Shown here one piece after another: positions 1 to 37,469 of a DNA stretch of 37,469 bases. Numbering within the stretch: the stretch's first letter is position 1; every line of letters starts with the position of its first letter. A model generated the notes under the pieces. That model had not been told where the DNA came from. It ran no database searches and saw only the letters and a list, made by a program, of their open reading frames with translations. The position numbers were made by a program, and so were the translations under genes. This DNA is from an uncultured Bdellovibrionales bacterium. GTDB lineage: Bacteria > Bdellovibrionota > Bdellovibrionia > Bdellovibrionales > UBA1609. The stretch covers positions 1 through 37,469 of the forward strand of contig CALGWV010000129.1 in NCBI GenBank assembly GCA_937936325.1, in the 5' to 3' direction.

Positions 1-5
1 GCCTA

Positions 6-2351
6 ATGTTATTAACCCTGGGATGCTCAGCGATTTGGTTCTTAGTCTTTTGCGGGATCTCACTTTTATTTTTAATCCGTCCTTTGCGTCGGGTTTTATT
101 CAGTGGCCCAATCATGAAGGTCATGAAATCTATACTCCCAAAAATCTCAGATACTGAAAGAACTGCCCTTGAGGCTGGTGTGGTCTGGGTGGAGTCCGAG
201 CTTTTTTCAGGTCGACCTAATTTTCATAAAATTCTTAAAGAAAGCTATCCCAAATTAAATGCTGAAGAACAGGCTTTTATTGACGGTCCTGTTGAAGAGG
301 TTTGCTCCATGATAGACGATTGGTCTATTTGGCAAAACAGAAAAATCCCAGATAATGTTTGGAATAAACTTAAAGAGTATAAATTTTTTGGAATGATCAT
401 TCCAAAAAATTATGGAGGTTTAGGGTTTTCAGCTTTAGCTCATAGTGCTGTGATTCAAAAACTATCTTCTAAATCCATACCTGCCTCTGTGACCGTGATG
501 GTACCCAATTCCTTAGGGCCCGCTGAGCTGCTTCTGCATTATGGAACTCAGGAACAAAAAGATCGACTGTTGCCAAAGTTGGCTAGCGGTGAAGAGATTC
601 CTTGTTTTGGTCTCACTGAGCCCACAGCAGGAAGTGATGCCGGATCTATTTTATCTTATGGTGATATCTACAAATCAGAATCAGGAGAAGTTTCTATACG
701 TTTGAACTGGAATAAGCGTTGGATTACTCTAGCGTCCATTTCTACCACATTAGGTTTAGCTTTTAATCTTCGAGATCCTGATAATATTTTAGGTCGTGGA
801 AAAGATTTAGGCATTACTTGTGCCCTTATTCCTACAAAGAGCCCAGGTGTGGTCGTTGGGCAACGTCATGATCCACTGGGCGTTCCTTTTTACAACTGTC
901 CCACCCAAGGTGTGAATGTTGAAATCCCTCTAGAAAAATGTGTTGTGGGCGGCATGGACGGAATCGGTAAAGGTTGGCATATGCTTATGGATTGCTTAGG
1001 TGCGGGGCGAGGTATTTCTTTACCTTCTCAAAGTGCTGGTGGGACAAAAAGCATTTACCGCTATGCCGGAGCTCATGCTGTTATTAGGAAACAGTTTGGT
1101 CTCTCAATAGGAAAATTCGAAGGTGTGGGTGAGCCCTTAGCTCGTATTGGAGCTTATAACTATATGCTTGAAGCTTGTCGTACGTTTACCTGCGGAGCTA
1201 TTGATGCTGGCGTTAAACCTCCGGTCGTAACAGCAATAGCTAAGTATCATTGTACTGAAGCTTTTAGAACGGTGATCAATGATGCCATGGATATTGTAGG
1301 GGGCGCGGCGATTTCAAGAGGTCCAAAAAATTTCTTAGCTCATCCTTATATAGCCACTCCAATAAGCATCACTGTGGAAGGGGCTAATATTCTGACACGT
1401 ACTCTTATGATTTTTGGGCAGGGGGCTTTAAGAGCCCACCCATTTGCTTACAAAGAAGTAAAGGCTGCTGAAAATAATGACGTGAAGGCTTTTGATTTAG
1501 CTTTTTGGGGGCATATTGGCCACATAACACAAAATAAATTTAGGGCCTTTTTACTCAGTGTCACTCGTGGGCGTTTAGCGCTTAGCGTTCCTGGTGGTCC
1601 TCTTAAACGTTGCTATCAAAAACTCAGTTGGGCTTCTGCTTGTTTTGCCATTTTAGCTGATGTGGCTATGGGATCTCTTGGGGGAACCTTAAAATTTAGA
1701 GAAAAAATAACTGGAAGATTTGCTGATATTTTATCTTGGCTTTATTTAGGGACAGCCACCCTCAGACGTTTTGAAGCCGATGGACGTCTTAAAGAAGATC
1801 TTCCCTATGTCAGATTTATTATGGAGATGGCATTTTCTGAAATGCAAAAGGCGTTTTTAGGGATATTAAAAAACTTAAAAGTTCCAGGCTTCACTTGGTT
1901 CTTTAAGTATGTTCTTGGATCTTGGACTCGTTTTAACTCTTTTGGCGAAGGACCTTCCGATGCAGTAGGCGGAGCGATTGTGAAGTCTATGCTTCAACCC
2001 GGAGCACTTAGAGATCGTCACACTGATGGGATTTGGCAGACAGAAGACATGGATGAAACTTTTGGACGCTTAGATGTGACCTTTAGGAAATGTTTTGAAG
2101 CTGCTGAAGTTGAAAAGAAAGTTAAAAAGGCCATGAAGAAAAAACTCATTCCAAAATCAAGAATTTCTGTGGCACTGGATGCCGCAGTTGAAAAATCAGT
2201 CATCACTGAGGCTGAAAAAAATCTTTTAGCTGAAGTGGAACAACTTCGTTGGGAAGCCATTCAGGTGGATGATTTTTCTGAAGAAGAGTACCAAGGCTAC
2301 TCTACGAATCATCAGGTTTCAGGCCTGGATATGAACTTATCTGGAAAGTAA
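6..2351 (+). CDS. fadE: FadE-type acyl-CoA dehydrogenase (5' end possibly cut)
   Basis: Flavin-dependent dehydrogenase for the first step of fatty-acid beta-oxidation (acyl-CoA to trans-2-enoyl-CoA), in the large FadE family rather than the roughly 380-residue soluble class. A hydrophobic segment at residues 5-25 resembles the membrane anchor of E. coli FadE. Residues about 75-490 form the acyl-CoA dehydrogenase core, with the flavin-contact stretch GLTEPTAGSDAG near 202 and the conserved ITVEGANILTR motif carrying the likely catalytic Glu458. The roughly 290-residue C-terminal extension fits the FadE-specific DUF1974 region. The 781 residues compare with 814 in E. coli. The frame is open to the left edge, so the first visible ATG may not be the true start. 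It fits functionally with the hydratase, dehydrogenase and mutase genes at 11.9-16.8 kb, although not in one operon with them. Confidence 0.93.
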   Translation: MLLTLGCSAIWFLVFCGISLLFLIRPLRRVLFSGPIMKVMKSILPKISDTERTALEAGVVWVESELFSGRPNFHKILKESYPKLNAEEQAFIDGPVEEVCSMIDDWSIWQNRKIPDNVWNKLKEYKFFGMIIPKNYGGLGFSALAHSAVIQKLSSKSIPASVTVMVPNSLGPAELLLHYGTQEQKDRLLPKLASGEEIPCFGLTEPTAGSDAGSILSYGDIYKSESGEVSIRLNWNKRWITLASISTTLGLAFNLRDPDNILGRGKDLGITCALIPTKSPGVVVGQRHDPLGVPFYNCPTQGVNVEIPLEKCVVGGMDGIGKGWHMLMDCLGAGRGISLPSQSAGGTKSIYRYAGAHAVIRKQFGLSIGKFEGVGEPLARIGAYNYMLEACRTFTCGAIDAGVKPPVVTAIAKYHCTEAFRTVINDAMDIVGGAAISRGPKNFLAHPYIATPISITVEGANILTRTLMIFGQGALRAHPFAYKEVKAAENNDVKAFDLAFWGHIGHITQNKFRAFLLSVTRGRLALSVPGGPLKRCYQKLSWASACFAILADVAMGSLGGTLKFREKITGRFADILSWLYLGTATLRRFEADGRLKEDLPYVRFIMEMAFSEMQKAFLGILKNLKVPGFTWFFKYVLGSWTRFNSFGEGPSDAVGGAIVKSMLQPGALRDRHTDGIWQTEDMDETFGRLDVTFRKCFEAAEVEKKVKKAMKKKLIPKSRISVALDAAVEKSVITEAEKNLLAEVEQLRWEAIQVDDFSEEEYQGYSTNHQVSGLDMNLSGK

Positions 2352-2360
2352 TTTTTTTTT

Positions 2361-2382
2361 AATGAGGTCTTGGGACCTCATT
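2361..2382. repeat. 9-bp hairpin between fadE and the next gene
   Basis: AATGAGGTC and GACCTCATT are separated by four bases, ten bases after the fadE stop. A run of nine T lies before the stem on the plus strand, not after it, and the stem is followed by AAGTTTGG. It is therefore not a standard plus-strand terminator. It could attenuate read-through into the transporter gene 20 bases downstream. Confidence 0.5.
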
Positions 2383-2402
2383 AAGTTTGGAGCTTTTAGA
2401 CT

Positions 2403-3260
2403 ATGGCGAGATGGAAAAGAGCTCAAATTTACATGGGGCTAGCGAGCCTCTTTTTTGTTTTAGCTCATAGCTCTGTCAGAGTCCTCAAGCACATGCCTGT
2501 CTCAGAGCTGGTTTTTGTAAGATCCTTAAGTGCTGTAGTCTTTGCTTTAATTTATTTTACCAAGGTAAAAAAAAGTCCTCTCGGTACTATGAGCCGAGCT
2601 CTTTTTTACAGAGGGGCTTATGGTGGCATTGCCTTGGCTCTCTACTTTACAACTTTAACGAACATTCAATTTTCATCAGCAGTGACGATTAATTATCTAG
2701 CCCCACTTTTGGCCGTGGTATGGAGTTTCATTTTATTAGGTGAAAAACCAGGCTTTTATTCCATAGTCGGTTTGGGCTTGGCTTTTTCGGGAGTCTTAGT
2801 CATTCACGGAGTGGACCCTAGCCTTGAGCTTAAGTATTTACTCATGGCCTTGGGGGCGGCATTTTTTGCAGGACTTGCTTACACCTATGTGCGTGTCGCT
2901 AGTCTTAAAGATGAGCCGATGGTGATCGTGTTTTACCTTCCCCTAGTTGTACTCTTGCCTTCATTCATATGGATGTGGCCTGATGCGGTTTGGCCGAATA
3001 CCTTTGAGGTGTTTTGGCTCACTGTGATGTCTCTTTGTGTTTTTGCAGCACAATACTTGATGACTTTGTCTTACAGTATGGAAGAAGTTCACAATGTCAG
3101 CGTGCCTAGATACCTCACCATTTTCTGGGCCTGGGTTTTTGGCCTTGTTTTTTTTGATGAGGTTTTTTCCCTTTGGGGTCTTCTAGGAGTCCTCTTGGTC
3201 TTTGTCGGTCTCCTTGTGAGTCGGCGAAAAATCACTCCAAAGCCCAATGTCATTTCTTGA
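2403..3260 (+). CDS. EamA/DMT-family inner-membrane transporter
   Basis: A 285-residue, almost entirely hydrophobic protein with about ten predicted membrane helices in two homologous halves, as in the EamA (DUF6) drug/metabolite transporter superfamily. The first half runs from about residue 9 to 132, with SVRVLKHMPVSELVFVRSL after helix 1 and NYLAPLLAVVWSFILLGEKP at its end. The second half runs from about 145 to 275 and ends with the parallel motif FFDEVFSLWGLLGVLLVFVGLL. A Shine-Dalgarno sequence (TTGGAG) lies ten bases before the ATG. The substrate cannot be inferred; the family exports metabolites, amino acids and nucleosides. It follows fadE by 51 bases on the same strand, with a hairpin in the gap. 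Confidence 0.88.
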   Translation: MARWKRAQIYMGLASLFFVLAHSSVRVLKHMPVSELVFVRSLSAVVFALIYFTKVKKSPLGTMSRALFYRGAYGGIALALYFTTLTNIQFSSAVTINYLAPLLAVVWSFILLGEKPGFYSIVGLGLAFSGVLVIHGVDPSLELKYLLMALGAAFFAGLAYTYVRVASLKDEPMVIVFYLPLVVLLPSFIWMWPDAVWPNTFEVFWLTVMSLCVFAAQYLMTLSYSMEEVHNVSVPRYLTIFWAWVFGLVFFDEVFSLWGLLGVLLVFVGLLVSRRKITPKPNVIS

Positions 3261-3290
3261 ATAAAACTTTGAGCCTCTATACATTGGAGT

Positions 3291-3476
3291 TAAGGGCTGT
3301 TGAACATTCACATGTCCACTGCGAAAAGCATCTCAAGTGGGAACTAGAGTGTACTCAGAAAAACTAAGCTCGACTTAGTCTGAACTCCAGCCTTCACTTA
3401 ATTTTGTCTGTGCGCACTCTACTCTCTTGTGACCTGCTTTTCTCGTTTGCAGAAAGTGAATGTTCAATAGCCCCTA
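3291..3476 (-). mobile_element. TA-flanked miniature inverted-repeat element, copy 1
   Basis: About 182 bp between two TA dinucleotides. The ends are near-perfect inverted repeats: AGGGCTGTTGAACATTCAC on the left against GTGAATGTTCAATAGCCCC on the right. Much of the interior is also palindromic: GAAAAGCA recurs inverted as TGCTTTTC, and the centre has ACTAAG-CTCGA-CTTAGT. The reverse complement aligns without large gaps, apart from about 13 missing bases, to the element at 4764-4937, at roughly three-quarters identity. It carries no ORF of its own, so it fits a non-autonomous MITE of the TA-inserting (IS630/Tc1-like) type. The right end abuts the ribosome site of the exported-protein gene at 3501. 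Confidence 0.75.
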
Positions 3477-3500
3477 ATGCAAGTTCCTTGGGGGGGATAT

Positions 3501-4670
3501 ATGAAGTTATTGGGACGTGTTTTAATTTATATCAGTTTAAGTTCCGTTTTTATTTCTGTAGCTTGTGCAGAAATTTATAATTCAGATATTTTTACGCAAA
3601 ATGAATCTCAAGTTTGTCGTAAATTTGCCTCAACTATTGACGTCACAGATGCCCGTTATATCAAACCTAAGTTGGATCTTTTCACTAAAGCCATGACTCA
3701 TATTGCAGATGATATGAAAAACTCTGAACTGGGTTTGGAGTTAGAGCGTCAGTTTAAAGAGATGTCAGAAAAATTAGGAATCGAGTTAGAGCTTCCAGAT
3801 GTAAAAAAAGCTCCGGAGCTTTTAGATGGGCTGAGTGATCAGTTTCATGAGGTTATGGAAGAGCTTAAAACCTATAGAAACTATGTCAAAGTGAGTGACT
3901 ACCTTCCCAAAGCTATGTTTATTAACCTGGGGGGACGTTTTGGAACATTCGCACGCTTTCTAGGTGGGGGAACATCTTTAAACCTAGCCTTTATTATTAT
4001 GCCTCATAGGCACCACTGCATAAATAAAGAAGATTTAAATACGCTCATGGCTCTCTCTAAATCTAAAGCTGCAGCTTTAGATTTTTTAATTCAAACTATG
4101 GATGAGGCTGATAGAAACTTAAGTCTTTATAAAAGAGGTTTTAGTCTTTTTTCTGAAGTAGAAACAAGGAAAACATACGAAGGACATGAGTTAGTCATTC
4201 GTTCTGTCCATGACATAGATATAGAGCCCACCTTGATGTTTAACATAGGTTTGGGAGTTTCTGCGGGACCTTCCAAAAGCACAGGTGTGCGATTAGGGAT
4301 GGGGTTTATCTTCTGGCAACATGATCGCATTTTGGGTCCAAAAGATTTGTACGGAGATGGAATTTCAATTTCACTAGACGGGCGATTTTTTAAGTGGGGC
4401 GTTAACGGTAAACTAACAGCAATCAATAGAGACTATGAGGAAGACAAATCCCCTATAGATTTTGATTATATAATGATTGCTGCAAGTACAGATTTCTCCA
4501 TTGTAAAAGATAAACAAATCGTAAATGCAAAAGTAAAGTTCAACTATTCAAACGTCAAAGATCCTGGTGAAATTTTAGCAATACTTAAGCTCTCCAAAAT
4601 ATGGGATATGATGAAAGCAGGAATTAACGCAGGCTTTGAAAAAACTCTAGAGGAGTATCAAGCCCCTTAA
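3501..4670 (+). CDS. Exported protein of unknown function between two inverted MITE-like copies
   Basis: Not recognised as a known family. The chosen ATG has seven G residues (3490-3496) four bases upstream and begins a typical signal peptide of about 23 residues (hydrophobic ILYISLSSVFISVA-type core, cleavage likely after ACA). An earlier in-frame ATG at 3477 overlaps the repeat element and would add eight residues, spoiling the signal. The mature part (about 366 residues) has an acidic helical stretch to about residue 120. It then has a glycine-rich, alternating-strand region (GGRFGTFARFLGGGTSLNLAF, GLGVSAGP, GVRLGMGFIFW) that suggests an outer-membrane or membrane-associated beta structure. 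It is bracketed by inverted copies of a MITE-like element, which hints at recruitment as a cassette. Confidence 0.8.
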   Translation: MKLLGRVLIYISLSSVFISVACAEIYNSDIFTQNESQVCRKFASTIDVTDARYIKPKLDLFTKAMTHIADDMKNSELGLELERQFKEMSEKLGIELELPDVKKAPELLDGLSDQFHEVMEELKTYRNYVKVSDYLPKAMFINLGGRFGTFARFLGGGTSLNLAFIIMPHRHHCINKEDLNTLMALSKSKAAALDFLIQTMDEADRNLSLYKRGFSLFSEVETRKTYEGHELVIRSVHDIDIEPTLMFNIGLGVSAGPSKSTGVRLGMGFIFWQHDRILGPKDLYGDGISISLDGRFFKWGVNGKLTAINRDYEEDKSPIDFDYIMIAASTDFSIVKDKQIVNAKVKFNYSNVKDPGEILAILKLSKIWDMMKAGINAGFEKTLEEYQAP

Positions 4671-4698
4671 GGGGTCGTCTGTTTCACGTCATTGTTGA

Positions 4699-4718
4699 CC
4701 CAGATCCGCGGATCTGGG
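4699..4718. repeat. Perfect 20-bp palindrome
   Basis: CCCAGATCCGCGGATCTGGG is its own reverse complement with no spacer. It lies 28 bases after the stop of the exported-protein gene and 45 bases before the second MITE-like copy. It could be a dimeric protein-binding site or part of a transcription-end structure; there is no following T run. Confidence 0.6.
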
Positions 4719-4763
4719 AGTTGAAAAAGACCACTCAAAGCTATGCGTTAAACTTGCAAAGCT

Positions 4764-4937
4764 TAGGGTCCGTTGAACATTCGAGAAAAGCAGCTCACAA
4801 GAAAGTAGAGCGCGCACATGCAAAATTAAGTAAAGGATTGAGTTCCAACTGAGTCGAGCATAGTTTTGTCAGCGCCCAATCCAGTTCCGACTTGAGATAC
4901 TTTTTCCAGTGGACTTAAGAATATTAAACTGTCCCTA
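4764..4937 (+). mobile_element. TA-flanked miniature inverted-repeat element, copy 2
   Basis: About 170 bp between TA dinucleotides, with ends GGGTCCGTTGAACATTC and GAATATTAAACTGTCCC (imperfect inverted repeats). It aligns along its length to the reverse complement of 3293-3474. Shared blocks include GAGAAAAGCAG, CAAAATTAAGT, GAGTCGAGC/AAGTCGAGC and CAGTGGAC. Relative to copy 1 it lacks about 13 bases just inside the left end. The two copies therefore stand inverted around the gene at 3501-4670. Confidence 0.75.
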
Positions 4938-5068
4938 AGATCCAGGCATTAACTTCTTCTATTCATAATACTGGAGTTTATTAAATGAGATCTTAATTCT
5001 TTTCTCTAACTCCTGTTTTAAATTTAATGGGTCAATTCTTGAGAGTTAAAAATTCAACTATAATGGAA

Positions 5069-5995
5069 TTATTTTGGAATCCATAAAAATAAAAACCAAA
5101 GCAAATTAGCCCAAAATAAATGAACCAGCTGCATCCAAAGTGGTGCTAATAGAAACAAGTTTAAAAATCCAATGAGGATTCCTAAGAGCCCGACAATGAA
5201 AAGAGATTTGTGAGCGTAGACTTTAATTTGTTTTAAGGCCACGACACCTATGCCCCATACTGTCAATAAAGCAATTATAGGATGAAACACTCGTATTTGT
5301 ATGAGCCAAGATGAGTCTGAAGAAAAGTCCTTGGCAATGCCTTCAGCTAGGCTTTTTGAAGGGTAAAGTGTGTCACCAAGAGCCGTCAGGGCACCAGTCA
5401 CTCCCAAGAGTAAAAACCCAATAAAAGTGATCCAATAAATGAACCCAGGTTTGTAGTTGATCTTTTTTGTCCATGACCAATTCATAAAATGATCTTTACC
5501 CATCTCTAAGGACAATTGTGAAATGAGTCTCACCAAAGCTCCTGTTAAAGCCAAAGTATTTACAAGATGCATGACCATGGACCACGCCCGTTCTGTTGAG
5601 GGGTTGTCTGCAACAAGACCAAATAGTACAAGCCTGGCTCCAATCAGTGCCTCAGTAGTGGTAAAAAAGAGAACAAGAAGACTTAGGTTTCGGGCTCTTT
5701 GGGAGAACTCAGATCTAAACAAAACAATAACAAAACCCAAAATCAAGATGCCGTAAAGCCCAGAGGTCGCCCGGTGAAAATATTCAATCAGTGTAGGCCA
5801 ACTCGAAGTCGACGGAAAAAACTCCCCATGGCAACTCGGCCAATGCCGGCCACACCCATCCCCAGACCCAGAGGCCCGAACCAAGGCTCCCCAAACAATC
5901 ACAAACCAAGTATAAATCAAAAGCCAACTCCACCGTCTTAGGTGCCAGTCTCCTTTTGAGGATGTGCTGCGTAATAATGTGTTCTGTGTACTCAT
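5069..5995 (-). CDS. ctaA: Heme A synthase (COX15/CtaA family)
   Basis: Inner-membrane enzyme oxidising the C8 methyl of heme O to the formyl group of heme A for aa3-type oxidases. 308 residues with about eight membrane helices in two similar halves. The family landmarks are in order: VRASGSGDGCGRHWPSCHG with the paired cysteines near residues 48 and 55, EYFHRATSG (first heme-ligand histidine), MVMHLVNT, then RVFHP and QLVHLFWANLLW in the second half, giving the four conserved histidines. No cytochrome-oxidase or ctaB gene is in the window, so it stands alone. There is no clear Shine-Dalgarno before the ATG. About 370 bases upstream on the same strand lies a terminator-ended small transcript, so it may have its own promoter or depend on read-through. 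Confidence 0.93.
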   Translation of the reverse strand: MSTQNTLLRSTSSKGDWHLRRWSWLLIYTWFVIVWGALVRASGSGDGCGRHWPSCHGEFFPSTSSWPTLIEYFHRATSGLYGILILGFVIVLFRSEFSQRARNLSLLVLFFTTTEALIGARLVLFGLVADNPSTERAWSMVMHLVNTLALTGALVRLISQLSLEMGKDHFMNWSWTKKINYKPGFIYWITFIGFLLLGVTGALTALGDTLYPSKSLAEGIAKDFSSDSSWLIQIRVFHPIIALLTVWGIGVVALKQIKVYAHKSLFIVGLLGILIGFLNLFLLAPLWMQLVHLFWANLLWFLFLWIPK

Positions 5996-6360
5996 AGTAT
6001 GGGGTTATAACATATGCGAGACTAAAATGAAAAAATTTCATATAGTTAACAATCGAGATAACTGCTGTTCTTAAGAAACTTAAATAAGCAAACTAAAAAG
6101 GTCGCTGTGTTTGATAATTTCAAACTAAAATTAACTCAGCTTTTATGGGTGGTCCAAGTCTCGATGCTCCCGGCTTATGGGGCATCAGAAAAAAATTCTG
6201 CTCCTTAGATAGGTGAAGGGAGTCAAATCCATGTTTTTAAACGCTGCATAGAGTTTGCAACTCTAGTCTATGAAATCCATTAAGGGATTCCCCAAACAGG
6301 CCCTTAGTTTCTTAAAAAAATGAATATTTTTGCGATGTCTCCTTTTTTATTAAAATCGAT

Positions 6361-6386
6361 AAAAAAAGGCCCCCGAAAGGGAGCCT
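6361..6386 (-). terminator. Rho-independent terminator of the small minus-strand unit
   Basis: Read on the minus strand: AGGCTCCC, a TTTC loop, GGGGGCCT (one mismatch), then seven T. It is a standard terminator placed 27 bases after the stop of the 13-codon ORF, and it should also limit transcription from upstream reaching ctaA. Confidence 0.8.
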
Positions 6387-6394
6387 AGAATCTG

Positions 6395-6464
6395 ATCACC
6401 CTAAAGGGAGTATTACCCGTTTAGGGTGATGCGCATTTCGTATGAATTATTCATGGGCATCACC
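6395..6464 (-). promoter_or_regulatory. Two mutually exclusive hairpins over the small ORF
   Basis: The segment GGTGATGC (plus 6425-6432) is complementary to GCATCACC at 6457-6464, which overlaps the ribosome-binding site. Most of the same segment also belongs to an 11-bp perfect stem with 6395-6405 (ATCACCCTAAA against TTTAGGGTGAT at 6420-6430). The RNA can thus either hide its ribosome site or fold a stem downstream of it, but not both. Inside the first loop ATGAAT and ATTCAT are again complementary. Confidence 0.55.
6413..6454 (-). CDS. 13-residue peptide ORF with strong translation signals
   Basis: Reads MNNSYEMRITLNG then TAA. A full AAGGAGG ribosome site ends eight bases before this ATG (6463-6469). 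Two in-frame upstream codons (ATG at 6460, GTG at 6463) are too close to the ribosome site. A promoter (6492-6520) sits just upstream and a terminator just downstream, so the whole transcript would be about 125 bases. The peptide is not hydrophobic and has no run of one amino acid, so it resembles neither a type I toxin nor a classical amino-acid leader peptide. I do not recognise it. The ORF may exist to let ribosomes control the hairpins rather than to make a product. Confidence 0.5.
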   Translation of the reverse strand: MNNSYEMRITLNG

Positions 6465-6473
6465 TCCTTCTTT

Positions 6474-6520
6474 GCTATATATAGCTCTTTTAGGATAGCA
6501 AAACCGAGGCCATTTCTCAA
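6474..6520 (-). promoter_or_regulatory. Promoter and 5' hairpin of the small unit
   Basis: On the minus strand TTGAGA (6515-6520) and TATCCT (6492-6497) are 17 bases apart, close to the sigma-70 consensus. The expected start falls at about 6485, exactly at the palindrome GCTATATATAGC (6474-6485), which would form a hairpin at the RNA 5' end directly before AAGGAGG. Confidence 0.6.
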
Positions 6521-6886
6521 ATTTAGATTTAAAATTTGGACCAAATGATAATCCTTATACGTCAGATAAAGTAACTGAAATATGAACATATTTTCGGTAT
6601 TTCTATTTTTTAGGAATTTAGATGTCAACAAAACAAAGCTGGGCTCTCAGCAGGCATACCTGAAGAAAGATTTAGGCTGATCTGGAAAAAAAGCTCTTGC
6701 TCTTTTGGCTAGTATAAAGCTATTTGAAGGCACGTGTTATAGTTTTATCTCGTAAAGAAGAAACGATAAGCTGTAACATATTTGCTGATAGGCAGCCTCG
6801 GCTTTAAGTTTATAAAATTTAGATCACAGTGGTGAAAATTCAAAACAAGTTTAAAGTGAGAGAAACTGATAAATTTTGAATTCTTT

Positions 6887-7001
6887 GAGATTTTTAAATT
6901 TAAGGCTCTTTTCCTTAAAGATAAAAACGAGTTCCGCAGCGAAGCGAGGACTGTCTGAGCTTTTTATCTTTAAGGAAAAGAGCCTTAAATTTAAAAACCT
7001 C
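6887..7001. repeat. Long inverted repeat (41-bp arms, 33-base loop) before fumC
   Basis: Arms 6887-6927 and 6961-7001 match in 40 of 41 positions. With a 3-base gap the match continues outward through AAATTTTGA. The arms are AT-rich; the 33-base loop is GC-rich (contains CCGCAGCGAAGCGAGGA). The right arm ends 32 bases before the fumC start, so the structure would lie in the fumC leader or end a transcript before it. No T run follows either side. Confidence 0.9.
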
Positions 7002-7033
7002 AAAATCAAAATTTAAAACAAAAGGACCAAATT

Positions 7034-8416
7034 ATGAGAATTGAGACAGACAGTATGGGTGATGTTGAAATTGCTTCAGACAAAATGTGGGGAGCCCAAA
7101 CTCAAAGATCTTTAGAGAACTTTAAAATCGGATCGGATCTTTTCCCCAGGGAAATGATTCAAGCCTTAGGCATATTAAAAAAATGTGCCGCTGCCACAAA
7201 CGCGGACTTAGGATTGTTAGATCCTGACAAATCTAAAGCGATTCAAGCTGCTGCCACAGAAGTGGCCAAAGGGGATTGGGATGAGCATTTCCCACTAGTC
7301 GTTTGGCAAACTGGGAGTGGAACTCAAACTAATATGAACTCTAATGAAGTCATTGCCAATCGCGCAGCCCAGATTATGGGTTTTGAAATTGGCCAAAAAA
7401 AAGTTCATCCCAATGATGACGTGAACAAGGCTCAATCTTCTAATGATACATTTCCTACGGCCATGCACATTGCCATAGCTCAAAGTTGTCATGAGAGTCT
7501 GTTGCCCAGCCTTGAGCAATTTAAAAAAAGCTTGGATCAAAAAATAAAAGAATTTGAAGGAGTGATTAAAATTGGTCGAACCCATTTTATGGACGCCACC
7601 CCTTTAAGTTTAAGCCAAGAGTTTTCGGGTTACTCCACACAAATGGAGTTAGGAGTTGAGCGGATTAAAGAATCCTTAAAAAATATTTATAAAATTGCAC
7701 TTGGAGGCACGGCCGTGGGAACCGGCTTAAACACCCATCCTGATTTTGCTGTCAAAGCGGCAAAAAAAATTGCCCAAGAAACAGGCCTGCCTTTTATCAC
7801 AGCCCCAAATAAGTTTGAGGCCCTGGCCGCTCATGATGCTTTGGTTCACTTAAGTGGAGTTTTAAAAACTCTAGCCGCAAGTATTTTTAAAATTGCCAAT
7901 GACATTCGTATGCTTGGGAGCGGCCCTAGATCTGGAATTGGTGAACTGATCTTTCCAGCCAATGAGCCCGGCTCAAGCATTATGCCTGGTAAAGTGAATC
8001 CCACCCAAGCCGAAGCTCTTACAATGGTTTGTGCCCAGGTGATGGGCAATGATGTGGCTGTTAATTTTGGCGGGGCCTCGGGTCACTTTGAGCTCAATGT
8101 TTTTAAACCCATGATGCTTTTTAATGTTCTGAATTCAATTCAGCTTTTATCAGAAGGCTTAACGAGCTTTAGAAAAAATTGCCTTGAAGGACTCAAGCCC
8201 AATCATGATCAAATTCAAAAACATCTAGAAAACTCATTGATGCTCGTGACAGCACTAAACCCACACATTGGTTATGACAAAGCTTCGAAGCTAGCTAAAA
8301 AAGCCTATGAAGAAAACACAACTTTAAAACAAGCTGCCGTCTCATTAGGGTATTTAACAGAAAAAGAGTTTGACCAATGGGTAAGGCCCGAAGAAATGAT
8401 CACCCCTAAGGCTTAA
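7034..8416 (+). CDS. fumC: Class II fumarate hydratase
   Basis: Iron-independent fumarase of the TCA cycle (fumarate plus water to L-malate), a cytoplasmic homotetramer. 460 residues, the usual length. All three conserved regions of the fumarase/aspartase superfamily are present: [13 protein letters not shown] at about 94-106, [10 protein letters not shown] at 181-190 with the active-site histidine His184, and the signature [11 protein letters not shown] at 313-323 with the catalytic serine on the mobile loop. The N-terminal [26 protein letters not shown] is typical of FumC rather than aspartase or argininosuccinate lyase. AAAGGA lies about ten bases before the ATG. It stands alone, between two long hairpins at 6887 and 8543. 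Confidence 0.97.
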
Positions 8417-8451
8417 TGCTTTAGTGTCAAAATAAGAATGCAAAGTAAGTA

Positions 8452-8472
8452 GTCTAAGTATGAACCTTAGAC
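8452..8472. repeat. Short hairpin after fumC
   Basis: GTCTAAG and CTTAGAC, seven bases apart, 36 bases past the fumC stop. A T5 run follows only after ten more bases, so at best it is a weak terminator for fumC. Confidence 0.4.
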
Positions 8473-8542
8473 GCCCAAGCTCTTTTTCAATCCCAAATCA
8501 AAGGTAGACTAAGCAAGTGTAGGTTTTTTCAATAAATTCCTG

Positions 8543-8692
8543 AGGTCGATTTAATTTTGAAGTGAGAGAGACATTCCAAGAAGCGTCGAGCGTCGCGCTG
8601 AGCGTATCTTGTTTGGCGAAGTGCAAGAGACGATCTGCGGCCGAAAGTGGGATTCTTGGAATGTCTCTCTCACTTCAAATTTAAAACGACCT
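8543..8692. repeat. Long inverted repeat (40-bp arms, 70-base loop)
   Basis: Arms 8543-8582 and 8653-8692 match in 38 of 40 positions; the inner 27 are perfect. The 70-base loop is markedly GC-richer than its surroundings and contains its own stem, CGTATCTTG (8603-8611) with CAAGAGACG (8624-8632), making a two-level cruciform or hairpin. It ends 20 bases before the next gene, like the one before fumC, but the arm sequence is different. Confidence 0.9.
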
Positions 8693-8712
8693 AAAATTTA
8701 TACGGAGCTTTA

Positions 8713-9591
8713 ATGAATTTATTTCAAGACATTGTCGAAAGTAAAATGCCTTGGTTTGGCAATAAAGACATCCGCCCTTATGTTTTAGTAAGACCTGAAA
8801 ATCGAACTCGTGATATAAAAAAATTAGCTCCAGTTCCTTCTTTTGCAGAAAAAGAATTTCTTGAGATCAACCCTCTTAAAATGAGCTCAAGCTCTTTTGT
8901 AAATGTGATCATGGATATTGAAGGCCGTGCCTTTGAAAAAAGCTCTATGCCTATGCCGGGCTGGGTGTTTTTTGATTGTGCTGTGATGCCAGGAGTGATC
9001 ACAGGTTTTGCACATAGAAAATCAAGCCTACCTCAAGCGGTTTTAGATGTGATACAAGCCCCTATTGATGACTTGGAGTGGATCCCCCTATCTTTATATA
9101 TTGCCATTCCAACACGAGCCGAGGAGTGGGTGGCTCACAATTTAACTTCAATTAACTCTCATCTTAAAAAAGAAAATAAATTTTATGGACTGGGCTTTAT
9201 GTCTAAGGCCTTTGGCCTTTGGTATGCCGATATTAAAAGACTCTGCGGAATGACTCAGTGGGGGAGCCCCGCTCTGAAGCTTCATTCTCATTTTGGAGAC
9301 TTTGAGATGGTCACTGCTTATACACCCAACCACTCTCATGCCAATACAGTGACCTACCGGTCTCATGTGCGCCATGAGCTTTGGCCGTTGTTTTTTAGCA
9401 AACAACTAGAAGCTGATTTTGAACATCGCTTTAAGCCTACAAAAGATCATATCAACCCCCTAGATGTGAGCGACATGAAGCGCATCCAGGGACTCATTGA
9501 AAAGGGGGAGTCGTTCTTTTTGAGCTCTTATGAGCTGAGAAACTCATCTTTAGACACAGCCTATAGCCTTTATAAAGAAGTCGTCTTATAG
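8713..9591 (+). CDS. Conserved-looking cytoplasmic protein of unknown function
   Basis: 292 residues, family not recognised. No signal peptide or membrane helix; the composition is that of a globular protein. Notable features are histidine- and tryptophan-containing stretches in the second half (LKLHSHFGDFEMVTAYTPNHSHANTVTYRSHVRHELWPLFF, near 196-237), where several His could bind metal, and a single cysteine pair region (DCAVMPG, RLCGM). The ribosome site GGAG lies about nine bases before the ATG. It ends 12 bases before map, so the two are probably co-transcribed, but a link to N-terminal Met removal is only context. A long hairpin directly precedes it. Confidence 0.8.
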   Translation: MNLFQDIVESKMPWFGNKDIRPYVLVRPENRTRDIKKLAPVPSFAEKEFLEINPLKMSSSSFVNVIMDIEGRAFEKSSMPMPGWVFFDCAVMPGVITGFAHRKSSLPQAVLDVIQAPIDDLEWIPLSLYIAIPTRAEEWVAHNLTSINSHLKKENKFYGLGFMSKAFGLWYADIKRLCGMTQWGSPALKLHSHFGDFEMVTAYTPNHSHANTVTYRSHVRHELWPLFFSKQLEADFEHRFKPTKDHINPLDVSDMKRIQGLIEKGESFFLSSYELRNSSLDTAYSLYKEVVL

Positions 9592-9603
9592 TTTTCTTTA
9601 ATT

Positions 9604-10392
9604 ATGAGTCAATATCCAGAAAAACATCTTGAATTTATTCAGGGCATGAAGGCCGCGGGCCGTCTTGCTGCTAAAACCCTTAAACTTGCAGGCCAGCTTG
9701 TGAAAGAAGGTGTGACCACGAACGCGATCAATGATGCTGTTCATGAGTACACTTTAAAAAACAAAGCTCTACCTGCACCTCTGGGTTATAAAGGTTTCCC
9801 CAAGTCTTTGTGCACTTCTGTGAATGAGTGCATTTGCCACGGAGTCCCTGACAATCAGGCTCTCAAAAATGGAGATATCATTAATATTGATGTCACTTCT
9901 ATTTTGGATGGATATTTTGGTGACACCTCAGCCACTTTTTATGTGGGTGAGGTGAGTGATCAGGCCAAGGCTTTAACGGAAGCCGCCTACCATGCTATGC
10001 ACAAGGGGATCGCCCAAGTGATTGGCGGGGGTAGAGTGGGGGACATCGGCTTTGCTGTTCAAAAGTATGTCACACGCCGAGGTTATACTCCTGTGGAAAG
10101 CATAGGCGGCCATGGTATTGGAAGAGTCTTTCACACAGAGCCTTTTGTACCCTCAGTTGGAAAAAAGGGGAAAGGTTTTAAGCTTCAGCCTTGGACCTGC
10201 ATCACTGTTGAACCCATGCTGAATATGACCTCATCGCCCATTCAAGAATTTGCTATCCCTGATTCTGAGATCTTTTATTATAAAGCCGAAGATTCTTGTC
10301 TCTCGGCCCAATTCGAGCATACCCTCTTAATCACAGACACAGGTTACGAAATCATGACTCTAGATGAAGAAGAAGCGGTAAGCTTCAAATAA
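9604..10392 (+). CDS. map: Type I methionine aminopeptidase
   Basis: Removes the initiator methionine from new proteins; a cytoplasmic dinuclear-metal enzyme with the pita-bread fold. 262 residues, as in the E. coli type. The metal ligands and active-site residues are all present: His79 (ICHGVPD), Asp96 (INIDVT), Asp107 (GDTSATF), His170 (GGHGIG), Glu203 (TVEPML) and Glu238 (QFEHTLL). His177 (VFHTEP) corresponds to the substrate-binding histidine. There is no zinc-finger N-terminal extension. The start lacks a visible Shine-Dalgarno (TTTCTTTAATTATG), so translation may be coupled to the gene ending 12 bases upstream. Confidence 0.96.
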   Translation: MSQYPEKHLEFIQGMKAAGRLAAKTLKLAGQLVKEGVTTNAINDAVHEYTLKNKALPAPLGYKGFPKSLCTSVNECICHGVPDNQALKNGDIINIDVTSILDGYFGDTSATFYVGEVSDQAKALTEAAYHAMHKGIAQVIGGGRVGDIGFAVQKYVTRRGYTPVESIGGHGIGRVFHTEPFVPSVGKKGKGFKLQPWTCITVEPMLNMTSSPIQEFAIPDSEIFYYKAEDSCLSAQFEHTLLITDTGYEIMTLDEEEAVSFK

Positions 10393-10397
10393 ACAAG

Positions 10398-10497
10398 TAG
10401 GAGCCGTGAAATATTGATATTGGTTTTAAGTGCTTTCACTCCTAAGTTTGTTGAAGTGAGGCCGAGGATCACTAATAAAATTATTTCACAGCCCTTA
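10398..10497. mobile_element. Possible short TA-flanked inverted-repeat element upstream of ahcY
   Basis: GAGCCGTGAAATATTGATATTGGT (10401-10424) and the reverse complement of 10471-10494 match in 18 of 24 positions, and several mismatches become G-U pairs in RNA. Both ends are flanked by TA, and the right end read inward, AGGGCTGTGAA, resembles the AGGGCTGTTGAA end of the element at 3291. It may be a shortened member of that family, or an RNA leader structure of ahcY. Confidence 0.4.
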
Positions 10498-10535
10498 AAG
10501 CAACATAACTCAATTATTATTTAAGGAGCATTAAT

Positions 10536-11906
10536 ATGTTAGAAACCCAATCTCAAACTTCACATTCCACAGCCACCACAACGACAATGCCTGATTACAG
10601 AGTCTGTGAGCAGGCTATGAAGGACCCTGCTTTTTTTAAAAAACTAGCAAAATTTGGCCGAGAAGAAATCCAAATTGCAGAAACCGAAATGCCTGGACTG
10701 ATGGCTTTAAGAACTGAGTACAAAGGAAAGTCTCCCCTTAAAGGAGCTAAGATCACAGGTTGTCTCCATATGACGATTCAAACCGCTGTTCTCATTGAAA
10801 CACTTATAGATTTAGGTGCAGAAGTGAGGTGGAGTTCTTGTAATATTTACTCCACTCAGGATCATGCGGCTGTGGCCATGGCCGAAAGAGGGGTTCCGAT
10901 TTTTGCTTGGAAGGGCGAGACCGAAGAAGAATATGAGTGGTGTATCCAGCAGAGCATCGAAGGCTGGGGAAGTGATGGGTATAATCTCATCTTAGATGAT
11001 GGTGGAGATCTCACTTCCATTATGCATCAACCCAAATACGAAGCTGTAATGAAACAAATTATTGGGGTCACAGAAGAGACCACAACAGGAGTCCATCACT
11101 TACTTCAAATGGAAAAAAAAGGTGAGCTTAAAATCCCTGCCATTAATGTGAATGACTCCGTGACTAAATCTAAATTTGATAATCTCTATGGCTGCAGAGA
11201 GTCTCTTGTCGACGCTATTAAAAGAGCCACAGATGTGATGATTGCCGGTAAAGTAGCCGTTGTTGCGGGTTATGGTGATGTGGGCAAGGGATCTGTAGGA
11301 TCTTTAAAAGGTCTTGGAGCTCGTATCATTGTGACTGAAGTAGATCCTATATGTGCTTTGCAAGCTTCTATGGAAGGTTATGAAGTGATGACTATGGAAG
11401 AGGCCGCACCCCTAGCTGATATTTTTGTTACGGCTACAGGCTGTTGTGACATCATCACTCAAAAACATTTTGAATCTATGAAAGACGGGGCCATTGTTTG
11501 TAATATTGGTCACTTTGATGTGGAAATCGATATGGCATGGTTAAATAGCAACTCCAAAACCACTGAAATCAAACCTCAGGTGGATCTCCATACTTTGAAA
11601 AACGGAAACCGTATTATTGTTTTAGCTAAAGGAAGACTTGTGAATTTAGGTTGTGCCACAGGACATCCGTCTTTTGTGATGAGTGCGTCTTTCACAAATC
11701 AAGTGATGGCGCAAATCGAATTGTGGGAAAACCAAGATAAATACCCTATCGGAGTTTATCGTTTGCCTAAACATCTTGATGAAAAAGTAGCGGCCCTTCA
11801 CTTAGAGAAGGTGGGAGCCCGTCTTACAACTTTATCGACGAAACAGTCTAAGTATTTAGGTCTTGAAACCGAAGGTCCTTATAAGCCAGAACACTATCGT
11901 TACTAA
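10536..11906 (+). CDS. ahcY: S-adenosylhomocysteine hydrolase
   Basis: NAD-dependent cytoplasmic enzyme splitting S-adenosylhomocysteine to adenosine and homocysteine, closing the methyl cycle. 456 residues. Landmarks: substrate-domain stretch [15 protein letters not shown] (76-90), [15 protein letters not shown] (100-114), DDGGD (154-158), [10 protein letters not shown] (180-189), the catalytic region [11 protein letters not shown] (206-216), the NAD-binding GYGDVGKG (245-252), and the C-terminal KPEHYRY tail that contacts NAD of the neighbouring subunit. TAAGGAGC gives a good ribosome site nine bases before ATG. The first 18 residues are low-complexity Ser/Thr/Gln. The dehydrogenase gene starts 22 bases after the stop, so it heads the operon that ends with icmF. 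Confidence 0.97.
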
Positions 11907-11928
11907 ATAGTTTTTGAGGAGGTGGGTT

Positions 11929-12792
11929 ATGGCCCATGAAGAATTTAAAATAATAGGTGTTGTGGGGGCCGGACAAATGGGCTCCGGCATTGCCCAAGTG
12001 GCAGCCATGAAGGGCTTTCAAGTCCATGTCTTAGATGTAGCTCAAGGCTCTTTAGATAAAGGTCTGGCCGCAGTTGAAAAATCTCTAAGCCGCCTTGTTA
12101 AAAAAGAAAAGCTCAGCGAGGCTGAAAAAATGAAGGCCCTTCAAAATTTGAAGTGGGGGACTGAGGCTCAAAGTCTGTTTGCTGACGCAGACGTTGTGAT
12201 TGAGGCGGCCACTGAAAACTTAAATTTAAAATTAGAAATATTTAAAAATTTAGATCAAGTTTGCCCAGAAAAAACAATTCTTTGCTCGAATACGTCTTCC
12301 ATCTCAATCACTAAACTCGCCAGTGCGACCTCTCGTCCAGAGAAGTTTTGTGGCATGCATTTTATGAACCCTGTTCCAATAATGAAATTAGTAGAAGGGA
12401 TCAGTGGATTGCAGACCTCCAAAGAGACTTTTGAAAGGTTGAAGTCTTTTGCTGAAAACCTAGGAAAAGTTTTCGTAGAGGCTCAGGATCAGCCAGGCTT
12501 TGTTGTAAACCGAATTCTTATGCCTATGATCAATGAAGCTGTTTTTGCCTTGTACGAAGGTTTGGCTTCGGCTGAAGATATCGATAAAGCTATGATTCTT
12601 GGAACTAACCAACCCATGGGCCCTCTGGCACTTGCTGATTTTATTGGTTTAGACACTTGTCTTTCTATTATGGAAGTTCTCCATGAGGGGTTTGCGGATT
12701 CAAAATACAGACCTTGTCCGCTGCTTAAAAAATATGTTGAAGCCGGTTGGTTAGGTCGCAAAGTTAAAAAAGGTTTTTATAGTTATGAGTGA
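11929..12792 (+). CDS. hbd: 3-hydroxybutyryl-CoA dehydrogenase
   Basis: NAD(P)-dependent oxidation of (S)-3-hydroxyacyl-CoA, a short-chain beta-oxidation or butyrate-pathway step. 287 residues, matching single-domain Hbd/MmgB proteins. It starts with a Rossmann motif GVVGAGQMGSGIAQVAA, followed by CSNTSSISITKLA and HFMNPVPIMKLVE with the catalytic histidine. The C-terminal helical domain has GFVVNRILMPMINEA and ends GWLGRKVKKGFYSYE. The ATG at 11929 is chosen because GGAGG lies six bases before it; an earlier ATG at 11914 would place that ribosome site inside the gene. The stop overlaps the next gene by eight bases, indicating translational coupling. Confidence 0.94.
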   Translation: MAHEEFKIIGVVGAGQMGSGIAQVAAMKGFQVHVLDVAQGSLDKGLAAVEKSLSRLVKKEKLSEAEKMKALQNLKWGTEAQSLFADADVVIEAATENLNLKLEIFKNLDQVCPEKTILCSNTSSISITKLASATSRPEKFCGMHFMNPVPIMKLVEGISGLQTSKETFERLKSFAENLGKVFVEAQDQPGFVVNRILMPMINEAVFALYEGLASAEDIDKAMILGTNQPMGPLALADFIGLDTCLSIMEVLHEGFADSKYRPCPLLKKYVEAGWLGRKVKKGFYSYE

Positions 12793-13558
12793 TTTCAATT
12801 TTGTAAAAATCAGTGAAGCTCAATCCGGTTTGTTTGAGGTTGTGATATCAAGACCTGATGCCATGAATGCCTTAAATCCAGAAGTCTTGGGGCAACTCAG
12901 TCGCAGCCTTTTGGATCTAGAGCAAAAAAAAGCTCGAGTGGTGATTTTTTCTGGAGAAGGGCGAGCCTTTGTGGCTGGAGCTGATATTTCTAAAATGAAA
13001 GACATGAACGCCGAGCAAGCTCTGGAGTTCTCAAAAATGGGGCACGGGGTTTTCAATCAAATTGAAAAAGCTTCTTTTGTCAGCATTGCCATGGTCAATG
13101 GATTTTGTTTAGGAGGTGGTTTAGAGCTGGCTCTAAGTTGTGATCTGATGTGGACACATTCAAAAGCTAAATTTGGTTTACCCGAGGTAGGCTTAGGTTT
13201 AATCCCAGGGTTTGGGGGAACTCAAAGACTTCAAAAAAAAGTAGGAGAAACCCGGGCCAAATGGATGGCCCTTTCTGGTGAAATGTTTTCGGCCAAAGAT
13301 CTTAAGGACTGGGGACTTTTTTGTGAGTTCACCGAGCCTGAAGAGCTAGCAGCCCATGTGATGGGCTGGGCTGAGCGCATCCTTAAAAAAGGACCTTCAG
13401 CACAAGCTCATGTGAAGTCCTTGCAAAGAAGTGCCTCTGGGCTAAGCATGGATCAAGGGCTATCTTTAGAGCAAGAGAGATTCTCTGAGATCTTTAAGGG
13501 GAAAGAGCACCTAGAAGGCTTGTCTGCATTTTTAGAAAAACGTGAGGCTCAGTTTTAA
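12785..13558 (+). CDS. Enoyl-CoA hydratase/isomerase (crotonase family)
   Basis: Hydrates enoyl-CoA to 3-hydroxyacyl-CoA, the step before the upstream dehydrogenase. 257 residues, standard for the family. Oxyanion-hole motifs are FVAGADISKMKDM (about 60-72) and GFCLGGGLELALSCDL (about 106-121). The region FGLPEVGLGLIPGFGGTQRL (about 130-149) carries the second catalytic glutamate, and the first lies in GLELA. Both acid residues of a true hydratase therefore seem present. It overlaps hbd by eight bases and ends one base before the icmF start, so the four genes form one tight unit. Confidence 0.93.
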   Translation: MSDFNFVKISEAQSGLFEVVISRPDAMNALNPEVLGQLSRSLLDLEQKKARVVIFSGEGRAFVAGADISKMKDMNAEQALEFSKMGHGVFNQIEKASFVSIAMVNGFCLGGGLELALSCDLMWTHSKAKFGLPEVGLGLIPGFGGTQRLQKKVGETRAKWMALSGEMFSAKDLKDWGLFCEFTEPEELAAHVMGWAERILKKGPSAQAHVKSLQRSASGLSMDQGLSLEQERFSEIFKGKEHLEGLSAFLEKREAQF

Positions 13559-13559
13559 A

Positions 13560-16500
13560 ATGAAAAACCCAATACGTATTGTTACAGCCGCTTCTTTATT
13601 CGACGGACATGATGCCAGCATCAATATTATGAGGCGCATCCTTCAAGACAAAGGGGCTGAGGTGATACACCTTGGGCACAATCGTTCCGTAAAAGATATT
13701 GTCCAATGTATTTTGCAAGAAGGGGCCCAGGGTGTGGCTATCTCCTCCTATCAGGGGGGGCACATGAAATATTTTAAATATATGAAAGACCTGCTCAAAG
13801 CCAATGGGGCGGATTATGTCAAAATTTTCGGCGGCGGTGGTGGGGTCATTATCCATGAGGAAAAGCGCGAGTTAGAGGCATACGGAATCACTCAGATTTT
13901 TCATCCTGAAGACGGCAGACGTCTCGGCCTTGAGGGCATGATCCAAATGATCATAGATGAATGTGACTTTTCTATTTTAGATCAAGCTCAAAGTTTTAAA
14001 GCTCCTAAAGAGGAGATCTTAAAAGCCGGTGGGGAGTACGATCGTGATTTAGGGCTGCATATTACAGCCTTAGAGCTTCACAAAAATTCTCCAGTGGATC
14101 TACAAAAGATAAATAAAAATTATGAACACAGCAGGACTCCTGTTTTGGGTGTGACCGGAACAGGTGGGGCGGGTAAGTCCAGCCTTATTGATGAGGTGAT
14201 ACTGAGGTTTCGCCAAGCTTATCCTGAAAAAAATATTGCTGTTGTTTGTGTAGATCCCACAAAGCAAAAAACAGGAGGATCTCTTTTAGGAGACCGAATA
14301 CGTATGAACAGCCTCTCTAGAGGACAGGTGTTTATGCGCTCGCTGGCCTCAAGGGGATCAGGAAATGAAATCTCAAAAGATTTACCTTTAATTTTAGAAG
14401 ACCTTAAAACCCGTGGCTTTGATTTAATCATTGCAGAGAGTTCTGGGACGGGGCAATCCAGTCATGCCATCACTGAGTTTTGCGATTTGAGCCTTTATGT
14501 CATGACCTCTGAGTTCGGGGCGCAAAGCCAGTTAGAAAAAATTGAGATGATCGATTTTGCGGATCTCATTGCCATTAACAAAGCCGACCGACAGGGGGCT
14601 TTAGATGCATTAAGAGATGTTAAAAAACAATATGTAAGATCCAGAAAATTGTTTCACCAAGACGTCGAGCTGCCGGTGTTTTTAACTCAAGCCTCTAATT
14701 TTTGTGATGAAGGGGTGAACACACTTTTTGAAGGTCTTACAAAAACTCTCACTGGTTTGCAAAAAAACACTTGGGAGCTTACCCCTGAACAATTAGATGA
14801 GCTCCGCGCCCAGCCCCAAAGCCAAATTGTGCCCGCCGAAAGAAAACATTATTTATCTGATGTGGTTTCAAAAGTGAAAGCCTATCATAAAAAAACAGCA
14901 GAGCTTTGCGTCGATGCCAAAAAACTAGAAGCCATTGAGGTTTTAAAAAAACAAGAGCCTGAGCTTTTAAATTCCACAGATCTTGCAGAGACAAAACTTA
15001 AAGAAAGCCTTTTAGATGTTTATGATGATTTAAAATCTTGGGACGACATCTATGATAAATATCAGAAAACAAAATTTGTTTATAAAGTGCGACAAAAAGA
15101 AGTTCACCAAAGTTTAAAAAAAGAAAGCCTCAGTGGTACAGCCATCCCAAGGGTGAGCCTGCCTCAAACAAAAAGTTACTCTGAGCTTACAAAGTTTTTA
15201 AGAAGTGAGAACCTGCCAGGATATTTTCCCTATACCGCAGGAGTGTTTCCTTTAAAACGTGAGGGGGAAGATCCCACTCGTCAGTTCGCTGGCGAAGGCC
15301 CACCGGAAAAAACGAATAAAAGATTTCATTATCTTTCAGAAGGCCAGCCTGCAAAAAGACTCTCCACCGCTTTTGACTCTGTCACTTTGTATGGGGAAGA
15401 CCCAGATCTGCGCCCTGATATATTTGGTAAAGTCGGCGAAAGCGGAGTGAGCATTGCCACTTTAGATGATATGAAACGCCTTTATGAAGGCTTTGATCTT
15501 TGTGCCCCTAAAACCAGTGTGAGTATGACTATCAATGGTCCAGCTCCAATGATATTAGCTTTTTTTATGAACACGGCTATTGACCAAAAACAAGAAAGAC
15601 TTGAAAAAGAATTAGGCCGCAGCCTGACTGATGAGGAAAAGTCTCAATCCCGTGCTGAAGCTTTAGCCAGTGTGAGAGGCACGGTTCAAGCTGATATTTT
15701 AAAAGAAGACCAAGGGCAAAACACCTGTATCTTCTCCATTGATTTTGCACTTAAAATGATGGGCGACATTCAAGAGTACTTTATAAATAACAAGGTTAGA
15801 AATTTTTATTCAGTGAGTATTTCCGGTTATCATATTGCTGAAGCTGGAGCCAACCCCATCACTCAATTAGCCCTGACCTTAAGTAATGCTTTTACCTATG
15901 TGGAGTATTATAAATCCCGTGGGATGAAAGTCGATGACTTTGCTCCGAACTTAAGTTTCTTTTTCAGTAATGGAATGGATCCAGAGTACGCCGTTTTAGG
16001 TCGTGTGGCTCGGCGGATTTGGGCCATCGCTATGAAAGATCTATATGGAGCTGGAGCGCGAGCTCAAAAATTAAAATATCATATTCAAACTAGCGGAAGG
16101 TCTCTTCATGCCCAAGAAATCCAGTTCAATGATATTCGCACCACACTTCAGGCTTTGATGGCTGTGACGGATCAGTGCAATTCTTTGCACACAAACGCCT
16201 ACGATGAGGCCATCACCACTCCCACTGAAGAGTCCGTAAGAAGGGCTCAAGCCATACAGCTGATTATCAATCATGAGCTCGGGCCGATGAAAAACGAAAA
16301 TTCTCTTCAAGGAAGTTATTTTTATGAGTGGCTCACTGACACTGTAGAAGAATCCGTCTTAAAAGAATTTTTGAAAATCTCAGAACGCGGCGGTGTATTG
16401 GGGGCTATGGAAACCGGTTATCAACGCAGCCAAATTCAAGAAGAAAGCATGCACTACGAAACCTTAAAACATGATGGCACCCTACCTTTGATTGGTGTGA

Positions 16501-16784
16501 ATACTTATATAGATCCAGACACTCAAGTCGAAGGTTATGAGCCTCCAAGCATAGAGCTTGCTCGTTGCAGTGATGAGGACAAACAGCTGCAGTATGACCG
16601 AGTGAAAGCTTTTCAAAAAGCGAACACGGTCAGGTCCACACCCGCCTTAAAAGCCTTACAACAGGCCGCCTTAAAAAACGAAAATATTTTTGAAGCCCTC
16701 ATGGACGCCAGCCGTGTCTGCACCCTAGGGCAAATGACGGAAGCTCTCTACAAAGTCGGCGGACAGTATCGCAGGAATTTGTAG
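13560..16784 (+). CDS. icmF: Fused isobutyryl-CoA mutase with G-protein chaperone domain
   Basis: Adenosylcobalamin-dependent mutase interconverting isobutyryl-CoA and n-butyryl-CoA (some members also act on pivalyl-CoA), with the G-protein chaperone fused in. 1074 residues. Domain order is diagnostic. The N-terminal B12-binding domain has DGHDASIN (15-22, cobalt-ligand His17) and GGGGG near 91-95. Then comes a MeaB-like GTPase with P-loop GTGGAGKSS (200-208) and a NKAD guanine motif. The large TIM-barrel mutase subunit occupies roughly residues 560-1074 (GVSIATLDDMKRLYEGFDL, VSMTINGPAPMILAF, VSISGYHIAEAGA). ATG 13560 begins with the family's KNPIRIVTAASLFDGHD start; an earlier in-frame GTG at 13542 lies inside the hydratase gene. 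Last gene of the operon, before a terminator. Confidence 0.96.
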   Translation: MKNPIRIVTAASLFDGHDASINIMRRILQDKGAEVIHLGHNRSVKDIVQCILQEGAQGVAISSYQGGHMKYFKYMKDLLKANGADYVKIFGGGGGVIIHEEKRELEAYGITQIFHPEDGRRLGLEGMIQMIIDECDFSILDQAQSFKAPKEEILKAGGEYDRDLGLHITALELHKNSPVDLQKINKNYEHSRTPVLGVTGTGGAGKSSLIDEVILRFRQAYPEKNIAVVCVDPTKQKTGGSLLGDRIRMNSLSRGQVFMRSLASRGSGNEISKDLPLILEDLKTRGFDLIIAESSGTGQSSHAITEFCDLSLYVMTSEFGAQSQLEKIEMIDFADLIAINKADRQGALDALRDVKKQYVRSRKLFHQDVELPVFLTQASNFCDEGVNTLFEGLTKTLTGLQKNTWELTPEQLDELRAQPQSQIVPAERKHYLSDVVSKVKAYHKKTAELCVDAKKLEAIEVLKKQEPELLNSTDLAETKLKESLLDVYDDLKSWDDIYDKYQKTKFVYKVRQKEVHQSLKKESLSGTAIPRVSLPQTKSYSELTKFLRSENLPGYFPYTAGVFPLKREGEDPTRQFAGEGPPEKTNKRFHYLSEGQPAKRLSTAFDSVTLYGEDPDLRPDIFGKVGESGVSIATLDDMKRLYEGFDLCAPKTSVSMTINGPAPMILAFFMNTAIDQKQERLEKELGRSLTDEEKSQSRAEALASVRGTVQADILKEDQGQNTCIFSIDFALKMMGDIQEYFINNKVRNFYSVSISGYHIAEAGANPITQLALTLSNAFTYVEYYKSRGMKVDDFAPNLSFFFSNGMDPEYAVLGRVARRIWAIAMKDLYGAGARAQKLKYHIQTSGRSLHAQEIQFNDIRTTLQALMAVTDQCNSLHTNAYDEAITTPTEESVRRAQAIQLIINHELGPMKNENSLQGSYFYEWLTDTVEESVLKEFLKISERGGVLGAMETGYQRSQIQEESMHYETLKHDGTLPLIGVNTYIDPDTQVEGYEPPSIELARCSDEDKQLQYDRVKAFQKANTVRSTPALKALQQAALKNENIFEALMDASRVCTLGQMTEALYKVGGQYRRNL

Positions 16785-16834
16785 CTTTTTAAGTTAAAAG
16801 AGAATCTCGCGAAGAACTGGTGATGCTAGAATAA

Positions 16835-16872
16835 AGTCACTTGCTTAAGTGACTGGGTTTTAGTATTTTTTG
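16835..16872 (+). terminator. Rho-independent terminator after icmF
   Basis: AGTCACTT, GCTT loop, AAGTGACT (16835-16854), then GGGTTTTAGTATTTTTT. It ends the ahcY-hbd-hydratase-icmF operon. Confidence 0.8.
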
Positions 16873-16912
16873 TTCCATGGTTTTTCGTTTTTTGGTTCAG
16901 AGATTTTTTTAG

Positions 16913-18349
16913 TTGAAAGTTATTTTTAAATTATTTTTTTTAGTAAGCTGTGTGGGCAGTCTATTCTTTTTGTGGAACTTTGAAGGGCCGCAATCTCAGC
17001 GCCTGGCTCAAGATCCAATTTATCGTTTAGCCCTTGTGGGAACCCACGAAGTTGTCAGCCCGTTTGGAGCCATGGATCCTCTGACCTATCGTTTAGCTAG
17101 ACAGATGTGGTGGCCCCTTTTTTTTAAAAGTATAGATGGGAGCCTCAAGCCAGGTTTAGCTGAATCTTATAGTCTGGACCTTCATAAAAGCCAGGTTCAA
17201 ATTAAGCTTAAAAAAAATCTTCTTTGGTCTGATGGAACCGAGATAGGTTTAAAAGATTTAAAGTGGTCTATGGATTATGTTCAAGATCCAAAATATCTTT
17301 CGGCTCACCTCCGGCCTTTGTTTCGAGCTTTAGAGTCAGTGAAACAGTTGGGGCAAAACACCTATGTTTATCATTTTAAAGAAGGCCAGCTCAACTATGA
17401 GAACTTTGTGTCCTTCGTCACCCAGTGGATCCTTCCCGTTCATGCTTATGGTCCCGGAGGATTTGAACCTCTGCCCAAACCTTCAAAGTTTATCACCTCC
17501 GGCCCTATTCAAGCCTCTTACAAAGCAGACCGTCGCTTAGAAATAATCTGGGCTCCTGATGAGCAACTTCAGGCTCTGAAGCTCTCACCTCCAGCTCAAA
17601 AACATCCTGTATTAGTTAAATTTTATTTAGATATGAATGATGCTTTGAGGCGTCTGAATCAAAATCTTTTAGATGGAGTTTGGGGGAGTGTGGAGCCACA
17701 GAATAAAACAAACCCGAGTTCACTTCTTGGGCTGCGCCAACAGGAGTGGGTTTTGGGTTTCAATCAGTCTCACTCTTCGGGGGGAGAGCTTCGAGTGGCT
17801 TTGTTGTCTGAATTCCCCTGTGAACGCATTCCTGTTTTTTTACCACAGGCTGAAGCTTCTGGATTTTGTCTGCAAGCCCAGGCTTTAGGCCAGAAGAAAA
17901 AACTGAAATCAGAAGAAAAAATAAAACTTATTTATACTAGCCCAGCGATGCTGCCTCTTCTGAGCCTGTGGAAGCAGGCCTTAGCCTCAAAAGGGATAGA
18001 TCTGGTTTTGAAACGCAAAGTTCAATTTAAACAGCAGCTTAAGTCAGAGAAATGGCATATTTATTTCAGTGAGCAGCCGAGCTTGGGGGCTTATAGCCCT
18101 CCACTATGGGGCCTTTGGGGGTGTGGGGGTGTTTATAATGCTTTGAAAATATGTGTGCCTGAAATCACCGAGCTCCTCGGGCAAGTGAGCTCTATTTGGA
18201 CCCCATCAAAGCGCTATAAAATAGGTCAAAATATATACAAGCTTCTTCTGGAGCAGAGACTGGCAGGGCCTGTGTTGGAATTTAAGTCTGAAGGAATTTA
18301 CCTCAGCTCAAAGCCTCCCCATGAGATTTTTCAACTTTTAAGGCTCTGA
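16913..18349 (+). CDS. Solute-binding-protein-like (family 5) exported protein
   Basis: 478 residues with a hydrophobic N-terminus (VIFKLFFLVSCVGSLFFLW) acting as signal or membrane anchor. LVSC looks like a lipobox, but only 12 residues precede it, which is short for a lipoprotein signal. The body resembles oligopeptide/nickel-type ABC substrate-binding proteins: an early region with VSPFGAMDPLTYRLARQMWWPLFF, then DGSLKPGLAESYSLD and the recognisable LKKNLLWSDGTEIGLKDLKWSMDYVQDP. No permease or ATPase gene is adjacent, so it may serve a distant transporter or have another role. The start must be a TTG, because a stop codon lies directly upstream in frame; the ribosome site is weak. Confidence 0.75.
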   Translation: MKVIFKLFFLVSCVGSLFFLWNFEGPQSQRLAQDPIYRLALVGTHEVVSPFGAMDPLTYRLARQMWWPLFFKSIDGSLKPGLAESYSLDLHKSQVQIKLKKNLLWSDGTEIGLKDLKWSMDYVQDPKYLSAHLRPLFRALESVKQLGQNTYVYHFKEGQLNYENFVSFVTQWILPVHAYGPGGFEPLPKPSKFITSGPIQASYKADRRLEIIWAPDEQLQALKLSPPAQKHPVLVKFYLDMNDALRRLNQNLLDGVWGSVEPQNKTNPSSLLGLRQQEWVLGFNQSHSSGGELRVALLSEFPCERIPVFLPQAEASGFCLQAQALGQKKKLKSEEKIKLIYTSPAMLPLLSLWKQALASKGIDLVLKRKVQFKQQLKSEKWHIYFSEQPSLGAYSPPLWGLWGCGGVYNALKICVPEITELLGQVSSIWTPSKRYKIGQNIYKLLLEQRLAGPVLEFKSEGIYLSSKPPHEIFQLLRL

Positions 18350-18508
18350 CAGAGTCTTAACAAAATTTATTTACTTTAAATTGACCTGTCACAGCTTTAA
18401 AACCTTGTGTATATACAACTCGTCAGGACTTTAGGCTTCTAGAGGCCTATATTTTCATGTTGGAACATATTATCATACAAAAGTAAAAACCGATTAGGAG
18501 GAATACAT
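18350..18508 (+). promoter_or_regulatory. Leader region of the beta-barrel gene
   Basis: Contains AT-rich promoter-like DNA (TTGACC near 18380, TGTATATACAA near 18407), an imperfect palindrome TAGGCTTCTAGAGGCCTA (18431-18448) and a strong TAGGAGG ribosome site ten bases or fewer before the ATG. No -35/-10 pair has ideal spacing, so the exact promoter is uncertain. Confidence 0.35.
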
Positions 18509-19336
18509 ATGAGAAGTGCAATTATGAAATCTATGGCCGCAGCAGGCTTTTTGCTCGGTAGTTTAAGCGCAAGTGCGACCCAAGTCCCTGAGTTTTTTCA
18601 CCAACCAGAAATGGGAAAAGGAAGAGTTCAAGTTGAAGCTGGATACTCAATGAGCGAGCTTGAAGACACGGGTGTTTATTCTTCAGAAGTAAACTCTGTT
18701 CCTATTAATGTTTGGGCCGATTGGGGATTGAGTCACAGTGTAGCTCTTAGGGTAGGTTTAAATTCACAAAATTTTAAAGATGTTACAACTACAGATCTAG
18801 GTGTTGCAGTTCCTACAGCTGAAGAAAATGGAATTGACTTTGTACGTGTTGATCTTATTGGTCACCATGCTTTCGGCATGATGAATTTTCATTATGGACT
18901 TGAAGGTCAAATCACTATTGATAAGGACAAGGGTGGAGTTTCTCCTCTTATGGATTCAGATCACTTCTTTACACCTTACATTGGTGTGAGTGGTCATTTT
19001 GGTCCTGTTATGGCGGGTTTAAGAGCTGATTTCAGGTCTTTTAATACAACTGGAAACGATTGGTATAAGGCCGACAATTATGGTGTAACAGTTTTTGGTG
19101 AGTTCATGATCGGAGACATGGGGCTTGTTGGATTATCTGTAGATTGGGAAGTTAACCCAACAAGTCTAGTGGCTAACAACGGTGACCTTACTGGAAAGCT
19201 TTATGCTCGTTTAGCAGTTGCTGAAAACTTAGAAGTTGTTCCAAGTGTAGATTACTCTATACTTTTGGAAGACGGAGACACTCTTGATACTGATTTAAGA
19301 ATCAATGCTTTATTAGGTGTTCGTTACCACTTCTAA
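18509..19336 (+). CDS. Outer-membrane beta-barrel protein
   Basis: 275 residues with a signal peptide (cleavage likely near SASAT, residues 20-25). The mature chain has alternating hydrophobic/polar strands, many aromatic residues and a C-terminal GVRYHF; the final phenylalanine is the usual BAM recognition signal. There are about ten to twelve potential strands, e.g. GRVQVEAGYSM, VALRVGLNSQNF, FHYGLEGQITI, PVMAGLRADFRSF, GLVGLSVDWEV, GKLYARLAVAENL. The specific family is not clear; it could be a small porin-like or OmpW/OprF-barrel-like protein. AGGAGGAATACATATG is one of the strongest ribosome sites in the window and a clean terminator follows, suggesting high expression. Confidence 0.82.
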   Translation: MRSAIMKSMAAAGFLLGSLSASATQVPEFFHQPEMGKGRVQVEAGYSMSELEDTGVYSSEVNSVPINVWADWGLSHSVALRVGLNSQNFKDVTTTDLGVAVPTAEENGIDFVRVDLIGHHAFGMMNFHYGLEGQITIDKDKGGVSPLMDSDHFFTPYIGVSGHFGPVMAGLRADFRSFNTTGNDWYKADNYGVTVFGEFMIGDMGLVGLSVDWEVNPTSLVANNGDLTGKLYARLAVAENLEVVPSVDYSILLEDGDTLDTDLRINALLGVRYHF

Positions 19337-19366
19337 TCTACAAGAGAGATTTAGTTCTAACGTCAG

Positions 19367-19396
19367 AAAGCCTCACATTTGTGAGGCTTTTTTTTT
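19367..19396 (+). terminator. Rho-independent terminator after the beta-barrel gene
   Basis: AAAGCCTCAC, ATTT loop, GTGAGGCTTT, continuing into a nine-T run. It is a textbook structure and the best terminator in the window. Confidence 0.92.
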
Positions 19397-19444
19397 AAAA
19401 TTATCTCATCAGAATTAAAGCTATTTCAAAAAACAAGGGGAACT

Positions 19445-19627
19445 ATGCTTTTTCTGGCAGAATATATTGATGGAATTATTCAGGTGTGTGTGGGGATTTA
19501 TTTTATCTGGTATTATCGAAATCGGAGACATAACTTAAAGCCATTTTATCAAAAATTCTTTAAGTATGCTGGCCCACTATTAGTCCTTATTGGATCAATA
19601 CTGATTTTGGTCAAAGCCCTATCTTAA
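19445..19627 (+). CDS. Small two-helix membrane protein
   Basis: 60 residues with two hydrophobic segments (about 8-24 and 42-58) separated by a very basic loop containing YYRNRRHNLKPFYQKFFKY. The positive-inside rule puts the loop in the cytoplasm, with both ends outside. AAGGGGAA lies six to ten bases before ATG, a proper ribosome site, and the gene follows the terminator of the barrel gene by about 50 bases. No family recognised. Its signals make it more credible than a chance ORF. Confidence 0.65.
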   Translation: MLFLAEYIDGIIQVCVGIYFIWYYRNRRHNLKPFYQKFFKYAGPLLVLIGSILILVKALS

Positions 19628-19706
19628 GTAGAGCTAGCATATAATATCTCTTTGGATAGGCTTGCGACCCTGCTTTTAAAAAAAGTAGCCTAGATTTGCT
19701 CCTGCT

Positions 19707-20417
19707 CTATAAAAAAAATCCATGTTGGATGAAGTTTAAACTTTGTTTATAAACCTCTTTGGACTTCATGATATTTGTGTGGTTCAAACCTAAAACTAAA
19801 TGGTCTGTCATGCCCTCAAGTTTTGTACTTTCGACTGTGACCTTTCCGTCGTGTGGAGTGTTGCCCATGATTGATTTTAGAATTCGATCTAAGAACGAAA
19901 CCTCGTCTCCGGCGATAATACCCAGTTGATAATCAAAAGCTCCGCCGAGTTGATTTGGGAGGCTGTCTGCATGTGAAGAAAGCTGTGCTCCTGCGGGGCC
20001 ATTCCAAAGTTCAATAAAATCATAATTACCCAGTTTATCAATGAGTGCAGAGCCCTTGTTAGGCGGGGCAAGCATCACAACTCGACCCAATTTTTGAGGC
20101 ACTTCTATTTTTTCTAGGTAATGCCTGAGTATAATGCCACCTAAAGAGTGAGTGACAAAATGAACTTTTTTAAACTGTTTTTTACTACACTCCTCTAAAG
20201 CCTCGGGAATCAAGGTTTGAGAGAGCTCTTCAATGGGAGCATAATTAAATCTGTAACCTATGTTCACAGTATGAAAAGAATTTTTTTTGAAAAACCTTCT
20301 GATTCCACTCATTGAGTAGGAAGTGCGCGCCATACCATGGATAAAAATCACACAATCTTGAGCCTGTAGCTTTGAACCCAAAAGAAATACCCCCAAGATA
20401 AACATTGCCTTTATCAT
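19707..20417 (-). CDS. Periplasmic alpha/beta-hydrolase (lipase-like)
   Basis: 236 residues beginning with a signal peptide (MIKAMFILGVFLLGSKLQAQ). The alpha/beta-hydrolase pattern follows: VIFIHGMARTSYSM (oxyanion-hole HG), VHFVTHSLGGIILRHYL with the nucleophile serine in HSLGG (about residue 91), VMLAPPNKGSALID typical of lipase/PGAP1-like proteins, GNTPHDGKVTVES (a DGKV segment supplying the likely catalytic aspartate) and LGLNHTNIM (catalytic histidine). The family acts on esters or lipids; the substrate is unknown. GGGGGGAAG lies before the ATG. It is downstream of feoB on the same strand with an 80-base gap. Confidence 0.85.
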   Translation of the reverse strand: MIKAMFILGVFLLGSKLQAQDCVIFIHGMARTSYSMSGIRRFFKKNSFHTVNIGYRFNYAPIEELSQTLIPEALEECSKKQFKKVHFVTHSLGGIILRHYLEKIEVPQKLGRVVMLAPPNKGSALIDKLGNYDFIELWNGPAGAQLSSHADSLPNQLGGAFDYQLGIIAGDEVSFLDRILKSIMGNTPHDGKVTVESTKLEGMTDHLVLGLNHTNIMKSKEVYKQSLNFIQHGFFL

Positions 20418-20497
20418 AAATCTTCCCCCCAGAAGTTTTAAGACAAACCCGATCTTTTAAAACCAAGCGTATAATAATGTTAGCGTGTGAGAGAACT

Positions 20498-22291
20498 TTA
20501 GGAAAAGATCTGGTATGTCATCCAAGCTAGAGTGTAAGCTGCGAAGAGATAAACTATAAAGATCATGGTGACACTGAATTTTTTTGGGAGCTCTTTTTTC
20601 AAAATGGCTAAAGTCGAAACACATTGTAGAGCAATGGCAAAAAAGACAATAAGTGCTAAGCCCGAAGCCCAGGTTAGTGACTGACTTTGGATGAGGAGTT
20701 CTTTTAAGGCCATAGGGTCATCATTTTTGCTGCTATAAATTGTAGATAGTGTGCTTACAAAAGTCTCCCTGGCTAAAAATGAGGTGAGCAGCGCCACGCC
20801 ATGCTCCCAAGCTAAACCCAGGGGTTCCATCAAGGGGGTGAGCCAACGTCCCATGCGGGCTAAGTAGGATTCTGAGAATTGAGTCTGACTGAGTGGGAAC
20901 TGTGCTAAAAACCAAAGCCCTAGGTTTGCAAAAAAAATCATGGGTCCTGCGTCTTTAATAAACTGAATGCAAACCTTAAAAGAGGTTTTGGCAATATTAA
21001 AAAATTCAGGCCATCTGTAACTAGGAAGCTCCAAGATAAAAGGATCTTGGCCTTTGTTGGGTATTAAAGTTCGACTGAGTAAAAAACTGCCAATGAGGGT
21101 GAGAGTAATTCCAAATAAATATAAACTTAAAAAAGCCAAACCTTGAGATCCGAAGAGTCCCCCTAAATAATAAATAGGGGGTATAAACATATAAATTAAA
21201 AGTGCATAAACGGGGAGCCTCGCTGAGCAGACCGTTAGCGGCAGGCAAAGCATCGTTATCCATTTTTCTTTTTTGGATTTGATGGACTTAGCGGCTAGGA
21301 TCCCAGGGATGGCGCAGGCATGGGAGCTCAACAGCGGTATAAAACTCTCTCCGGATAATCCAAAAAATCTCAAACTCTTATGGCAAATAATTGTGGCTCT
21401 GGCTAAGTAGCCCGAAGCCTCCAAGCATTTAATTATAAAAGTAAGAATAAAAATCTGAGGTGTGAAAATAACAAAAGCTCCAAACCCCGTGATGATCCCA
21501 TCGATAAAAAAATTAGCCCAGAAGCCCTCTCCTAAAACTCCGGCCACGCCTTGAGAAATTCCAGACAAGCTCCATTCAATGGCGTCCATAAAAGGGCTAG
21601 ACCAACTAAAAATAGATTGGAACAAGGCCGACATTATAAAAATAAAAAATACACTTCCCCAAAGTGGAGAGAGTAAATACCGATCCAGCCTCGTGCTATT
21701 TTTTAATGCAAAGCTTGAGGTGGGTGTTAACTTGAGTGAGCTCAAGTTATTTTGGATTGATTCTAGATCTTCAATTGACAAATTGGGGAAAGTATCCAGG
21801 CTGAGCAAGTTCATTTTGAGTTCAGTGAGATTCTTTTTTGTAAGGGCAGAGACAAAATGACAAGGGCGTTTTAAAATGGACTCAATTTCATTTTGAGGTA
21901 AATTTATTTTATTGAGTTCCAGCTCGTCGATCATATTAAAGACAAACTGAACTTTGTTGATATCAATAGAAAGTTTTTTAATTAAAGTGAGAGCATTTAT
22001 GAGGCCTGACTTTAATTTTAGAGCCTCTATCACATAGAGAAACCCCGTGTCTGCGTTTTGGGTTTGGCTGGCTTTGCTTAAGGCCAGTTTTTCGTCATCA
22101 GAGAAAACTTCACTGGAGTAAAAGCCAGGTAGATCGATAAGTTCAATCTGTGAGCCTGGGATCAAAGCTTTGTTCTCAACTGTGGTGGCCCCACTATAGT
22201 TGGCCACTTTTTTTTCTGATTCTGTGAGTCTGTTAAATAGAAGTGTTTTACCACTATTGGGCTTACCCAGAAGGTAATATCTTTGAATCAT
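20498..22291 (-). CDS. feoB: Ferrous iron transporter FeoB (short form)
   Basis: Inner-membrane Fe(II) uptake protein with an N-terminal G domain. 597 residues, clearly shorter than the roughly 770 of E. coli. GTPase motifs: G1 GKPNSGKT (9-16), G3 DLPG (53-56), G4 NMID (about 119-122). The membrane part has the family's signatures FIPLLSSHACAIPGILAAKSIKS, LPLTVCSARLPVYALLIY, ARETFVSTLSTIY and the late cysteine motif LQCVSTLAILKKE. The shortening lies mainly in the helical insertion after the G domain and in loops; the C-terminal cysteine-rich tail is also missing. No clear ribosome site precedes the ATG. FeoA is encoded 166 bases upstream on the same strand. Confidence 0.93.
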   Translation of the reverse strand: MIQRYYLLGKPNSGKTLLFNRLTESEKKVANYSGATTVENKALIPGSQIELIDLPGFYSSEVFSDDEKLALSKASQTQNADTGFLYVIEALKLKSGLINALTLIKKLSIDINKVQFVFNMIDELELNKINLPQNEIESILKRPCHFVSALTKKNLTELKMNLLSLDTFPNLSIEDLESIQNNLSSLKLTPTSSFALKNSTRLDRYLLSPLWGSVFFIFIMSALFQSIFSWSSPFMDAIEWSLSGISQGVAGVLGEGFWANFFIDGIITGFGAFVIFTPQIFILTFIIKCLEASGYLARATIICHKSLRFFGLSGESFIPLLSSHACAIPGILAAKSIKSKKEKWITMLCLPLTVCSARLPVYALLIYMFIPPIYYLGGLFGSQGLAFLSLYLFGITLTLIGSFLLSRTLIPNKGQDPFILELPSYRWPEFFNIAKTSFKVCIQFIKDAGPMIFFANLGLWFLAQFPLSQTQFSESYLARMGRWLTPLMEPLGLAWEHGVALLTSFLARETFVSTLSTIYSSKNDDPMALKELLIQSQSLTWASGLALIVFFAIALQCVSTLAILKKELPKKFSVTMIFIVYLFAAYTLAWMTYQIFS

Positions 22292-22457
22292 GGGTTAAGG
22301 CCTGAATCAGGTCTGAGTGTGTTCCGTAGAGCTTTCATTTTTTTGAAATAATCCCCTTTAGAAACTTTGTCTTTGTCCACTTAGATTTAAAATTGGAATT
22401 GTAAACCCTGTAAGGTGTGGACAGGTTTTAGGGAAGCCTTCTTTAAGCTTTAAGGCT
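22292..22457 (-). other. feoA-feoB spacer with hairpin
   Basis: Just past the feoA stop, AAGCCTT and AAGGCTT (22434-22458 region) can pair across an 11-base loop, and a longer-range GTCCAC/GTGGAC repeat follows (about 22376-22423). There is no T run, so these may tune the feoA:feoB message ratio rather than end transcription. Confidence 0.4.
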
Positions 22458-22676
22458 TTAGCTGACTTCAATATTTTGGGCCATCTCGCGGCTTAATGAC
22501 AAAAGACTTTCACCCACTTGATAGACTCGTGGCCCACCGAAGGCCGTCACAAACAAGCAGGTCACATCAGTCAGTTGAGAAAACCCCATATCTGAAAGTC
22601 TTTGGCTTATTGCTTTATCAAGTCCAAGTTTAGAAACTTTGGCATGTTGGTTTGGGTTAAGATCCCATAATGTCAT
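22458..22676 (-). CDS. feoA: FeoA-domain protein
   Basis: 72-residue SH3-like FeoA protein, a cytoplasmic partner required for FeoB activity. The family pattern is present: an N-terminal small segment, KLGLDKAISQRLSDMGFSQLTDVTCLF (matching the conserved RL.D.GF..G..V block) and PRVYQVGESLLSLSREMAQNIEV at the end (matching ..G..L.LR...A..I.V). GCGGGG followed by eight T leads directly to the ATG, a usable ribosome site. No convincing Fur box was seen upstream, so iron control is unproven. Transcribed divergently from hslO. Confidence 0.9.
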   Translation of the reverse strand: MTLWDLNPNQHAKVSKLGLDKAISQRLSDMGFSQLTDVTCLFVTAFGGPRVYQVGESLLSLSREMAQNIEVS

Positions 22677-22860
22677 AAAAAAAACCCCGCTTAAAAAATA
22701 AATTTATTGGGACAAAAGTCTTATAGTAGAGGCTATTGGGGCCTCTCTCAGCTTGTGTTCATCATAAATCCAATGGGAGTATGAAATCCAATTTTTTCAT
22801 TAAAACTTTTAAAGTTGAAAACGTATTGACACCCAAGGGGGCTTCAGTAATCTCAGCATT

Positions 22861-23706
22861 GTGGATAAAGTACAACATTATTTAAGTAAAGACTCGAGAA
22901 CTGGAATACTGATGGTAGATGCCACAGAGTCCTTAAAAACCATTGTAGAGCAGCAACAGGCTCTTCCTCCCGCAGCCATTCATTTGGGGCAGGCTCTCAT
23001 GGGGCTGTGGCTCCTTCAAGGTCAAAGGGCCAAGCTCAAACACCCGACCCTAAGTCTCTCCTGGAATAATAGGGGGCCTTTTGGGCAGCTCTATGCAGAC
23101 TCCCAAAGTTTGGGGCAAGCCCGTGTGATGATTCATAATCCTAAGCATTACAATGATGAGACTATCGAGATTCCTCTCGGAGGTGGCGAGCTTCAGGTCA
23201 TTATATGGACAGGGGGAAAGAGGCGACAAAGCTTAGTCAGTTCTCAAGGTGATGTGGTTACGGATCTCCTAGAATACCTTGATACTTCTGAACAGAGACG
23301 CTGTGCCTTGGGTTTGTATGTGAAACAAGTTTGGAATGAAAAAACAGAGAAAGTTGAAATTCAAAAAGCCATGGGTTATCTCCTTGAGATTCTCCCCTTT
23401 GATGGCGGGGTCGATTCAGATTTAATTGCTGATTTTTGGGAGAGCACACTTGCTGATCTCGGACCCCTAGGGGAGTGGGGACTTAGAGATGAACATGTTT
23501 TTGAGGATATGTTGGCTTCACTTATGGGGACTTCGGATCTTGCTTATTTAATTGGGGAATACCCCGTTAAGTTTGAATGTGCATGTTCTAAGGATCGTGC
23601 GGAAAAAGCCTTAACTTTAAGTTTAAACGAAAACCCAGACTCTGAAATGGCAAAATCCCGTGAAGTAAAATGTGAATTTTGTGGCAAGACTTATGAATTC
23701 AAATAA
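22861..23706 (+). CDS. hslO: Redox-regulated chaperone Hsp33
   Basis: Cytoplasmic holdase switched on by oxidation plus unfolding. 281 residues. The N-terminal core begins VQHYLSKDSRTGILMVDATESL, as in Hsp33, and continues with GPFGQLYADS and the GDVVTDLLEYLDTSEQ region. The C-terminal zinc/redox switch has CAC (near 238-240) and CEFC (near 273-276), the CxC-x(27-32)-CxxC pattern. The start is a GTG supported by alignment to the family; there is no nearby Shine-Dalgarno (AAGGGGG lies about 22 bases upstream). TTGACA at 22824 could be a -35 box. The ZIP-like gene follows after 20 bases on the same strand. Confidence 0.94.
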   Translation: MDKVQHYLSKDSRTGILMVDATESLKTIVEQQQALPPAAIHLGQALMGLWLLQGQRAKLKHPTLSLSWNNRGPFGQLYADSQSLGQARVMIHNPKHYNDETIEIPLGGGELQVIIWTGGKRRQSLVSSQGDVVTDLLEYLDTSEQRRCALGLYVKQVWNEKTEKVEIQKAMGYLLEILPFDGGVDSDLIADFWESTLADLGPLGEWGLRDEHVFEDMLASLMGTSDLAYLIGEYPVKFECACSKDRAEKALTLSLNENPDSEMAKSREVKCEFCGKTYEFK

Positions 23707-23726
23707 GTTTAAAAAAAAGAGAGACT

Positions 23727-24479
23727 ATGAATTTTATTTACTTACAAATTTTTTTAATTTTTATTTTAGGATTTAGTTTTCTAAGTCTGAAATTTTTGTC
23801 CAACAGTGATGTTTTAGCTAAATTCACGGCGCTCTCCACAGGTTTGATTTTGGGATTAGTTTTTTTGGAGTGGCTGCCTGAGGTTCAAGCATCGGGATAT
23901 GGGGCTTTTCCACTTTTAGGCTTGGGGTTAATTATTTTCTTTGAAATTTTTATTTCTCCTTTTTTAGACCGGATATGGCCTGCCGGTGAGACGGAAGAGA
24001 CTTGTGAACACTCAGGTTTAAAGCACTCTCGCCCCAACCACGTAGAGCACAGCCATCACCAAATGTCTCATAGCGCGGCTTGTTCTGCCGTAGGTTGTTT
24101 AATGGTGTGTTGTTTTTTTGATGGGTTCAGCCTGCAATCAGTGGCTCAAGATATGAGTTGGGAATCTGTTGTTGGAGTCTTGAGTCTTGGGGTTCATTTG
24201 CTGCCAGATATGCTAGCGGCCACAGCGATTGCTTTATCAAGCGGTTTAAAAGGAAAATCTATTTATGTTCTTGTAGCTCTGTACCTAAGTGTGACCCTAG
24301 GATCTTTAATGAGTTACGGTCTAGCTGAGTTTGGAGCCTTTGGTGAATTGCCTTTAGCACTAAGTGTAGGCGTGATCTTATATGTGGCTTTAGTTCACTT
24401 ATTGCCACAAATTTTCAAAAAATCATGGCACTTCTGGATCTTTGTTTTCGGAATTGGATTGGTAGCAGCCTTTCATTAA
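23727..24479 (+). CDS. Divergent ZIP-family metal transporter
   Basis: 250 residues with about eight hydrophobic helices and a histidine-rich cytoplasmic loop (EHSGLKHSRPNHVEHSHHQMSHS, about 94-116), the usual layout of ZIP (ZupT/SLC39) transporters. The helix-4 metal motif, normally HN..DG, reads CCFFDG (128-133) with cysteine in place of the histidine. Helix 5 reads HLLPDML (157-163), keeping H and P. Helix 2 has LEWLPE where many family members have a histidine. These substitutions suggest altered metal choice or a lost transport role. It starts 20 bases after hslO, so the two may be co-transcribed; it faces dapD convergently. Confidence 0.78.
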   Translation: MNFIYLQIFLIFILGFSFLSLKFLSNSDVLAKFTALSTGLILGLVFLEWLPEVQASGYGAFPLLGLGLIIFFEIFISPFLDRIWPAGETEETCEHSGLKHSRPNHVEHSHHQMSHSAACSAVGCLMVCCFFDGFSLQSVAQDMSWESVVGVLSLGVHLLPDMLAATAIALSSGLKGKSIYVLVALYLSVTLGSLMSYGLAEFGAFGELPLALSVGVILYVALVHLLPQIFKKSWHFWIFVFGIGLVAAFH

Positions 24480-24525
24480 AAAAGGCAACTCTTTTAAGAC
24501 CTACTCAACGGTCCTCGGCAAATTT

Positions 24526-25338
24526 TTAAACACTCAATTCAAAATCTCTAAGGACATCATTTAATGAAGTTTTCGTGTCTGTGCTTGGAGTTCTTTTTCC
24601 AATCATTAAAGCACAAGGCAAAGAGTAGTCTCCAGCGGGGAATTTTTTTATGCGAGTGCCTGGGATAATCACTGCATTCTCGGGGACCTCACCTTTGAGC
24701 ACTGTTTCTACTGGTCCTGTCACATCTAAAATAGGTGTGCTTTTAGTAAGTGTGACACCTGCCCCAAGGACGGCTCCTTTTTTTACACGCACCCCTTCGA
24801 CAATAATACAGCGAGACCCAATGAAGGCATTATCCTCAATGATGACAGGGTCGGCCTGGGGCGGTTCAAGAACTCCGCCTAACCCTACGCCTCCGGAGAG
24901 ATGTACGTTTTTACCTACATAAGCACAAGAGCCTACTGTGGCCCATGTATCAATAAGACTGCCAGAACCCACAAAAGCTCCAATGTTGATGTAAGAAGGC
25001 ATGAGGATCGCACCTGACTCAATATAAGAGCCATATCTGGCTAGGGCTTGGGGAACCACACGTACACCTTCACTTCCTGTCCATTTTTTTAAAGGGATTT
25101 TATCAAAAAAAGTAAATTCACCACTTCCCATGGCCGTCATTTTTTGAGTTTTAAAATAAAGCAGTATCGCTTTTTTGACCCAAGCATGTATAAGCCACTC
25201 ACTGTTTTTTTGCTCCACAACTTGTAGCTCACCCTGGTCTAGCATTTTGAGGGATTGGTTGATATGATTTAGATCCTCAGCCGTAAGTTCCGCTTTAGGT
25301 TTGTCATAAATTTTTTCAATTTCAGTTTGTAAAGTCAT
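24526..25338 (-). CDS. dapD: Tetrahydrodipicolinate N-succinyltransferase
   Basis: Succinyl-CoA-dependent step of the succinylase route to meso-diaminopimelate and lysine; a cytoplasmic trimer with a left-handed beta helix. 270 residues (E. coli 274). Hexapeptide repeats run from about residue 100 to 215 (GSYIESGAILMPSYINIGAFVGSGSLIDTWATVGSCAYVGKNVHLSGG...), with the family's GGVGLGGVLEPPQADPVIIEDNAFIGSRCIIVEGV. The N-terminal helical domain and the FTFFDKIPLKKW segment are also typical. ATG 25338 is preferred to an in-frame GTG at 25344, because AGGA lies nine bases before the ATG. Implies an mDAP-containing wall; the amidase for mDAP peptides lies next upstream. Confidence 0.96.
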   Translation of the reverse strand: MTLQTEIEKIYDKPKAELTAEDLNHINQSLKMLDQGELQVVEQKNSEWLIHAWVKKAILLYFKTQKMTAMGSGEFTFFDKIPLKKWTGSEGVRVVPQALARYGSYIESGAILMPSYINIGAFVGSGSLIDTWATVGSCAYVGKNVHLSGGVGLGGVLEPPQADPVIIEDNAFIGSRCIIVEGVRVKKGAVLGAGVTLTKSTPILDVTGPVETVLKGEVPENAVIIPGTRIKKFPAGDYSLPCALMIGKRTPSTDTKTSLNDVLRDFELSV

Positions 25339-25452
25339 TAGCACTAATCCTATTTATAGTAAGTCGTCTTGTTATTAAGTCACGTCATTGTAATTTCTGA
25401 AAAAAATTTAGGCTTAAATTAAAAAAAATTGAAGATACAAAATTCTTTGACC

Positions 25453-25490
25453 TAAATGTTCGGTGTTCTGGATGAGGCGTGAACATTTTA
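25453..25490. repeat. Hairpin after the mpaA-like gene
   Basis: TAAATGTTC and GAACATTT(T)A pair across about 19 bases just past the minus-strand stop. No T run follows on the minus strand, so termination activity is uncertain. Confidence 0.4.
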
Positions 25491-25491
25491 T

Positions 25492-26196
25492 TTAAGTATT
25501 GTAACTTAGGTCTAAAGACTCTCTGACTGCGGGTACGTGTGTCTGAACTACAGTTTCAATATCTAAATGTCTTTCTATTTCTAAAGTGATAGTGGGAATG
25601 TTTTGGTCTAATCCTGTGAGTGTGCCCAAGCTTCCTGGTGTGGGATAGCCTATGTCATCAGTAATAATATAGCCTAGCTTTTGACTTAAGTTTAAGGCCA
25701 GAGGGTTGCAGTCCCCATTGACATTCACTAAGGGCTTCCAGCTATGAAGGCTCAAAATCATTTTATAATCATGTGATTTTAAAAGCTTCATTAAGCCTTG
25801 GTTTTCTGGCTCACTTGAGGCTTTTGAGCCTGGAAAATATTTCACTTTTGTAAACTCGGGAGACCAATCTTTTGTTGGAAGATTGCGGTTTAAATCCACC
25901 CCTAAAACATTTTGTCTAGTTTTGTTGAGGACTCCATCAATATTGAGTTGAGGAACTAGGGTGACGCTATAGCCTAGGGGAGGAGATTGGATAAAGCTTT
26001 GATAAAGTCCCCAAGCACAGGCCACACCTTCGATCTCGTCGCCGTGGACTCCACCTATAATTAGGATGTGTTTTGAAGATGTCCCAAACTCAAAAGAGGT
26101 CAGGGGTAAACCGGATCGACTCTGTCCAAAAATATCAGTTTTCATGTCTGTGATGGGACAACAACGAGGGGCTATCGCCAAGTAAACTTGTGTCAT
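25492..26196 (-). CDS. mpaA: MpaA-like murein peptide amidase (M14 carboxypeptidase family)
   Basis: Zinc amidase that in E. coli cuts the gamma-D-Glu-mDAP bond of murein tripeptide during wall recycling. 234 residues. Catalytic set: His51 and Glu54 in GGVHGDE, the substrate-binding NRN (103-105) in GVDLNRNLPTKDW, third zinc ligand His151 in LSLHSW, and the catalytic glutamate in TLEIE (about 206). FPGSKASSEPENQGL and GYPTPGSLGT also match MpaA. No signal peptide, so cytoplasmic. The first ATG has AAGG directly before it (poor spacing); the ATG at codon 18 also lacks a ribosome site, so the start is open. Lies upstream of dapD on the same strand, both concerning mDAP. Confidence 0.88.
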   Translation of the reverse strand: MTQVYLAIAPRCCPITDMKTDIFGQSRSGLPLTSFEFGTSSKHILIIGGVHGDEIEGVACAWGLYQSFIQSPPLGYSVTLVPQLNIDGVLNKTRQNVLGVDLNRNLPTKDWSPEFTKVKYFPGSKASSEPENQGLMKLLKSHDYKMILSLHSWKPLVNVNGDCNPLALNLSQKLGYIITDDIGYPTPGSLGTLTGLDQNIPTITLEIERHLDIETVVQTHVPAVRESLDLSYNT

Positions 26197-26247
26197 CCTT
26201 TTTTCTTATTTTTGGCTAGGAGAGAGGCCTTCCTCATCATCTTCTAC

Positions 26248-26308
26248 CTTCGGTGCTAGACTCCCTTTGAGGATGCGGCGCATCCTCAAAAGGAGTCTAG
26301 CACCGAAG
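26248..26308. repeat. 61-bp near-perfect palindrome between divergent genes
   Basis: Arms 26248-26276 and 26280-26308 match in 28 of 29 positions around a 3-base centre. It lies 52 bases from the mpaA-like start and 19 bases from the aldehyde dehydrogenase start, so it sits inside or over any divergent promoter. In RNA it would form a 29-bp hairpin in the dehydrogenase leader. Confidence 0.9.
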
Positions 26309-26326
26309 TGGTGTAAAAGTTGGAGT

Positions 26327-27658
26327 ATGGTTGAGTTTAATACTATTAATCCTGAAACAGGCCTGGTGTTGAAAAGCTATTTTCAATCTAGCCCTTTGGA
26401 AGTCGAGAGTCTTATTCTAGAACTTGGTCTTGCTCAAAGAGGCTGGGCTCAAGAGACTTTATTGGAGCGTCTTGAGTTAATGAAAAAGCTTAGGGGTATT
26501 TTACAAGAGTCTTTGTTCGAGCTCGCTCATATCATAAAAGCTGAAATGGGAAAGTCTTTAAAAGAAGCTGAAGCTGAAGTCAAAAAATCCTGCGAGCTCA
26601 TTGAATTTTATGTTTCTCATCCTCCAGAGTTTAGACTTGAAAAGTCAGACGAGATTCATCTCTATCAACCCCAAGGAATATTATTAGGTGTTATGCCTTG
26701 GAACTTTCCAGTTTGGCAAATTCTACGTTTTGCAATCCCTAACCTTATAATGGGTCATGGCGTATTAGTTAAAGCTTCTGAAACAGTGGCAGAGACGTCC
26801 TTGTTCTTAGAAAAAGTATTTTCTAAAGCATTTGAGAAGTTAGGTCACACTCCTTATAAAAATATTTTTTTAGAGCACGAGGATGTGGAGTCTGTGATTG
26901 CCCATCCTCTAGTTTCAGGAGTGAGTCTCACTGGAAGTGTAAGAGCTGGGAGAGTCATTTCCCAAATTGCTTCTAAATATTTAAAAAAATGTGTTTTAGA
27001 GCTTGGTGGCAGCGACCCTGTTTTAGTTTTTGATGATGTAGATGTTTCTGAAGTGAGTCTTGAAATCGTAAAAGGCCGAATGATGAATATGGGGCAATCT
27101 TGTATTTCTCCAAAACGAATTTTAATTCATGAAAGTATTTTTGAAAATTTTAAAACTCAACTGATTGCAGATTTAAAGTCTTATCTTTTAAGGAGCACTC
27201 CAAGGCCTTTGGCTCGTAAAGATCTTAAAGAGGGACTTCAAAAACAGGTAGAGGACTGCATCAATCAAGGGGCGAAAATTATTTATGAGTCTGGTATTGA
27301 GCACAGCTCCTCAGCTTATTTCAAACCCTTGATTCTTGAGCAAAGTTCAAAAAGTTTAGCTCCTGACACAGAGCTATTTGGACCTGTGATTTCAATACAG
27401 TCTTTTTCATCTGTGGATGAGGCTCTCAAGATTGCTAATGAAAGTGTGTTTGGTTTGGGCGCGAGCGTTTATTGTAAAGATCAAGGAAAGGCCTTAGGTG
27501 CCGCAGAAAAAATCAAATCCGGAATGGTAGCGATAAATCAAATACTAAGAAGTCGACCTCAAACTCCTTTCGGGGGAATTAAAAACTCAGGCTATGGTAA
27601 AGAGTTGGGTATGGAGTCTTACTATGAATTTACAAATCATAAAATAATAAGTCTCTAG
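26327..27658 (+). CDS. NAD(P)-dependent aldehyde dehydrogenase (succinate-semialdehyde type)
   Basis: 443 residues, oxidising an aldehyde to the acid. Cofactor and catalytic features: PWNFPVWQ (124-131), LTGSVRAGR (201-209), catalytic-base Glu225 in LELGGSDPVLV, nucleophile Cys259 in NMGQSCISPKR, and TPFGGIKNSGYGKELG near the C-terminus. The starting NTINPETG is characteristic of succinate-semialdehyde dehydrogenases (GabD/Sad), but the substrate is not fixed by sequence alone. ATG 26327 is chosen by family alignment. GGAG is only one base upstream, and earlier in-frame TTG/ATG codons (26267, 26273) lie inside the palindrome. A hairpin-controlled start is possible. Confidence 0.9.
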   Translation: MVEFNTINPETGLVLKSYFQSSPLEVESLILELGLAQRGWAQETLLERLELMKKLRGILQESLFELAHIIKAEMGKSLKEAEAEVKKSCELIEFYVSHPPEFRLEKSDEIHLYQPQGILLGVMPWNFPVWQILRFAIPNLIMGHGVLVKASETVAETSLFLEKVFSKAFEKLGHTPYKNIFLEHEDVESVIAHPLVSGVSLTGSVRAGRVISQIASKYLKKCVLELGGSDPVLVFDDVDVSEVSLEIVKGRMMNMGQSCISPKRILIHESIFENFKTQLIADLKSYLLRSTPRPLARKDLKEGLQKQVEDCINQGAKIIYESGIEHSSSAYFKPLILEQSSKSLAPDTELFGPVISIQSFSSVDEALKIANESVFGLGASVYCKDQGKALGAAEKIKSGMVAINQILRSRPQTPFGGIKNSGYGKELGMESYYEFTNHKIISL

Positions 27659-27665
27659 AGCAAGG

Positions 27666-27852
27666 CGTGTCTCAAATTCGACATTGTGGCTTTAAAAAAT
27701 TCAGATCGTATTCAACTTAAGTTTCAACTCAAGTGAGCGCAGGCCGAATAAACTTTTACGTAGCCTGAGCCTATATATAAATTTGTGAAGGAGAGTCATG
27801 TTTAATTTGGTATGGGATGGGATTTCTAGCGCTGGATCGAATTCGGGACACG
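27666..27852. repeat. Inverted-repeat-bounded intergenic element
   Basis: CGTGTCTCAAATTCGAC (27666-27682) and the reverse complement of 27836-27852 match in 14 of 17 positions, bounding about 187 bp with a further internal pair GCGCAGGC/GCCTGAGC (about 27737-27772). The size and end structure resemble a MITE, but the ends differ from the 3291/4764 family and no clean target duplication is visible. A 33-codon ORF with AAGGAG (27798-27899) crosses its right end. Confidence 0.4.
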
Positions 27853-27873
27853 TTGTAGTGAGAAGCTTAAATT

Positions 27874-28938
27874 TTATGAGTTCATGTTTGAAGCGGTAAG
27901 TTGTTTTATGGCGCGCAGCTCGCTGGCTAAATCTCCGTTCATTTTTTGTAGGGATTCAATGCGGGCTTCATGTTGTTTCAGTCTTAAGTCTTTTTGGTTC
28001 CATAAAAACTCAAAATCTTCTAAGCGTTTTTCCAAAGTTTCTTTTTGCTCTGTTAAACTTTGGTTTTCCCTGTGAGAAAGACTCCAGGATTTTTTAAGCT
28101 CATGATTATCCGTTTTTTCGAGTTTATTTTCTTCGCTCAAACGTTTGATCTCTTGTTTGAGCTCTTCAATGTGTTTACGGTGGTCCTGGGATTCGTCAAT
28201 CTTTCGGTTTTGGACTTCAATGAGTTGGTTCTCAATTTTAGCTTTATCTGTCATTACAGATCTTAGGCTCAAAGCCTGGTCCTTAAAGTGGTGGTTTTCT
28301 TCAAGCATTTTTTCATACTTCTCTTTCCAGATTTTGAGCTGTTCATTGTGCTTGAGTGTTAAATTTTGGTAGCGCTCTTTGATGTCTTGGCTGAGCTCTG
28401 TAAGTTTATTTTGCATCTCACTATTTTGAGCGAGCTGTTGTGCTTTTTCTTTTTCCCCTCGGTCTAAATTGTCCTGAAGACTTTTGTTGTGGGCCATGAG
28501 GCGTTCCATCTCAGGTTTGATCTGGGTGCGCACTTCTTTTTGGATTTCTAAGAGTTTTGTCTGTTTGATTTTATAAGTTTCCACCTCGGCCTGGAGTTCA
28601 TGAATTTTATGATGCTTGGCCTTGAGCTTTTCTTCTAGACTTGTAAACTGTGTTTTTAGTTTTTGAGTATATTCAGACTGCTCATTGATACGGTCAGAAG
28701 CGTGTTTGTATTTTTCAGAGATGATTTCGTACTTATCGATTAAGAGCTTAAGGTCTTCGTTTTTTTGGGCCAAAAGGGGTTCATGTTCCAGGTTTTTTTG
28801 TTCCAACTCCTGATTTCTGCGGAGCAAAACAGTCAGTCTTGCGTTGAGATCTTGTGTAAACCCTAGCAGTGTCTCAAGAGAGGGGTTGGTTTCTTTCAGA
28901 TCTGCCATTTTTGGTAGTGAGTTGGATTCTGGGTTCAT
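27874..28938 (-). CDS. Long coiled-coil protein
   Basis: About 354 residues, nearly all predicted coiled coil from residue 25 to the end: heptad-rich, charged, with Lys/Glu/Gln/Leu dominating (e.g. LIDKYEIISEKYKHASDRINEQSE, KHIEELKQEIKRLSEENKLEK). No signal peptide or membrane helix, so cytoplasmic; a structural or scaffold role is likely but no specific family can be named. ATG 28938 is chosen with AAAGGA just before it (tight spacing); an in-frame TTG at 28974 is an alternative. A small hairpin, TCAGGA/TCCTGA (28950-28967), precedes the start. Divergent from the small exported protein at 29110. Confidence 0.8.
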   Translation of the reverse strand: MNPESNSLPKMADLKETNPSLETLLGFTQDLNARLTVLLRRNQELEQKNLEHEPLLAQKNEDLKLLIDKYEIISEKYKHASDRINEQSEYTQKLKTQFTSLEEKLKAKHHKIHELQAEVETYKIKQTKLLEIQKEVRTQIKPEMERLMAHNKSLQDNLDRGEKEKAQQLAQNSEMQNKLTELSQDIKERYQNLTLKHNEQLKIWKEKYEKMLEENHHFKDQALSLRSVMTDKAKIENQLIEVQNRKIDESQDHRKHIEELKQEIKRLSEENKLEKTDNHELKKSWSLSHRENQSLTEQKETLEKRLEDFEFLWNQKDLRLKQHEARIESLQKMNGDLASELRAIKQLTASNMNS

Positions 28939-29109
28939 ATCCTTTAGTTTCAGGATAAAAGTCCTGAGGGTCAACAGCCGCCTGTCTGGTTGTCTAGTTT
29001 TAGACCTCTGTTATTAGGAAGATGAAAGGAGCATTTTGTTGACAGCTCATCCAGGGTTGGGGAGTTTCCGGTGTGGAAAAATGACTTAATAATACAATAA
29101 GGAGCTTTA

Positions 29110-29466
29110 ATGAAAAATCTCGTTTTAATTTTAATTTGTGGATTTATGCTAACCCCCTCTTATGCAATAAAGGTCCAAAAGTTAAAAGCTGAAGTCAAAA
29201 CACTGATGGGAATGGTGGATTTTCCAATGAGTGTTTCTAAAGCTGATGCCATTGAAATTGGTCGATTTGTGAAGAAAAAACTGAACTCAGATGAAATTAT
29301 TGTAAGACAAATTTCACCAAAAAGCTTCGGCCTAGCTTTAAAGACAAAGTGCCCTGGTGAACTTGATGCTTTTTGGAAACAGCTGAAAGCTAAAGTCACA
29401 AAGAAATTTGGAAAAAAAACTATTGCCCCATGGAATATGGCCGATGAAATTACTGTGATTAAGTAA
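29110..29466 (+). CDS. Small exported protein of unknown function
   Basis: 118 residues with a clean signal peptide (MKNLVLILICGFMLTPSYA, cleavage after SYA). The mature part is about 99 residues, lysine-rich and basic, with one cysteine (TKCPGEL) and no membrane helix; probably periplasmic or secreted. Family not recognised. AATAAGGAGCTTTAATG is a strong ribosome site. TTGACA at 29038 is a possible -35 box, though no good -10 follows at standard spacing. It converges with the leucine-rich-repeat gene, with a hairpin between them. Confidence 0.8.
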   Translation: MKNLVLILICGFMLTPSYAIKVQKLKAEVKTLMGMVDFPMSVSKADAIEIGRFVKKKLNSDEIIVRQISPKSFGLALKTKCPGELDAFWKQLKAKVTKKFGKKTIAPWNMADEITVIK

Positions 29467-29571
29467 TCTAACTGGGCTCTGATATCTAGAACATGCCCCC
29501 TCTCAATAACGAGAGAACCTCCCAGCAGAAGTAATGTTTGTAAGCTAAAAAAAACATTATCAGTAACCAAG

Positions 29572-29600
29572 AAGACCTCAGGCCAAAGCCTTGAGGTCTT
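29572..29600. terminator. Hairpin between convergent genes
   Basis: AAGACCTCAGGC and GCC(T)TGAGGTCTT form a stem of about 12 bp with a CAAA loop and one bulge. Its position 17 bases past the stop of the minus-strand gene and 105 past the plus-strand one suits a shared terminator, but neither side has a T tract. Confidence 0.5.
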
Positions 29601-29616
29601 ATGTCTTAGCAGATTT

Positions 29617-31068
29617 TTATAAAGGTAAGATTTCTTGATTTGTGAATTCACATCTAGTTTCGGATTGACCTGGACATATTAGTTTTTCAGCTGTGAGCAA
29701 GTTCAAAGAAGCAAAAAAATACTCTAAGTTGTTCATTGCTCTTAATTCACTTAAATCTGTGAGTTTGTTGTCAGTCACATTAAGCGTTTTAAGAGATGTA
29801 AAGTTTGCAATCACTCCAAAGTGACTGAGTTTATTGTCTGAAAGATCAAGAGTCTCCAAAGCAGGAAAGGCTTCTGCGGAGACTTCACTAAAGGCTGAAG
29901 CTCTTAGTCCATTTTGTTGAAGTTTAAGCTCTTTAAGCTGAGGGTTAATTCCTCTCGCAGCAAGACTATTAAAATTATTTCTATTGGCTGAAACATCCAG
30001 GCTTTCAAGCTCTTCCATGAATGTAATATCTATTCTTGGAATTCTGTTGCCACGTAAATTTAAATTTTTAATTCCTGTTTTATAAGTCACAAACCTAGGG
30101 TTTTCGATTGAGTTAAAAAATAGATTCAGAGATTCTAGGTTCTTTAAGTTTTCTAAAACTTCAATAGACACAATGTTGTTTCGCGAAAGATCTAAATCTT
30201 TTAGATTGGTTAAGCCTTGAAGAAAACTGATATCATGAATGTCTAGTGATTCCAGGCTTAAAGCTTCAAGGTCTTTCATTTCTCCAATGAGAGCTAAAGA
30301 AGTGAGCTTAGCGTGAATTCTGTTTATGAAAATACGACTATGAGTTTCATCGCGTATGACAAGCTTTTTAAGTGGAAGTGCTTTAATACTCTTGATATCA
30401 AGAGTTCCAATACTGATGTCTAGCTCTGTAAGTTGAGTTAGTTTTTCAAGACCCGAGTAGCTGCTTCCTTGTGTGGTGGTCACAGTTAAGCTCTCTAAAT
30501 TTTTAAGTGCAGCAAGTGGGGCGAGATCATAAGAATCATTAGGAGTTAATCCTGATAACACCAAGTTTAATTTTTTAAGACCAGAGACCTGAGAAAGATC
30601 ATCCATTGGTTTAGGAGTTTGAGCAGAGATTTCGACATGAATCTCCTCGAGGGACGGGATATCTTTTAATTGCTCAATTAAGATTGAACTTGTGCCCACA
30701 ATGTTTAGACTTTTTAAGTTCAGTTTATTTAAGGCGTTCAAACTCAATAAATCTTTTTGGTTTTGAAGGTTTATTTCTTCTAACCAGTCCATTGTCTCGA
30801 GTGGGGCTAGGCTGAGGATGTCTGGGTGTATAAATCTAGAAGTTCAAAGCTTTTGATTTTTTTGTGATGAGAACCCCCTCTTTACAGGTTAAGGGAGCTG
30901 CAATTCCGATATGTCTAGAATTTAGAATACTCCCAAAAGTTGCACGTAGGGTCATTTTATCCTGAGCGTTCACATTGTGCTGTTTTTTACACAAATCGAG
31001 AAACTCTTGTTCTGTTGCATTTGCGGCTTGGGAAAAAGGTATACTAAAATAAGCAAAATGGATTTCAT
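29617..31068 (-). pseudogene. Exported leucine-rich-repeat protein, frameshifted near its start
   Basis: The intact frame (29617-30792, 391 residues) is mostly leucine-rich repeats of about 22-23 residues (LKDLDLSRNNIVSIEVLENLKNLESL, LETLDLSDNKLSHFGVI), with a C-terminal pair of cysteines. It has no ribosome site or signal. Upstream on the same strand an ATG at 31068, with AAGGAG six bases before it, begins MKSILLILVY. After a one-base shift at a C/T run this continues as FSQAANA-TEQEFLDLCKKQHN... down to a stop near 30838. The LRR frame itself is open above its ATG (PDILSLAPLETM). Joined, they give one exported LRR protein of about 480 residues. Either the gene is decaying or the assembly has homopolymer errors. 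Confidence 0.65.
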
Positions 31069-31449
31069 ATCAATCTCCTTCAAAAAAGCTTCCAGTATTA
31101 AAAAGCAATAAGATGAGAATATGTCTTATCTTTAAAGAAATATAATATACACAGCACATGACTGTAATAACAAGGATTTATGATAAAGCTCAGATCAAGA
31201 TGCTGAAAGGATTTTTGTAGGTTTTGTGTGCAAAACTTAAGCTTGTTGGGCTTACAGCAGAGCGGGGCATTTGAGCCACTCTGCTTTTAGATCTTTTAAT
31301 AATTTCATAGATGAGACCTTCATATATTTGTACCTCACTCAAAGTAGAGCTTGTGTGGTCTCATCAAAATTTACTACAATGATAGTATAAGGAATCGATA
31401 GAGAGTCCTTATGTTTTGCGTTAACAGAGGGTGTTCATGAACGATAAAT
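31069..31449. other. Gene-free stretch with two inverted repeats
   Basis: No credible ORF. It contains GCAGAG...CTCTGC (about 31257-31283, with inner GGC/GCC pairing; TTTT follows on the plus strand) and a 9-bp repeat GATGAGACC/GGTCTCATC (31310-31318 and 31357-31365). The VKOR-DsbA gene ends at 31450 on the minus strand, so the first hairpin may mark its transcript end. Confidence 0.5.
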
Positions 31450-32691
31450 CTATTTTTTCTCAGATCTTTTATAGATTTCATTGATCACACCTACAATATT
31501 CTCATTCAGGACTTTGCGTCCTTTAAGATACACAGCAGGTGTGCCTCGCACTCCGATTTTTTGAGCCAATTCAATTTGTTTTTTAATATTGGTGTAGTCT
31601 TTTTTAGCCACGCAGCTTTTTAAAGAGCTCATGTTTAAAGACTCTGCTACAGCTGCTTTACCGAGACCTTCATAAAAGTATTTTTTAAGTCCGTCCAGGT
31701 CTTTCATGTGTCGACCAATTTGTTGTTGGTGATCAAAAATATAATCATGAACACCCCAGCCTTGTTTTTGTTTTTCTGCACACTCCGTGGCTAATGTAAG
31801 AAAGCAAGAGGCTCCCGTTTTTTGTTCAATATGAGGGTTGCACTCTCCATCTAATGGAAAGCTATAAAACTTAAACTGAACATTGGGCTTAGCTATGGGT
31901 GCACCAGTTTCAACATCTTTAGGGTTTAAGAAATCTTTAAACTCTCTGTAAGTTCGTCCGCAAAAACCACATAAGAAGTCTGCAAACTCAACGATTTCAA
32001 AATCAGGATTGGAGCCTTTTGTGGCCATTAAAGGAGCTACTTTTGTGAAATCTCTCAGGCTGGATTCTGTCCAGTCTTTAATGAGTTCATTATATTTAGA
32101 ATCACTCACGTCAGGTTGAAAACTTGCTTTAAAAGACTGTTGTAAAATGAGGGTTGCCACAGGAATTCCTAGGACTAAAATCCAGGGAGTGCCAAACTCT
32201 AAGAAATTGTTTTTAAAAAATTGAGAGACCCAGTTTCCTGTTGAAACAGTATGTTTTGTCAGCCAGAGAGCCAACCCAAAAATAAGGGCGCTCAGGGCAT
32301 AAAGCAGCATGCAAAAAAGACAGTAAACGCTCATTTGTGTGATTGAGATCACAAACATGATCAGGCTCATGAATAATGAGAACCCGGTTAAGGCTCTTAA
32401 CCACAAAGCCCAATTCTCTTTTTTATTATCTGTCGCAAAGAGGTGGCCCAGGATAAAAAAGATTAAAAACAAGTGAAAAGCGGCTCCCCAAATGGCAAGG
32501 GGGAGGCCTAAGAACTCGCTATAACCGCTAAGTGAAACTTTAGCACAATCAAAAGTGTCATTAATAGAGCAAAGGGACCCTGCAGGACCTCCGGATTTAG
32601 CCTGAAAGTGGGTCACTCCCAAATAAATATGAACCATAGAGGCTAAAGCGATAACAAATGCAGTAATATATGATTTCTTGACTAGACCCAC
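31450..32691 (-). CDS. VKOR-DsbA fusion (disulfide-forming oxidoreductase)
   Basis: 413 residues joining a membrane VKOR domain to a periplasmic thioredoxin-fold domain, so one polypeptide couples disulfide introduction to quinone reduction (the DsbB plus DsbA role). VKOR part: about five helices to residue 185, with shuttle cysteines Cys41 and Cys49, the SGYSEFLGLPLA segment and active-site Cys124-LF-Cys127. DsbA-like part: EFADFLCGFCGRTYREF with Cys241/Cys244, and the cis-proline loop GVRGTPAVYL near 387-396. Two further cysteine sites (GECNPH, ASCFLT) could form a structural disulfide. GTG start with AAGGAG nine bases upstream. No partner redox gene is adjacent. Confidence 0.92.
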   Translation of the reverse strand: MGLVKKSYITAFVIALASMVHIYLGVTHFQAKSGGPAGSLCSINDTFDCAKVSLSGYSEFLGLPLAIWGAAFHLFLIFFILGHLFATDNKKENWALWLRALTGFSLFMSLIMFVISITQMSVYCLFCMLLYALSALIFGLALWLTKHTVSTGNWVSQFFKNNFLEFGTPWILVLGIPVATLILQQSFKASFQPDVSDSKYNELIKDWTESSLRDFTKVAPLMATKGSNPDFEIVEFADFLCGFCGRTYREFKDFLNPKDVETGAPIAKPNVQFKFYSFPLDGECNPHIEQKTGASCFLTLATECAEKQKQGWGVHDYIFDHQQQIGRHMKDLDGLKKYFYEGLGKAAVAESLNMSSLKSCVAKKDYTNIKKQIELAQKIGVRGTPAVYLKGRKVLNENIVGVINEIYKRSEKK

Positions 32692-32830
32692 TTTTGAATA
32701 CTCCTTCGAAAAAAAAATGTCACTCTAAAAGAAAAATACTAGCAGATAAATACAGAGGTGGGAAAGTGTCCAGCGGTCTGAGAAAACCACAAGGTTTAAT
32801 AAAGCTAATTTATTCACTATAAATAGGATT

Positions 32831-32848
32831 TACTGGCTTAAACACCAG
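32831..32848. repeat. Short hairpin upstream of the ChaN-like gene
   Basis: ACTGG and CCAGT pair across eight bases, followed by CCTTTTGTT, about 45 bases before the ATG. It is a weak terminator-like or leader structure. Confidence 0.3.
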
Positions 32849-32893
32849 TCCTTTTGTTGTGTCTTCTTCAAGATGTCTTAAAATAGGAGTCAG

Positions 32894-34450
32894 ATGAAAA
32901 AAAACTGGATCCACACCCGGAGAGATTTTCTCTCAGTCATTAAAGATGAAATTTTATGGATAGAAGGTGAGCCTTCAGAATCATTGAAGAGCTATCAAAA
33001 AGAATATTCAAAAATGTTTCAGGGCCTTTGGTCCGCCGCGACTCCTGAGGAGCTTAAAAATAAACTCAATGAAGTGGATTTGGTTTTAGGTGGAGATTTT
33101 CATGCCTTTGGCCAGTCTCAGCGGAGCCATTTGCGTCTTTTAAGAGAGTTAAAAAGGCCCTTTGTTCTGGCTCTTGAAGTTGTGAACTCTGAAGATCAAC
33201 TGCTCTTGGATAAGTACCTCAGTCAGGAGATCAGTGAAGAGCTTTTCTTACAATCAATGGATTGGGACTCAAGATGGGGCTTCCCATGGGAGCCTTATAA
33301 GAAACTCATTGATTATGCTTTATCGGTTGGAGCTCAGGTTATAGGTGTAAATTTAAAATCTGAAACAGATTTAAAATTAAGAGACCAGCATGCCGCACAT
33401 ATTTTGAACCCCGTCTTAAAGTCTAAAACCCCTCAAACATTGGTTTATTGCATTTATGGGGACCTTCATTTAGCAGATGAGCATTTAATATATTATATAG
33501 ATAAAGAGGGCATAGAAAGCCTTAGACTTTGCCTTAATCCTGGTAAGCTCTATTTTGATTTAGCAGAACGGGGATTAGAAAATGAGATCGATGTTTTAAA
33601 AAAAGGGGAATCCTTATACGCACTTCTAGATAGCCCTCCATGGGTGAAGTGGCAAAGTTATTTGATTAATTTAGAAGAAAACGAAGACCAGTTTATGGAT
33701 GAAACTGAAGGCTATGACGAGAGCTTGGATTTTTCAGATCTGGTGAGTCAGTATATCCGGATCATTGAGACTGACCTAGGACTTTTTATTCCGAGAGATC
33801 GCCTGAGCGTGTATCTCGCATCAGAAGTCCGAACCGGAGAGCTTTACGAATCTGAAGAGAATAAAGCCTTAAGTCAAAAAATAGAAAGTTTAATTATTAC
33901 CGAAAATAGTTTTTATTTACCCACCCATGAGATGCTTTATCTTAGTCGGCCTAGTGTAAATCAAGGCTCTCTTTTGGCTGGCTGGTATGTTCATGGAATT
34001 TTATCCGAGAGAAAAGAAGATTTCCTAGCAGACGCAAATAATAGGTTTCAGTCCATTTGGGTGGAGGCTATAGGGTTTTTCTTAAGTAAATTTATCAATC
34101 CGGAGCGCAAAGCCCCTAGGGAAGAGGGCTTGCAGCAAAGATTAAGGAAAGCTCACCCTCAAGATGAAGGCTATAAAGCTCTGACTTTTGTCTTAGATTA
34201 TAGACTCAAAGAAATTATTTATGCTCACTCAGGGGGTGACTTTAACCCAGATCTAGAGAATTTAAGTTGGATTGAGAGCTTTGAGGCCTTTCGTGTAATA
34301 GGTGAAATGCTTGGTGAAAGATTATTTCAATCCTATAGTCGAGGCCAAACGACGCCGGCCACTCTTATGAATTACCTTTCCATTCCACTAGAGTCCAAGA
34401 GGTTTAATGAAATCTATAAGTTTATTATTAAAACTTTAGAGGTCCAGTAG
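32894..34450 (+). CDS. ChaN-like (haem-binding uptake family) protein with long C-terminal extension
   Basis: 518 residues. The first 260 or so resemble the ChaN/Cofac_haem_bdg fold: VDLVLGGDFHAFGQSQRSHLRLLREL (about 62-87; family members have a similar GE.H....H...L), PFVLALEVVN and MDWDSRWGFPWEPYKKLIDYA, then YGDLHLADEHL near 194. ChaN itself is a lipoprotein of about 280 residues; here there is no signal peptide. The roughly 250-residue C-terminal half is not recognised; it is helical and acidic at its start. The family's haem or iron role is known only for a few members, so function here is uncertain. TAGGAGTCAGATG is a good start signal. It is followed after 32 bases by the GYF_2-like gene. 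Confidence 0.7.
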   Translation: MKKNWIHTRRDFLSVIKDEILWIEGEPSESLKSYQKEYSKMFQGLWSAATPEELKNKLNEVDLVLGGDFHAFGQSQRSHLRLLRELKRPFVLALEVVNSEDQLLLDKYLSQEISEELFLQSMDWDSRWGFPWEPYKKLIDYALSVGAQVIGVNLKSETDLKLRDQHAAHILNPVLKSKTPQTLVYCIYGDLHLADEHLIYYIDKEGIESLRLCLNPGKLYFDLAERGLENEIDVLKKGESLYALLDSPPWVKWQSYLINLEENEDQFMDETEGYDESLDFSDLVSQYIRIIETDLGLFIPRDRLSVYLASEVRTGELYESEENKALSQKIESLIITENSFYLPTHEMLYLSRPSVNQGSLLAGWYVHGILSERKEDFLADANNRFQSIWVEAIGFFLSKFINPERKAPREEGLQQRLRKAHPQDEGYKALTFVLDYRLKEIIYAHSGGDFNPDLENLSWIESFEAFRVIGEMLGERLFQSYSRGQTTPATLMNYLSIPLESKRFNEIYKFIIKTLEVQ

Positions 34451-34482
34451 TCAGTTCTTTTGTTTGTAGAGTAAAATAAAAT

Positions 34483-35136
34483 ATGGAATTTTTTCAACAA
34501 AGCCGGGATCCTGAAATTTGGGTCGTCCAACGTTTTGATAAAAAAAAGCAGCAATGGCTGTCGTTACCACCGGTGAGCTTAAAATCTTTAAAAGAGCAAC
34601 TTCAGAGAAGTGAGTTAAGAGATCAAGATTTTTGCTGGAAGCCTGGCTGGAAGGCTTGGAAAAAAGTTTCGAATCTTAATTTCGAGTCTTATCAGGTTCC
34701 TCAAACATTCATTGAATCTAAAAAACAAAATAATAATTTTTCAAAGTGGATGCTGTCTGCACTCATAATTACAGGTTTTGCTTTTGGGGCAGTGAGGGTT
34801 TCAAATCTTGAAATTGTTAAGAAAAACACAAATTATAACAACCCTTATTTCTTAAAAGTCTCAGCCATGAGGTCCGTAAACAAGCCCTATGAATTTACAG
34901 TGAGATGGCCTGAGAAAGACTTCAACCTCAGTGTGTGGCAGGAAGAAGCTAGAGGCCCTGGTGGTAAAGGCAAGCTTGAAGGGGCTTATCGTATTGAGCA
35001 GATTCAGGAGGGGGTATTTAAAGTCGACCTTTCAAGCTTTGACTTTAAGCCTGGGGTCTATCATCTTTTAGTGAGTTCAAAGCAGAATTTAGACCTTGAG
35101 CTTTCTCGAGAGTTTGTTGTGAATGCGCCATTATAA
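34483..35136 (+). CDS. GYF_2-like single-pass membrane protein
   Basis: 217 residues in three parts. Residues 10-65 resemble the GYF_2 (DUF4339) domain: IWVVQRFDKKKQQWLSLPPVSLKSLKEQL...CWKPGWKAWKKVSN, with the W-P-G-W-W style end. One hydrophobic segment (about 87-104, WMLSALIITGFAFGAVRV) is a membrane helix. The C-terminal 110 residues look like a beta-sandwich (VSAMRSVNKPYEFTVRWPE ... VYHLLVSSKQNLDLELSREFVV), probably periplasmic. The cytoplasmic GYF-like part would bind a partner. The ribosome site is weak. It sits between the ChaN-like gene and argS on the same strand (32- and 55-base gaps); no further function is known. Confidence 0.72.
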   Translation: MEFFQQSRDPEIWVVQRFDKKKQQWLSLPPVSLKSLKEQLQRSELRDQDFCWKPGWKAWKKVSNLNFESYQVPQTFIESKKQNNNFSKWMLSALIITGFAFGAVRVSNLEIVKKNTNYNNPYFLKVSAMRSVNKPYEFTVRWPEKDFNLSVWQEEARGPGGKGKLEGAYRIEQIQEGVFKVDLSSFDFKPGVYHLLVSSKQNLDLELSREFVVNAPL

Positions 35137-35191
35137 GGAAGCTTATGAACCCTCTATCATTTAGTTTTGGGTCTATTGCTAAAACCAGCCT

Positions 35192-36898
35192 ATGAAGTTA
35201 CAAATAAAAGAAAAACTTGCCAGTGAAATTTTAAAAGTCTTTCCTGAAGGTTTGACTCGAACACAGCTTATGGCTTTGTTTGAAAAGCCTAAAAATGAAA
35301 AACATGGACACCTATCTATGCCTGTTTTTTTCCTGGCGGCCACGCTTAAAAAAGCACCTCCTATTATTGCAAAAGATCTTTGTGAAAAAATCAGCGAACT
35401 TGGAATCACATTTTTGGATGAGGTGACTTCGGTTTCTGGGTTTATTAACTTTAAATTTAAAAGTCATTTTTTAGCAGATGAGCTCGAGCAATTTATTAAA
35501 GCAGGAGCAATAGGTTTGACTAAAAAAGGGGAAGCTAAAAAAATGGTGATCGATTACGGATCACCAAATGTGGCTAAACCCATGAACGTGGGGCATCTCA
35601 GAGCCTCTGTGATTGGCCAAGCCTTGAGAAACTTGGCAGAAAGCCAGGGCTATGAAGTTGTAGGGCTCAATCATCTTGGAGATTGGGGTGTACAGTTTGG
35701 GAAGTTGGTCTGGGCCTATCAAAACTGGAAACAAGATTATGATTTTGAAAACCAGCCCTTTAAATCTTTATTTAATATTTATGTGCGCTTTCATGCTGAG
35801 GCTGAAAAAAATCCTGAACTTAATGAATTTGGTGCTGCAAAGTTTAGAGAGCTTGAGGCCGGTGATCCAGAAATTTTAGAAATCTGGAAGCTCTTCGTAG
35901 ACATGTCACTTGTGGAGTATGACAAAATTTGGGCCAGACTAGGTGTGAAACATGATCTCGTAAGAGGGGAGTCTTTTTACTCGGATCAGCTAGATGATCT
36001 TATTGATAAAATTAAGGAGGCCGGTCTTTTAGAAAAAAGTGAGGGTGCTTTTGTGGTTTCAATGGATGATGATCGTCCTCCATGTTTGATTCAAAAAAGT
36101 GATGGGGCCTCGCTCTATGCCACAAGAGATTTAGCTTCAGCGATTTACAGAAAAGAGGTTTTAGGCTGTGATCTTAATGTGTATGTCACAGGAGTAGATC
36201 AAAAGCTTCATTTTTCACAAGTATTTACAGTTTTAGAAAAAATGAACTACGACTGGGTGAGCGAGTGCTCACATATTATGTTTGGCATGTATAGATTTAA
36301 AGACTCAGGAAAAATGTCCACTCGAAAAGGCAGAGCTATTTTCTTAGAAGATATTCTGAACCAGTCTGTTGAAAAAGTGAAAGGAATCATTCAGGAAAAA
36401 AACCCTGATCTCAAAAACATTGAAGAGGTTGCTGAGATTGTGGGCGTCGGAGCCATCATTTTTAATGATCTTGCTAATGACCGCATCAAAGATGTGGATT
36501 TTGAATGGGATAAAATTTTAAATTTTTCAGGAAACTCTGGTCCTTACGTGCAGTATACGGCTGTGAGATGCAAGAGTATTATGAGAAAGTCCACAATACC
36601 TGTGCCAGAGCGTTTTCCATCCATGCCTCAATTTGAAGAGGCCGAACTCGATTTGGTGTTAAGGCTTTTAAATTACGAAACCACATTGGGGGAAGCCTTT
36701 AAGCATTCTAAACCCAATTATGTGGCGGCTTACCTGCTTGAACTTTGTCAAAGTTACAATAGCTTTTATAATAAGTGTAAAGTGCTTTCAGATGACCCGC
36801 GTCTCACGCAAAAAAGATTATATCTAGTAGACGCCACTCAAAAAGTGATCACCGAAGGTCTGAAGATTTTAAATATTAAAACACCAGAGCAAATGTAG
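35192..36898 (+). CDS. argS: Arginyl-tRNA synthetase
   Basis: Charges tRNA-Arg; a cytoplasmic class I synthetase. 568 residues, usual length. Landmarks: an N-terminal Add1-type domain (residues 1-90), the HIGH-type motif in AKPMNVGHLRAS (about 128-139), NHLGDWGVQFGKLVWA typical of ArgRS, SDGASLYATRDLASAIYR, GVDQKLHFSQVF, the KMSKS counterpart GKMSTRKGR (about 373), and the alpha-helical anticodon-binding domain with YVQYTAVRCKSI and a C-terminal KILNIKTPEQM. The start has no obvious Shine-Dalgarno. It is followed by a decayed small gene. Confidence 0.97.
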   Translation: MKLQIKEKLASEILKVFPEGLTRTQLMALFEKPKNEKHGHLSMPVFFLAATLKKAPPIIAKDLCEKISELGITFLDEVTSVSGFINFKFKSHFLADELEQFIKAGAIGLTKKGEAKKMVIDYGSPNVAKPMNVGHLRASVIGQALRNLAESQGYEVVGLNHLGDWGVQFGKLVWAYQNWKQDYDFENQPFKSLFNIYVRFHAEAEKNPELNEFGAAKFRELEAGDPEILEIWKLFVDMSLVEYDKIWARLGVKHDLVRGESFYSDQLDDLIDKIKEAGLLEKSEGAFVVSMDDDRPPCLIQKSDGASLYATRDLASAIYRKEVLGCDLNVYVTGVDQKLHFSQVFTVLEKMNYDWVSECSHIMFGMYRFKDSGKMSTRKGRAIFLEDILNQSVEKVKGIIQEKNPDLKNIEEVAEIVGVGAIIFNDLANDRIKDVDFEWDKILNFSGNSGPYVQYTAVRCKSIMRKSTIPVPERFPSMPQFEEAELDLVLRLLNYETTLGEAFKHSKPNYVAAYLLELCQSYNSFYNKCKVLSDDPRLTQKRLYLVDATQKVITEGLKILNIKTPEQM

Positions 36899-36918
36899 TT
36901 TCTTATTCTTGGGGGGGT

Positions 36919-37212
36919 GTGTTCATTGATGTGATCAGTTATAAATTGGCAGAAGGTATTACGGAAGAGGCTTTTCAAGAGGCCGCAAATTCTGTTTTAT
37001 AATTTGGATGAAACATCAAGAAGGTTTTGTGGGATGGGGTATCAACAAAACAGATGATGGATTTACAGACTTTGTCTATTGGCAAAACAAAGCCTCAAGC
37101 TACAGCTAAAATGACAGACATCCCCCAAGATCATAAGTGGCTTCAGTGCTACGACATGCCCACAGTAAAATCCCAAAAGCTAGAGCAAAAATTCAGTTTT
37201 AAAATCAAATGA
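36919..37212 (+). pseudogene. Frameshifted small alpha/beta-barrel-like protein gene
   Basis: Three frames join into one sensible protein of about 95 residues. It begins VFIDVISYKLAEGITEEAFQ...ANSVL (GTG at 36919; frame stops at 37000). It continues in a second frame as WMKHQEGFVGWGINKT...GFTDFVYWQNKASSYS (37005 to about 37104). It returns to the first frame as KMTDIPQDHKWLQCYDMP...SQKLEQKFSFKIK. The pattern (early strand and helix, central W-containing strands, DFVYW, late helix) resembles small dimeric alpha/beta-barrel (antibiotic-biosynthesis-monooxygenase-like) proteins. Two shifts and in-frame stops indicate a dead gene unless the assembly is wrong. Confidence 0.6.
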
Positions 37213-37469
37213 TCTTTTAGAATTGCTATTTAAAAACGACATTTCAAGCTGGCACAATTGAACACTTCAAAGAATTATCAGTTAATTCCATTATTTGGCC
37301 TGAATCCAATATAAGTCTATTTATATGGGATTCAGATAGCCCTAAATTCAGAATCAACAATATTTTTAAAAACTACAAAAATGTTCGGATTTCTTGAATT
37401 TTCAATTCTTAGTCGACATACTCTCGTTAACTAACTACTTCTATGTATAATTTACATATTCCAAGCATC
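37213..37469. other. Right-edge sequence without a clear gene
   Basis: An ATG-less open stretch at 37221-37397 encodes a protein-like string (KTTFQAGTIEHFKELSV... LFIWDSDSPKFRINNIF) that ends at TGA. It could be a remnant of a second decayed gene. Nothing else is recognisable up to the edge. Confidence 0.3.

Follow-up and report, generated by a model that had tools for sequence, protein, structure and literature searches.

Parts and Folding of the Minus-Strand Unit

The window (the whole stretch of 37,469 nucleotides of DNA that was analyzed) contains on its minus strand, at positions 6361–6520, a unit composed of a promoter, a 5′ hairpin, a Shine-Dalgarno (SD) sequence, a micro-ORF, alternative hairpins and a terminator, with ctaA on the same strand ~370 nt downstream. 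The preliminary description of this DNA had proposed a compact small-transcript unit at this place, and our analyses confirmed that the unit is real. What lifts it above chance is the recurrence of the entire architecture in relatives.

The promoter is sigma70-like (6520–6492), with TTGAGA at 6520–6515, a 17-nt spacer, TATCCT at 6497–6492 and a TG upstream that makes an extended -10. The boxes are where they had been placed and match at nine of 12 positions, a score that is not rare by chance: a consensus scan gave three promoter-like sites in 1.2 kb versus 3.5 expected. The -10 boxes found 5′ of the 5′ hairpin in relatives are similar (TATACT, TATCCT and TGCTATCTT). At the expected transcript start there is a perfect palindrome, GCTATATATAGC (6485–6474), that forms the 5′ hairpin.

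The AAGGAGG that had been reported as a full SD is present at 6469–6463, although the SD is in fact longer, with 11 nt (AAGGAGGTGAT, 6469–6459). This stretch, AAGGAGGUGAU, is complementary to 11 nt at the 3′ end of the 16S rRNA of the same genome, which was read as AAAGGAGGTGATCCAGCC on another contig. Pattern matching across the genome, the sole basis of this comparison, located the SD 11-mer three times: at the micro-ORF locus, at one site lacking a GCCCATG start, and, in complement, at the 3′ end of the 16S rRNA.

The 13-codon ORF (6454–6413) encodes MNNSYEMRITLNG and ends in TAA, as previously described. Within it, segment B (GCATCACCCTAAA, 6432–6420) is complementary to two other segments, in agreement with the earlier claim that one segment could pair with either the ribosome site or a downstream stem. 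Segment A (GGTGATGC, 6464–6457), in the SD/start region, can pair with GCATCACC of B (6432–6425), and segment C (TTTAGGGTGAT, 6405–6395), a near-copy of A, can pair with ATCACCCTAAA of B (6430–6420). The unit is closed by an intrinsic terminator, AGGCTCCCTTTCGGGGGCCT, whose stem spans 6386–6367 and whose T run extends to 6361, where a terminator had been described. Folding compared with shuffled sequences assigned the B-C hairpin −20.2 kcal/mol (z −5.7), and the energy of the A-B hairpin alone was unexceptional in the window (z −0.9). The whole RNA of ~125 nt had a z of −3.1, and none of 200 shuffles folded as well.

Elsewhere in the window, just upstream of fumC, there is a near-perfect (98%) inverted repeat of 44 nt (6884–7004) whose arms are 33 nt apart and of which no third copy is present in the window. 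It could be the relic of a small mobile element or a strong bidirectional hairpin.

Occurrence across Genomes

When 59 related genomes were searched at the DNA level, short matches were obtained, several of them centered on AGGAGGTGATGCCCATG. Reading of their surroundings by eye revealed the identical order of parts in different letters. The raw matches L009, L010 and L022, to query positions 145–170, were matches to the terminator and were left out. The pattern AGGAGGTGRTGCCCATG was found in nine of 141 genomes of the window's order, with one match in each, and the reversed pattern, used as a control, had no match in the same 141 genomes. In a collection of named genomes the pattern matched at least 116 stretches, ordinary gene starts among them. 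Among the matches listed, many genomes of cyanobacteria and Chloroflexota showed a micro-ORF of 13–25 codons and a segment complementary to the SD/start, and in the Chloroflexota loci C and then a terminator followed directly downstream. For 28 such loci, which came from 27 genomes, the pattern occurred once per genome, or twice in the case of two genomes.

End-to-end alignment of the family was unreliable because the loop and the B-C spacing vary. The covariance model that we used, R1, omits part of the loop and consists of 62 columns free of gaps; it served as a search tool rather than as a measured structure. The window, which was absent from the sequences of R1, was scored by it with an E-value of 9.5e-5. 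In the window's phylum, 14 of 369 genomes had matches at E ≤ 0.01; L186, L188 and L190 looked like members when read, and the weak matches L189, L191 and L192 did not and were discarded. Together, the pattern and R1 matches brought the number of convincing members in the window's relatives, apparently Bdellovibrionota, to 12. Matches to R1 were also obtained in 54 of 301 Chloroflexota genomes (the best 30 of the 54 were read) and in 74 of 244 genomes of Cyanobacteria. The element was nearly absent from other phyla. At E ≤ 0.001 there were no matches in two control phyla, reached via Paenibacillus (0/249) and via a Myxococcales genome (0/237). The phylum reached via Dyella had four of 299 at that threshold, all of them inside longer coding frames, and these were discarded. 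Viral contigs contained 31 matches to the pattern, none of which had the full architecture on reading.

The DNA search, the pattern and the covariance model agreed on the architecture, and the element is mostly single-copy per genome. The shared anatomy comprises a promoter, a 5′ hairpin, an 11-nt match to the anti-SD, GCCCAUG, an ORF of 13–25 codons with B inside it, C and a terminator. No library of RNA or protein families contains the element: Rfam 15 matched no family at gathering or relaxed thresholds, and Pfam and NCBIfam had no match to the peptides of at least 20 aa. Literature searches by sequence or peptide found nothing relevant. The copy in one relative (L051) adjoins a gene for an acetyltransferase-like protein (8745–9716, minus strand) in which a long (PS)n run links the two halves.

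Reading Frame and Pairings in the Family

The stretch from the AUG to B's GGG measures 14, 17, 20 or 29 nt in most Chloroflexota and in the cyanobacteria, and 22, 25, 28 or 31 nt in the Ardenticatenia-type loci and some of the window's relatives. In each set the length is constant modulo 3, so that indels in this spacing preserve the frame, and the stop codons alternate between TAG and TAA. This conservation of the frame favors translation of the micro-ORF. In one Chloroflexota locus (L204) CAG replaces the usual TAG and the micro-ORF extends to 21 codons through C, unlike in its close relatives L206 and L207, which makes this locus a natural test of where the stop lies.

The peptide itself appears to be under weaker constraint. 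In Cyanobacteria, variation over the last seven codons is mostly at the third position (entropy 0.70 versus 0.29 and 0.30), and the distinct codon changes gave p-values, uncorrected for relatedness, of 0.04 overall and 0.03 when limited to the C-terminus. Coding statistics were weak overall (p 0.03–0.08) and not significant in Chloroflexota. Judged from the sequences, the frame is kept and the peptide sequence only weakly so, with next to no conservation in the window's group. Given the poor conservation of the peptide outside cyanobacteria and the weak coding statistics, the product may not be what matters.

The B-C pairing covaries in both Chloroflexota and Cyanobacteria. Compensated changes in Cyanobacteria included C-G, A-U, G-C and U-A at columns 68-185, G-C and A-U at columns 63-190 and 64-189, and A-U and U-A at columns 62-191. 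When partners were swapped between members, the C of the same locus was a better partner for each B than the C of other members; the B-C trace, uncorrected for relatedness, was 1219 for own partners versus 993.6 ± 29.4 for swapped ones in Chloroflexota, and 1718 versus 1358.6 ± 37.7 in Cyanobacteria. The counts for A-B were mostly one-sided because A, which is tied to the 16S rRNA and to the search pattern, hardly varies. Compensated A-B pairs were nevertheless present in R1 matches outside the pattern: CCCUUAUG with CUAAGGG in L190, and GCCUGUG with AGGC in L220 and L221. The stems of the 5′ hairpin also vary among relatives yet stay complementary (GACUU/AAGUC, GACAU/AUGUC, GGCGU/ACGCC and AACGC/GCGUU). 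Thus, of the conservation in relatives on which the preliminary description had staked its proposal, the pairings and the reading frame were borne out, but the peptide sequence was hardly kept in the window's group.

The cyanobacterial loci (L055–L170) also have a strongly conserved stretch, GGCAGTC-GG-TT-CAACCTGAA-GACCCGCTAGACCGCTC, 100–200 nt 3′ of the ORF. The B-C pairing accounts for its first part only.

Proposed Function and Relation to Known Systems

With somewhat more confidence than doubt, we read the locus as a gene that stands on its own and yields a short RNA of ~125 nt, probably translated, which is gated by the A/B/C switch and belongs to an old family, very likely including the cyanobacterial RNA ncl0160. 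Transcription would start at the 5′ hairpin. As B emerged from the polymerase, A-B pairing would form over the SD and start codon and block initiation; transcription of C would then permit B-C to form and release the SD. The freed SD, which matches the 3′ end of the 16S rRNA over an unusual length, could capture a 30S subunit, and the ribosome would translate the 13–25 codons through B, melt B-C and terminate within the B-C hairpin or immediately past it, whereupon the RNA could refold. With B closing the gate, C opening it and the ribosome melting B-C, translation would thus wait for the complete RNA, and each ribosome would reset it.

In-silico folding of growing transcripts predicted that SD-AUG accessibility falls from ~0.55 to 0.22–0.33 on the appearance of B in all groups. 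In the complete RNA, the predicted reopening was clear in cyanobacteria (0.24 to 0.50) and partial in Chloroflexota, and reopening by C was inconsistent in the window's group. It is from this folding that we propose a translational gate that closes during transcription and would open on completion. The presence of a covarying switch and a frame-conserved micro-ORF, mostly single-copy, in Cyanobacteria, Chloroflexota and the window's group implies a conserved function, and the family members include cultivable model organisms.

What this function might be is a more speculative matter. It is conceivable, though we would not expect it, that the element is a ribosome-state sensor, in which initiating on or translating the micro-ORF matters and the peptide does not. 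The near-complete complement of the anti-SD would report free 30S subunits, ribosome occupancy would set the exposure of A or C or the lifetime of the RNA, and the RNA would act in trans or by titration. The pattern search, in which no other SD of the genome carried the 11-nt complement, is consistent with such a role, as are the covarying pairings, a peptide that drifts while its frame stays and the lack of a conserved downstream gene. However, the cyanobacterial C-terminus RLCAGAVL shows constraint at the level of the peptide. We would extend the idea, with the same reserve, to a new RNA class in three phyla, in which translation of a micro-ORF whose peptide is mostly free would read ribosome availability or termination via the A/B/C switch, itself built on the sequence complementary to the anti-SD, and which would act in trans.

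That the RNA is a base-pairing regulatory sRNA with an incidental ORF is unlikely. The element is compact and single-copy with its own promoter and terminator, and its cyanobacterial member was originally catalogued as an sRNA (PMC4734099), but the SD, start, stop and frame are retained across three phyla. We consider it quite improbable that the window's group and the RNAs of Cyanobacteria and Chloroflexota are convergent, with extended SDs and self-complementary micro-ORFs having arisen separately. The 16S rRNA dictates AGGAGGUGAU, the peptides differ and the distribution in the window's phylum is patchy; however, the GCCC that precedes the AUG, the 5′ hairpin, B in the ORF, C and the terminator, none of which the 16S rRNA dictates, recur jointly, and a pattern built only from the window's relatives found other phyla. 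The earlier suggestion of a cis-acting leader, an attenuator for the downstream gene, here ctaA, is scarcely tenable despite the attenuator-like uORF, mutually exclusive hairpins and terminator, the position of ctaA and the phhB gene that in Cyanobacteria often lies a few hundred bases beyond the element, an arrangement that we read as synteny, because the downstream genes vary in identity, the first downstream ORF of at least 120 aa is convergent in nine of 23 homologues, and no antiterminator overlapping the terminator stem is apparent. The element stands as an independent unit, and ctaA is merely a neighbor.

The element shares with leader-peptide attenuators, such as those of trp and erm, a short ORF, hairpins that exclude one another and a terminator. 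Unlike them, it is without a conserved or even same-strand downstream gene; among the homologues, no functionally linked gene on the same strand was found. Type I toxin mRNAs (hok, aapA) have transient 5′ structures, and early pairing in the element could similarly hide the SD during transcription, with refolding later. Unlike those of the toxins, the element's peptides are variable and, by inspection, hydrophilic. No antisense RNA gene was evident in a consensus scan within 5900–7100, which detected no plus-strand promoter-like site over the ORF.

The closest known system is ncl0160, an sRNA of Synechocystis 6803 and Nostoc 7120 with 83 cyanobacterial homologues, an RBS and a peptide of 23–25 aa, which is expressed and was judged likely to be translated (Brenes-Alvarez et al. 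2016, PMC4734099). A literature search found no further paper mentioning ncl0160. It is a stand-alone transcript, wide in cyanobacteria, whose 23–25-aa ORF has mostly ATG starts and TAA or TAG stops, and the cyanobacterial loci found here fit that account. Given the agreement in peptide length, in start and stop codons and in breadth, we treated these loci as ncl0160; this branch is almost certainly ncl0160, matched through its published description. The existence of the cyanobacterial RNA is therefore already known. That paper describes neither the A/B/C switch nor members outside cyanobacteria; what we add is the switch, the presence of the element in two further phyla (Chloroflexota and that of the window's group) and its independence from neighboring genes. 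The window's element differs from ncl0160 in that its ORF has 13 codons, its peptide is unrelated, with the conserved ..SSK.MG...CAGAVL absent from MNNSYEMRITLNG, and its RNA is ~125 nt versus ~250 nt. Like the family, it has a promoter and terminator of its own, independence from neighbors, an extended SD, GCCCAUG, a micro-ORF and a B complementary to both A and C. Together, these features indicate that the window's element probably works like ncl0160 and is homologous to it, without its peptide.
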